DNA from: Bacillota bacterium | GTDB lineage: Bacteria; Bacillota; Dethiobacteria; DTU022; UBA8154 | Reading direction: 5' to 3' | DNA length: 46,076 nucleotides | Assembly (NCBI GenBank): GCA_012798755.1 | Contig: JAAZMP010000151.1 | Coordinates: 1-46,076, forward strand | In this document: positions 1 through 46,076 of the stretch, piece after piece | How positions within the stretch are numbered: position 1 is the first letter of the stretch | Layout: each line of letters begins with the position of its first letter | The notes under the pieces: generated by a model | Databases searched by the model: none | What the model saw: only the letters and a program-made list of their open reading frames with translations | Told to the model about the DNA's origin: nothing | Translations under genes and position numbers: made by a program

Positions 1-997
1 CTGCTGACTGGGCCAGCGCTTTTTCGGCATCGCCTTTGATCTGGTACTGGGTATGGCAGAGGTTGGGTTGATCATGGATCTGGACCGCTTCGTCGGCTAT
101 GGCTTCTTGCGGGGAGTTCAAAGCCGGCAGTGGTTCGTATTCTACTTCTACGGCTTCGACTGCTGCCAGGGCTTGATCACGGGTCAGTGCGGCAACGACT
201 GCCACGGGGTCACCGATTTGGCGGACCTTGTCTTCACAAAGAATAGGGCGATCATCAACGATCATTTTCAAGCGGTTCGTGCCTTTGATGTCTTTTGCTG
301 TCATCACTCCAATTACCCCCGGCATTTCCAAGGCTGTCGCATAGTCGATCTTTTTAATCAGGGCATGTGGATGCGGGCTACGCACGGTTGCCAGTTCAAG
401 TGCACCCGGAATGATAATATCCGCGGCAAATTGTGCAGTCCCGCAGGCTTTGGCTAATGCTGAAGGACGGGGGTGTGAAACACCTAATTTGGGCCCGTCC
501 GGATCGGGACGTATCTCCTCCGGGGAGGTTTCACCACGAAGAAACCGGCCGGCCAGTTTTACAGCATCGATGATCTTGACATATCCTGTACAGCGGCATA
601 AATTGTGGCGCAGGGCATGTTTGATTTCTTCCGTGTCAGGGTCCGGGTTTGTATCCAGCAGTGCTTTTGTTGCCATAATCATGCCCGGGATGCAAAAACC
701 GCACTGGATAGCGCCGGCAAGAGAAAACGCTTCCTGGATAAGGTGAGGATTATCCGGCGTGCCCAGTCCTTCGATCGTGATAACCTTGGCGCCGTCGAGT
801 CTGGCCACCCTTAGTAAACACGATCTTGCCGCTTTGCCGTCTACGATCACGGTACAGGCTCCGCACTGGCCCTTTTGGTCGCATGACTGCTTGGTGCCGG
901 TCAAGTGTAGCTCATCTCGAAGAAGGTCTAGCAATGTTAGCTTCGGATCAGCTACAACCTGCCGGGAAATGCCGTTAATTGTTAGCTGTACTTTCAA
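1..997 (-). CDS. Aldehyde oxidoreductase / xanthine dehydrogenase-family molybdenum hydroxylase, N-terminal part (runs off window)
   Basis: The reverse strand encodes about 332 residues and continues past base 1. Residues 1-75 form a plant-type 2Fe-2S ferredoxin domain (C39, C45, C48, C60). Residues 85-140 form the second 2Fe-2S helical domain (QCGFC at 98-102, LCRC at 133-136). From about residue 165 the start of the molybdopterin-binding large subunit follows, so small and large subunits are fused as in Mop-type aldehyde oxidoreductases. Such cytoplasmic enzymes hydroxylate aldehydes or N-heterocycles using a Mo-cytosine-dinucleotide cofactor. The start is TTG at 997-995, six bases after a GGAGGG ribosome site (1004-1009). 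The first cluster has C-x5-C where many relatives have C-x4-C. The exact substrate cannot be read from this part. Confidence 0.88.
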   Translation of the reverse strand, partial: MKVQLTINGISRQVVADPKLTLLDLLRDELHLTGTKQSCDQKGQCGACTVIVDGKAARSCLLRVARLDGAKVITIEGLGTPDNPHLIQEAFSLAGAIQCGFCIPGMIMATKALLDTNPDPDTEEIKHALRHNLCRCTGYVKIIDAVKLAGRFLRGETSPEEIRPDPDGPKLGVSHPRPSALAKACGTAQFAADIIIPGALELATVRSPHPHALIKKIDYATALEMPGVIGVMTAKDIKGTNRLKMIVDDRPILCEDKVRQIGDPVAVVAALTRDQALAAVEAVEVEYEPLPALNSPQEAIADEAVQIHDQPNLCHTQYQIKGDAEKALAQSA

Positions 998-1122
998 TAG
1001 TATCCCTCCAATACTGGTTTTTGGAAACGCTATTTGTTACCCGTTACAGATATATATTCAATTAATTCATAAGAAACCCTTTATTAGCACTATTGAGAAA
1101 CCGTTATTAATTCCAGCGCATA

Positions 1123-1150
1123 AATATATTTCTATTAAGTTACTGTTCAA
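1123..1150 (-). promoter_or_regulatory. Possible sigma-A promoter for the molybdenum hydroxylase
   Basis: On the reverse strand a TTGAAC -35 (1145-1150) and a TATATT -10 (1123-1128) are separated by 16 bases. They lie about 125 bases before the TTG start. The match is moderate and the region is AT-rich, so chance is possible. The rest of the 998-1299 stretch shows no convincing gene. Its one oddity is a strong SD at 1242-1249 in front of ATG 1254, which is in frame with the downstream polymerase. Confidence 0.3.
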
Positions 1151-1299
1151 AATAAACAGCTATTCGGAATCTTATTTCGGAGAAATAGCAAGACGGATAA
1201 AACCCTGCCCAAAATTTTTCATCTTTGCACTTCTGCCACCAAAAGGAGGCAAAATGGGGATCTGTATAAAATTACCAAAAAATACAAAATTAAAAACTA

Positions 1300-1328
1300 T
1301 TGCTGGGGCACAAGAACCTTATTATAAT
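1300..1328 (+). promoter_or_regulatory. Sigma-A promoter of the Y-family polymerase
   Basis: TTGCTG (-35, 1300-1305), a 17-base spacer and a perfect TATAAT (-10, 1323-1328) face the polymerase gene. Transcription would start near 1335, inside the LexA-type box that follows. This supports a translation start downstream of 1335. Confidence 0.7.
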
Positions 1329-1336
1329 AACACTAT

Positions 1337-1350
1337 AGAACATCAGTTCG
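1337..1350 (+). promoter_or_regulatory. LexA (DinR) operator, SOS box
   Basis: The box contains a perfect GAAC-N4-GTTC core (1338-1349), the hallmark of Bacillus-type LexA operators with consensus CGAAC-N4-GTTCG. It starts eight bases after the -10 hexamer, so a bound repressor would cover the transcription start. The gene that follows is a translesion polymerase, a classical SOS target. Confidence 0.72.
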
Positions 1351-1373
1351 TATGTAAGGAGATGCCACCCGAA

Positions 1374-2609
1374 GTGAACAAAATCATAATGCTTGTTGAC
1401 ATGGAATCTTTTTATGCCAGCGTAGAGGTTGCTAAAAATCCTTCTTTGCGGGGAAAACCTGTTGTTGTTTGTGGAGATCCGAAACAGAGGAGCGGCATAG
1501 TTTTGGCCGCTACCAGGGAAGCCAAAACACTCGGGGTCAAAACCGGCATGACAGCCGGAGAATGCACCCGTCTGTCTTCGCAACTGGTTTTTGTCAGGCC
1601 ACATATGCAAGATTATATTGACACATCCTTAAAGATCACAAAAATTTTGGAGAAATTTACTGATAGAATCCGGCCCTATTCCATTGACGAACAGTTTCTT
1701 GACATGACGGGATGTGAAAAACTTTTTGGCAACCCCAAAGAAATGGCTAAGCTTATAATTAAAAAAGTCTGGGAAAGTACCGGTATCAGGTGTCGTGTTG
1801 GTATTGGTGAAAATCCCCTGCAAGCCAAGATGGCATGCGATCGGTTTGCCAAAAAAAATAAAGACGGCTTTTTTATCCTATCTCATAAAAACTATGCCAT
1901 TTATACGTGGCCTCTTCCAATCAAAGATTTGTTTGGTGTAGGTTCCCGCATGGAAAATAATTTTTTTAATATAGGCATCCGGACCATAGGGCATCTGGCA
2001 GTACTCCCAAGGGAAAGTTTGAAACGCAGATGGGGTATTAACGGGGAAATTCTATGGCTTAATGCCCGGGGCATCGATTATTCTATTATTGAAGAAACAA
2101 GCCGTGCAAAAGAGATACGCAAAAGCGTAAGTCATTCCATCACTTTGCCCCGGGATTACAGGGTAAAAAAAGAAATAGAGGTTGTCTTGCTGGAAATCAC
2201 CGAAGAAGTATGCCGGAGAGCAAGATCAATTAAAAAAGCCGGCCGGGTTGTGCATGTGTGCTGCCGGGGGGCGGATTTTGAACTTGCCACAGGCTTTTCC
2301 AGGCAGGTTCGCACCTTTGAGCCTACAGCTATAACAATGGATGTCTATTCGTATGCGCTGAAACTGTTTTATACTTACTGGGATCGCAGACCGATTCGGG
2401 CCTTGGGTATCAGCCTTTCAGATCTTACGGACTTTAAAGGAGCACAGCTTTCTTTGATCAATAGAAAAGAGAAGGAAATTGCGCTGACCAAAGCAATGGA
2501 TCTTGCAAGAAGCCGTTACGGTATTACGAGTTTATTTTGGTTGTCATCACTTGCTCCCGGTGGGCTACTTTTTGAACGGGCTACTAAAATCGGAGGTCAT
2601 GAAGCCTGA
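1374..2609 (+). CDS. Y-family translesion DNA polymerase (UvrX/YqjW-like)
   Basis: A cytoplasmic error-prone polymerase that copies past damaged bases, 411 residues from GTG 1374. Visible motifs are the first metal-binding Asp in LVDMESFYASVE (D9), YSIDEQF with D105 and E106 as catalytic acids, a helix-hairpin-helix stretch near LPIKDLFGVGSRME, and a little-finger domain. The SIDEQF wording and the length fit the UvrX branch of Firmicutes better than DinB. The start follows TAAGGAG at 1355-1361 with a 12-base gap and lies after the promoter and LexA box. ATG 1389 has no SD. ATG 1254 is in frame with a strong SD (AAAGGAGG, 1242-1249) but lies upstream of the mapped promoter. No YolD/YqjX-like partner follows. 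Confidence 0.9.
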   Translation: MNKIIMLVDMESFYASVEVAKNPSLRGKPVVVCGDPKQRSGIVLAATREAKTLGVKTGMTAGECTRLSSQLVFVRPHMQDYIDTSLKITKILEKFTDRIRPYSIDEQFLDMTGCEKLFGNPKEMAKLIIKKVWESTGIRCRVGIGENPLQAKMACDRFAKKNKDGFFILSHKNYAIYTWPLPIKDLFGVGSRMENNFFNIGIRTIGHLAVLPRESLKRRWGINGEILWLNARGIDYSIIEETSRAKEIRKSVSHSITLPRDYRVKKEIEVVLLEITEEVCRRARSIKKAGRVVHVCCRGADFELATGFSRQVRTFEPTAITMDVYSYALKLFYTYWDRRPIRALGISLSDLTDFKGAQLSLINRKEKEIALTKAMDLARSRYGITSLFWLSSLAPGGLLFERATKIGGHEA

Positions 2610-2677
2610 ACATATTACAAACTTTCCGAGGATATTTTCCGGGGATATATTATAAACCAAAAAAGCCGGCTTGCCAG

Positions 2678-4075
2678 TTATATAAGACCGGTTGCTTCAG
2701 TAACTTTTTCGGAAGAGACAAGAAGGTTTTTCCTTAAATTCAAAAATAACAATACAGAAAGCAAGGTGGTAGCAATATCGGAAAAAGGCAAGGCAAATAT
2801 AAAACCATTAAATCCCCACAGCGAACTGAAAATAACCAGCGCCGGTATGAAAAACAAACCCTGCCTACCAAGCGATACAACCAGGGATTCCACCGTTTTG
2901 CCAAGAGACTGGAACATGGTCATCAGTATCATTTGCAACCCTAAAACAGGCATAGCCAATGCCAATGGTCTTATTATTTTTACACCAAAACCAATAACAG
3001 TAGGGTCATTTATAAATACTTGTATCCAGAAATTAGAAAAAGCTATAAAGAGAACAGCAAAAACAGTACACATAACGGTACCTATAGTAATTGATCTTTT
3101 TACCGTTTCAAACAAGCGTTCAAATTTTTTAGCACCGTAACTATAACCCATAAGAGGCTGGCAACCATGGGCCAACCCCATAGTCAACATTACGGCAATG
3201 TTGGTAGCCCGCATGACTACCCCATTGGCCGCAACCACATCATCCCCAAAACCAGCCGCAAAAACATTTGCAATAGCAAAACCAATGCTCATTAAAATCA
3301 TACCTACCGATGCCGGTATACCAATCTTGAAAATATCAGCATATGCTCTTTTATTAAAACTGTAGTGGTTCCAAGAAATAGAAACAATGCCTTTTTTCTT
3401 TAGATAAAACGATATCAAATATAGAAAACCAACAATGTTGCCGATTACAGTTGCAATAGCCGCCCCGGCAACCCCCATTTTAAATGAAAAAATAAATACT
3501 GGATCCAGGACTATGTTCAATATAGAACCGGCCATCATGCCGATCATCGCTTCCCTGGTAGCACCTTCGGAACGCAACAACCCCGCCAGTGCCATCTTTA
3601 AACCAATAAACGGGCTTCCTAAGAACATGATCGCCAAATAACTTTTTCCAAACCCTATAGTGTTCTCGCTGGCACCGCAGAACATTAAAATAGGTTCAAT
3701 ATAAATAAGGCCAATGATAGATACAACCGTACAAACGGCCAAAGCAGACCAAAAGGAAATTGCTCCCGCCTGACTAGCACCTTCCCTTTCCCCTCTTCCT
3801 AACAACCTGGATATTAAAGAAGCCCCACCGACTGCAAATACATTTCCAAACCCCATGATGATCATAAAAACAGGCATAGATATAGCTATAGCGGCTACCA
3901 TATGAGGATCATTTAATTTACCGATAAAAAAGGTATCGGTCATATTGTAAATAACCTGAATCAACATAGCTGTCATGGTAGGAACGGCCAGAGTCCATAT
4001 TGCCCTATTGACAGGCATTGATTCCAAAACATGTGTTCTGTCTTGCCGGGCATTTATTTTTTGAGATCCATTCAT
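2678..4075 (-). CDS. MATE-family multidrug efflux transporter
   Basis: A 465-residue integral membrane protein with about twelve hydrophobic segments in two similar halves, the layout and length of MATE proteins (NorM/DinF/MepA type). These exchange Na+ or H+ for cationic drugs or metabolites. The N-terminal signature region MPVNRAIWTLAVPTMTAML and the internal GNVFAVGGASLISRLLGRG stretch are typical of the family. It lies 17 bases downstream of a marR-family gene and is almost certainly co-transcribed with it, the same logic as the mepR-mepA pair. It faces the polymerase gene across a 68-base gap in which no strong terminator was seen. The substrate is unknown. Confidence 0.92.
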   Translation of the reverse strand: MNGSQKINARQDRTHVLESMPVNRAIWTLAVPTMTAMLIQVIYNMTDTFFIGKLNDPHMVAAIAISMPVFMIIMGFGNVFAVGGASLISRLLGRGEREGASQAGAISFWSALAVCTVVSIIGLIYIEPILMFCGASENTIGFGKSYLAIMFLGSPFIGLKMALAGLLRSEGATREAMIGMMAGSILNIVLDPVFIFSFKMGVAGAAIATVIGNIVGFLYLISFYLKKKGIVSISWNHYSFNKRAYADIFKIGIPASVGMILMSIGFAIANVFAAGFGDDVVAANGVVMRATNIAVMLTMGLAHGCQPLMGYSYGAKKFERLFETVKRSITIGTVMCTVFAVLFIAFSNFWIQVFINDPTVIGFGVKIIRPLALAMPVLGLQMILMTMFQSLGKTVESLVVSLGRQGLFFIPALVIFSSLWGFNGFIFALPFSDIATTLLSVLLFLNLRKNLLVSSEKVTEATGLI

Positions 4076-4092
4076 CAGGTTTCTGCCCTTCT

Positions 4093-4530
4093 TTATTTTA
4101 ATTTGTCTATAGTACTTACTATAGTTTCTAAAGCATTTTTAAGACTTTTCAAATCTTCCGCATCCAACAATTCCACTTTAGAGGCAATATGTTGTTTAAA
4201 ACAGCGATCTATTATTTTGGCAATGGATTTGCCTTCTTTCGTAAGGATTAAAGCATTTTTTCTTCTGTCATCACACACGGATGTTCTTTCGATCAAACCC
4301 TTATCTTCTAGTCGATCAGCGACCGCAGTGAAAGATCCCCTGGTAAGCCCTACTTTTTTACTGTATGCAGTCATAGATTTTCCTTCATGCTTATAAAGGA
4401 ACATTAGTGTCTTTTCTTCGCTGATGCTTAATTTTATGGGTGTCCGTATTTCAATTCCTTCCAGCAAAGTTCCGGTAAACATCGGAAGCATGCCAACAAG
4501 TTCTGCAACTTTTTCCCCTACGACAGCCAT
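4093..4530 (-). CDS. MarR-family transcriptional regulator
   Basis: 145 residues with a winged helix-turn-helix (MTAYSKKVGLTRGSFTAVAD) and the wing DRLEDKGLIERTSVCDDRRKNALILT, where the DDRR motif is diagnostic of MarR. MarR dimers sit on palindromes in promoters and release on binding a ligand. The chosen ATG follows GAAGGGA by a usual distance. An ATG six codons upstream (4548) lacks an SD. The gene heads a unit with the MATE exporter. A perfect six-base inverted repeat lies inside its own promoter, so autorepression relieved by a drug-like ligand is the simplest model. Confidence 0.9.
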   Translation of the reverse strand: MAVVGEKVAELVGMLPMFTGTLLEGIEIRTPIKLSISEEKTLMFLYKHEGKSMTAYSKKVGLTRGSFTAVADRLEDKGLIERTSVCDDRRKNALILTKEGKSIAKIIDRCFKQHIASKVELLDAEDLKSLKNALETIVSTIDKLK

Positions 4531-4565
4531 ACAACTTTTTCCCTTCATACATTATTATAATTTGA

Positions 4566-4594
4566 ATTCTAACATTTAGAAACAGAATTGTCAA
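4566..4594 (-). promoter_or_regulatory. Promoter of the marR-MATE unit with embedded MarR-type operator
   Basis: On the reverse strand TTGACA (4589-4594) and TAGAAT (4566-4571) are separated by exactly 17 bases. A perfect palindrome, TTCTAA-N3-TTAGAA (4567-4581), covers the -10 box and the adjoining spacer. That position suits a repressor that blocks polymerase binding. The candidate ligand-responsive repressor is the MarR protein encoded immediately downstream. Confidence 0.68.
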
Positions 4595-4621
4595 GTCCCA
4601 AAGTAATGGTTTAAATAAATA

Positions 4622-4649
4622 CAGGCAGGCCTCCGTCCGGGCCTGCCTG
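4622..4649 (-). terminator. Hairpin terminator after the ABC transporter operon
   Basis: A GC-rich stem of nine pairs (CAGGCAGGC with GCCTGCCTG) is followed on the reverse strand by an interrupted T-rich tail, TATTTATTT. It lies 84 bases past the stop of the ABC permease and before the marR promoter. The U-tract is imperfect, so termination may be partial. Confidence 0.6.
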
Positions 4650-4732
4650 AAAGCAAACTGCCAAACTACAGAAATCCATTTTGACGATAAACAAAAGGAA
4701 AATGCCCCCTGTTTCATGGTAAGTTTGAACAA

Positions 4733-5758
4733 TCAGGAGCGAGAACGGACCTCTTGTTTCATAAACATCACATAAGACAGTCCGAATATAATAAAGGCTA
4801 CTGCCAAAAGACATGTAAGTTGGGACCAGACCAGCAATAGACTTTGTCCCAGCGGCAGGGGCCCGGCTATTGCGCCATAGGCCTGTTCCACAGTAATAGG
4901 GCCAAGTGTTCGTACAGTGGGAACCAGCAAGGTAGTTGTCGCCTCGCTAAAAAGCTGGCTGGGAGATATGCGCAAAAGGTTTTGCACAAAACTTTGGTAG
5001 CCGATAATTTGATCGGTGCCCGCAATATGGGCGGGGATTGTAGCTACTACGATGACATTAATAATCATGGAAAAAAACATACTAAAAAATAACCAAACAG
5101 CAAGGCTTGACAGGGCAGAGGTGGCAGATTGTTTGAACTTAACCGAAAACATAATAGCCAAATTGAGCCAGACGCCAATATAAACAATGCTCACCAGCAG
5201 AAAAAAGAAAACCCGCCAAAATTCTTCAGGCATGGGGGGTATACCTGTAAGCAATATGCCAAGACCCATCATAAGCATACCCAAAGTTGCAACCATAATT
5301 GTAACTACCAATAAAGAAGCAACAAGTTTGGCATTGATGATATAATCCCGCGGGATGGGTTGGGCCAGTAGGCGGCTTAGAGTGCCCCTGTTACGCTCTG
5401 AATTCACGGCATCAAAGCCCAAAGCGATGCCGATAATCGGCCCCAACAAGCTAATAAAAGTAATAAAAGGGGGCAAAGTACCATCGGTAGCGGTAAATAG
5501 TTTAAGAAAAACAAAAGGTGTTGAGGTATCTTCCGTAATTGCGCTTTGAAGACTGGACATTGCCGTATACAGCGAGGCAACAGCCGTCAACAGCATCAAC
5601 AACAGCAAAATGACAAACCGCCAGCTGTTGATGTGGTCCATTACCTCTTTCTGAACTATTACCCAAAAGGGATGCTGCGATCTGTAAGAAATTGTTTTTT
5701 GTTGATCGGAAAAAATGCGGCCAAATGCAGTATTTAATTTTTTAAAAACCGCCGTCAT
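4733..5758 (-). CDS. ABC-2 type transporter permease
   Basis: 341 residues, membrane-embedded. A cytoplasmic N-terminal stretch precedes a first helix near FVILLLLMLLTAVASLYTAM. A large extracellular loop and about five further helices follow. The motif FDAVNSERNRGTLSRLLAQPIPRDYIINAK is the typical coupling-helix region of ABC-2 permeases (NatB/YhaP/GldF-like). The start is ATG 5758 behind AGGGGAGA, one base after the stop of the ATPase, so the two are translationally coupled. The exported substrate is unknown. The pairing with a NEW3 surface protein resembles GldA/GldF-like COG1277-COG1470 cassettes. Confidence 0.9.
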   Translation of the reverse strand: MTAVFKKLNTAFGRIFSDQQKTISYRSQHPFWVIVQKEVMDHINSWRFVILLLLMLLTAVASLYTAMSSLQSAITEDTSTPFVFLKLFTATDGTLPPFITFISLLGPIIGIALGFDAVNSERNRGTLSRLLAQPIPRDYIINAKLVASLLVVTIMVATLGMLMMGLGILLTGIPPMPEEFWRVFFFLLVSIVYIGVWLNLAIMFSVKFKQSATSALSSLAVWLFFSMFFSMIINVIVVATIPAHIAGTDQIIGYQSFVQNLLRISPSQLFSEATTTLLVPTVRTLGPITVEQAYGAIAGPLPLGQSLLLVWSQLTCLLAVAFIIFGLSYVMFMKQEVRSRS

Positions 5759-5759
5759 G

Positions 5760-6701
5760 TTATCTCCCCTCTTCAAAATAGCGATGATAAATCTCATCCA
5801 AACCATAATCATGTTGACTTAAGTGAGTCAGGCGGGCACCATGCTTTGTAATAATGCCCGCAATTTCTGCACCTATGTGCTGTTGACAGGAAATCAATAA
5901 ACGTTTCTGGCTGTAATCGACCCTTGTCACATATTGGTTTGCTTCTATAGCGGAAATAAGCTGCTCATCGATGGGTTCCACTTCCACCTCCAGCCGGATA
6001 GGATCGCTTTTAAACAAATTGTAACCCAATTCTTTAATTGGGCCCACGGCGATTAATTTTCCCTCAACGAAAAGCCCTACCCGGTCACAGATTTGTTGCA
6101 CCTGGTAAAGGTGGTGTGAGGACAGTAAAACAGTCATATTTCTTTCCTGGCTTAGTTGTTTAATCAATGCCAACAGTTCCCTTACCCCTTCAGGATCGAT
6201 GCCGCTTGTGGGTTCGTCCAAAACAATCACTTCCGGTTCCTTGATCAGTATATCTGCTAGACCCAGACGCTGTTTCATACCCCGGGAATAGGTTTGCACC
6301 TTATCATAAGCCCTCGAAGTAAGATCCACCTGTTCAAGCAGGAGTTTAGCCCTTTCTTCAGCAACAGAGCTATCAACACCATTAAGCGCCGCCGTGTAAA
6401 GAAGATTATCCAAACCGCTTAAATTTTCATAGAAACCCACTTCATCGGGTAGATAACCCACCTTTTCTTTAACCAACAAAGGCTGAAAAGTAGGATCAAC
6501 CCCGCAAACCTCAGCCTTTCCTGAAGTCGGTTCCGATAACCCCAACAGCATCAAAATAGTTGTAGTTTTTCCGGCTCCATTAGGTCCCAACAGCCCAAAT
6601 ATTTCGCCGCGTTGAATAGATAATGTCAACTGATCTACAGCTGTTAGCTGGCCGTATTTTTTGGTTAACCCATCCAACTTAATAATTTTTTCCTTTGCCA
6701 T
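5760..6701 (-). CDS. ABC transporter ATP-binding protein
   Basis: 313 residues. Walker A LLGPNGAGKTT, the Q-loop region, the signature SRGMKQRLGLAD and Walker B VIVLDEPTSG followed by the switch histidine in LLSSHH are all intact. The C-terminal 80 residues form the regulatory extension common in CcmA/NatA-type subunits of ABC-2 exporters. The start is ATG 6701, preceded by GGGAGG and five bases from the NEW3 gene. A longer open frame up to 6788 overlaps that gene and is not needed. It powers the permease encoded next. Confidence 0.93.
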   Translation of the reverse strand: MAKEKIIKLDGLTKKYGQLTAVDQLTLSIQRGEIFGLLGPNGAGKTTTILMLLGLSEPTSGKAEVCGVDPTFQPLLVKEKVGYLPDEVGFYENLSGLDNLLYTAALNGVDSSVAEERAKLLLEQVDLTSRAYDKVQTYSRGMKQRLGLADILIKEPEVIVLDEPTSGIDPEGVRELLALIKQLSQERNMTVLLSSHHLYQVQQICDRVGLFVEGKLIAVGPIKELGYNLFKSDPIRLEVEVEPIDEQLISAIEANQYVTRVDYSQKRLLISCQQHIGAEIAGIITKHGARLTHLSQHDYGLDEIYHRYFEEGR

Positions 6702-6706
6702 TGCTA

Positions 6707-7888
6707 TTATTGCCTCCCGTATCGTTGGAAAAGATAATAGATTCCTGCGGCTACCAGAACAATAATTATTACACCAACCCAACCCCAAAGAGCAGAGGTC
6801 TTAACCATTATGCGAAAGTCGGCGTTACTGGATGCTTCGGGCGCTTGAGCCTTAATGTTGACGACATAATCACCGGCGATAGCCTTATCACTTGTCTTGA
6901 TGTAGGCATTCATGGTTGTCGATTCGCCGGGTAGCAGGGAACCTATGCTTTCCGGTTCAAACCTTACTTCCCAGTCAACGGGTGCAGTTTGGCTCAGTTT
7001 GATATCGTTAAGTTCTGCTGAACCGGTATTGTACAGCTCCAGTTCAACCATTTTTTCCCTGCCGGCGATAATATCTGTACTTAGCCTGCCGGTAGGAGTG
7101 GTAAGTTCCATTTTATAAGTTCCCGTAATATTAACCTCCAACTCAGCTTCCGCAGCAGATGTACCCGCCTGCGCTTTTACGGGGATAACATAAGTTCCGG
7201 CTTCGATTTCAGCTGGAGGTGTAATAGCCACACTGACATCCTGGGTCGAATTGGCTTCTACCTTTACGGAGGTAACTTTCTTTGCAGAAACCTCAAAGGT
7301 GACATCCCACCCGCGTGATGCAGCAGAAGAAAGAGCATAAAGCTGTTCCTCGGCAGTACGGTTTCTTAAAGTCAGACGGTAATTAAAAGTAGACTCCGCA
7401 TCGCCTTGCATACTTGGTTGATCCACATCCAGTTCTGTTTTGAAGGTGCCATGTTCAGTTACTTCAATCGCGATAGGCAAAACACTAGTTCCGCCACTGC
7501 TGTCTGTAGCACGGATCGCAAAGGAATAGTTCCCTTTTTCTACTTGCAGGGGCACTTCGATCTGCAGATTGAAATTTTCCTCATCCCGGGGCTTAATCGA
7601 GAGTTTACTGATACTCCAGCCTCCTGAAGTAAGGTTTGCCTCCCAACCTTCCGGCTGTTCGGTTATCTGCAACGATACCTGTTGTATGGAGTTGCTGTTA
7701 TTAATAATATCAACATTATAATTTACTAATTCGCCCGGTGTGACAGCCACCCCTGCATATTTTGTAAACAGCGATACGCTGCCGTTTGCTGCCGATGCCG
7801 GCATAGCAGGAAGTAGACCCCCCCCTATTAAGATCAACAATAGTGTTAGCGTAACAATGTTTTTCTGTAAAGAGCGTTTCTTGTTCAT
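6707..7888 (-). CDS. Membrane-anchored NEW3-domain protein (COG1470-like) of the ABC operon
   Basis: 393 residues. A signal peptide (residues 1-33, ending LPAMPASAANG) and one C-terminal helix (WGWVGVIIIVLVAAGIYYLF) with a short basic tail place the bulk outside the cell. Three to four beta-sandwich repeats of about 110 residues carry NEW3-like motifs such as GWEANLTSG, GWDVTFEVS and DWEVRFEPESIGSLLPGEST. NEW3 domains are Ig-like folds found beside ABC-2 transporters. The start follows GGAGG at good spacing. It heads the NEW3-ATPase-permease operon and diverges from the ECF sigma gene. It may be a surface receptor, scaffold or envelope-stress sensor; the ligand is unknown. Confidence 0.82.
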   Translation of the reverse strand: MNKKRSLQKNIVTLTLLLILIGGGLLPAMPASAANGSVSLFTKYAGVAVTPGELVNYNVDIINNSNSIQQVSLQITEQPEGWEANLTSGGWSISKLSIKPRDEENFNLQIEVPLQVEKGNYSFAIRATDSSGGTSVLPIAIEVTEHGTFKTELDVDQPSMQGDAESTFNYRLTLRNRTAEEQLYALSSAASRGWDVTFEVSAKKVTSVKVEANSTQDVSVAITPPAEIEAGTYVIPVKAQAGTSAAEAELEVNITGTYKMELTTPTGRLSTDIIAGREKMVELELYNTGSAELNDIKLSQTAPVDWEVRFEPESIGSLLPGESTTMNAYIKTSDKAIAGDYVVNIKAQAPEASSNADFRIMVKTSALWGWVGVIIIVLVAAGIYYLFQRYGRQ

Positions 7889-7960
7889 GTTTCTCCTCCT
7901 TGTTTAGATTTCCTTTCATATATTAACTACGTATAAACAGCTTAATTAGATCTAAAAAGT

Positions 7961-7989
7961 TTGATTTTTTTCTGAGATTGGTATATATA
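7961..7989 (+). promoter_or_regulatory. Candidate promoter of the ECF sigma/anti-sigma operon
   Basis: TTGATT (7961-7966), a 17-base spacer and TATATA (7984-7989) precede the sigma gene start by 34 bases. It fits the housekeeping sigma. No typical ECF autoregulation motif of the AAC-type -35 is obvious in the 135-base divergent gap. Confidence 0.45.
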
Positions 7990-8023
7990 AATGATTAGAG
8001 CCTTAAACAAAGCAGGTGAAAAA

Positions 8024-8566
8024 ATGTCTGGTTTATGGCCACAAAAAGCTGAATTTTCGTTACAGCGGTTTGATGATCTTTATAAGCAAAATGCATCCTA
8101 TGTGTATAAGATTGCCCTTCATATAACCCGTGATCCCAATGAAGCCGAAGATGTATGCCATGATGTTTTCCTGGAAGTAATCCAACGTCCGGAACAATAT
8201 GATCCGAGGCGGGGAAGCATCAAAGCATGGCTAGGGGTTAAAACCAGAAGCAGGGCTATTGATCACATACGGAAACAAAAAAGACAAAGACAAAATAATG
8301 CACCTGCAACGATCGATATTGGTAGCAAAGATCCTACTGCAGAAACAGTCCTGTTAAAACTTGATATAGAAAAACTGCATGAATCGCTAAAACAACTGCC
8401 CCAAACCCAACGTGAAGCACTGACAGCAACTTATTTTAAATCGTTAAGGCAGAAGGATTGGGCCAAGCTAACGGGCCGCCCACTAGGTACTGTAAAATCT
8501 TGGATCCGCTACGGTTTGAAAAATGCCAGGAAACAATTTATCCAAACGGGCTGGCTGGAGCCTTGA
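8024..8566 (+). CDS. ECF-type RNA polymerase sigma factor (SigK/RskA-like group)
   Basis: 180 residues with region 2 (YVYKIALHITRDPNEAEDVCHDVFLEV, then SIKAWLGVKTRSRAIDHIRK) and region 4 (LPQTQREALTATYFKSLRQKDWAKLTGRPLGTVKSWIRYGLKNARK). There is no region 1 or 3, as in ECF factors. It directs RNA polymerase to a small regulon after release from an anti-sigma. ATG 8024 follows AGGTG with six-base spacing; an in-frame ATG at 7991 has no SD. Twelve bases downstream is the cognate anti-sigma gene. Its divergence from the NEW3-ABC operon suggests that operon as one target. Confidence 0.9.
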   Translation: MSGLWPQKAEFSLQRFDDLYKQNASYVYKIALHITRDPNEAEDVCHDVFLEVIQRPEQYDPRRGSIKAWLGVKTRSRAIDHIRKQKRQRQNNAPATIDIGSKDPTAETVLLKLDIEKLHESLKQLPQTQREALTATYFKSLRQKDWAKLTGRPLGTVKSWIRYGLKNARKQFIQTGWLEP

Positions 8567-8578
8567 GGAGGTGCTGAC

Positions 8579-9328
8579 ATGGACCCCTCACAATGCAAAC
8601 AGTTTGAAGTTGAAATCGTCGATGATCTTTTGGGCAATCTGTCTGCAAAAAGATCGCAGGCCCTATTGAACCATTTAAAAAAGTGTGAATCGTGCCGGAA
8701 GCTATACAATGAGTGGCAAGAAATATTAAAAAATAATAAGAAAGTTGCACCCCCAGCCACCCTTTACGAACGGTTAAAAAAATATCTCTTGCAGCGAAGA
8801 TTCAAACAGAGGCTGCTTCGTTCCCCTACCTTCTGGAGTGCGGCATCCGTGATTATAATAATAATGTTTGTGCTTGCAACCCCGGCATTCCAGGACAAAC
8901 AGCCCCTGGAGACCTTGAATTCGGTAAAACAACAGCAACTAACTACCGTAGCGGAAAATACCCCGCCTTTTTTAACAGACGACATAAAAACAGTGCAATA
9001 TCTTATCAGTCCGCAGGAAGGGCAACTTACCAGCGTTGAAGGTATCATTTGGGTAAATAGCCATCTTGGTGAAATGTATTTCTACGTACAAAATTTAGAG
9101 GATGTCGACCGTTACGATTATCAAGTATGGTTGGTAAAACTTGTGAAAAAGGAAAGTGGCGGGCTGTTGCAGGTAATAGATAGATACAACGGTGAGCTAT
9201 ACCTACATCAACGAAATATCCAAGAAATACAGCAAATCAGCATTAGCCTCGAACCCAAAGGCGGAAGCCCTTATCCCACCACAGACGATACAGTTTTGGT
9301 TGATTTTTGCTGCACAGAAACCCCTTAA
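8579..9328 (+). CDS. Transmembrane anti-sigma factor with zinc finger (RskA-like)
   Basis: 249 residues. The N-terminal part holds an anti-sigma zinc finger ending H-x3-C-x2-C (HLKKCESC, about residues 33-40). A linker leads to a single transmembrane helix (TFWSAASVIIIIMFVLATPAF, about 83-103). An extracellular domain follows, with GIIWVNSHLGEMYFYVQNLE and YDYQVWLVK as in the RskA C-terminal domain. It would hold the adjacent sigma at the membrane until a signal, perhaps proteolysis, frees it. Translation starts right behind GAGGAGGTG, with the gene coupled to sigma. Confidence 0.87.
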   Translation: MDPSQCKQFEVEIVDDLLGNLSAKRSQALLNHLKKCESCRKLYNEWQEILKNNKKVAPPATLYERLKKYLLQRRFKQRLLRSPTFWSAASVIIIIMFVLATPAFQDKQPLETLNSVKQQQLTTVAENTPPFLTDDIKTVQYLISPQEGQLTSVEGIIWVNSHLGEMYFYVQNLEDVDRYDYQVWLVKLVKKESGGLLQVIDRYNGELYLHQRNIQEIQQISISLEPKGGSPYPTTDDTVLVDFCCTETP

Positions 9329-9504
9329 ATTTCCTGCACTCTTTAAAAACCACATTTCTTCGTTGCTATTCAGTTGTGATTCCGCTATAAAAAATTAAAT
9401 TCAAACAACCCAATTGTTAAGCGTGGCAATATATTTTTCATACTAAGGCTTTATGGGAAAACCCGGCACCAATCGACCCTATATATATACATTTACTATG
9501 AAAG

Positions 9505-11433
9505 TTAGCTACTTTGTTTTTTAGTATAATTCAGTAGGCCACCGGCCAAAACAATATCTTTTTGGCGTGGGGTAAGCCCATGGTAAACCGTAAAAGAACC
9601 ACCGGTGCGTAAATTGGTCACTGCAAGCCGATCTCCTGACTGCAGTTCGCCACGCAACGATGATATTTTCAATAAATCACCCTTTTCAATACCATCGTAA
9701 TCTACTTCATCGACAAAAGTAAGGGGAAGAATACCGAAATTAATCAGGTTTGCCTGGTGAATGCGGGCAAATGATTTGGCCAGCACAGCTTTGATCCCCA
9801 GGTACATGGGAGCCAGCGCAGCATGCTCCCGGCTGGAACCCTGGCCATAGTTATGCCCGCCTACCACTATCCCCCGGCCGGCCTTTTTTGCACGAATGGC
9901 AAAGTCCGGGTCGATGTCCCTGAATACATATTCACTGATGGCCGGAACATTGGAGCGCAGGGGCAGTATTTTTGCCCCCGCCGGCATAATATGATCTGTA
10001 GTGATATTATCCCCCACCTTAAGAAGAACCTCAGCCGAAACCTCATCGGGTAGTTCTTGATTGATAGGAAGCACATTGATATTGGGCCCCCGCAAAACAT
10101 CTACCGCCTCTTGTTTCTCCGGGGGGAAAATGATCATCCCATCATCAATTAAAAATTTCGGGGGCAATTTTATTTTGTTGTATTCGCCAAGTTTTCTTGG
10201 ATCGATGAGCCTGCCGGTAAGGGCCGCCGCTGCCGCTGTTTCCGGACCGGCCAGGTACACTTTGGCATCAACAGTGCCGGAGCGTCCGGGGAAATTGCGG
10301 TTAAAAGTCCTTACGGAAACAGCACCCGACGGAGGCGCCTGTCCCATACCAATACAGGGCCCACAGGCAGATTCCAAAATACGTGCCCCCGCCGCAATAA
10401 GATCTGCCAGGGCACCGTTTCTGGCTAACATTTCCAAAACCTGCCTGGAACCAGGGGAAATTACCAAACTTACATGATCATGGACTTTTTTTCCCCGCAG
10501 GATCCCGGCAACCTGCATCAGATCGGTGTAGGAGGAATTCGTGCAGCTGCCAATGGCTACTTGATTTACCTTAATTTCGTCTATCTCCCGGACAGTTTTA
10601 ACCGCATCCGGGCTGGAGGGGCAGGCCACCATCGGTTCAAGGGCAGCCAAATCAATCAGCACCTCTTCATCGTAAATGGCATCCTCATCGGGAAGAAGCT
10701 CTGTCCATTGTTCTTCTCGGCCCTGAGCAGCCAGAAAACTTTTTGTTACACTATCGCTGGGAAAAATCGAGGAAGTTGCCCCCAGTTCGGCGCCCATATT
10801 CGTAATCGTAGCGCGTTCCGGCACGGAAAGGGCAGCAACCCCTGGTCCCGCATACTCGATCACCTTGCCCACCCCGCCTTTAACGGTTAAACGGCGCAAT
10901 ACCTCCAAGATAACGTCTTTTGCCGAAACCCACGGTAGCAATTCATTTACCAATTCAATCTTTACAACCTTTGGCATCGTAAGGTAAAACGGTCCGCCAC
11001 CCATAGCCACCGCCACATCCAAGCCGCCGGCTCCAATAGCTAACATACCGATACCGCCGCCAGTGGGCGTATGACTGTCAGAACCAAGAAGCGTTTTTCC
11101 GGGAACCGCAAAGCGCTCCAGATGAACCTGATGACAGATGCCATTACCGGGGCGTGAAAAATATATACCGTATTTAGCCGCAATAGTCTGCAAAAAAAGG
11201 TGATCATCTGCATTTTCAAAACCTGTTTGTAACGTATTGTGATCCACATACGAAACAGAAAGTTCTGTTTTAACTTGAGGAATACCCATCGCTTCAAACT
11301 GCAGATAAGCCATAGTGCCGGTAGCATCCTGCGTCAAAGTCTGATCTACCCTGATAGCAATTTCGCTTCCGGCAGTCATATCACCCGCAACTAAATGCGC
11401 AGCTATTATTTTCCTTGTTAGATTGTCACCCAT
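9505..11433 (-). CDS. acn: Aconitate hydratase
   Basis: 642 residues, cytoplasmic, interconverting citrate and isocitrate through cis-aconitate. The three 4Fe-4S ligands are visible: C297 in GSCTNSSY, and C357 and C360 in ACGPCIGMGQ. Active-site and swivel-domain motifs (LLGSDSHTPTGGG near residue 115, QGSSREHAALAP near the C-terminus) are present. The length and the fusion of catalytic and swivel parts match the short anaerobe-type aconitase rather than the 900-residue AcnA. ATG 11433 follows GAGGAGGT. Citrate synthase and isocitrate dehydrogenase genes are not beside it. A decayed copy of an internal segment lies just upstream. Confidence 0.93.
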   Translation of the reverse strand: MGDNLTRKIIAAHLVAGDMTAGSEIAIRVDQTLTQDATGTMAYLQFEAMGIPQVKTELSVSYVDHNTLQTGFENADDHLFLQTIAAKYGIYFSRPGNGICHQVHLERFAVPGKTLLGSDSHTPTGGGIGMLAIGAGGLDVAVAMGGGPFYLTMPKVVKIELVNELLPWVSAKDVILEVLRRLTVKGGVGKVIEYAGPGVAALSVPERATITNMGAELGATSSIFPSDSVTKSFLAAQGREEQWTELLPDEDAIYDEEVLIDLAALEPMVACPSSPDAVKTVREIDEIKVNQVAIGSCTNSSYTDLMQVAGILRGKKVHDHVSLVISPGSRQVLEMLARNGALADLIAAGARILESACGPCIGMGQAPPSGAVSVRTFNRNFPGRSGTVDAKVYLAGPETAAAAALTGRLIDPRKLGEYNKIKLPPKFLIDDGMIIFPPEKQEAVDVLRGPNINVLPINQELPDEVSAEVLLKVGDNITTDHIMPAGAKILPLRSNVPAISEYVFRDIDPDFAIRAKKAGRGIVVGGHNYGQGSSREHAALAPMYLGIKAVLAKSFARIHQANLINFGILPLTFVDEVDYDGIEKGDLLKISSLRGELQSGDRLAVTNLRTGGSFTVYHGLTPRQKDIVLAGGLLNYTKKQSS

Positions 11434-11454
11434 TTAATCCAAACCTCCTCTTCA

Positions 11455-11485
11455 AAATCTGACAGGGGGACGGTTCTTTGACACC
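11455..11485 (+). repeat. Left arm of a 31-bp inverted repeat, REP-like
   Basis: This arm has the core GACAGGGGGACGGTTCT and matches the reverse complement of 11694-11724 at 30 of 31 positions. It lies only 22 bases before the aconitase start, so any acn transcript starting upstream would carry it. The core recurs at 35181-35207, suggesting a dispersed family. Confidence 0.85.
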
Positions 11486-11693
11486 TTTAAATAATAACAT
11501 CCCCTTACCAATGCCCGCGCCGGCAATACACTTACAACTTTCGGCATCTAAGATAAAACGGCCTTCACCCAAAGCTGTTGTCATATCTAAGTCACCCGTC
11601 CCAACAGCTAACATACCAATACCGCCGCCGTGGGCGCATGATTGTCAGGGTAAAAACGTTTTCACGGAAACAGCAAAACGCTCTGAAAAACTT
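11486..11693 (-). pseudogene. Decayed fragment of an aconitase-family gene
   Basis: Read on the reverse strand, this segment encodes ERFAVSVKTFLP, a stop, then HGGGIGMLAVGTGDLDM. This parallels ERFAVPGKTLLGSDSHTPTGGGIGMLAIGAGGLDV of the intact aconitase about 400 bases away (residues near 107-145). An in-frame TGA and a one-base deletion after the GRF codons break it, and the next codons match the aconitase YLTMPKVVK region only after shifting frame. It is a relic of a duplicated or older aconitase gene in the same orientation, kept between two inverted-repeat arms. It cannot encode a working protein. Confidence 0.8.
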
Positions 11694-11741
11694 GGTGTCA
11701 GAGAACCGTCCCCCTGTCAGATTTGATTGTCCCCCTGTCAT
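11694..11741 (+). repeat. Right arm of the inverted repeat plus a partial extra copy
   Basis: Bases 11694-11724 mirror the left arm at 30 of 31 positions. A shortened extra piece with TGTCCCCCTGTCA follows directly (11729-11741) and reaches the stop of the CCA-adding enzyme gene. The arrangement looks like serial insertion or slippage of one palindromic repeat. Confidence 0.75.
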
Positions 11742-11743
11742 AT

Positions 11744-13201
11744 TTACCAGCGTTTTGTAGTGCGAAACCGGAGATCTTCCCCGTTTGCTAAATGTTTCAC
11801 ACGTTTTGCCCTGCGGGCAAGGGCATCAAATAGGTTTTGTTCACAGTTGGGAATCCGCCCGGCAATTACCCTATCCAAAAGATCGGACATGAATTTGCCC
11901 ACTTGCGGACCCTCACCCAAAACAGCAGCAACCCTACCGCCGCTTATATTCAGTCCTTCCGGGTAAAAGGGGATTGTTTCCAATGCTTTTTCAAGTGCTT
12001 CCTGCCTACCTACAAGTTTTTGAAGCACTTGAGAAACAGAAGAATACCCTTTAGCAGCAACATCCGCACGACGCAGTGCCATCAGCTGTAATACTGCTTC
12101 TGAAAGTTGTTCTTGCGAAGAAAAGTGCTTTGCTATCTTTTTCAACCATTTAGCTGCATTTTTCTCGTGGGGGAAAGCAATCATATGGTTTCTGACAAGC
12201 CATACCACCCTTTTCCTAACCGGTGTTGCTACCCGTAGGCGAGCCAGGATATCCCCTGCAATCTTGGCACCGGCCTTGTCGTGACCGTGATCAGATATCT
12301 CGCCGCGCTTGTTTAAACCGCGAATGCCGGGCAAACCTTTGGCTATATCATGCAACAAAGCGGCCCAGCGCAAAGTCAGACTTGCAGGCACACCGGATAC
12401 AGTCTCCAAGGTATGCACCCATACATCGAAACGATGATAGCGCACATTTTGTGGCACACCTACAAGACGTGCCAGTTCCGGTAGCACTTTGACCGGTCTA
12501 TCGATTCCGTTACGGCGATGCCGGCAGACAGTATCAGCCAACCCCGTTTGAACTAAAAATTCAAGCCCAAGACGGGCTTTCGGTGCCAGCAGGATTTTTT
12601 CTATTTCACATCTGATACGTTCCACAGAAAGTTCTTTTACATTTTGCAGGAAATTAGGAATGGCATTATATATTTGGTCATCCGCTTTGAATCCATAGCG
12701 AGCAATAAAACGCCCTACACGAAACATACGCAGGGCATCTTCTTTGATACGTTCCCTGACATCGCCTACCATCCTGATCAACCCGGATGCCAGATCCTTT
12801 TTTCCACCAAAGGGATCTAGGATTTCCCCGTCCAATCCCATGGCCATGGCGTTAATAGTAAAATCCCGCTGTGACAAATTCTCCTTTATGCATGCAGGAA
12901 GACGGAGGCTGCCCAAGCGAGTGTTCTTTTCGATGCAGGATGTTGCACGGGCCGTGGCAATTTCAAAAGGTTTCCCATCAATAATAATCATGGTCACTTG
13001 GAAAGATTTCCCGACATCATACACTTTCCAGCCGTTTTCCACAGCAATTTCTCGGATTTTAACGGGACTTGCAGTTGTAACTATATCATAATCTTCAGGT
13101 TCCTTTTTTAAACAAATATCGCGGACAGCTCCGCCAACGATAAAAGCCTCATGACCATATTCTTTCAAGATGCGGATAATTCGGCAAGCAGATTCAAACA
13201 C
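11744..13201 (-). CDS. cca: CCA tRNA nucleotidyltransferase with HD domain
   Basis: 485 residues. The class II nucleotidyltransferase head shows VGGAVRDICLKKEPEDYDIVT, giving the GG signature and the D-x-D metal site. RMVGDVRERIKEDALRMFRVGRFIARYGF is the RNA-binding and fingers region. An HD phosphohydrolase-like motif, LRWAALLHDIAKG, lies mid-protein, followed by a long C-terminal tail. The enzyme adds or repairs the 3' CCA end of tRNAs, or at least part of it if the organism splits the job between A-adding and CC-adding enzymes. The start is GTG 13201 with a distant GGGGGG site, so the first few residues are uncertain. Upstream lies a 235-base gap with a perfect palindrome. Confidence 0.9.
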   Translation of the reverse strand: MFESACRIIRILKEYGHEAFIVGGAVRDICLKKEPEDYDIVTTASPVKIREIAVENGWKVYDVGKSFQVTMIIIDGKPFEIATARATSCIEKNTRLGSLRLPACIKENLSQRDFTINAMAMGLDGEILDPFGGKKDLASGLIRMVGDVRERIKEDALRMFRVGRFIARYGFKADDQIYNAIPNFLQNVKELSVERIRCEIEKILLAPKARLGLEFLVQTGLADTVCRHRRNGIDRPVKVLPELARLVGVPQNVRYHRFDVWVHTLETVSGVPASLTLRWAALLHDIAKGLPGIRGLNKRGEISDHGHDKAGAKIAGDILARLRVATPVRKRVVWLVRNHMIAFPHEKNAAKWLKKIAKHFSSQEQLSEAVLQLMALRRADVAAKGYSSVSQVLQKLVGRQEALEKALETIPFYPEGLNISGGRVAAVLGEGPQVGKFMSDLLDRVIAGRIPNCEQNLFDALARRAKRVKHLANGEDLRFRTTKRW

Positions 13202-13266
13202 TTATTTTAAAAGACCCCCTTTTATGGAAAACGGCTGATGCCGTAATTTAACATATTAAATACACT

Positions 13267-13292
13267 GCTTACTATGATGCATCATAGTAAGC
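13267..13292. repeat. 26-bp perfect palindrome
   Basis: The sequence GCTTACTATGATG is followed by its exact reverse complement, with no loop. It lies between comM (ends 13437) and cca (starts 13201). A hairpin with no unpaired loop and no clean T-run on the reverse strand fits a regulator-binding site better than a terminator. The remaining 235-base gap holds a small ACGGC-TGAT-GCCGT hairpin (13231-13244) and nothing else recognised. Confidence 0.85.
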
Positions 13293-13436
13293 AAAAAATT
13301 ACGTAAATTTTAGAGTAAACCATAGAATTATTGGATTATGGGGAATAGCACACCCAGTTCATCCCAGCATATCATATCATTTAAAAATCATTTTCTAAAA
13401 CATTTGTATCTCCATGTTTTTTGATCATGAAAGATA

Positions 13437-14978
13437 TCAAAACTTGCGATCCTCACTGCGATATTGAATAGCTTCGGCGATATGGGGAGTTTCAATATTC
13501 TTTTTACCCTCCAGATCAGCGATGGTGCGGGCAACTTTGATAATACGATCGTGTGCCCGCATGGAGAGGCCCAGTGAATCAAAGGCCCGACGCAGCAAGT
13601 TTTTTGCTTCCTTACCCAGAGGGCAATATTCCTGCAGGTGGCGGTGAGACATAGAGGCATTGCAGTCAATAGCGGTACCTTTAAATCTTTCCCGCTGCAG
13701 GCCCCTCGCCGTTTCTACCCTTTCCCTGATCCGGGCAGAGCTCTCACCTTTTTGACCGCTTTCCAAATCATTGTATTCCAAAGAAGGTACCTCTACATGC
13801 AGATCAATCCGATCCATCAAAGGCCCCGAGGATTTGATACGGTAGCGCCTTATCTGCGCCTCAGAACAGCGGCACATATGTCGCGGATGTCCGAAATAAC
13901 CACAAGGGCAGGGGTTTCTTGAGGCCACAAGCATGAAACGGGAAGGATAGCGAACCGCTATCTCTGCTCTGGTGATAACCATTTCTCCGTCTTCCAGCGG
14001 CTGTCTTAAACCCTCGAGAACTTCGCGTGAATACTCCGGAAATTCGTCCATGAAAAGCACCCCAAGGTGGGCCAGGCTTACCTCCCCGGGCCGGGGGTTT
14101 CTACCACCGCCGAATATCCCGGCCGGAGTAGCAGAATGATGCGGGGAGCGAAACGGCCTTTGGTTAAGTAAGGGTTTATCTTTGGGCAGCAGGCCGGCAA
14201 CGCTGTGTACTTTTGTAACCTCCAGTTTTTCTTCCAGGGTCATAGAAGGCAATATTGAAGGAATCCTGCGCGCCAGCATTGTTTTCCCTGTTCCCGGCGG
14301 ACCGGTAAGCAAGATATTGTGGCCACCGGCAGCGGCAACCTCTAAACCCCTTTTGGCAACCAACTGGCCTTTTACCTCTTTAAAATCAGGCTGACTGTTT
14401 TTCCTTTCGCCTGCAAGGATATAGTCCAGGTCTGCTTCGGGATCCTCCAAGGTAAGTTCACCTTTCAGGTAGGCTGCCAGTTCCAAGAGGTTAGACACAC
14501 CTCTTACCGCTATACCGCCAGGCAATGCAGCCTCCACGGCGTTGCCGCGGGGTAAAATTAACTGTAAAGCTTTGCCGCTTTCGCCGCGCTCCTTCAAAAA
14601 AGCTGCTATGGCCATTACCCCGGGAATCTCCCTTGTTTCTCCATTTAAAGATAGTTCACCGACAAACACTTTACCACCAAGGGAATCAGGAGGAATCTGT
14701 CCCGTTGCAGCCAGAATACCAGCAGCAATAGGAAGATCAAAGGCTGAACCATCTTTTCTTAAATCCGCCGGGGCAAGATTTACAGTGATACGTTGCGACG
14801 GAAAATGGAAGCCGCTGTTTTTAATAGCAGCCCGCACCCTTTCCCGGGCCTCCTTAACAGAGGGAGCAGGCAGCCCAACGATGTTAAAATTTGGCAGCCC
14901 CCCTGCTATATCCGTTTCTACAAAAACATCAAATCCTTCCACCCCTATCAAGGCACAGGTTTTAACCTTGGAAAGCAT
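13437..14978 (-). CDS. comM: YifB/ComM-family Mg-chelatase-like AAA+ ATPase
   Basis: 513 residues. An N-terminal Lon-protease-like domain (VEGFDVFVETDIAGGLPNFNIVGLP) precedes an Mg-chelatase AAA+ domain with Walker A LLTGPPGTGKTMLARRIPSILP, Walker B GVLFMDEFPE, the zinc-like NPCPCGYFGHP stretch and a C-terminal helical domain. ComM is a hexameric helicase that promotes branch migration during natural transformation in Gram-negatives; the Firmicutes role is less clear. The start, ATG 14978, follows GAGGAGAGG. It closes the rplS-lepB-rbgA-rnhB-yraN-comM run, a usual clostridial order. The pilus cluster 11 kb away could supply the DNA-uptake side. Confidence 0.92.
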   Translation of the reverse strand: MLSKVKTCALIGVEGFDVFVETDIAGGLPNFNIVGLPAPSVKEARERVRAAIKNSGFHFPSQRITVNLAPADLRKDGSAFDLPIAAGILAATGQIPPDSLGGKVFVGELSLNGETREIPGVMAIAAFLKERGESGKALQLILPRGNAVEAALPGGIAVRGVSNLLELAAYLKGELTLEDPEADLDYILAGERKNSQPDFKEVKGQLVAKRGLEVAAAGGHNILLTGPPGTGKTMLARRIPSILPSMTLEEKLEVTKVHSVAGLLPKDKPLLNQRPFRSPHHSATPAGIFGGGRNPRPGEVSLAHLGVLFMDEFPEYSREVLEGLRQPLEDGEMVITRAEIAVRYPSRFMLVASRNPCPCGYFGHPRHMCRCSEAQIRRYRIKSSGPLMDRIDLHVEVPSLEYNDLESGQKGESSARIRERVETARGLQRERFKGTAIDCNASMSHRHLQEYCPLGKEAKNLLRRAFDSLGLSMRAHDRIIKVARTIADLEGKKNIETPHIAEAIQYRSEDRKF

Positions 14979-14989
14979 TTTTCCTCTCC

Positions 14990-15376
14990 TCAAAAAGCGT
15001 TTTTTATATGTTTTATTTCTTTTACGGCTAAATTATCTAAATCAAAAAGCAGGATCACAACGTCAAAACGTGTCAAATAACCATTTAACCCTTTTTCCTT
15101 CAAATAATAAGAAGCCAGTTGCCTTAATTTTTTCTGCTTGCGAAAACCGATGGATTCTTCAGCCAAACCGGCAAAAGGAAGGCTTACAGAACGAACTTCC
15201 ACAAAAACAGTCGTTTTTTTGTCGAGAGCCACAATATCTATCTCTCCAAGAGGGCAGGTATAGTTCTTAGCAACAATTTTAAAACTCTTCACTTTTTGTA
15301 AATGTTCCCGGGCAATTTTTTCTCCCAATGCACCCAATTTCTTTTTATAGCCCGGGGTGTTTCTATTTAAAGTCAT
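14990..15376 (-). CDS. UPF0102 (YraN) family endonuclease-like protein
   Basis: 128 residues, the normal length for the family. GALGEKIAREHLQKVKSFKIVAKNYTCPLGEIDIVALD followed by VFVEVRS shows the PD-(D/E)xK-like fold: the GEIDIVA acid and the E-x-K-like position, here EVR. ATG 15376 follows AAAGAGG with short spacing. An open frame extends upstream into rnhB, but it would be antisense-like padding and has no ribosome site. It lies between rnhB and comM, its conserved place in Firmicutes. The biological role of the family is unresolved; a Holliday-junction-resolvase-like nuclease activity has been suggested from its fold. Confidence 0.9.
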   Translation of the reverse strand: MTLNRNTPGYKKKLGALGEKIAREHLQKVKSFKIVAKNYTCPLGEIDIVALDKKTTVFVEVRSVSLPFAGLAEESIGFRKQKKLRQLASYYLKEKGLNGYLTRFDVVILLFDLDNLAVKEIKHIKNAF

Positions 15377-15389
15377 AATCCTCTTTCCT

Positions 15390-16169
15390 TTAATCATATT
15401 TAAAAGTTCGGCGATGAAGCGGGGAAAAACCCAGGGCTTTAATTGCCGCCTTGTGCTCCGGCGTAGGATAACCTTTATGCTTGGCAAACCCATACCCCGG
15501 ATAGATTTTATCATAATTTTCCATGATCCTATCCCTGGTAACTTTGGCCACAATTGAGGCAGCAGCAATGGAAAGACAGAGGGCATCACCGCCCTTAAGG
15601 GGTTTTTGGGGAATAGTTAACCCAGGAACGCTAAAGCCGTCGCTAAAAAGAAAATTCGGCTGCGGCCGAAGCTGTCGTACTGAGAGGTTCATTGCCTCCA
15701 GGGATGCTTGATAGATGTTAATCCGATCGATCACATCAGCACTTACAACACCAACAGCAAAGGATCTGGCAGCTGTGGTAATTTTATCATAAAGCTTTTC
15801 CCTTAGGGTAGGCGCAAGCTTTTTGGAATCATTTATTTCCCCCCAATAGCTTGCTTCTTCCGCACCAAGAATGACAGCTGCAGCCACCACCGGCCCAGCT
15901 AGGGGGCCCCTTCCGGCCTCATCTACCCCGGCAACAAGCTTAAAACCTTTTTTACGGGCAGCTTTCTCCGGCAGGAGCATTTTATGTAGCCTTTTTTCCT
16001 TTTGTATTTCCTTTTCCCTGCGTTTTAAGAAACCTGTAAGCAGCCTTTTTACACCTTTTCTGCTGTCGCTTCTTAAGGCAGAAAGTTCTGCAGAGGATAG
16101 TTCTTTTTGTAAGTCCAGGCAATCTTTGATTTCCGCCACTTTCCGGGAAGAAAAATCAAGTTTCTTCAT
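15390..16169 (-). CDS. rnhB: Ribonuclease HII
   Basis: 259 residues. It cuts RNA in RNA-DNA hybrids and removes single ribonucleotides misincorporated into DNA. The catalytic signature VAGVDEAGRGPLAGPVVAAA begins near residue 80, followed by NDSKKL and the late acidic motif in LFSDGFSVPG. The 75-residue N-terminal extension, rich in Lys and Glu, is typical of Bacillus and Clostridia RNase HII. The gene overlaps the end of rbgA by 14 bases, so the two are translationally coupled, as seen widely in Firmicutes. Confidence 0.94.
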   Translation of the reverse strand: MKKLDFSSRKVAEIKDCLDLQKELSSAELSALRSDSRKGVKRLLTGFLKRREKEIQKEKRLHKMLLPEKAARKKGFKLVAGVDEAGRGPLAGPVVAAAVILGAEEASYWGEINDSKKLAPTLREKLYDKITTAARSFAVGVVSADVIDRINIYQASLEAMNLSVRQLRPQPNFLFSDGFSVPGLTIPQKPLKGGDALCLSIAAASIVAKVTRDRIMENYDKIYPGYGFAKHKGYPTPEHKAAIKALGFSPLHRRTFKYD

Positions 16170-17004
16170 AATCTTCGGGCTTTTCCAGGCTCAAACGGCC
16201 CAACTCCCCCCTCCTGAAATCCCGGAGCAATAGCTGCGCCGCTTTCGTTCGATCCACCCGGCCACCTTTTTTAAAACAACCCCGGGATACTCCTATTTCA
16301 TCAAGCAGTTTGGCAGGATTTTTATTTGCATCTTCTTCAGACAAAGAATAGTATTTGGCCAAGGAGGAAAATTTCCTCCGGGCAATAATTTTTTTCAGAA
16401 GCCATTTTGCCGTTCGTTCCTCATCAACAACCTTAAAGTCTATGCAGCCAATTGCGGCAAGTGCCTTGGCATTTACATTGCTTTTTATGTAAGGGGGTAA
16501 AAAACCGGGAGTATCTAACATTTCCCATCCATCCCTTAATCTGATCCATTGCGATCCCCTGGTTATTCCTGCTCTTTCGCCCGTTCGTACGGCAAACCTG
16601 CGCACCAGGCGGTTGATGATAGTGGATTTGCCCACATTAGGTATGCCCACTACCATTAATCTTGAAGAACGGCGGTACTGTAAATTGCGAGGTTTGTTTT
16701 GGACCATCAGTTTTTCCAATCTATTCAACCCCGACATTTTGCGGGCATTAAAAGCTAAAACGGGCCATTTTTCCCTGGCCAGTATTTCCAGCCAGCGGCC
16801 CGTAAGATTTATTTCCGCCAAATCAGCTTTATTTAAAATAACAAGCCTTTTTTTACTCCCCAAAAGCTTTTGCAACCTGTAGTTCCTGCTTGTCATAGGA
16901 AGACGGGCATCGAGAACCTCTAAAACGAGATCTATATACTTTATATTTTCTTTGAGCCTTCTTTCTTCTCTGGCCATAAGACCGGGGTACCAACTTTTTT
17001 CCAT
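16156..17004 (-). CDS. rbgA: Ribosome biogenesis GTPase YlqF/RbgA
   Basis: 282 residues. The circularly permuted GTPase order is clear: NKADL (G4) comes first, then GIPNVGKSTIINRL (G1) and DTPGFL (G3). RbgA binds the immature 50S subunit and is needed for late assembly in Bacillus. The start is ATG 17004, MEKSWYPGLMAREERRLKE, preceded by GGTGA; residues upstream of it in the frame have no family likeness. It follows lepB by about 60 bases and overlaps rnhB. Confidence 0.93.
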   Translation of the reverse strand: MEKSWYPGLMAREERRLKENIKYIDLVLEVLDARLPMTSRNYRLQKLLGSKKRLVILNKADLAEINLTGRWLEILAREKWPVLAFNARKMSGLNRLEKLMVQNKPRNLQYRRSSRLMVVGIPNVGKSTIINRLVRRFAVRTGERAGITRGSQWIRLRDGWEMLDTPGFLPPYIKSNVNAKALAAIGCIDFKVVDEERTAKWLLKKIIARRKFSSLAKYYSLSEEDANKNPAKLLDEIGVSRGCFKKGGRVDRTKAAQLLLRDFRRGELGRLSLEKPEDYEET

Positions 17005-17062
17005 GCATTCACCGAACCTTTGTACAGTGTTACTGCAAATCAATCTTATCAATTACAAGGGT

Positions 17063-17608
17063 TTAAAGCAACCTCATGTTATACGGCGGCCAGAAAACGA
17101 GCAGCGCTTTACCTTTTATTCGTTTCAGTGAAATGAAACCTACAGCCGGATCCCTGCTGTCCATGCTATCGCTTCTGTTATCACCTAAAACAAAAGCATG
17201 GCCCGCAGGAATAAGTACCGGCCCGAAATCCATCACATTGTTGCTGCAAATATAAGATTCTTCAACAGGTAAGTTGTTAACATACAGCAGCCCGTTTACA
17301 ATCTTTACCTCATCCCCTTCCAGGGCGACAACTCTTTTAATAAAGTCCCGGCGTGCCGAAAAATTAAAAACGATTATATCGCCTTTTTCAGGCTGTTTAA
17401 GATAAAATACAGCTTTGTTCACAATCAATCGCTCATGGTTATCGATGGTGGGGTACATAGATTTGCCTTCGACAATAGTCACCTGAAAGAAGAAAAGCCT
17501 GATAATGATTGCAAGGACCACAGCCAGAAGAATGGATCTTATCCACTCATTTATTTCTCTTTTTAGCGCTTTACCTTTGTCTTGTTCCACGGCGCAATCG
17601 TTTTCCAC
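17063..17608 (-). CDS. lepB: Signal peptidase I
   Basis: 181 residues, the short Gram-positive form with one N-terminal transmembrane helix (SILLAVVLAIIIRLFFFQVTIV). The catalytic serine is S50 in EGKSMYPT and the general base is K91 in DFIKRVVALEGD. GDNRSDSMDSR is the conserved box E. It cuts signal peptides from exported proteins at the outer face of the membrane. The start is GTG 17608 behind AAAGGAG with eight-base spacing. It lies 51 bases downstream of rplS. Confidence 0.95.
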   Translation of the reverse strand: MENDCAVEQDKGKALKREINEWIRSILLAVVLAIIIRLFFFQVTIVEGKSMYPTIDNHERLIVNKAVFYLKQPEKGDIIVFNFSARRDFIKRVVALEGDEVKIVNGLLYVNNLPVEESYICSNNVMDFGPVLIPAGHAFVLGDNRSDSMDSRDPAVGFISLKRIKGKALLVFWPPYNMRLL

Positions 17609-17659
17609 GGCTCCAACTCCTTTTGGTACAGCATGGCGAAAAAACCACTTCTGCTCAGG

Positions 17660-18004
17660 CTAGCGCTTGGCTTCTTTAATCCTGGCCGCCCTTCCCCTAA
17701 GTTTCCTTAAGTAGTAAAGCTTAGCACGCCTGACACGACCTTTGCGTATGATTTCTATTTTTCCGATTTTAGGAGAATGCAGCGGAAAAGTTCTTTCCAC
17801 TCCCACTCCATAGGAAATGCGACGCACGCTGAAACTTTCGTTCAAGCCGCTTCCCCTGCGTTTGATAACCACCCCTTCAAAGATCTGAGTCCTTTCCCTG
17901 CTACCTTCAACAACCTTAAAATGGATTCGCACCGTATCGCCGGGAGAAAAGGCGGGAATTTGCTCCTTAAGATATTCTCTTTCTACATGTTTAATCAAAT
18001 CCAT
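17660..18004 (-). CDS. rplS: 50S ribosomal protein L19
   Basis: 114 residues, the usual size. [60 protein letters not shown] is the L19 core, and the basic C-terminus ([23 protein letters not shown]) contacts rRNA at the 30S-50S interface. AAAGGAG precedes the ATG. A good sigma-A promoter lies 51 bases upstream. rimM and trmD, often found before rplS, are absent; spoIIIAH lies there instead. Confidence 0.97.
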
Positions 18005-18054
18005 CTGTTATAAACTCCTTTCACCTGTAAACAAGCTCATAAACACCGCTTGAT

Positions 18055-18083
18055 ATTATAACACAAACAGACTGCTCAAACAA
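18055..18083 (-). promoter_or_regulatory. Promoter of rplS operon
   Basis: On the reverse strand TTGTTT (18078-18083), 17 bases and a perfect TATAAT (18055-18060) precede rplS. The 200 bases between it and spoIIIAH hold only weak AT-rich hairpins, so termination of spoIIIA there is unclear. Confidence 0.6.
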
Positions 18084-18282
18084 TATGGAACGAAAATCCA
18101 CCCACGGCAAAGCATAAGCCTATTATTTACCATAAATCCCCTGAAAAGATTTTTTTAACCCGGAAAACCTTCCGTTAAAAAAACAATGGCATACTTGCAG
18201 GATGCTACTTTAGGATGCTTTGTCATTTTTCAAAAATGGTAACAATCCTTAAGATTCTTAACTAACACTTAGTATTACGGCT

Positions 18283-18810
18283 TCAACGGTGCTGTATTAC
18301 CTGAACTTGTTCTCTGGAGACTCCGGCAACGGATGCCACTATTTCAGCTATCCTTAAAAAATCTTCTTCTTTTAGTTCATCGGTATCAACCATGGCCGTA
18401 GCCACTCCTTTGCGCGTAAACAAAAGAGCATCATTGTACCCTTGTGCTATCAACATATTCTCAACGATGAGCTCTTTCTCCATAAGATCAACCAGATTCA
18501 AAAGCTGTTTCTCTGCCTCGGCACGTGCCTCCGGGCCAACCTGAGGATTGTCGATCATATCATTGAGCATCTCTTTTTCCTGCCCCCGGATGCGATCCCT
18601 TTCCAGCCGGTATTCGATAAAAAAATCTTGGACGGCATCAAACCGCCATTCCTCAATGTCGGATAGTTCCCCGGAAAATATGGGCTGAAGGACTTCTCCA
18701 TCCGGAACCACCTCGATCCGGCTCATTTCTTTTTCCACACCGCCAATAAAATAATAGATTGCCGCCGCCACTAAAATAATACTCAGAATCCAAATTGTTT
18801 TTCTGTTCAT
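18283..18810 (-). CDS. spoIIIAH: Stage III sporulation protein AH
   Basis: 175 residues. It has one N-terminal helix (TIWILSIILVAAAIYYFIGGV) and an exposed domain of the YscJ/FliF-like fold ending in DTDELKEEDFLRIAEIVASVAGVSREQVQVIQ. SpoIIIAH in the mother-cell membrane pairs with forespore SpoIIQ to form the intercompartment channel. It is shorter than the 218-residue Bacillus protein, chiefly in the linker. The start is ATG 18810 behind GGGGTGA; GTG 18822 is in frame but overlaps that ribosome site. It is the last gene of the operon. A spoIIQ gene is not in the window. Confidence 0.9.
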   Translation of the reverse strand: MNRKTIWILSIILVAAAIYYFIGGVEKEMSRIEVVPDGEVLQPIFSGELSDIEEWRFDAVQDFFIEYRLERDRIRGQEKEMLNDMIDNPQVGPEARAEAEKQLLNLVDLMEKELIVENMLIAQGYNDALLFTRKGVATAMVDTDELKEEDFLRIAEIVASVAGVSREQVQVIQHR

Positions 18811-18831
18811 TAGCTTTTTCACCCCGCTTCT

Positions 18832-19464
18832 TCACTTGTTTTTCTTTTCACTTAAAGGAAGAACAGCGATTCTATGAACAGGTAAATCCAACACACTCTG
18901 GATAGCACGCACTACCTTTAAATGCAGCAGACTATTTTCCACACCTCCGGCCACCACCAAAATTCCATTAACCCTGGGCCTGTTTTTGCTTAGAAGCAGC
19001 GCTTTTTCGCCGCCACCTGCCTCCCGTAACAATACATAATCCTCTTTGCTGTCCATCTCTGTAATTTCCCTTGTTCCCCCTTCACGATCCTGCTCTGTCG
19101 TCTGACGGTTACTTTCTTCGTTAGTTTTGGCATAAAATGATTCCTCGGTGTTGGCAAAATTTATAAAAACCTGTACCTTACTTATTCCCCTTATGTTTTC
19201 CAAGACATTTTTTAGTGCCAAGGTCAAAGTTTCTTCATACATATTATCAGCAACCGTTATTACCCGATCATTATCATCAAAGCTTATATCTTCGGAAGAT
19301 AATTTCTTTTGTGGTGCGAAAAAAGAACCGGCGAACATCAATACCATTCCCAAAAACAGCAAAGCTAAAAGCAAATAGCTTCTTTTCTTGCTCCCCCTCC
19401 CAACCCCCTTCCAGACGTCTTTGATAAATCCAAACAAATGATTTTTATCTTTACCGTCAGACAC
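18832..19464 (-). CDS. spoIIIAG: Stage III sporulation protein AG
   Basis: 210 residues. It has an N-terminal cytoplasmic tail, one helix (RSYLLLALLFLGMVLMFAGSFF) and a ring-building domain with SKVQVFINFANTEESFYAKTNEE. The conserved segment near the end reads RPRVNGILVVAGGVENSLLHLKVVRAIQSVLDLPVHRIAVLPL. AG forms large rings in the mother-cell membrane during engulfment. GTG 19464 follows GAGGAG by eight bases; GTG 19473 would overlap it. Confidence 0.9.
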   Translation of the reverse strand: MSDGKDKNHLFGFIKDVWKGVGRGSKKRSYLLLALLFLGMVLMFAGSFFAPQKKLSSEDISFDDNDRVITVADNMYEETLTLALKNVLENIRGISKVQVFINFANTEESFYAKTNEESNRQTTEQDREGGTREITEMDSKEDYVLLREAGGGEKALLLSKNRPRVNGILVVAGGVENSLLHLKVVRAIQSVLDLPVHRIAVLPLSEKKNK

Positions 19465-19476
19465 GCTTTTCACTCC

Positions 19477-20175
19477 TCAGGGCAAGATTTTGACCTCAAC
19501 TTTTTCGGAGGGAAGCTGAAAATAGCCAGCAATAAACCTATTCATTCTTAGTTCCTTTTCACTGCTGCCCACTCTGATTGTTGTACTTTGGCTTCCCGGA
19601 GCAACCCCCCCTATTTCAGCAGGTTCTCCCCCGGCGCCTCCGGCTTCTGCTTCGGAAGCGTTTTCCTGCCGATCGGGTATTTCCACAGTAATTTTTATCT
19701 CTTCTATTTTTTTATCTTCTTTAACACCGTCCTCCTCGTATTCCCCTTGCACTTCGGCGTAAACATTTTCCAAAGTGCCAAAATCCCTGCTTTCAGGATT
19801 TTCCTCCATTGATACCTCTAAGCGAAGCAGCTTTTGCCCAAATTCGCTCGCTAATTCATTTTCCAGCATGGAAAAAATTCTGTACCGGTACTCTTGCAAG
19901 ACCAAGTTCATATTGCCTTTGTACATCTCTTTTCCATTTTGCAGGATATCGCTTAGCTCTGTTTTATCTGTTGAACCCATAAAAGTAGGCACATCCCAAT
20001 AGGGTGCAATATGCATGATCCTTTGCAGCGGCGTAAGCAGTGTCAATATCAACAAAATCCCCACCAACATACGCAGGTAACGGCGGAAAACACCCTGGGG
20101 CAACAACATCTCCAGAAGTGTGCTCACAAATATAATAATGACAATATAACGGATCAGGCTGCCGATCATTTCCAT
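19477..20175 (-). CDS. spoIIIAF: Stage III sporulation protein AF
   Basis: 232 residues. Two N-terminal helices (IGSLIRYIVIIIFVSTLLEMLLP and YLRMLVGILLILTLLTPL) precede a soluble domain with ring-building-motif-like ends (MNRFIAGYFQLPSEKVEVKIL). An acidic, low-complexity linker (EEDGVKEDKKIEEIKI, then EAEAGGAGGEPAEIGG) sits before the last strand and is probably lineage-specific. ATG 20175 follows AAAGGTGA; the GTG at 20187 is an alternative. It belongs to the SpoIIIA channel complex. Confidence 0.88.
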   Translation of the reverse strand: MEMIGSLIRYIVIIIFVSTLLEMLLPQGVFRRYLRMLVGILLILTLLTPLQRIMHIAPYWDVPTFMGSTDKTELSDILQNGKEMYKGNMNLVLQEYRYRIFSMLENELASEFGQKLLRLEVSMEENPESRDFGTLENVYAEVQGEYEEDGVKEDKKIEEIKITVEIPDRQENASEAEAGGAGGEPAEIGGVAPGSQSTTIRVGSSEKELRMNRFIAGYFQLPSEKVEVKILP

Positions 20176-20205
20176 TACAATATTCACCTTTCCGAAAAAA
20201 CATGC

Positions 20206-21426
20206 CTAACGCAACATAACGGTGGCGTTACTTACACCCACAATAATAGCGATGCCGATAAAAAAAGCCAGTGCCACCGTGGCTACAACAGCGAACACCA
20301 TCACCAGGCAGTTACCCATGGTATACAAAGCCTCCCCCAAAGTTGTCTCACCCAAAGGCTGGATCAGGGCACCGGACACTTTATAGACGACAACAAGCGA
20401 AAGAAGCTTAAGCAAAGGAAAGGCAATTATTAAGGAAAACATAACCAGGCCGACAACAGTGGCACTGTTTTTGAGCAATAATGAGTAACCCAGCACCGTT
20501 TCCACTGAATCCGCCAACATTTTCCCTACAACCGGGACAAAGGTCCCCGTCACAAACTTTACCGTCCTTAAGGAAAGAGCATCCCCCATGCCTCCCGCCA
20601 CTCCCTGGACTGTCATAAAACCCACAAAAACTGTCAACATTAAACCTAAACCCCAAATGGTGAAATCTTTGAAAAGATCCGCCAGCCGGTTTATTTTTAA
20701 ATGCGGCGAGAAATGATTTACGAGATAAAGTATGGTGGCAAAAAATATGAGGGGAAATAAAATATTGCGTGCCAGCGAAGCGATCAGGTTGACAGAGAAA
20801 ATGATAAAAGGATGGAACAAACCGGCCGAAGTAATATGCCCCATAGAAGCCAGTAAAGTAATCAACACCGGAAGAAGGGCCAGCATAAAGTTCACCATGC
20901 TATCAACCGTGCTTCTGCCTATCTCCAAAGCTACGCTGAAACTTTTCAGGGCCAGTCCCAGCAGAATAAAAAAAGCGACCGCCTCCGTTAACCTGGCCAC
21001 CTCTTCGCTGCCAAATGCGCCCTGCAAGCTCTTTAACAAGGCTGCAGCTACCGCCAGTAAGATCAAATGCCCCAGCAACCCAAAGTTTGACATTACCTCT
21101 CTGAACAGATACCGGAAAAGACCTTTCAAGATTTCGCTGGCACCGGGAGCTATTCCATCCTCATCCCTTTTCCAGACATCCTTGATATCCCAGGCCGGTA
21201 AAAATTCCCCGACCTCCGTTTCCAGCTCATGCCAATAGTCTTCCACCTGCTCCCATCCCTCCAAGGAGGAGATTTTTTCATCGGCGGCTATTTCCGGAAT
21301 GAAGCCGGTGTGCCCGGATTCCTCTTGTGCAGCAGCCGGGTAAAACAGCAGCATTAAAAACAGAATGGCCAACCCTAAAACCAGAACAGCTCTAGCTGCA
21401 AAAATGTATTTCAACACCTCCGCCAC
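20206..21426 (-). CDS. spoIIIAE: Stage III sporulation protein AE
   Basis: 406 residues, the largest channel subunit. A signal-peptide-like helix (LVLGLAILFLMLLFYPAAAQ) comes first, then an extracytoplasmic segment, then about eight helices. VKFVTGTFVPVVGKMLADSVETVLGYS is highly conserved in AE proteins. It probably forms the membrane pore or transporter part of the SpoIIIA-SpoIIQ complex. GTG 21426 is used here; GTG 21417 has better spacing from AAAGGGG, so three residues are uncertain. Confidence 0.93.
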   Translation of the reverse strand: MAEVLKYIFAARAVLVLGLAILFLMLLFYPAAAQEESGHTGFIPEIAADEKISSLEGWEQVEDYWHELETEVGEFLPAWDIKDVWKRDEDGIAPGASEILKGLFRYLFREVMSNFGLLGHLILLAVAAALLKSLQGAFGSEEVARLTEAVAFFILLGLALKSFSVALEIGRSTVDSMVNFMLALLPVLITLLASMGHITSAGLFHPFIIFSVNLIASLARNILFPLIFFATILYLVNHFSPHLKINRLADLFKDFTIWGLGLMLTVFVGFMTVQGVAGGMGDALSLRTVKFVTGTFVPVVGKMLADSVETVLGYSLLLKNSATVVGLVMFSLIIAFPLLKLLSLVVVYKVSGALIQPLGETTLGEALYTMGNCLVMVFAVVATVALAFFIGIAIIVGVSNATVMLR

Positions 21427-21433
21427 ACCCCTT

Positions 21434-21820
21434 TTATGGAATAAACTTTACAATTTCCTCCAGGACAGCCACAAGGATAGGAACAGCCATTACTAAAATG
21501 ATAAGTTTTCCGGCAAACTCTATTTTGGCGGCAATGCTCCCCTCACCAGTATCCCGACATATCTGCGCACCAAATTCGGCGAGATAAGCCACTCCAATAA
21601 CCCTCAGAAGGGTTCTTAAGAAAACAGTACTAATCTCCGCCTCCAAGGCCAGATCCGTAATCACATCTACTATCAATTTCAGGTATCCCAAAAGGTAGAC
21701 AACGATAATAATACCTACTGCTATAGAAAGCAGCTGTGCAATATCCGGCCGGCTTTGGCGGATAAAAATAATTATGACAGCGGCAATAACACCAAATCCT
21801 ACAACCTGGGCTATTTCCAT
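21434..21820 (-). CDS. spoIIIAD: Stage III sporulation protein AD
   Basis: 128 residues with four hydrophobic segments, related to SpoIIIAC in its second half and distantly like FliQ/SctS export proteins. EISTVFLRTLLRVIGVAYLAEFGAQICRDTGEGSIAAKIEFAGKLIILVMAVPIL is the conserved family core. The start is ATG 21820. It lies 27 bases after spoIIIAC. Confidence 0.94.
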   Translation of the reverse strand: MEIAQVVGFGVIAAVIIIFIRQSRPDIAQLLSIAVGIIIVVYLLGYLKLIVDVITDLALEAEISTVFLRTLLRVIGVAYLAEFGAQICRDTGEGSIAAKIEFAGKLIILVMAVPILVAVLEEIVKFIP

Positions 21821-21847
21821 AAAATGAACACCTGCTCCGAAAAAAAG

Positions 21848-22051
21848 TCAGAAATTGAAAATGTCACGGATGTTGTTAAAAAGATCCCCCACCAACTGCA
21901 GCACCAGCAAAAGAACAATTACTACACCAACCAGCGTCAGCATCTGGGCTTGTTCTTCCTTGTCTGCCTGTTTAAGGACAATATTAAGGACAGAGATAAA
22001 GATCCCGATCCCAGCAATCTGAAAAAGGAGATCTACCCTCAAGGTGTTCAT
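21848..22051 (-). CDS. spoIIIAC: Stage III sporulation protein AC
   Basis: 67 residues, two helices, the normal size. DLLFQIAGIGIFISVLNIVLKQADKEEQAQMLTLVGVVIVLLLV is conserved and FliQ-like. It probably helps form the membrane base of the SpoIIIA channel together with AD. Confidence 0.94.
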   Translation of the reverse strand: MNTLRVDLLFQIAGIGIFISVLNIVLKQADKEEQAQMLTLVGVVIVLLLVLQLVGDLFNNIRDIFNF

Positions 22052-22115
22052 TTTGCTGCTCCTTTCCTAAACATAAAGACAACACCGTCACCGTCTTGTT
22101 AGCTTCAATAATGCT

Positions 22116-22637
22116 CTAAAGAAGAAAAATCACCATCGTCAACCCACCCAGCAACCCCAAATATTTCCATATCTTATCATTTTTATGGTATTCGTTTTCT
22201 GCCTCCTCCAGGGCCTGTCTCAGTAATTCTTGGATTAAGGCAATTTGTTTAAGCTGTCCGCTTTTATCGCACTGGCCCCACACCAAGCCAAGCCTGTCTA
22301 CCAATTCCATACCATTTCTTGAAAGCTGCAAAGCATCGCAATTTCTTTCCAAAGCTTTTTTCCAACACTCCTGCGCACTTAACCCTTTGCTTTTCAGCAT
22401 CAATGTTGCAGCTTCGGAAAAAACCGTTCCTACGGGTTTTTTTAATTTTTTGCCCACATTTATAAAAGCACGGGGCAGGGGGGTAAGGCCGTAGTTCACT
22501 TCAGCAAGCAACATTTCCAAAGCCAACAACAGCTCCTTAAGCTGCAAAACGCGCTTCTGGTACATAGAAGAAATGTTATAGCCATAAGTATAAGCAGCAA
22601 ACACGATCAAGGAAGCTCCCAACAATTTAAAGTACAT
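22116..22637 (-). CDS. spoIIIAB: Stage III sporulation protein AB
   Basis: 173 residues (Bacillus 171). An N-terminal helix (LLGASLIVFAAYTYGYNIS) precedes a cytoplasmic helical domain with RVLQLKELLLALEMLLAEVNYGLTPLPRAF, then a C-terminal helix (YLGLLGGLTMVIFLL). Its fold relates to GspF-like membrane platform domains. ATG 22637 (MYFKLLG) follows a TAGG site and matches the N-terminus of known family members. It starts eight bases after the spoIIIAA stop. Confidence 0.92.
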   Translation of the reverse strand: MYFKLLGASLIVFAAYTYGYNISSMYQKRVLQLKELLLALEMLLAEVNYGLTPLPRAFINVGKKLKKPVGTVFSEAATLMLKSKGLSAQECWKKALERNCDALQLSRNGMELVDRLGLVWGQCDKSGQLKQIALIQELLRQALEEAENEYHKNDKIWKYLGLLGGLTMVIFLL

Positions 22638-22644
22638 TTTAAAC

Positions 22645-23640
22645 CTACTCTCCCCCATGGCGTAAAGAATACAAAGGCAGCCCCTTCTCTCCTTCAATAA
22701 TCATTTCCAACGTCCCCGGTCCACGTCTATTGCTGAGAAATATCAGCCTTTCAAAATAATTTTTTTGCAGCAGTCCTCCCATTATAGGCCGCTGGCAGAT
22801 TTCCTCCAGACTGGAACCGTGAGCCGAAGCGATTACCGATACGCCGGCATGGATGGCTTCTTCGATGGCCTTGACATCATCCCCGCGCCCGATCTCATCC
22901 GTGATGATAACCTGCGGTGAAAGAGAACGCAACATGAGCATGATGCCTTCGGCCTTGGGACAGGCATCAAGCACATCTGTCCTAAAACCCACATCGAGCT
23001 GGGGGACTCCCTGGTAGCAACCGGCTATTTCAGAGCGTTCATCTACTATTCCCACCTTTTTCCCGGCCTGGCCCAAAATACCCGCCCCTTCGCTAATAAG
23101 CCGCGCCAGATCCCTAAGCAACGTTGTTTTGCCGCCCTGGGGAGGCGAAATAACCAGGGAGTGCAGGATACGCCCCGAACGTCGGTCAAAAATGAAAGCC
23201 AACACTTTTTCTCCGGCACCCTTAACCTGGCGCGCCACCCGGAAATTAAAAGAACTTATATCCCGCAAAACTTTAATCCGCCCTCCTTCGACCACCGCCC
23301 TCCCCGCCAATCCAACACGATGGCCACCCGGAATGGTCAGGTACCCCTGTTTCAATTCTTCCTCATAAGCATAAAGAGAGTAGCTACTGATAAGCTCCAG
23401 CGTTTTTACCAAATCTTCGTCGCTGACCATATAAGCATCCCGGGGCGCAACCACGGGCCCCTTTGGTCCAAGGTAGGATTCTCCCCCAGACCAGATAATA
23501 ATTAAAGGCCTGGAATGCCTCAAACGAATTTCTTCTGTTTTAACCAAAAGCTCATTTGGTAGATTTTCGACAATAAAACGAACTTTCGGAGCCAGCAAAG
23601 GGGAAATTTGTTTTATTATATTACCGGCTGTATTGGGCAC
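22645..23640 (-). CDS. spoIIIAA: Stage III sporulation protein AA, secretion-type ATPase
   Basis: About 331 residues. The AAA+ motor has Walker A SPPQGGKTTLLRDLAR, then VGIVDERSEIAGCYQGVPQLDVGFRTDVLDACPKAEGIMLMLRSLSPQVIITDEIGRGDD, a signature of SpoIIIAA. It is related to VirB11/GspE secretion ATPases and is thought to energise the mother-cell-to-forespore channel. The start is ambiguous: GTG 23640 has GAGGGTGA at usable spacing, while GTG 23652 sits directly on it. An in-frame stop just upstream rules out a longer form. Confidence 0.93.
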   Translation of the reverse strand: MPNTAGNIIKQISPLLAPKVRFIVENLPNELLVKTEEIRLRHSRPLIIIWSGGESYLGPKGPVVAPRDAYMVSDEDLVKTLELISSYSLYAYEEELKQGYLTIPGGHRVGLAGRAVVEGGRIKVLRDISSFNFRVARQVKGAGEKVLAFIFDRRSGRILHSLVISPPQGGKTTLLRDLARLISEGAGILGQAGKKVGIVDERSEIAGCYQGVPQLDVGFRTDVLDACPKAEGIMLMLRSLSPQVIITDEIGRGDDVKAIEEAIHAGVSVIASAHGSSLEEICQRPIMGGLLQKNYFERLIFLSNRRGPGTLEMIIEGEKGLPLYSLRHGGE

Positions 23641-23697
23641 AGGTAGCTTCACCCTCCATCACAAGAAATGATCTCCGGGACATCTCCTCCTTAGAAA

Positions 23698-23726
23698 TAA
23701 GTATTTCAAACATACCCTTTTTATGC
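23698..23726 (-). promoter_or_regulatory. Candidate sigma-E promoter of spoIIIA
   Basis: GCATAAA (23720-23726), 14 bases and AATACTTA (23698-23705) on the reverse strand resemble the sigma-E pattern (-35 like GAATATT, -10 like CATACAAT, 14-base gap). spoIIIA is a sigma-E target in Bacillus. The match is partial. Confidence 0.42.
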
Positions 23727-23745
23727 AGACAACCTTACTTATTTT

Positions 23746-23781
23746 AAAAAAAAGCTCCCGGTTCCAAATGTAACCGGGAGC
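23746..23781 (-). terminator. Rho-independent terminator of the peptidase-efp operon
   Basis: A ten-pair stem (GCTCCCGGTT with AACCGGGAGC, 23754-23781) has an eight-base loop. On the reverse strand an unbroken run of eight T residues (23746-23753) follows at once. This is a textbook terminator. It separates the efp unit from spoIIIA. Confidence 0.93.
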
Positions 23782-23846
23782 AGCAACTCCATGCTAATAT
23801 GCAAATTTGACATTCATAATTAGATCACAAGAAATCATATCTCAAA

Positions 23847-24320
23847 TCATATTTCCTTTTTATCATCTTCCCCAGTGAGTTCCTCGAATTCTTCTTCCCA
23901 TTCTTCATCATTTATAAAAACCACCCGCCCGCAGTTTGGGCAAAGCACCTCCAAAGATTCTTCATCTTCAAGGATATCTTCATCAATCACTACTTCCTGG
24001 CGGCACTCCGGGCATTCCACCGTAAAACTAATATCGTAATCTTCGTCTTCGTCGCTGTAACCATCATCGGCATAATATTCATCTTCATAATCATCATCAT
24101 CGTCATAGTCGGTTTCCAGATCAGTCAGATCTTCGTCGATAGCCTCAACATAGGAATACAACTCATCATAATCTTCTTTCAGTGTCTCCACGGAGTCCGC
24201 GAGATCGCCTAAAAAAGAAACTATTTGACCAATTACTTTTCCTTCCTTGGTATCATCTTTTATTCCTAACCCCTCCACCAAGCCTCTCAAATAACCCATT
24301 CGGGAACTCAGATCTTCCAT
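23847..24320 (-). CDS. Acidic zinc-ribbon protein, CD1247-like
   Basis: 157 residues. Residues 1-60 are helical (MGYLRGLVEGLGIKDDTKEGKVIGQIVSFLGDLADSVETL) and resemble the N-terminal domain named after Clostridioides CD1247. A run of Asp, Glu and Tyr (about 66-95) follows. The end holds two C-P-x-C knuckles (VECPECRQEV and VLCPNCGRVV), a likely zinc ribbon. The net charge is strongly negative. GGGGG precedes the ATG. It ends the peptidase-efp transcript, directly before the terminator, an arrangement consistent with a translation or protein-quality role. No function is known to me. Confidence 0.72.
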   Translation of the reverse strand: MEDLSSRMGYLRGLVEGLGIKDDTKEGKVIGQIVSFLGDLADSVETLKEDYDELYSYVEAIDEDLTDLETDYDDDDDYEDEYYADDGYSDEDEDYDISFTVECPECRQEVVIDEDILEDEESLEVLCPNCGRVVFINDEEWEEEFEELTGEDDKKEI

Positions 24321-24360
24321 TTTCTTAATACCCCCTTTGAATATAGTACATTCTTTTAAG

Positions 24361-24918
24361 CTAAACGCGCTCCAGATAGGCGCCGGTACGAGTATCTATT
24401 TTCAGAATATCGCCTTCATTAATAAAAAGGGGAACCTGTACAACCAGGCCCGTTTCCAGTTTGGCCGGCTTGTTTCCGCCGGCTGCAGTATCACCTTTAA
24501 AACCCGGGTCCGTTTCAGCAACTTTCAGTTCTACAAAGTTGGGAAGTTCAATACCGATAATATCGTCTTTGTAAAGCAATATATCAAAACGCATATTTTC
24601 CGTTAAATAATTCAGGTTATCCCCAAGCTTTTCCCGATCAAGGGAAATCTGTTCATAGCTTTCCGTATCCATTAAAATATATTCTTCCCCTGTATTGTAG
24701 AGATATTCCATTTCCTTCCTTTCGAGTATAGCACGGGGGACCTTTTCACCGGCTCTGAAGGTGTTTTCCGTAACCGCCCCACTGCGCAGATTTTTTAACT
24801 TCGAACGCACAAAGGCAGCTCCTTTCCCCGGTTTAACATGCAAAAACTCAACCACTGTGTATACTTCCCCATCCAAATCGATTGTCAACCCGGTATGAAA
24901 ATCATTGGTGGAAATCAT
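24361..24918 (-). CDS. efp: Elongation factor P
   Basis: 185 residues, three beta-barrel domains. The loop KPGKGAAF carries K32, the position modified in many bacteria. [43 protein letters not shown] is the EF-P signature. It rescues ribosomes stalled on proline runs. It sits directly behind an Xaa-Pro peptidase gene, a common Firmicutes pairing. GGGGAG precedes the ATG. Confidence 0.97.
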
Positions 24919-24948
24919 TCATCAAATCACTCCCCATTTTAAATTCAA

Positions 24949-26019
24949 TTAAAGCTCAAAAACTTTGCTGCTTTTGGTGAGAATCTGTAATCCATCAGGG
25001 TGCAGTACAACCAGATCCTCTATCCTTACCCCTCCCCATTTTTCTATGTATATTCCGGGCTCAATGCTAAATACCATCATTTCACGCAACACACCCTGCC
25101 CCTTCGGGGAGAGGGTGGGCAGTTCATGGACCTCAAGGCCCACACCATGCCCCAGCCCGTGACCAAAATAAGAATCATAGCCATATTTCTGAAAATATTG
25201 CCGCACCGCAGCATCCACACCGGCACAGCGCTGCCCCGCTTCCACCAAACCAAAAGCTATTTTCTGGGCTTCAAGCACTAAATTGTAGATTTCCAGCTGT
25301 TTTTCCGAAGGCTTTCCCAAGATAAAGGTCCTAGTCATGTCGGAACAGTAGCCACCGTAAGTTGCACCGAAATCAACGGTAACCAGCTCTTTTTCCTTGA
25401 TTATTTTAGCACTGGCAACTCCATGAGGCAGGGCTGAGCGTTTACCGGAGGCTACGATAATATCAAACGGCAGTTTTTCCGAGCCCCTTTTACGCAGGCG
25501 ATATTCCAATTCATAGGCCACTTCCAGTTCGCTCATTCCAGGTTTGATTTGGGGCAAAAGATCCCGCCAAGCCTCATCAGCAACATGGCAGGCCCTTGCT
25601 ATTAGTTCCACTTCTTGTTCATCTTTTACAGCCCTTAGTTCTTCCAAAAAATTATATACAGGAAGCAGCTCCACATCGGGAACAGCCTCTTTAAGCATGT
25701 TATATTCCCTCAGGTTCAAATGAGATTCTTCCAAAGCCAATTTTTTTAGGCCCCTGGAGGCAAGCTGTTCTGCCACCCCGAAGTAGCCAGCAGGACTTCC
25801 GACCTTTATAATTTCAAATCCAATAGCCTGCGCGCCGGCTTGTTGCAGATAACGAAAATCGGTAAAAAGCAAGGCTTCCTTAAGAGTCACCAGTAAAAAA
25901 CCGCTTGTTCCCGTAAATCCGCTCAAGTAAAAAACATTAGGCCGGTGTGTAACCAAGAAGGCAGGGATATCCTTTTCCTGCATTTTTTGTCTGACAATAC
26001 CTACCCTATTTTTAAACGT
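24949..26019 (-). CDS. Xaa-Pro dipeptidase/aminopeptidase (M24 family), probable ACG start
   Basis: About 356 residues. It releases N-terminal amino acids before proline or splits Xaa-Pro dipeptides using two metal ions. Ligands are visible in VDFGATYGGYCSDMTRTF (two Asp), HGLGHGVGLEVHE (His), SIEPGIY (Glu) and GVRIEDL (Glu). The first ATG (25983) lacks an SD and would cut off about 12 residues that belong to the usual N-terminus. In frame upstream lies ACG 26019, seven bases after a very strong AAGGAGGAG (26027-26035); the peptide from there, FKNRVGIVRQKMQEKDIP, matches the usual family start. No ATG, GTG or TTG exists between. If a canonical start is required, use 25983 (344 residues). The upstream 190-base gap holds a possible eight-codon leader. 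Confidence 0.9.
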   Translation of the reverse strand, partial: TFKNRVGIVRQKMQEKDIPAFLVTHRPNVFYLSGFTGTSGFLLVTLKEALLFTDFRYLQQAGAQAIGFEIIKVGSPAGYFGVAEQLASRGLKKLALEESHLNLREYNMLKEAVPDVELLPVYNFLEELRAVKDEQEVELIARACHVADEAWRDLLPQIKPGMSELEVAYELEYRLRKRGSEKLPFDIIVASGKRSALPHGVASAKIIKEKELVTVDFGATYGGYCSDMTRTFILGKPSEKQLEIYNLVLEAQKIAFGLVEAGQRCAGVDAAVRQYFQKYGYDSYFGHGLGHGVGLEVHELPTLSPKGQGVLREMMVFSIEPGIYIEKWGGVRIEDLVVLHPDGLQILTKSSKVFEL

Positions 26020-26163
26020 CTCTTTTCTCCTCCTTATGCAACCAAGATGTTGAAAATTTGCATATTACTACTTACTATACCCGCATACACCTGCAGCTAT
26101 GATGTATCATGTAAATTCCACTTTTTGAGAAAGAATCCTGCTAAAGTCTGCAAAAAAATTATT

Positions 26164-26190
26164 TTAAAGCAACAATTCTTCGTTTTTCAT
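26164..26190 (-). other. Possible eight-codon mini-ORF
   Basis: ATG 26190 is preceded at five bases by AGAGGTG (26196-26202) and encodes MKNEELLL before a TAA. It lies between the last pilin gene and the Xaa-Pro peptidase, about 145 bases before the latter. It could be a leader peptide or chance. The rest of this gap is AT-rich with no clear promoter. Confidence 0.25.
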
Positions 26191-26209
26191 TTTGACACCT
26201 CTACCGTTA

Positions 26210-26683
26210 TTACCAATGATCGGGTTGTGTCTTAGAAATTCTAATCCTTCCCGTTACAGGAGTTACAATGATATAACGTTTCTCACCGGTGGGGGATTTC
26301 AGTATTACCGTCCCTCCACTGCTGGGGCGGCCCATTAAGTTAAAGTGCACAAAGGGCGGATCCCCTTTAAAACTTGTGTCACCTTTGTAAACAATTCCCT
26401 CCGGCAGATAGATTTGACTGGTTTTATCCGGTAATTCCCTCCTGTAACTGTTTGTGTAAACAAAAAAAGCAATTTCACAAGACTTGCCGGTAGTTATCGC
26501 TGCCTGACGGATCAGACGCAAATCACCGGCTAAATCTTGTGCGGCTGTTTCCAGCTTCCAGCGTGAAAGCAAGGGGGCTCTTGGCCATATTATCATGAGT
26601 AAAATCGCTGAAACAGCTACAACCGCCATTACTTCGATCAGGGTAAAACCTTTATTATCTTTGCAAAACCTTTTAAAAACCAT
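26210..26683 (-). CDS. Minor pseudopilin, GspH/FimT-like
   Basis: 157 residues. A short basic leader (MVFKRFCKDNKG) ends in a prepilin cleavage site. FTLIEVMAVVAVSAILLMIIW follows, with Glu5 present. A globular domain with LETAAQDLAGDLRLIRQAAITTGK resembles GspH/FimT. Minor pseudopilins prime fibre assembly and in some species bind DNA. It is the last gene of the pilus operon. GGGGTT precedes the ATG. Confidence 0.85.
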   Translation of the reverse strand: MVFKRFCKDNKGFTLIEVMAVVAVSAILLMIIWPRAPLLSRWKLETAAQDLAGDLRLIRQAAITTGKSCEIAFFVYTNSYRRELPDKTSQIYLPEGIVYKGDTSFKGDPPFVHFNLMGRPSSGGTVILKSPTGEKRYIIVTPVTGRIRISKTQPDHW

Positions 26684-26699
26684 GTTCTAACCCCTTAAT

Positions 26700-27254
26700 T
26701 TACCTGCCGCTTAGTTCGATCATAGTAATTTTTATTACAGTTGCTTTTTCCTCATAACCTTCTTCTTCGCTGCTTTCCCCTTCAGTGTTTTCTTCCTCAT
26801 TATTATTTCCTTTTTCAATTTCATAGGTAATAAGCAATGAAGCTTTAATTGTAGTTTTTGCAGGTTTTTCTTCCGGGTTAAGGCTGGAATAACCTTCCGA
26901 TTCCAGCGTATAAATCTCTGTATTTTCGGTAGAGCTTACCGGCCCAAGCCATTCTAAAACAAAATACTCTTCTTCAGTCCCATTACCCAGGTAATAGGGC
27001 CCGGCAAAATGCTCCCGCAAAAAGTATTCCGGATCCTCCCGGAGCAGGGTCAAAGCCAACTCCATACCGGCCTCGGCCACATAATGCGATTTTATTTTAT
27101 ATAAGTAATTTTTAGCGATAATCCTTTCGTTAAAGGATTCCTTTAAAAAAGCTGCCCCTAAAATGAGAAGAGCCGCCGAAAACAAAAGCAGCGTATACAG
27201 AAGCGAACCCCTTTCGTCTTTTAAATAATAAAACATTTTTCGGTAACCATCCAT
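26700..27254 (-). CDS. PilX/ComGG-like pilus assembly protein
   Basis: 184 residues. One N-terminal helix (GSLLYTLLLFSAALLILGAAFL) lacks the usual F1 and E5 of pilins, as is common in PilX/GspK-type tip proteins. IIAKNYLYKIKSHYVAEAGMELALTLL is typical of PilX N-terminal families. A long Glu/Asn-rich stretch (EKGNNNEEENTEGESSEEEGYEEK) interrupts the C-terminal part. ATG 27254 follows CGGAGGGG. It lies between two minor pilin genes and is probably part of the tip complex. Confidence 0.75.
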   Translation of the reverse strand: MDGYRKMFYYLKDERGSLLYTLLLFSAALLILGAAFLKESFNERIIAKNYLYKIKSHYVAEAGMELALTLLREDPEYFLREHFAGPYYLGNGTEEEYFVLEWLGPVSSTENTEIYTLESEGYSSLNPEEKPAKTTIKASLLITYEIEKGNNNEEENTEGESSEEEGYEEKATVIKITMIELSGR

Positions 27255-27317
27255 TATCCCCTCCGCAGTAGACACTGCCGCCATGGGCATGTTAGAAAAT
27301 ATATTCCGACATCATAA

Positions 27318-27923
27318 CTAAAAAGGAGCAATATTTTGCAGCCGGACAAAGCTTTGTAAAAGCATAGTTTTTGATGTTTCGCCTTCATCTTCTTCTCCTA
27401 CTTCCAGGCGGACGAAAACCATGGGAAACGTTCCCGCACCATTCCCTCCAGGTGGCCCCTGGGGCCGATAGCGGAAAAAATCGATCCTGCTGATACTGTA
27501 GGCCACTTCATTCGGCGGCCCTCCGTTGATTTTGTGAGTAACGGCCCGTTTGCCTGCGTTAAAAGCAAATTCGCATTTTTCGCCTCTGGAGGTAACGTAG
27601 ACAATTTTTTGCGTCCCCTGCTGCAAGCCGCCTGCCCCGGGGTTATAAAAAGGTAGAATTGTTTCATCATCCAAGCCCTCCAGCTTCCGTGCATAACGAA
27701 GTTCACGAACTATCTCATAAAAAGCAATACGGGCATTCTGCTGGAGATCCATATTTGCTGTTTCCTTTTTCCAAGCCTGCAGCGCTCCACCATAAAAAGA
27801 ATAAAAAGCTCCCAAAATCAAACTGAAGGCCGTTATAGCAAGGAGCAACTCCAACAGGGTAAAACCCGCCCTGCAGTTTGGTTTCTTAAACAAAGGCTGT
27901 TTATCTTTTAAGCTCACTCCCAT
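27318..27923 (-). CDS. Minor pilin, PilW/GspJ-like
   Basis: 201 residues with leader ending RAG, then FTLLELLLAITAFSLILGAFYSF, Glu5 included. The globular part contains NARIAFYEIVRELRYARKLEG, which is typical of PilW/GspJ proteins, and ends in beta strands (MVFVRLEVGEED). The start overlaps the upstream minor pilin gene by ten bases, showing tight coupling. It is a likely member of the minor-pilin tip complex. Confidence 0.85.
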   Translation of the reverse strand: MGVSLKDKQPLFKKPNCRAGFTLLELLLAITAFSLILGAFYSFYGGALQAWKKETANMDLQQNARIAFYEIVRELRYARKLEGLDDETILPFYNPGAGGLQQGTQKIVYVTSRGEKCEFAFNAGKRAVTHKINGGPPNEVAYSISRIDFFRYRPQGPPGGNGAGTFPMVFVRLEVGEEDEGETSKTMLLQSFVRLQNIAPF

Positions 27924-28339
27924 AAACTTCCCTGGCCTTCCCCCAAAAAGGAAGAAAGAGTAATTGAACGATCACCTCTACCATCGCTCCAGGAAACGGT
28001 GATTTGTATAAAAATCACTTCTCCACCCTCACAGTCTGTAATTTTTTCCAGGGGCAAGACTTCCAGTACAACCTTTCTGGCATAAGGCCCGGAAGTATCT
28101 TCCGTTTCGATCCTTTCTTGTCCGGCCATGAGCATCCTCAGCTGCCCATAACCTCTCCCTTTAAGCTCCTCCATTTGTTCTTGGGCCAGGATCACAGCTT
28201 CAGTTTCATGCCTGCCGGAAAAGACAGAAAGCTTGCCTCCAACGAACATGGAAAAAACAGGTATAATCACGGCACTCAAAATAGCAACCGCGGCAACTAC
28301 CTCCAACAAACTAAACCCTTCTTCTTTCATTATAGGCAT
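27914..28339 (-). CDS. Minor pilin, PilV/GspI-like
   Basis: 141 residues: very short leader (MPIMKEEG), then FSLLEVVAAVAILSAVIIPVFSMFVGG. GRHETEAVILAQEQMEELKGRGY resembles PilV/GspI. The start could equally be the ATG three codons in. It lies 15 bases after the major pilin and overlaps the PilW-like gene. Confidence 0.84.
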   Translation of the reverse strand: MPIMKEEGFSLLEVVAAVAILSAVIIPVFSMFVGGKLSVFSGRHETEAVILAQEQMEELKGRGYGQLRMLMAGQERIETEDTSGPYARKVVLEVLPLEKITDCEGGEVIFIQITVSWSDGRGDRSITLSSFLGEGQGSLWE

Positions 28340-28354
28340 AGCGAACGACCCTGC

Positions 28355-28849
28355 CTAATCCTTAGCAATCAGGAGATATACATAGTCTACGCCATTTTTT
28401 TTTGTTTTGACATTTGTTTCGCCCAACTGTTCCTGCAAACTCTCGGCGGCAGTCTCCGGAACACCATCTACACGCAGGCATCTTGCCGGACCAAACAAGT
28501 CGTTTTCCTCTACAAAAACATAATTCTTTCCCCAGGGGTTTTTAACAGGCCAAGATTCAAGATAGGGTCCATTCCAGTTGTCCACATTCGGATTCTGCTT
28601 AACAAAACCGGGATCAGTATCGCTATTATCACCGGAGTTGCCAACCGGCCAATTCCCGGTATCGCTGTAGTAAGCCAGCGTTGCAGTTTTGATATTCATG
28701 TAATCCGCCACGACAGCGGTTACTTTGCTTTTTTCGATGGCCCTGAATAAATTGGGCGCCACTACCGCTACCAATATGGCAATAATAGCCACAACCGTCA
28801 GAAGCTCCACCAAAGTAAAACCTTTGTTATTCTCTGGTTTGACAAACAT
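28355..28849 (-). CDS. Major type IV pilin/pseudopilin (GspG/PilA-like)
   Basis: 164 residues. Class III signal FVKPENNKG, then FTLVELLTVVAIIAILVAVVAPNLF with Glu5, and a long helix to AVVADYMNIKTATLAYYSDTGNWP. The aromatic-Pro and calcium-loop-like stretch with NPWGKNYVF is typical of GspG. Few cysteines are seen. ATG 28849 follows AAGGAGG with six-base spacing. It is probably the main fibre subunit, being first of the pilin genes behind pilC. Confidence 0.9.
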   Translation of the reverse strand: MFVKPENNKGFTLVELLTVVAIIAILVAVVAPNLFRAIEKSKVTAVVADYMNIKTATLAYYSDTGNWPVGNSGDNSDTDPGFVKQNPNVDNWNGPYLESWPVKNPWGKNYVFVEENDLFGPARCLRVDGVPETAAESLQEQLGETNVKTKKNGVDYVYLLIAKD

Positions 28850-28863
28850 AGACAACCTCCTTG

Positions 28864-29946
28864 CTAGATCATCCGGTACATTTCAAACATGGGCAGTATA
28901 ACAGAAAGAGCAATTATTATGATAATTCCAGCCATAAAAAGGATCAAAAGCGGTTCAATCATGGCACTTAGGCGATTAATGGAATGAGAAACTTCTGTTT
29001 CCAGGAAATTGGCTGTTCTGACAAGCATTTCCTCAAGGTGGCCTGTTTGCTCCCCTACATTACACATCTCCACAACCAAAGACGGGAAAAGCTTTACACC
29101 GGATAAAGCAGCAGCCAAGGAATAACCCTGAATGATTTTTTCTTTGGCTTGATAGATATTTTTCTCATAGATACTGTTTTCCATGATCTTGCCAACCAGA
29201 TCCAAAGCAGGAAGCATGGCTATACCGTTTTCCAAAAGTGCACCCAGCGTGCGGCAAAACCTGGCCGTAATTGTTTTACGATAAACTGTCCCGAAAAATG
29301 GATTGCGAAGGCGCAAAATGTCATAAAGTAACCGGCCACGATTACTTTTTAACAATCCCCTGCCAAAGATCAAAATAGCAACAACAACTATAAGAAAAAT
29401 ATACCAATAAAAAACCAGCAAATTACCTGCGGAAATAAGCAGTCTTGTCAAAATAGGCATTTCTATGCCCATACTTTCAAATATCGTGGCAAAAGCCGGA
29501 AGAATTGCTGTGATCATAAAAACAACGACAACTAAAGCAGCACAGGCAATAAATTTAGGATACATTGTGGCTGATCTTATTTTTTGCTCCAGTTCATACT
29601 GTTTTTCAAAATACAAGGCCAATTTTTGTAGAGCATCACCCAAAAACCCCCCAGCCTCCCCCGCCGCTGCCATGTTAATAAAAAATTCTGGGAAAACATC
29701 GCTATTTGCCCGCAGGGATTCTGTCAGGGAATATCCTCTTTCCACTCTGGCAGCTACATCTTTTATTCTTTCTTTCAGCAGCTTGTGTTCGGTTTGTTTT
29801 TCTAAAAGCAGCAGACTTTTATGCAACATAATACCGGCTTCGATCAACGTGGCAAAATAACGGCAAAAAATCATGAGATCCCTGGTTCTAAGATATGGTT
29901 TGCCAAAAGGCAACCTTAATTCCCTGGTAAGAAATGATTCTTTCAT
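28864..29946 (-). CDS. pilC: Inner-membrane platform protein PilC/GspF
   Basis: 360 residues with two T2SSF domains (MIFCRYFATLIEAGIMLHKSLLLLE, and TARFCRTLGALLENGIAMLPALDLV) and three helices, the last being LLILFMAGIIIIIALSVILPMFEMYRMI. The order matches PilC/ComGB. It anchors the ATPase and extracts pilins from the membrane. AAGGGGT precedes the ATG. The symbol is by family. Confidence 0.9.
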   Translation of the reverse strand: MKESFLTRELRLPFGKPYLRTRDLMIFCRYFATLIEAGIMLHKSLLLLEKQTEHKLLKERIKDVAARVERGYSLTESLRANSDVFPEFFINMAAAGEAGGFLGDALQKLALYFEKQYELEQKIRSATMYPKFIACAALVVVVFMITAILPAFATIFESMGIEMPILTRLLISAGNLLVFYWYIFLIVVVAILIFGRGLLKSNRGRLLYDILRLRNPFFGTVYRKTITARFCRTLGALLENGIAMLPALDLVGKIMENSIYEKNIYQAKEKIIQGYSLAAALSGVKLFPSLVVEMCNVGEQTGHLEEMLVRTANFLETEVSHSINRLSAMIEPLLILFMAGIIIIIALSVILPMFEMYRMI

Positions 29947-29993
29947 CTTGTCTTTACCCCTTAAACGAACCTAGAACATAAATCCCTTTACTG

Positions 29994-31259
29994 TCAAAAA
30001 ATGGTGTAAGCCACCCGTATTACTTCTTTTAAAGTTGTCAGTCCTTCTGCCGCCCTGTTAAGACCGTCTTGTAACATAGGTTGCATCCCCTGTGAAACAG
30101 CATAATTTCTTATCTTTTCTGCATCTTCAAACTGCATGATGAGCTTGCGCATTTCACTGTCTAAAGACATGACTTCGTGAATGGCAGTGCGCCCCTTAAA
30201 GCCGGTAAAATCACACTTTTCGCATCCCCGACCCCGTTTAAATGAAGGAATATTCTTATCCCCACTCTTCTCTTCATAAAAAGCCAACTCCCGTTCCCCC
30301 GGAAAATACGTTTCCAGGCAATCCCTGCAATTAAGCCGGATCAGGCGCTGGGCAAGGACACCCACCAAAGATGAAGTCAGCATATAGCGTTCTACCCCCA
30401 TATCCAGCAACCGGGTTATAGCCCTGGGAGCATCATTGGTATGCAGCGTTGAAAACAAAAGATGGCCGGTAAGGGCAGCCCTTGTAGCAATTTCCGCCGT
30501 CTCCCCATCACGAATTTCTCCAACCATAATAATGTTAGGATCCTGACGCAAAATCGTGCGCAAAGTCCGGGCAAAAGTGAAGTTTATTTTAGTATTAACC
30601 TGGACCTGGTTAATGCCGTCCAGCCTGTATTCAACGGGATCTTCCACTGTAATGATATTTTTATCGGGGCTATTGATCGCATGAAGAGTGGAGTAGAGCG
30701 TAGTAGTCTTGCCGCATCCGGTAGGCCCGACTGCCAGAATCATGCCGTGAGCATTAGTTAAAAATTCGCGGTAACGCTTGTAGTTTTTTTCACTAAAGCC
30801 CAGTTGTTCAAGGGGCATGATGATTTTATCAGAACTCAGTAAGCGCAGTACCAATTTTTCCCCGTAAATGGTAGGCAAAGTGGAAAGACGAATATTTATA
30901 CTTTTCTCACCTGCTTGTACCTGAATATTTCCATCCTGCGGAAGCCTGCGTTCAGCAATATCCATACCGGCTAGAATTTTTAGGCGGGAAACAATCAATT
31001 GCATCACCTCCGGGGAATAAAACGCAAGATCCCTTAACACCCCATCGATGCGCAAGCGCACCCGCAACCCTTTTTCCCGAGGTTCCAGATGGATATCACT
31101 GGCATCCCTGTTCACAGCAGTATCGATCAGGGAATCCACCATTTGCAGCACAGAAAACGTATCTGCGGGCACCCCGGGTTCGCTTGGGGAAGGAAACAAG
31201 TCCACGGCATTCCCGGGCGTTTTATGTGTTTTTTCAAGATCACCGGTTTCCAATAACAA
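29994..31259 (-). CDS. pilB: Pilus assembly ATPase PilB/GspE-like
   Basis: 421 residues. Walker A VGPTGCGKTTTLYS, Asp box ITVEDPVEYRLDGINQVQV, Walker B IIMVGEIRDGETAEIATRAALTGH, and the tetracysteine zinc site (CRDC, then CEKC) are intact. It hexamerises and drives extension. The MshEN/GspE-II N-terminal domain of about 140 residues seen in most PilB is missing, so the protein is like ComGA in size. The start is TTG 31259 after AAGGAGG. No retraction ATPase PilT is in the window. Confidence 0.9.
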   Translation of the reverse strand: MLLETGDLEKTHKTPGNAVDLFPSPSEPGVPADTFSVLQMVDSLIDTAVNRDASDIHLEPREKGLRVRLRIDGVLRDLAFYSPEVMQLIVSRLKILAGMDIAERRLPQDGNIQVQAGEKSINIRLSTLPTIYGEKLVLRLLSSDKIIMPLEQLGFSEKNYKRYREFLTNAHGMILAVGPTGCGKTTTLYSTLHAINSPDKNIITVEDPVEYRLDGINQVQVNTKINFTFARTLRTILRQDPNIIMVGEIRDGETAEIATRAALTGHLLFSTLHTNDAPRAITRLLDMGVERYMLTSSLVGVLAQRLIRLNCRDCLETYFPGERELAFYEEKSGDKNIPSFKRGRGCEKCDFTGFKGRTAIHEVMSLDSEMRKLIMQFEDAEKIRNYAVSQGMQPMLQDGLNRAAEGLTTLKEVIRVAYTIF

Positions 31260-31268
31260 AATTCCTCC

Positions 31269-31979
31269 TTACCAGAAGAATGCATACCACTCCCAAATTT
31301 CCACACCCCAAAAATTTACTAAAAAAAACCCCAAAGAAAGAAAAGGAGCAAAAGCCAGAGAATCCTTCAAAGTTTTCCTTCCGGACAAGAGCAGCAGTGC
31401 CCCTGCCACCGCCCCCAGAATAAAGGAGATTAAAAAAACAACTAGTACATAGGGCCACCCCACAGCAAAACCCAGCACCGCCATTAACTTGATATCGCCC
31501 CCACCCATGCCACCCCTGCTTAATAAAGCAATGACATAGAAAAGAGCTCCTCCGGCCAAAAACCCTACCATCACAGATTCCAAAGGGAGATAGGGATCAA
31601 TTAACTGCCACAAAAAAAGCCATGCAAAAAGGCCAAGAAGAAAACGGTTGGGGATAATCCCGGCTCTAAAATCTATAACCGAAATAACAAGCAGCAGTCC
31701 CAGCACGACTACATATTTAAAAAAGTTAGGTGTAAAACCAAAAAAACAGTAGCATGTTGTAAAAACAACGGCGGAAGCAAGCTCTACCAATGGAAAACAG
31801 CGCAAGCGAAACCCCGTTTTTTTTATTTTGCTTAAAAAGGAAAAGATCTCCCCTGCCTCAAACAATTTACGGAACGATATTCCCTGTCGATAAACGGATG
31901 CGATTGTCCTTATAAAATTACCGGCAATAATTCCGGACAAAAAAACAACTAAGAAAATAAAACTTTCCCTTAAATGCAC
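31269..31979 (-). CDS. Prepilin peptidase (A24 family) without zinc-binding cysteines
   Basis: 236 residues, about seven helices. The two catalytic aspartates are present in VIDFRAGIIPNR and GGMGGGDIKLMA. The cytoplasmic loop between helices 1 and 2 normally carries two C-x2-C pairs; here it holds a single Cys (RCFPLVEL). The domain of the bifunctional peptidase/methylase thus looks degenerate or simplified. GTG 31979 follows AAGGGGT with six-base spacing; an open frame further upstream to 32072 includes an A-rich tandem repeat and is unlikely coding. It heads the pilus operon. Confidence 0.88.
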   Translation of the reverse strand: MHLRESFIFLVVFLSGIIAGNFIRTIASVYRQGISFRKLFEAGEIFSFLSKIKKTGFRLRCFPLVELASAVVFTTCYCFFGFTPNFFKYVVVLGLLLVISVIDFRAGIIPNRFLLGLFAWLFLWQLIDPYLPLESVMVGFLAGGALFYVIALLSRGGMGGGDIKLMAVLGFAVGWPYVLVVFLISFILGAVAGALLLLSGRKTLKDSLAFAPFLSLGFFLVNFWGVEIWEWYAFFW

Positions 31980-32007
31980 TATTTTACCCCTTCTTGAAAA
32001 ATTCCGA

Positions 32008-32038
32008 CAAAAAACATCAAAAAACATCAAAAAACATA
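32008..32038. repeat. Three tandem copies of a ten-base A-rich unit
   Basis: The unit AAAAAACATC occurs three times in a row just upstream of the prepilin peptidase start. It could alter expression by slippage. It is short and low complexity, so chance is possible. Confidence 0.6.
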
Positions 32039-32152
32039 CCCTTAAAATGCGCACGAAAAAATGGTCAAACAAACCATTTATTCCACATAAAAGGACAAAA
32101 CCCTTTTTTGTTTTTTCCTACAAATGAAAATATAGATCTTTGCTACAAATTA

Positions 32153-32181
32153 TTGACTCTGACATGTCAGTAACATATAAT
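32153..32181 (+). promoter_or_regulatory. Promoter of the small orphan gene, with a palindrome in the spacer
   Basis: TTGACT (32153-32158), exactly 17 bases, then TATAAT (32176-32181). The spacer begins with a 12-bp perfect palindrome, CTGACATGTCAG (32159-32170). This is one of the best sigma-A promoters in the window. Confidence 0.8.
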
Positions 32182-32189
32182 AACTATAT

Positions 32190-32203
32190 CAAACGTATGT
32201 TCG
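32190..32203 (+). promoter_or_regulatory. LexA-type SOS box
   Basis: CAAACGTATGTTCG agrees with the Bacillus consensus CGAAC-R-N-R-Y-GTTCG at 13 of 14 positions; the mismatch is A for G in the left half-site. It starts eight bases after the -10 box, the same geometry as at the polymerase gene. A bound repressor would cover the transcription start. Confidence 0.6.
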
Positions 32204-32294
32204 TAAAACTGCTATAACGATTATATTTACATAAATTGGCCATAATAAAAAATATAGCATACCCTGGTATAAATTAAATACAGGAGCGTAAAAA

Positions 32295-32513
32295 ATGACG
32301 GTTCTGAATAAAGTTACAATAACCCGAAAGTTGGAACCATATTTTTTAAAAGAAAAAAACCCCAAAAGCACTATCGGACTGCTCAAGGCCGTGCGCCTGG
32401 CCTGGGAAGACATTAAAAAAAAAGAACCCGCCATAACAGGGCTCGATCTTACTGAAATTTCCTTTTCCCGCAAACAAGCGGGGGAGATAAATCTCACATT
32501 CTATTTTGAATAA
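32295..32513 (+). CDS. Small orphan protein, possibly SOS-induced
   Basis: 72 residues, no family recognised. AGGAG with eight-base spacing precedes ATG 32295. A strong promoter and a LexA-type box lie upstream. The first half is Lys-rich and helical in tendency (LEPYFLKEKNPKSTIGLLKAVRLAWEDIKKKEP); the second looks like beta strands (GLDLTEISFSRKQAGEINLTFYFE). No signal peptide or membrane helix is seen, so it is probably cytoplasmic. It faces yqeG, its stop only five bases from that gene's stop. Small SOS proteins in Firmicutes often inhibit division or aid repair, but no such homology (for example a LysM domain as in YneA) is visible. The antisense frame here has no ribosome site. Confidence 0.7.
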   Translation: MTVLNKVTITRKLEPYFLKEKNPKSTIGLLKAVRLAWEDIKKKEPAITGLDLTEISFSRKQAGEINLTFYFE

Positions 32514-32518
32514 TTGCC

Positions 32519-33025
32519 TTACTTCAAATACCCCCTGCGCCTTAAACCGCGCAGGACCAGCCTTTCCACTTTTCTCACATACATCGTCCCCAAAAATTCC
32601 CGGCGGCTCAAGGGTTGCACCAGAATAGTATATAGTCCTAAACGATTGCCTCCCAGGACATCGGTAAAAACCTGATCCCCAACAACAGCTGCTTGTGAGG
32701 GTTTAACCCCCATTAAATCAAGTGCCTTGCGGAAAGCCCGGCGGCGAGGTTTAACTGCCTTCCAAAATGCCGGAAAATCGAAAAGCTCTGAAAGATCCCG
32801 GCCACGCTGAGAATTGTTATTAGAAACGATACAGGCCCTGAAACCTATTTCCTTGATTTCTTCGATCCATTCTTCAATCTCCGGAAAAACGGTACATTCA
32901 TTCCAGGGCACTAAAGTATTATCGAGATCCAGTATAAGGCCTTTAATTCCCTTACTTTCGAGCCACTGTAAATTTATCTCGTGAATGCCTTCTACATATT
33001 GTTTAGGGCACAGATACTTCCACAT
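32519..33025 (-). CDS. YqeG-family HAD IIIA phosphatase
   Basis: 168 residues. HAD motif I GLILDLDNTLVPWNE (D33, D35), motif II IVSNNNS, motif III with KP and motif IV VVGDQVFTDVLGGNRLG. It matches YqeG/GEP4-like phosphatases; GEP4 acts on phosphatidylglycerophosphate, so a Pgp phosphatase role is possible. In Bacillus it precedes yqeH; here it stands alone. A stem GGTGGC/GCCACC with a 25-base AT loop lies just upstream. Confidence 0.9.
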   Translation of the reverse strand: MWKYLCPKQYVEGIHEINLQWLESKGIKGLILDLDNTLVPWNECTVFPEIEEWIEEIKEIGFRACIVSNNNSQRGRDLSELFDFPAFWKAVKPRRRAFRKALDLMGVKPSQAAVVGDQVFTDVLGGNRLGLYTILVQPLSRREFLGTMYVRKVERLVLRGLRRRGYLK

Positions 33026-33138
33026 CTTTTTTTCCCCCGCCTTACCACGGTGGCAGGATTAAAATAGTAAAATAAAAAAGCCACCATACTCTTTAATAAT
33101 AAGTATACATGCAAAAGCAGTTTCTAACAACAATTGAT

Positions 33139-33843
33139 TCAATTATGGTAGCCTTCCTTATGAAATTCCTCAGCAATTTTGTTTAATGTTTTCTTTTCAA
33201 TCCTGGAAACGTAGGACCGGGAAATACCCAATTGGCCGGCAATTTCCCTTTGGGTATATCTTTTCTTACCTCCCAAGCCATAGCGCATCAGCAAAACTTT
33301 GCGTTCCCTGTCTTTTAATTTTCTAATCACCTTTTTTAGCTTTTCATCGAGGAGGATCAACTCCACCTCATCCAACACTTCATCAGAATTGCCGCACAAA
33401 ACATTTTCCAGGGTGATTTCATTTCCATCTTTATCGACACCAATAGGATCGTGTATAGAAACCTCCCGCCTTATTTTTTTGCTGGCCCTAATATGCATCA
33501 AAATTTCATTTTCTATACATTTAGCAGCGTAAGTTGCCAACCTTGCCCCTTTGGAGCTATCAAAGGTATTAATAGCCTTAATAAGACCGATAGTCCCTAT
33601 GGAAATGAGATCTTCTTTAGTTTCACCTATGTTTTCAAATTTTTTAATCACATGCGCTACCAATCGCAGGTTGTGCTCGATAAGGATTTGTCTGGCATTC
33701 CCATCTCCCTGGCTCAATAAAAACAAAAAATGTTTTTCTTCCTTGGGCTTCAGAGGCTGCGGAAAAGAATCATTGGTAATATAGGAAACAAGAAGCATGA
33801 TGCCCCTTAAAACCAAAGCTGCCGTTGCCAATACAGTAAACAT
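33139..33843 (-). CDS. sigK: RNA polymerase sporulation sigma factor sigma-K, uninterrupted
   Basis: 234 residues. The hydrophobic pro-sequence MFTVLATAALVLRGIMLLVSYITNDSFPQPL leads into region 2 (ARQILIEHNLRLVAHVIKKFENIGETKEDLISIGTIGLIKAI) and region 4 (KLKDRERKVLLMRYGLGGKKRYTQREIAGQLGISRSYVSRIEKK), both very close to Bacillus sigma-K. It runs late mother-cell genes after cleavage by SpoIVFB. The gene is whole: no skin element interrupts it. ATG 33843 follows GGAGG; a longer upstream frame has no likeness. Confidence 0.95.
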   Translation of the reverse strand: MFTVLATAALVLRGIMLLVSYITNDSFPQPLKPKEEKHFLFLLSQGDGNARQILIEHNLRLVAHVIKKFENIGETKEDLISIGTIGLIKAINTFDSSKGARLATYAAKCIENEILMHIRASKKIRREVSIHDPIGVDKDGNEITLENVLCGNSDEVLDEVELILLDEKLKKVIRKLKDRERKVLLMRYGLGGKKRYTQREIAGQLGISRSYVSRIEKKTLNKIAEEFHKEGYHN

Positions 33844-33887
33844 ACCCTTCCTCCATCCTTTAACCATTAAAAAATGATCACTGTATA

Positions 33888-33895
33888 AGTGTATG
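33888..33895 (-). promoter_or_regulatory. Candidate -10 of a sigma-E-type promoter for sigK
   Basis: CATACACT on the reverse strand differs from the sigma-E -10 consensus CATACAAT at one base and lies 45 bases before the ATG. A -35-like AAAATTT lies upstream at about the right distance. Sigma-E with SpoIIID drives sigK in Bacillus. The evidence is weak. Confidence 0.3.
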
Positions 33896-34127
33896 GAGAA
33901 AAGGGAAATTTTGTGCGTGTCCATTTTGAGAAACGCCAGACAGCATGAAAAATCACAGTGTAAAGGGTAACATGGGCTGCTGTCCCGGTAAAGCAAAAGA
34001 GCCCACTGAACAGGTTCTTCCTTGATAAAATTTTTAGCTCCCCACTCTGCTTGAACAAAAAACCTTATACCAAGCGAGAAATTTGCAAGTTTTTGTACAG
34101 CCCCACCTGCAGATTTGGTCCAGGCCT

Positions 34128-34159
34128 AAAAAAGGGGGGCGCAAATTATGTACCCCCCC
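34128..34159 (-). terminator. Rho-independent terminator of the radical SAM gene
   Basis: On the reverse strand a G run pairs with CCCCCC around a loop of about 13 bases, and TTTTTT follows. It lies about 65 bases after the radical SAM stop and before sigK. An AGTGCC/GGCACT inverted repeat lies between. Confidence 0.8.
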
Positions 34160-34223
34160 ATAAATTTCCAACTATTACAGTGCCTATAGTGCCCGGCAAG
34201 AAGCATTTTTGGCACTGCCACTG

Positions 34224-35099
34224 TTAAAGACCGCGTAAAAATTCCGGGCGTATGCGGCGTGTATCCCCGCTGCGGGTTACAGAGCGCAATGACTCCAACA
34301 ACCTTTGCTTATCTTGCGGAAGCGTCCCTTTTAGGGGAAGATAATTGGAAGCATGGTTGCAGCGAAAAATGCAGTTGCTTAGTTCCAAAGGTTCGAGCAT
34401 CATTTCAATCTCTTTGAGCATATCAAACGGTTCCGGAACCTGGAATAACTTTCTTTCTACCTGCCTGGCTATAGGGGTTCCTTCACAAACCATCAATGTC
34501 AACAATCCTAAGTATTCGGGATCAATTTCATTTAAAAGTGTGGCCGTATCGTGAGCATGTTCAGCCATCTTTTCATACCCGCCCAGCCCGTTTATGGCAG
34601 TAACAGAAAGAACAAACCCGGCCTCCCGGCCCTTTTGCCCCGCTTTAATCATTTCGGCCCTGCTGACACCCTTGCGAATCCAAGACAACAATTCTTCATT
34701 TCCCGTCTCCACACCCATGTAAACAATGCCAAGCCCTGCTTCTTTTAATTGCCGGAGCTCTTCCATAGATTTATCTAAAAAATTCTGGGCATTAGCAAAA
34801 ACACCGACCCTCTCCAAAAGAGGAAAGGTTTCATAAAGCTTATCCAACACTGCCAGTAGCTTTTCTGTACCCATAGACATAGCATCACCGTCAGCCAGGA
34901 ATACCCTGTATACTCCTTTTGCATAGCGGGAGGCGGACTTAATATCTTGGAATATCTCTTCCAATTCCCTTTCCCGGTATTTTTTAGTCTTAAAAGAAAT
35001 ACAAAAGGTGCAGCGGTTATGAGAACAACCAATTGTGGCCTGCAATATCAGACTGCCAGCCTCGCTGGGAGGACGGTAAATAGCACCTTCATAACGCAT
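34224..35099 (-). CDS. Radical SAM protein of unknown target
   Basis: 291 residues. The 4Fe-4S site is GCSHNRCTFC with C25, C30 and C33, a C-x4-C-x2-C variant seen in an Elp3/COG1032-like branch. FLADGDAMSMGTEKLLAVLD and YMGVETGNEELLSWIRKGV are the SAM-binding GGE-like and strand-4 motifs of the TIM barrel. AAGGAGG precedes the ATG, with an extended TG-N-TATAAT -10 at 35140-35145 upstream. It stands alone, so its substrate cannot be inferred from context. Confidence 0.87.
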   Translation of the reverse strand: MRYEGAIYRPPSEAGSLILQATIGCSHNRCTFCISFKTKKYRERELEEIFQDIKSASRYAKGVYRVFLADGDAMSMGTEKLLAVLDKLYETFPLLERVGVFANAQNFLDKSMEELRQLKEAGLGIVYMGVETGNEELLSWIRKGVSRAEMIKAGQKGREAGFVLSVTAINGLGGYEKMAEHAHDTATLLNEIDPEYLGLLTLMVCEGTPIARQVERKLFQVPEPFDMLKEIEMMLEPLELSNCIFRCNHASNYLPLKGTLPQDKQRLLESLRSVTRSGDTRRIRPEFLRGL

Positions 35100-35180
35100 A
35101 GTTTAATCTTGCCTCCTTACAAAAAACATTCTCCACAAAATTATATCATAAAACATCCCCACCTGCCGAGTACACAGGTA

Positions 35181-35361
35181 CACAAGGGGACGGTCCTTCT
35201 GTGTTGTTTTGAGCGAGACCCCAAAATTTTTCGTTTCGTTCAAAATAACAAAAATTGACCTGTTTTTATTTTCCTGGAGAACAAACATGGCTAGGAATTT
35301 ACTGCGTTTTTTCTTGGCACTCCCCCTGGCACGCGCGGGGAAGTGTCCCCTCCTTTGTCAT
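35181..35361. repeat. REP-like repeat remnant, same family as at 11.5 kb
   Basis: ACACAAGGGGACGGTCCTTC (35182-35201) shares the GGGGACGGTYCTT core with the inverted repeat at 11455-11724 and is itself an imperfect palindrome (ACACA to TGTGT). A converging GTGTCCCCTCCTTTGT lies at 35343-35358, like the other end. Between them is a short, AT-rich stretch with a GAACGAAACGAA motif on the reverse strand, no coding signal and no transposase. It directly follows addA. Confidence 0.6.
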
Positions 35362-35366
35362 TTCCG

Positions 35367-38300
35367 TTATTTTAGTTCTAATACCTGGCGGCGGTCGAAA
35401 AAGTACAAGTATTTGCCTTTGACTTTTGCTTTCCGGAGTTTTTTTACGGCATGGGAGTAGAGCTCCAGCTGTTGGCGGTAGCGGTTTTTGAGGGTTTCTA
35501 TTTCTAATCCGGTGGTGTTATCTGTCTTGTAGTCGATAATCAACATCCCATCATCGTCCCATACCAGGCAGTCGATCACTCCCTGGATCAGGACACGTTC
35601 GTCACCCGGACAAATATCAGGGTAAAAATCCATGCCATCATCCAAGTTGCTGCCTAAACTACCTTCCCGGTTACAGTTTATGTTGTCTGCCGGGTTGCCT
35701 AAATCGTCTGCCTGGTTATCACCTGGGTTGTCCGCCGGATTATCGCCTGAGTTACCCGCCTGGGTGCCGGCGCTTTCAGGCCAGTCCGGGTAGACCTCTT
35801 TTGCGGGCAAAATCATGCTAAAAGGGATTTCCCGTTCAACCCGCGGGGAAGTGCAAACCTGCTGTCCCAGCGCAGTTTGGAAAAAGCCAACTATGGCTTT
35901 GGGATCTATGGCCATCTTTTCTTCTTCCGTCAAAAGTTCACGCACCACCATATCCTCCAGTTGTTCTACCACATTTCTCTCGTCTAAGGAAGGGCCAAAT
36001 TCAAGGTGCTGCATAACGGTATGATAGGCCGTCCCCCTTTCTGCAGGGGTAAGACCGCCTTTCCCCAGAAAACGGGGGCGCACACCTTGCATGCTCAACA
36101 AAACCGGTGTTTTAAACCAAGGGGCCTCTGTAGCATCCTCACCGGCCAAACCGGCTGACAATAGTTTGCCTAATTCGGTAACGGACATTTTAGCAAAATG
36201 ATCTTGCGCAGCCGGGTAAGGATAGCGCCAGGAAAGACGGCGGGAAACCTCTTCCGCCCATTTCGTACTCAACGGGACAGGTTTCAGATGCAAAACATTT
36301 TCCTGCCACCTTCTCTTTGGACCTTCTTCCTGTGCAGTATCAGTGCTGCCAATAATATCCTGGGGATAAAGAACCTGTATATTCCATGAAGAAGACTCTT
36401 TCTCTTTTAGATACCGATTCTGCCCTTTTTCTGCCTGAAGTTCATGTAGCACGGCAGCCTGGGGATGCCGCAGTAATGCCGGCCCGATCCAGTCCAAAAA
36501 ATTCCTGACCCCGGCACGGTAGTAAGATGGTAATAGCCACTGTTCACTCCGGGAAAAGGCCTCCCAATCGAGTACTTTTTTGCCCATATCTTTTACTGAA
36601 GCAACCAAGATTAGTTTTTCTTTTGCCCGCGTTAGGGCTACATAAAGAACACGCATCTCCTCGGCCAACATTTCTTGTAAAAGACGGCTTTCCAAAGCAA
36701 ACCAGGGTAAAGTGGGATAGACCAGGCGTAATTCGGTGTCCACAAATTTCGGTCCAAAACCCAGTTCCTTATGCAGTAAAAAATTTTGCTGCATATCACG
36801 AAAATTAAATTTTTTGGCCAACCCAGCTACAAAGACCACGGGAAATTCCAGGCCTTTACTTTTATGCACGGTAATGATACGCACCACATTTTCCTGTTCG
36901 CCGAGTGCCCGCGCCGCCTCCAGGTCACCGCCTCTTTCTTTAAGTTTTTCGATGAAGCGTAAGAAACGAAACAGCCCCCGTAAAGAGGCAGCCTCATACT
37001 GGCGAGCGCGATCGTATAGAGCCCTTAGATTGGCCTGCCTCTGGTTTCCTCCCGGCATGCCTCCTACTAAGTCATAATAACCCGTATCGCTGTAGATCTG
37101 CCAGATCAGATCAGCCAGGGAACCCTGCCGGGCCTGATCCTGCCATCTGCGTAGATCTTGCAAAAAAGACTGCAGTTTTTTCCTTATTGGATTATTACTT
37201 GTTTCAGCATCAGCACAGTAATGCTGCAAGGCTTCATAATAATTTACCCCCGGGGCGGCCGTGCGCACCTGTGCTAATTCTTCGGCACTTAGCCCCACCA
37301 ACGGTGAACGTAGCACCGCGACCAAAGGAATTTCTTGGAAAGAATTGTCGATAATCTGCAGCAGGGAAAGCATCACTTCTACCTCTATAGCCTCGAAGTA
37401 GCCCGTCCCCAGTTCTGCGTAGGCCGGTATCCCAGCAAGACGCAGCTCCTCCAAAATGGGCACGGCCAAGTTTGGAGTCGATCGCAGCAGAATAACCATA
37501 TCGCGGTACCTTACAGGGCGCTGTTTTTCCGTCTCGCGATCTAAGACAAATAATGGCTCATTTCCATCTTCCCCCAAAAGTTCCTTGATTTTTTTGGCCA
37601 GCAGACGCCCTTCCAGACTGGCCATTTCTAGTTCTTCTACAACTTCCGGCTGGGTGTAAAGCGTAGCATCGTCATCATTGTCTTCACCTTCAGCCGATAT
37701 AAAAACAGCCTCCACGGCGAAGGGGTTTTTTTCCTCCTCCGGGACAGGCGGATAGGAAGCCCCATAATATAAACGGGCTTTTTGGTCATATTCTATTTCT
37801 CCAATTTTTTCATCCATAATCTGGTTGAAAAGAAAATTCACCCCGGCCAGGATCTCGCTGCGGCTGCGAAAATTGCGCGTAAGGGCAATGCATTCTCCGG
37901 CAGTAAACCTTTCTGTAAAATTACGCATTTTGCGCAAAAAAAGTTCCGGTTCAGCTAGGCGAAAACGATAAATACTCTGCTTGACATCCCCAACCATGAA
38001 AAGGTTCCCCCCTGGTCCCGGCCGGGAAACAAGGTTCAATATCGCCTCCTGCACCAGGTTTATGTCCTGATACTCATCTACCAATACCCCGGCAAATTTC
38101 TTTCTGTACTCCAAAGCAGCCTCTGAAGGCTGCAGAGAATCCGGCGCAGTATCAGGCTGGCTCAAAATCTGGAGGGCATAGTGTTCCAAGTCAGAAAAAT
38201 CGGCAAATCCCTTTTCACTTTTCGCCTCGCGGTAACGTTCCCCAAAAGAAAGAACGAGATCCACAAGGGCCTCCAGCAAAGGAACCAGCCGTTTCAAATC

Positions 38301-39332
38301 TTCCAGCTGTTCGTCCAAAGGCCGCTGAAAAAGTTCTTCCTTAATCTTTTTTAGTTCTGCCTTACAATTATCCCGCATTTTAGTTGCCTGATTTTTTAAA
38401 AGAGGATCATATAGATCGCCGGTGCAGGAAGAAAATCTACCGAAAACGGGCTCCTGCAAGGCCATAAACAAATCCTGCCACGAATTGGAATAGTAAATTT
38501 CTCTTATTTCTTTAACTGTTTCAAGGGACGCACGCAGACTTTCTTCGTAAGGTGCCGGACCCCGGGGCATTTGGGCAATTTTCACGGCCTCCTGCAGCTG
38601 CCCCATGATACTTTCCAACCGCAGGCCGCATTTCCACAGCAGTTCCTGTACCCAAGGGTTTTGCTCCAATTCGGCGACATCCTCGATGCGGAAGGCATCC
38701 ACATTTTTTTGCAACCAGGCAGCAGGTTGGGTATGGCTCCTGGAAAAATCATAAAGTCGCCGCACCAGCAACTGTAAAGGGTTGTCTCCACGATCACTGC
38801 TATAAATATCCACCAGGCGGTAAAAGGGGCTTTCCGCCTCTTCATTATCATAATATTCCTCCAGAACTTCTTCCAAAACCTCCTGTCGCAAAAGTTCGGC
38901 CTCTGTTTCATCCAGAACCCTAAAAGAAGGATTCAAATCCTGCAGGTAATAATAGTTTTTAATTACTTCCAGGCAAAAAGAATGGACGGTGCTTATCGAA
39001 GCCTTGTTAAGTAACAGCAGCTGGCGTCGCAAATGAGTAAGATACGGCTTTTCTTTAATAGCCTTCTCCAAAGCCACACCGATGCGTTGTTTCATTTCCG
39101 CTGCAGCGGCGTTGGTGAAAGTAACAACCAAGAGCCGATCTATGTCTACGGGGGCATCCTCATCACTGATCATTTGCAGTACACGTTCCACCAGCACCCT
39201 GGTTTTTCCCGAACCGGCACCGGCTGTCACCAGGGCGTTTTCGCCCCGGAAAGCAATAGCCCGCCACTGTTCTTCCGTCCAGATACTGCCTTCTGGTTTA
39301 GGCGGAATTTCAAACGGTTTACCGTGTGTCAT
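35367..39332 (-). CDS. addA: ATP-dependent helicase/nuclease subunit A (AddA)
   Basis: 1321 residues, slightly long. UvrD-type helicase motifs: TEEQWRAIAFRGENALVTAGAGSGKTRVLVERV (Q motif, Walker A), VDEYQDINLVQEAIL (Walker B), GDVKQSIYRFR, TRNFRSR, HKSKGLEFPVVFVAGL and YVALTRAKEKLILV. The C-terminal RecB-type nuclease has IIDYKTD. With AddB it processes double-strand breaks and regulates at Chi. An Asn/Asp/Gly-rich imperfect repeat (SGDNPADNPGDNQADD and on) sits inside the nuclease domain, encoded near 35650-35775. ATG 39332 follows AAGGAGG and overlaps addB by 14 bases. Confidence 0.96.
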   Translation of the reverse strand: MTHGKPFEIPPKPEGSIWTEEQWRAIAFRGENALVTAGAGSGKTRVLVERVLQMISDEDAPVDIDRLLVVTFTNAAAAEMKQRIGVALEKAIKEKPYLTHLRRQLLLLNKASISTVHSFCLEVIKNYYYLQDLNPSFRVLDETEAELLRQEVLEEVLEEYYDNEEAESPFYRLVDIYSSDRGDNPLQLLVRRLYDFSRSHTQPAAWLQKNVDAFRIEDVAELEQNPWVQELLWKCGLRLESIMGQLQEAVKIAQMPRGPAPYEESLRASLETVKEIREIYYSNSWQDLFMALQEPVFGRFSSCTGDLYDPLLKNQATKMRDNCKAELKKIKEELFQRPLDEQLEDLKRLVPLLEALVDLVLSFGERYREAKSEKGFADFSDLEHYALQILSQPDTAPDSLQPSEAALEYRKKFAGVLVDEYQDINLVQEAILNLVSRPGPGGNLFMVGDVKQSIYRFRLAEPELFLRKMRNFTERFTAGECIALTRNFRSRSEILAGVNFLFNQIMDEKIGEIEYDQKARLYYGASYPPVPEEEKNPFAVEAVFISAEGEDNDDDATLYTQPEVVEELEMASLEGRLLAKKIKELLGEDGNEPLFVLDRETEKQRPVRYRDMVILLRSTPNLAVPILEELRLAGIPAYAELGTGYFEAIEVEVMLSLLQIIDNSFQEIPLVAVLRSPLVGLSAEELAQVRTAAPGVNYYEALQHYCADAETSNNPIRKKLQSFLQDLRRWQDQARQGSLADLIWQIYSDTGYYDLVGGMPGGNQRQANLRALYDRARQYEAASLRGLFRFLRFIEKLKERGGDLEAARALGEQENVVRIITVHKSKGLEFPVVFVAGLAKKFNFRDMQQNFLLHKELGFGPKFVDTELRLVYPTLPWFALESRLLQEMLAEEMRVLYVALTRAKEKLILVASVKDMGKKVLDWEAFSRSEQWLLPSYYRAGVRNFLDWIGPALLRHPQAAVLHELQAEKGQNRYLKEKESSSWNIQVLYPQDIIGSTDTAQEEGPKRRWQENVLHLKPVPLSTKWAEEVSRRLSWRYPYPAAQDHFAKMSVTELGKLLSAGLAGEDATEAPWFKTPVLLSMQGVRPRFLGKGGLTPAERGTAYHTVMQHLEFGPSLDERNVVEQLEDMVVRELLTEEEKMAIDPKAIVGFFQTALGQQVCTSPRVEREIPFSMILPAKEVYPDWPESAGTQAGNSGDNPADNPGDNQADDLGNPADNINCNREGSLGSNLDDGMDFYPDICPGDERVLIQGVIDCLVWDDDGMLIIDYKTDNTTGLEIETLKNRYRQQLELYSHAVKKLRKAKVKGKYLYFFDRRQVLELK

Positions 39333-42300
39333 CGCCGGTTCCTCCTTCTGTACCCTGGCTTTCCCCAAGAAGTTGCCAGACTTCTTCTTTTACTAATTTT
39401 TTTAACAGGCGGTACCTATTTCCCTTCAGGGAGATATCAAACTGGCAGATCGCCTTATAGGGACAATATGTACAAGCTATGTTTTTGGCCAGGCGATAAG
39501 GGCTGATCCCTACCTCCCCTGAAATTATGGTTTTAGCGGCATCTTTGATCAGCTGGCGCATATGCGCAAACAAAAGCCTCAGTTTTTCAGCAGTTATTGT
39601 GGCGGAATTCGCGTAAAATCCGCCTTTGGCCTTGAGTGCTACGGGAATTATCTCTGAATACCCCTTTTGCAAGCTGCTGTCCATCAAGCGCACTACATCT
39701 AAATCTTCCAGCACCAACCCGGCCATTTTATATTCCTTGCGTATCTTTTGTTCAACTTCCTCCATCGTCCAAGGTTCACGGTTGCTTATCAGTGGGGTAT
39801 GGACACGAAAATAAAGTGCGCCAGCGGGCAGAACCGCTTCTTTTAGCCATGCCGGAGCCCGGGCTGACACAACATCCAGGTAAACCAGCAACTGCAGCGT
39901 CAGGCCATAAAAAACCTCCGGCAGCGAAAGCTTGGCTTTTCCGGATTTGTAATCGATCACCCGCAGGTAGGCCTGTCCCCTGCTGTCCCGCGCCAGATCC
40001 ACCCGATCAATACGCCCGATCAATTCCACCTTAAAGCCACCCTCCAATTCAAAGACAATACCAGGCAGCCCCCTTCCCGGGCCGAAGGCAAGCTCCAATC
40101 CCGCGGGCCTAAATTTACTGTGCCGGGCCTGTTCCCCCAAGATTAAAGCGGTCTGGCTCACTGTCTCTTTAAATTTTTCAGCAAGATAGCGGTTGCGGTT
40201 GGAACTTAAAAGGATCTCTTTTTGCAACCTTGGTACCAGGCGTTCTACTTCTGAAACGGCCAACTGCAAACAGCTTTCTTCATCCAATTTTCCCCAATCC
40301 AGTCCTTTTTTCTGAAGGGTCACCGCAAAATTGCGCAAGGCCGCATGGAAAAAGCGTCCGATATCCGGCAAATCCAAGCGGTAAATCTGCCTTTCCTTAA
40401 GGCGTAAACCATAGGAGAGAAAGTGAGCAAAGGGGCATTTCCGGAATTCTTCCAACCGGGAAACACTTGCCCTCAATGTTTTTCCATAAATTTGCAGGCT
40501 TGTTTCAGCCGCCAGCGGGCTTTCGCGGTTTTCGTAAAAAATCCCCCCTAAAAGCAGGCCAGCCAATTGCCGAAATGTTTTATCCCGGGCATACCAATTG
40601 TAAACTTCCCACCAAAAAGGGGGGATTTTTTCTCCCTTTTTCCAGCGGCCTAGCTGTACAGCAAGATGGGAAAGGGTTCTTCGGGGATGAGATATATACT
40701 GCAAAAAATGCTCCTCTTTTTCTTGTTCTTTTTGCTTTTCATCTTCTGCAAACTCCGGTTCAGCCGTGAGCAGTTCCTCCTGCAAGGAAGGAAACAATTC
40801 TTTTAGATGAGTAACAAGCAACGAAGGAACAAGCGCTCTGCCATCCTCATCGGCCAGGGAATAGCTTACCCGCAGGCCCTGGGAAGCACGGGTCAACACC
40901 ATGTATGTAAGGAACTGTTCATCTAGCAAGCGCCGCCGACTCCCCGGGGCCATTTCTAGCCCCCAATCGTTCAAGGCCTCCCGCTCTTCTTCGGAAAAAA
41001 TACCGTCTTCTCTGGGACGTGAGGGCAAAGCCCCATCGTTTACCCCTAAAAGAAAAACATACCGGGCTGCATCGGGCCTGCTCCTATCCACGTCGCCGAC
41101 AAAAACCTGATCCAGCGAAGGCGGGACAAGGCTCAAACGCAAAGCCTCCAACCCAGCCTCCACAATGCCGGCAAAAAGTTTCATCGAAAGTGTCTCTTCA
41201 CCCATAAGTTCCACCAGCTGGTCCATCAGTTCTACAATTCCCTTATAAACCTGCCGATGTTCCCGGACTTTTTCCGGATTGCCGTCTTTTTGGGCCAGTT
41301 TGCTCCAAAATTCTAGGCGCCCGGCAACATCTATCTGAGCCAATAGCCCGTAAAGGGCCGCTGTTTTCTCCCGGGCTGTTTTAGCCACCCGAAAATTTTC
41401 CTGAAAATCTGCCAGCGGTGTGCTCACCATTGCTCTCATTTCGTTAATCTTATCGAGAAAAGCCTTTTCACTTGCCGAAGGTTTGTCCCCTTCATGATCC
41501 TGTTCCTCCAAGGTATCCCTACGCCGGTATTCCCAAGGTTCCTCCCGTTGCCAGGCTGCAGCACCCCGGATGCCATAGGCAAGGACATAATTTTCCAGCC
41601 TGTCGGCCCATTCCCGCCATTTTGCGTTATCCTCCTCTCCCCGTTCTAAGGGAAAAAGAAATTCTGTCTTAATGCAACGAAAAACAGCCTCATAACGCCA
41701 ATTATGGTTTACCACCTCCATGGCCGAACGGATAAATTCCACCAGCGGATGATGTATAACACCACGTTTCCGATCGTGGAAAAAAGGAATCCGGTAATCG
41801 GAAAAGACAGTGGAGATAATATCCCGATAGTCATCCGGACTGCAGGCAATCACGACCATATCCCGCCAGCGGCAATCCTCATCTCTTACCAAAGCAATTA
41901 TTTCCCGGGCCAGGGATTCCACCTCACAGCGCCGGTTGGGCGCCGCCGCCAGCCGCAACGCCTCCACCCTGCACCCAAAGGGTTTAAGGGGGTAACTTTG
42001 CAAATTTTTTTCCAGGTGAACCAGGTCAGGGTTGGCCGCAAAACGAGAAGAGGTGTCTCTTTCCAGAAATATTTTTTCCACCGGGATTTTCCGCGCCCTG
42101 GCCCGCTGCTGTAATCTTTGGCAGGTTATAGCTGCCGGGTAAAAAGGATCCAGCTCATCCACCTTCTCCCCGGGAAGGCAATCCCTATCCAAGCAGATAG
42201 TAACAGTGACACGGCTGCAAAAGTTAAAAAGTTCCTCCAACACCTGGTACTCCTGGATCGTGAAACCATAAAAACCGTCTACCCAGATTTCGGCCCCTTT

Positions 42301-42900
42301 TAAGGTAGAAGATTCCGGCAACAACAAAGTCAGCAGATTCAGGTAATCCTCGGCGTCTAAGTAGTGCCCGGACAGTTCCTTTTCCGCCTCCTCCATAATG
42401 AGGATCAAATCGCCCAATTTTTCTTTAAATAAAGAAGGCAGGCCATCCTCTTCTTCCACATGTTTCCGGAAAGCATCCTTAAGCTGGGAAACATCGAGGC
42501 AGGCTCGCTTTAGTTCATTATGCAGCCGCACAAGATTGTCCAGCGCCCCTACTTGCTCCTCGGCATACCGGAAAACCTTGAGCTTGCTCCGGCATTTTTC
42601 CAAGATTTTGCGCAAAACCATGCCTTTACCGGTGTCATCAATAAAAAGCAGCTTCCCTCCCCCGGTTTCTTGCATCACCCTCCAGGCCAGGCGACGGAAA
42701 CTCAACACCTGGGCACGCATCATCCCCTCCAGCCCATGCGAGGTGGCCAGAGCATATTCTGCCTGGAAGGTAGCCTGTTCCGGAACTATGTAGACAAGGG
42801 GGCAACCGTCCGGCCGCCTTGCTATCTCCGCCGCAATTTCCCGCAGGCAAAGATCGCTTTTGCCGCTTCCGGCCCTCCCCAAAACAAGCCGTAAACCCAT
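39319..42900 (-). CDS. addB: ATP-dependent helicase/deoxyribonuclease subunit B (AddB)
   Basis: 1193 residues. Walker A LGRAGSGKSDLCLREIA at the N-terminus, an inactivated helicase scaffold, and a C-terminal RecB-type nuclease with VIDYKSGKAKL. The nuclease is held by a 4Fe-4S cluster: EEFRKCPFAHFL supplies the first Cys and IACTYCPYKAICQFD the other three. AddB recognises Chi. ATG 42900 has GGGGAG at seven bases; ATG 42906 is too close. It is the first gene of addBA. No LexA box is visible in the short upstream gap. Confidence 0.96.
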   Translation of the reverse strand: MGLRLVLGRAGSGKSDLCLREIAAEIARRPDGCPLVYIVPEQATFQAEYALATSHGLEGMMRAQVLSFRRLAWRVMQETGGGKLLFIDDTGKGMVLRKILEKCRSKLKVFRYAEEQVGALDNLVRLHNELKRACLDVSQLKDAFRKHVEEEDGLPSLFKEKLGDLILIMEEAEKELSGHYLDAEDYLNLLTLLLPESSTLKGAEIWVDGFYGFTIQEYQVLEELFNFCSRVTVTICLDRDCLPGEKVDELDPFYPAAITCQRLQQRARARKIPVEKIFLERDTSSRFAANPDLVHLEKNLQSYPLKPFGCRVEALRLAAAPNRRCEVESLAREIIALVRDEDCRWRDMVVIACSPDDYRDIISTVFSDYRIPFFHDRKRGVIHHPLVEFIRSAMEVVNHNWRYEAVFRCIKTEFLFPLERGEEDNAKWREWADRLENYVLAYGIRGAAAWQREEPWEYRRRDTLEEQDHEGDKPSASEKAFLDKINEMRAMVSTPLADFQENFRVAKTAREKTAALYGLLAQIDVAGRLEFWSKLAQKDGNPEKVREHRQVYKGIVELMDQLVELMGEETLSMKLFAGIVEAGLEALRLSLVPPSLDQVFVGDVDRSRPDAARYVFLLGVNDGALPSRPREDGIFSEEEREALNDWGLEMAPGSRRRLLDEQFLTYMVLTRASQGLRVSYSLADEDGRALVPSLLVTHLKELFPSLQEELLTAEPEFAEDEKQKEQEKEEHFLQYISHPRRTLSHLAVQLGRWKKGEKIPPFWWEVYNWYARDKTFRQLAGLLLGGIFYENRESPLAAETSLQIYGKTLRASVSRLEEFRKCPFAHFLSYGLRLKERQIYRLDLPDIGRFFHAALRNFAVTLQKKGLDWGKLDEESCLQLAVSEVERLVPRLQKEILLSSNRNRYLAEKFKETVSQTALILGEQARHSKFRPAGLELAFGPGRGLPGIVFELEGGFKVELIGRIDRVDLARDSRGQAYLRVIDYKSGKAKLSLPEVFYGLTLQLLVYLDVVSARAPAWLKEAVLPAGALYFRVHTPLISNREPWTMEEVEQKIRKEYKMAGLVLEDLDVVRLMDSSLQKGYSEIIPVALKAKGGFYANSATITAEKLRLLFAHMRQLIKDAAKTIISGEVGISPYRLAKNIACTYCPYKAICQFDISLKGNRYRLLKKLVKEEVWQLLGESQGTEGGTGDDTR

Positions 42901-42973
42901 AACCATACTCCCCTTAAAATATTTCTAACACTTTCAAACACTTTCTTTTCAAGCCGAGCAGTACCTAAGAAAC

Positions 42974-44218
42974 CTACCGTCCAAGAAAGCGGCCCATTAA
43001 AGTGTGGCCTTTTTCGATGTAAATACCTCCGGCGACATAATTTTCGCTGAATTCGCCATACCTATTGCTAAGACTTTCCCCCAGCCCCTCCCCTTTGTTA
43101 TACATACAAAAAGGCACGGGTTCTTCCGTATGCGTGCGCAAAATTAAAGGCGTGGGATGATCCGCCAAAACCAGCAACCTATAGTCAGCAAATTCATCCA
43201 GCCCACGCATTACCTCTCCCACCACTTTTTCATCGATTTCTTCGATAGCCTTTATTTTCGCCTGTAAGTCACCATGATGCCCGGCTTCGTCGGGCGCCTC
43301 CACATGAACAAAAATAAAATCCAAGCCTTCCCGGAGCTTTTCCAGGGCTTTTTGTGCTTTTCCCCGGAAATCAGTATTAATGTTCCCCGTAGCACCGGGG
43401 ACATCTACCGCCTCCAATCCAGCCAGAAGGCCCAGGCCTTTGATCAGATCCACGGCAGAGATAACCGCCCCTTCCAACCCGTATTTTCCCGCAAAACTAT
43501 CCAGCCGAGGCTTTTTCCCCTCCCCCCAAAACCAGAGCGAATTAGCCACCGGCAGATCCAGGGCAGCCCGTTTCTTATTGACAGGATGATCGGGCAAAAA
43601 TGTGCTGCTTTCTTCCATAATTCCCTGCAGCACCTCTGCATTTTCCCCCTGCGGCAGAAAGACAGCAATCTCCTCCCCCGTAATATCATGCGGTGGCGTG
43701 AGCTTAAAAGCATCAGGTTCGGGACCGCCTCGCCAGACCATCAGGTGGCGATAGCTGACACCAGGGTAATAATTGAAAACAATGTTTCCCAGTCTATCAC
43801 CTACATCTTTCATAATCTCCTGCGCTTCAGCCGTGCTGATCTCGCCGGCGCTGTAATCAAGCATATTTTTATATTCATAAACCTTTTCATTGGACAAAGT
43901 TACAAGATTGCAACGAAAGGCAACATCTTCTTCGGCCAGCTCAACCCCCATGGCCACAGCTTCAATTGGAGCACGTCCCGTATAATACCTTTGTGGATCG
44001 TAGCCCAAAATAGAAAGATTGGCCACATCACTTCCCGGTAGCATCCCCATTGGTACGGTTCTAACGGTACCCATCTCACCCCTTCTGACCAGCTTATCCA
44101 TGTTGGGAGTACGGGCATAGGCAAGCGGCGTTTTTCCCCCCAGTTCAGCAATGGGGTAGTCGGGCATTCCATCCCCCAGGATTACAACACATTTTGCATC
44201 CTTTTTTACAGCATCCAT
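42974..44218 (-). CDS. apgM: Archaeal-type cofactor-independent phosphoglycerate mutase
   Basis: 414 residues. It interconverts 3- and 2-phosphoglycerate in glycolysis. It belongs to the alkaline-phosphatase-like superfamily: CVVILGDGMPDYPIAELGGKTPLAYARTPNMDKL holds the first metal site and VHVEAPDEAGHHGDLQAKIKAIEEID plus LLVLADHPTPLILRTHTEEPVPF the others. It is the ApgM type, distinct from GpmI (about 510 residues), and is common in archaea and some anaerobic bacteria. It is single and monocistronic, with a TATACT -10 in the gap upstream. Confidence 0.93.
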   Translation of the reverse strand: MDAVKKDAKCVVILGDGMPDYPIAELGGKTPLAYARTPNMDKLVRRGEMGTVRTVPMGMLPGSDVANLSILGYDPQRYYTGRAPIEAVAMGVELAEEDVAFRCNLVTLSNEKVYEYKNMLDYSAGEISTAEAQEIMKDVGDRLGNIVFNYYPGVSYRHLMVWRGGPEPDAFKLTPPHDITGEEIAVFLPQGENAEVLQGIMEESSTFLPDHPVNKKRAALDLPVANSLWFWGEGKKPRLDSFAGKYGLEGAVISAVDLIKGLGLLAGLEAVDVPGATGNINTDFRGKAQKALEKLREGLDFIFVHVEAPDEAGHHGDLQAKIKAIEEIDEKVVGEVMRGLDEFADYRLLVLADHPTPLILRTHTEEPVPFCMYNKGEGLGESLSNRYGEFSENYVAGGIYIEKGHTLMGRFLGR

Positions 44219-44531
44219 TAAAAAATTCCCCTTCCCTTAGAACATCAAATTTCCTTCCTCTCATCCTCAATTTTCCTAAATCTAACTGGTTTTATGATTT
44301 AATTGCTTATATCAAGTATACTATAGAAAGCAAGTAATGCGAACAGTATTGCCAGCAGTATTGTCAGAAATTGATTCTAATTTGCAAATTTTAATGTCAT
44401 TTAGTTTTGGTTTGTTCTGCATACGAAGACGACAAGCAACTTTCTTTTGACGAAATGGAAGGCAGGGGTAATGCCTGTACAGTGAGGTTAATTTACCAGG
44501 CCTTTTGATGTTAACATATCGAAGTTTTATT
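44219..44531. other. 313-base intergenic region
   Basis: AT-rich. On the reverse strand a TTCGCA-N17-TATACT promoter-like pair near 44319-44347 could serve apgM. A weak GGCA/TGCC hairpin lies near 44462-44476. No gene, RNA or strong terminator for the sortase was seen. Confidence 0.4.
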
Positions 44532-45167
44532 TCAGATTACAGCCTCTTGTTCAACCGTGGCTTGAACGACCAGTCTATGAGTAGCAACGCGTATGGGGTG
44601 ACATGTCACCAGTGTAAGAATGTCTTTCTCCATATCTTCTGCATTCATAGGGATTTTAGCCGGTTTCACGATCACTTTATTATAGACCACATAACGATAA
44701 ATTTTTTCCTGCGTGGTAATGATGATTTCATCACCAATATCAATTTCATCGAGGCGGTTGAAAAAACGCCCGTATGTATAGCTGCGGTGTGCCGTCAGCA
44801 CGGTGTTGCCGGGGGCACCTATCATAGCTGTATCTTCCAAAAGCCCGGCTCCGATTTTAAGGTTGGCCAAATTTGCCCCTTTTAAAACTGGGATCTTAAG
44901 ATCGATCTTCTCTATTTCCAAAATCCCCAAAGGAATTATATCTAAACCCAAAAAGGAATCCGAAAGATCCACATCCTCCGTTGGTTCTTCAGCAATTTCG
45001 GTTGAAACATGATCACTTTCATCAGGGGAAAGGTCTTCCATAGCCAGGCTTTCTTTCCATTCATTAAAAATCCTTTGTTGCCAGTACCAGGTAAAGGCAC
45101 GATCCAACAAAGGATAAAAAAAGACTAACATGCCGATAACGATTAACACATTTGCAACTTTTTTCAT
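44532..45167 (-). CDS. Class D sortase
   Basis: 211 residues. An N-terminal helix (VANVLIVIGMLVFFYPLLDRA) anchors it, then an acidic linker, then the sortase barrel. The catalytic triad is H127 in LTAHRSY, C189 in LVTCHP and R198 in THRLVV. Sortases cut LPxTG-like signals and attach proteins to the cell wall; class D enzymes are common in spore formers. ATG 45167 (MKKVANVL) follows AAAGGA; the longer frame upstream runs into transposon debris. No substrate gene with a sorting signal is nearby. Confidence 0.93.
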   Translation of the reverse strand: MKKVANVLIVIGMLVFFYPLLDRAFTWYWQQRIFNEWKESLAMEDLSPDESDHVSTEIAEEPTEDVDLSDSFLGLDIIPLGILEIEKIDLKIPVLKGANLANLKIGAGLLEDTAMIGAPGNTVLTAHRSYTYGRFFNRLDEIDIGDEIIITTQEKIYRYVVYNKVIVKPAKIPMNAEDMEKDILTLVTCHPIRVATHRLVVQATVEQEAVI

Positions 45168-45198
45168 TTTCAATCCTTTATTCAATAATATTTTTTGA

Positions 45199-45591
45199 CG
45201 GCATTTTAGGTATCGTTCCCGTACGGAATCTAAACAACGTAGTTGCAACTGTTGTAGGAAAACGGAACATACCAAAGAAGACGGAACCAAGGTGATCCAG
45301 ATGCATGAAAACTTTGTCGGTGCCAGCTATGTTGGCAGACCTCCCAACCTTGTAATCGGTCTGGAAAGAGTTGCTCCCGGCGAGGGTGAAATTACAGCAA
45401 CCTTAAGGCTTTTAGATAAAATTAAATCCTGGCATTACTACTATGCTGATGTAGTTACTTTAAATTCCTTGTATGCCAGCGCCCCGGTAATCAATAAACT
45501 TCTGGAACAAAACGTGATCGGTGTTATCCGCGTTAAACAGGAACATTTTAAATCTCTAATGCCTTGGTATTTACAAATCGTTGTTTTATAA
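45199..45591 (+). pseudogene. Truncated IS4/IS1634-like transposase remnant
   Basis: The open frame from about 45199 reads KVIQMHENFVGASYVG, then LGLERVAPGEGE-like text and ADVVTLNSLYASAPVINKLLEQNVIGVIRVKQEHFKSL. This resembles the middle of a DDE transposase (the catalytic D in YADVVTLNSLY). Both the N-terminus and the rest of the catalytic core are lost, and no terminal repeats were found. It sits directly upstream of the sortase, so it may have supplied or broken its promoter. The following 130 bases to 45731 hold nothing recognised. Confidence 0.7.
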
Positions 45592-45731
45592 TATTTTAAC
45601 ATAAACGTTATCCGGTTCTTCAGCAGTTTTGTAAAATAGATAGATTGCTCGACTGTAACAAGTTGCCGACAGGCACCGTTATTTTTGAACAGTAGACAAG
45701 TATTTTTGCTGATCCCTGACACGTGAGTTGT

Positions 45732-46076
45732 TTAATTACCGCGCAGAGCCTTGCGCAGTGTTTCTTCATCGTTGAAATCAAAGATGTTTTCAACGGCATT
45801 TTCTAGTTGGGCTATGTTGGTGTTTTTAAGGATCTGATTTTCCAGTTCTTTGCTGATGGTACCCAATTTACGCACGGCCAGTTTTAGCAAAGTACCCTGC
45901 AGCGTAGCTAATTTGCCTTCTTCTCTGCCTTCCTCCCTGCCTTCTTCCCTGCCGCGTAAATGGTATGAGGTAAGAATTTCTGTCATCTCTTTCACCTCCT
46001 GTGGGGGCAGTTCCTCGGCCAATTTCTGTTGGACGGTTTCTTCTTCGGGCCAGGTCAGCGGAACATAGGTATCAAA
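45732..46076 (-). CDS. Rpn-family recombination-promoting nuclease/putative transposase, C-terminal part
   Basis: 115 residues that continue beyond the window; TTG 46022 is not a true start. LTWPEEETVQQKLAEELPPQEVKEMTEILTSYHLRG leads into GREEGREEGREEGK, the repeated REEG motif typical of the C-terminus of PD-(D/E)xK Rpn/YhgA-like proteins. The nuclease core lies outside the window. Such genes vary in copy number and often mark mobile regions. Confidence 0.72.
   Translation of the reverse strand, partial: FDTYVPLTWPEEETVQQKLAEELPPQEVKEMTEILTSYHLRGREEGREEGREEGKLATLQGTLLKLAVRKLGTISKELENQILKNTNIAQLENAVENIFDFNDEETLRKALRGN

What the first reader, a model, noticed from the sequence alone, without database searches (positions are those of the whole stretch)
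32153..32513. A 72-residue orphan protein behind a LexA-type promoter
A near-ideal sigma-A promoter (TTGACT-N17-TATAAT) is followed at eight bases by a 13/14 match to the Bacillus SOS box, then a good SD and a 72-residue frame with no family I recognise. The arrangement is the same as at the Y-family polymerase in this window. Bacillus-type SOS regulons include small proteins that stop division or assist repair, but this one has no LysM domain or membrane helix. It may be an undescribed SOS effector.
Basis: partly seen in the sequence, partly recalled or inferred. Interest (0 to 1): 0.72.

Follow-up and report, generated by a model that had tools for sequence, protein, structure and literature searches.

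The report
Lineage-specific small gene behind LexA promoter
A real but previously undescribed 72-residue protein, found only in a few related uncultured Bacillota, sits behind a promoter that the DNA-damage repressor LexA very probably controls, although only three of its nine known relatives keep that promoter and what the protein does is unknown.

Summary
A promoter (TTGACT-N17-TATAAT, 32153-32181) is followed after 8 bases by CAAACGTATGTTCG (32190-32203), which on the other strand matches CGAACNNNNGTTYG exactly. It is the best LexA-type site in the window (16.0 bits, 0.08 expected). The Y-family polymerase has the same geometry, and the genome's own lexA carries the same operator.

The 72-codon frame is a real gene: nine orthologs with pN/pS of 0.33-0.40, always beside yqeG on the opposite strand. 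It occurs in 9 of 98 genomes of the class, in one family, with a single origin on the YqeG tree. No library, PDB, phage, plasmid or viral search gives a relative. The model is beta-alpha-beta-beta (pLDDT 83-86) without a convincing structural match.

The LexA promoter recurs upstream of two orthologs, in the same genus (one box mismatch) and another genus (degenerate box); chance is about 0.003 per upstream region. Six of nine lack it.

LexA control is therefore well supported in silico. The word 'effector' is not: its function is unknown. It is not a YneA/SosA-type division inhibitor.

The parts
32153..32181 (+). P1: promoter TTGACT-N17-TATAAT
   Evidence: same layout upstream of orthologs in G001 and G009
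32190..32203 (.). LexA (SOS) operator CAAACGTATGTTCG, starting 8 bases after the -10, about at the expected transcription start
   Evidence: exact CGAACNNNNGTTYG on - strand; 16.0 bits, best in window; one of only 5 exact matches in the genome
32236..32265 (+). P2: conserved promoter-like block TTGGCC-ATAATA-N10-CATACCCT, present in recognisable form in 7 of 9 orthologs
   Evidence: strict form found nowhere else in 9 genomes
32282..32286 (+). Shine-Dalgarno AGGAG
   Evidence: sequence
32295..32513 (+). 72-codon gene for a small soluble basic (pI 9.5) beta-alpha-beta-beta protein
   Evidence: 9 orthologs; purifying selection; AlphaFold2 pLDDT 82.8
31269..32072 (-). flanking prepilin peptidase gene (A24)
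   Evidence: Pfam PF01478; on the far side of the gene in most orthologous loci
32519..33025 (-). flanking yqeG (HAD phosphatase), convergent with the gene
   Evidence: TIGR01668; adjacent to an ortholog copy in all 9 genomes
1300..1350 (+). comparison site: promoter and LexA-like box of the Y-family polymerase gene with the same geometry
   Evidence: polymerase by Pfam PF00817 and NF002848

Best explanation
The gene is a lineage-specific member of the LexA (SOS) regulon. LexA bound at 32190-32203, over the start of transcription from P1, keeps P1 shut (inferred). DNA damage leads RecA to trigger LexA self-cleavage (established for LexA in general, not shown here). P1 then fires and the 72-residue protein rises above whatever level the nearer block P2 supplies. 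The product is a small soluble basic alpha/beta protein with a conserved helix (LLKAVRKALEDIKKEEP) and two C-terminal strands. It most likely works by binding another protein or assembling with itself, because it has no catalytic-looking conserved residues and no membrane segment (inferred). Its partner is unknown.
For: Exact operator and near-consensus promoter. Own lexA carries CGAACCATTGTTTG, and the same kind of box lies upstream of lexA in nearly all relatives. Promoter-plus-box layout recurs in G001 (TTGATT-N17-TATAAT-N11-CAAACACATGTGCG) and in G009 of another genus (TTGACC-N17-TATAAT-N8-CGAACATATATACG); chance is about 0.003 per 500 bases. The G000 and G001 promoters align, with TATATCAAAC identical. 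G000 is about 81% identical to its congeners in core proteins, and G003/G004 are closest to each other, so P1 fits presence at the base of the genus and one loss. The gene is real: pN/pS 0.33-0.40, fixed synteny, single origin at 97/95 support. The fold is reproducible between two models.
Against: Six of nine orthologs, including two of four in the genus, have no recognisable LexA promoter. The box in G009 has two mismatches (5.8 bits) and that in G001 one (10.1 bits). Exact boxes are not enriched in the genome over the reversed pattern (5 against 11). recA in this family has no box within one mismatch upstream, so the regulon may be small. No transcript, binding or phenotype data exist.
Confidence: 0.66

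Rival explanations
1. The gene is mainly controlled from the nearer conserved block P2 by another regulator or sigma factor, and the LexA promoter is a secondary, decaying addition. P2 can be read as a sigma-A promoter (TTGnCn-N17/18-TAnnnT) or as a mother-cell type promoter (CATAnnnT with a spaced -35).
For: The block is recognisable in 7 of 9 orthologs, its strict core in 6, with no shuffle of 2000 exceeding 2; the LexA promoter is found in 3 of 9. All nine carriers are spore formers by SASP or SpoIVA genes.
Against: In the window P2 is at its poorest (CATACCCT), while P1 is at its best. The strict block is found nowhere else in nine genomes, which speaks against a common sigma factor site. 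The spoIVA promoters of the same genomes (AATATTGTCC-N9-CATATAAAT) have a different spacing. Family members without the gene also have sigK.
Confidence: 0.3
2. It is a small division inhibitor of the YneA/SosA kind.
For: Size and LexA-type promoter only.
Against: No membrane segment (highest 19-residue hydropathy 0.05), no LysM match, not next to lexA. The known inhibitors have a single membrane segment and usually lie beside lexA (PMC6851548).
Confidence: 0.03
3. It is a remnant of a phage or mobile element whose genes use host LexA.
For: LexA-type promoters are common on mobile elements (general knowledge); the gene appears inserted between two genes that are adjacent in relatives.
Against: No relatives in IMG/VR (pattern-based scans), phage or plasmid records. 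One stable locus in all carriers, a single origin, and purifying selection.
Confidence: 0.08
4. The box is a chance match and the promoter is ordinary.
For: Exact boxes in the genome are not more frequent than the control pattern.
Against: 0.08 sites of this score expected per window, and the promoter-box layout recurs at the ortholog in two other species.
Confidence: 0.1

Closest known systems
LexA (SOS) regulon of Bacillus and clostridia
   Same: Operator CGAACNNNNGTTYG at a sigma-A type promoter; same operator upstream of the genome's own lexA; same geometry as the Y-family polymerase gene in the window. GAACN4GTTC is given for B. subtilis, and C. difficile boxes were sought as GAACnnnnGTTT/C (PMC4234289).
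   Different: The gene itself is in no described regulon that I know of, and only three of nine orthologs keep the promoter.
SOS-induced small division inhibitors YneA, SosA, ChiZ, DivS
   Same: Small protein behind a LexA-type promoter in a Gram-positive lineage.
   Different: No membrane segment, no LysM, not beside lexA; a soluble alpha/beta fold.
Dodecin and calcium dodecin
   Same: About 70 residues with strand-helix-strand-strand order; top of the Foldseek list against the PDB.
   Different: E-values of about 0.1, TM-scores 0.28-0.39, rmsd near 5 or more; no Pfam match to any dodecin model. Not a relative on this evidence.
Alba-type nucleic-acid binding proteins
   Same: Small basic alpha/beta fold among the weak Foldseek matches (7dl8, 1nh9).
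   Different: TM-scores 0.41-0.44, E above 0.1, no sequence match.

Membership tests
LexA (SOS) regulon, Bacillus type | operator matching CGAACNNNNGTTYG | tested here: met
   exact on the - strand; 16.0 bits against a lexA-derived matrix
LexA (SOS) regulon, Bacillus type | operator placed to block a promoter of the gene | tested here: met
   8 bases after TATAAT of an 11/12 promoter reading towards the gene
LexA (SOS) regulon, Bacillus type | the genome encodes LexA that uses this operator type | tested here: met
   one lexA with CGAACCATTGTTTG upstream
LexA (SOS) regulon, Bacillus type | operator kept upstream of orthologs | tested here: inconclusive
   kept in G001 (1 mismatch) and G009 (2 mismatches), absent in the other six
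LexA (SOS) regulon, Bacillus type | LexA binding and induction by DNA damage | not testable with these tools
   needs gel shift or footprint and transcript measurement
YneA/SosA/ChiZ division inhibitors | single membrane-spanning segment | tested here: not met
   highest 19-residue hydropathy 0.05; soluble fold predicted
YneA/SosA/ChiZ division inhibitors | LysM domain (most members) | tested here: not met
   no Pfam match
YneA/SosA/ChiZ division inhibitors | gene beside lexA | tested here: not met
   lexA is on another contig, C32 against C95
Dodecin | match to the dodecin sequence family | tested here: not met
   no dodecin model among Pfam matches of any of nine orthologs up to E=10
Dodecin | dodecin fold | tested here: inconclusive
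   same element order, but TM 0.28-0.39 and E about 0.1 or worse

The most novel reading that the evidence does not exclude
A new protein family that serves as a DNA-damage-induced regulator in one uncultured Bacillota family. It arose once between yqeG and a prepilin peptidase gene and is switched by two promoters, one under LexA and one under an unidentified regulator, with the balance shifting between species.
Probability: 0.35. Interest if true: 0.55.

Novelty: new member of a known kind. Interest (0 to 1): 0.42.

Why it matters
Small lineage-specific genes under LexA are where new division inhibitors, checkpoint proteins and repair helpers have been found. This one is a clear candidate: a single origin, purifying selection, a defined locus and a testable operator. 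It also shows promoter turnover at one gene, with a LexA promoter kept in some species and another promoter-like block in most. It does not by itself reveal a new mechanism.

Tried and rejected
Pfam, NCBIfam, PHROGs, PADLOC and PDB sequence searches with the protein or its alignment gave no relative. Pattern-based searches of IMG/VR found none, nor did phage and plasmid records. I first took 35367-42906 for rpoBC; it is addA and addB, so rows labelled RpoC are AddA. I tested whether the conserved nearer block is a general sporulation promoter: its strict form occurs nowhere else in nine genomes and it does not match the spoIVA promoter spacing, so I leave its class open. One attempt to find the sigma-K type pattern upstream of sigK found nothing. 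An IQ-TREE run on concatenated proteins failed on a thread setting; pairwise identities from the same call were used instead. No Rfam match in 31900-32700. G002 of the same genus lacks the gene, but its assembly also lacks the yqeG ortholog, so its absence says nothing.

Full report
What is there. TTGACT (32153) and TATAAT (32176) are 17 bases apart; eight bases later comes CAAACGTATGTTCG (32190-32203), then AGGAG and ATG at 32295, and the frame ends at 32513. On the other strand the box is CGAACATACGTTTG, an exact CGAACNNNNGTTYG. I built a LexA matrix from 16 boxes upstream of lexA genes of the same family and its order. The site scores 16.0 bits, the best of the window, against 0.083 expected per 46 kb. 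The Y-family polymerase at the start of the window has TTGCTG-N17-TATAAT-N8-AGAACATCAGTTCG, the same geometry. In the whole 2.33 Mb genome only five exact boxes exist: this one, lexA, one upstream of a DUF1659/DUF2922 pair, and two inside genes. That count is not above the control pattern, so box frequency alone is no argument; position is.

It is a real gene. Single-sequence and profile searches find it in 9 of 98 genomes of the class, all in four genera of one family. Contigs of the same lengths appear in GTDB records titled Dethiobacter sp. SURF_39, Bacillota UBA9862 and others. Pairwise pN/pS is 0.33-0.40 and changes are fewest at codon position 2. In all nine genomes a copy lies beside yqeG on the opposite strand, in most with the A24 prepilin peptidase gene on the other side. 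In family members without it, yqeG and the peptidase are often adjacent. On a YqeG tree the carriers form one group, 97/95. G001 has a rearranged locus, with a full copy and a truncated one.

What the protein is. No sequence relative was found in any library searched. Two AlphaFold2 models agree: strand, helix, two strands, pLDDT 82.8 and 86.3. Foldseek gives nothing better than E 0.085 in the PDB, with calcium dodecin first at TM 0.30-0.37, and E 0.006 to an uncharacterised phage protein in BFVD. I do not claim a fold family. It has no membrane segment.

The regulation. Upstream of the G001 ortholog lies TTGATT-N17-TATAAT-N11-CAAACACATGTGCG, which aligns with the window's promoter. Upstream of the ortholog in G009, another genus, lies TTGACC-N17-TATAAT-N8-CGAACATATATACG. 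Markov sequences of the same composition give such a layout in about 0.3% of 500-base upstreams. So the LexA promoter is shared by three of nine orthologs and two genera, with decaying boxes in two of them. Core-protein identities put G000 outside the other three congeners, with G003 and G004 closest to each other; one loss in the G003/G004 line is the simplest history within the genus. Other genera would need further losses or a separate gain.

A second element. Between the box and the start lies TTGGCC-ATAATA-N10-CATACCCT (32236-32265). Its relatives, consensus TTGGCCATAATAA-N8-GGCATATTCT, lie near the start in G000, G001, G003, G004, G006, G009 and G010; the strict core ATAATA-N8..11-CATA is in six, while 2000 shuffles never gave more than two. 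It reads as a sigma-A promoter with poor hexamers or as a CATAnnnT mother-cell type promoter; I could not decide. A strict form (CATAATA-N8..10-CATATTCT) is found only at this gene in nine genomes. In the window it is weak.

Reading. The most likely account is a lineage-specific SOS gene with a second promoter. Shown: promoter, operator, own lexA operator, gene reality, partial conservation. Inferred: LexA binding, induction by damage, action through protein contacts. Not known: partner and phenotype. The known Gram-positive division inhibitors have a membrane segment, mostly a LysM domain, and lie beside lexA (PMC6851548); this protein has none of these. LexA is known to control unusual and sporulation-linked genes in C. 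difficile (PMC4234289, PMC4689574), so a lineage-specific target is ordinary in kind.

Noticed in passing
L139 (G000:C23:48-61): Exact LexA-type box CGAACGTAAGTTTG shortly upstream of a DUF1659-DUF2922 pair of small genes: another candidate SOS target in the same genome.
   Followed up: partly
L058 (G001:C108), 2077-2181 and 6628-6840: Two copies of the gene: a truncated one beside yqeG and a full one 4.4 kb away, a local duplication or rearrangement.
   Followed up: partly
L044-L055: No LexA box within one mismatch upstream of recA in the family (one order member, L053, has a near match), so recA may lie outside the LexA regulon here.
   Followed up: partly
window 32236-32265 and its counterparts upstream of six orthologs: Conserved block TTGGCCATAATAA-N8-GGCATATTCT, whose strict form is found only at this gene in nine genomes; regulator or sigma factor unknown.
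   Followed up: partly
L104-L111: Strongly conserved spoIVA promoter GTAATATTGTCC-N9-CATATAAATATAACGTTA across the family, a good sigma-E reference for this lineage.
   Followed up: no
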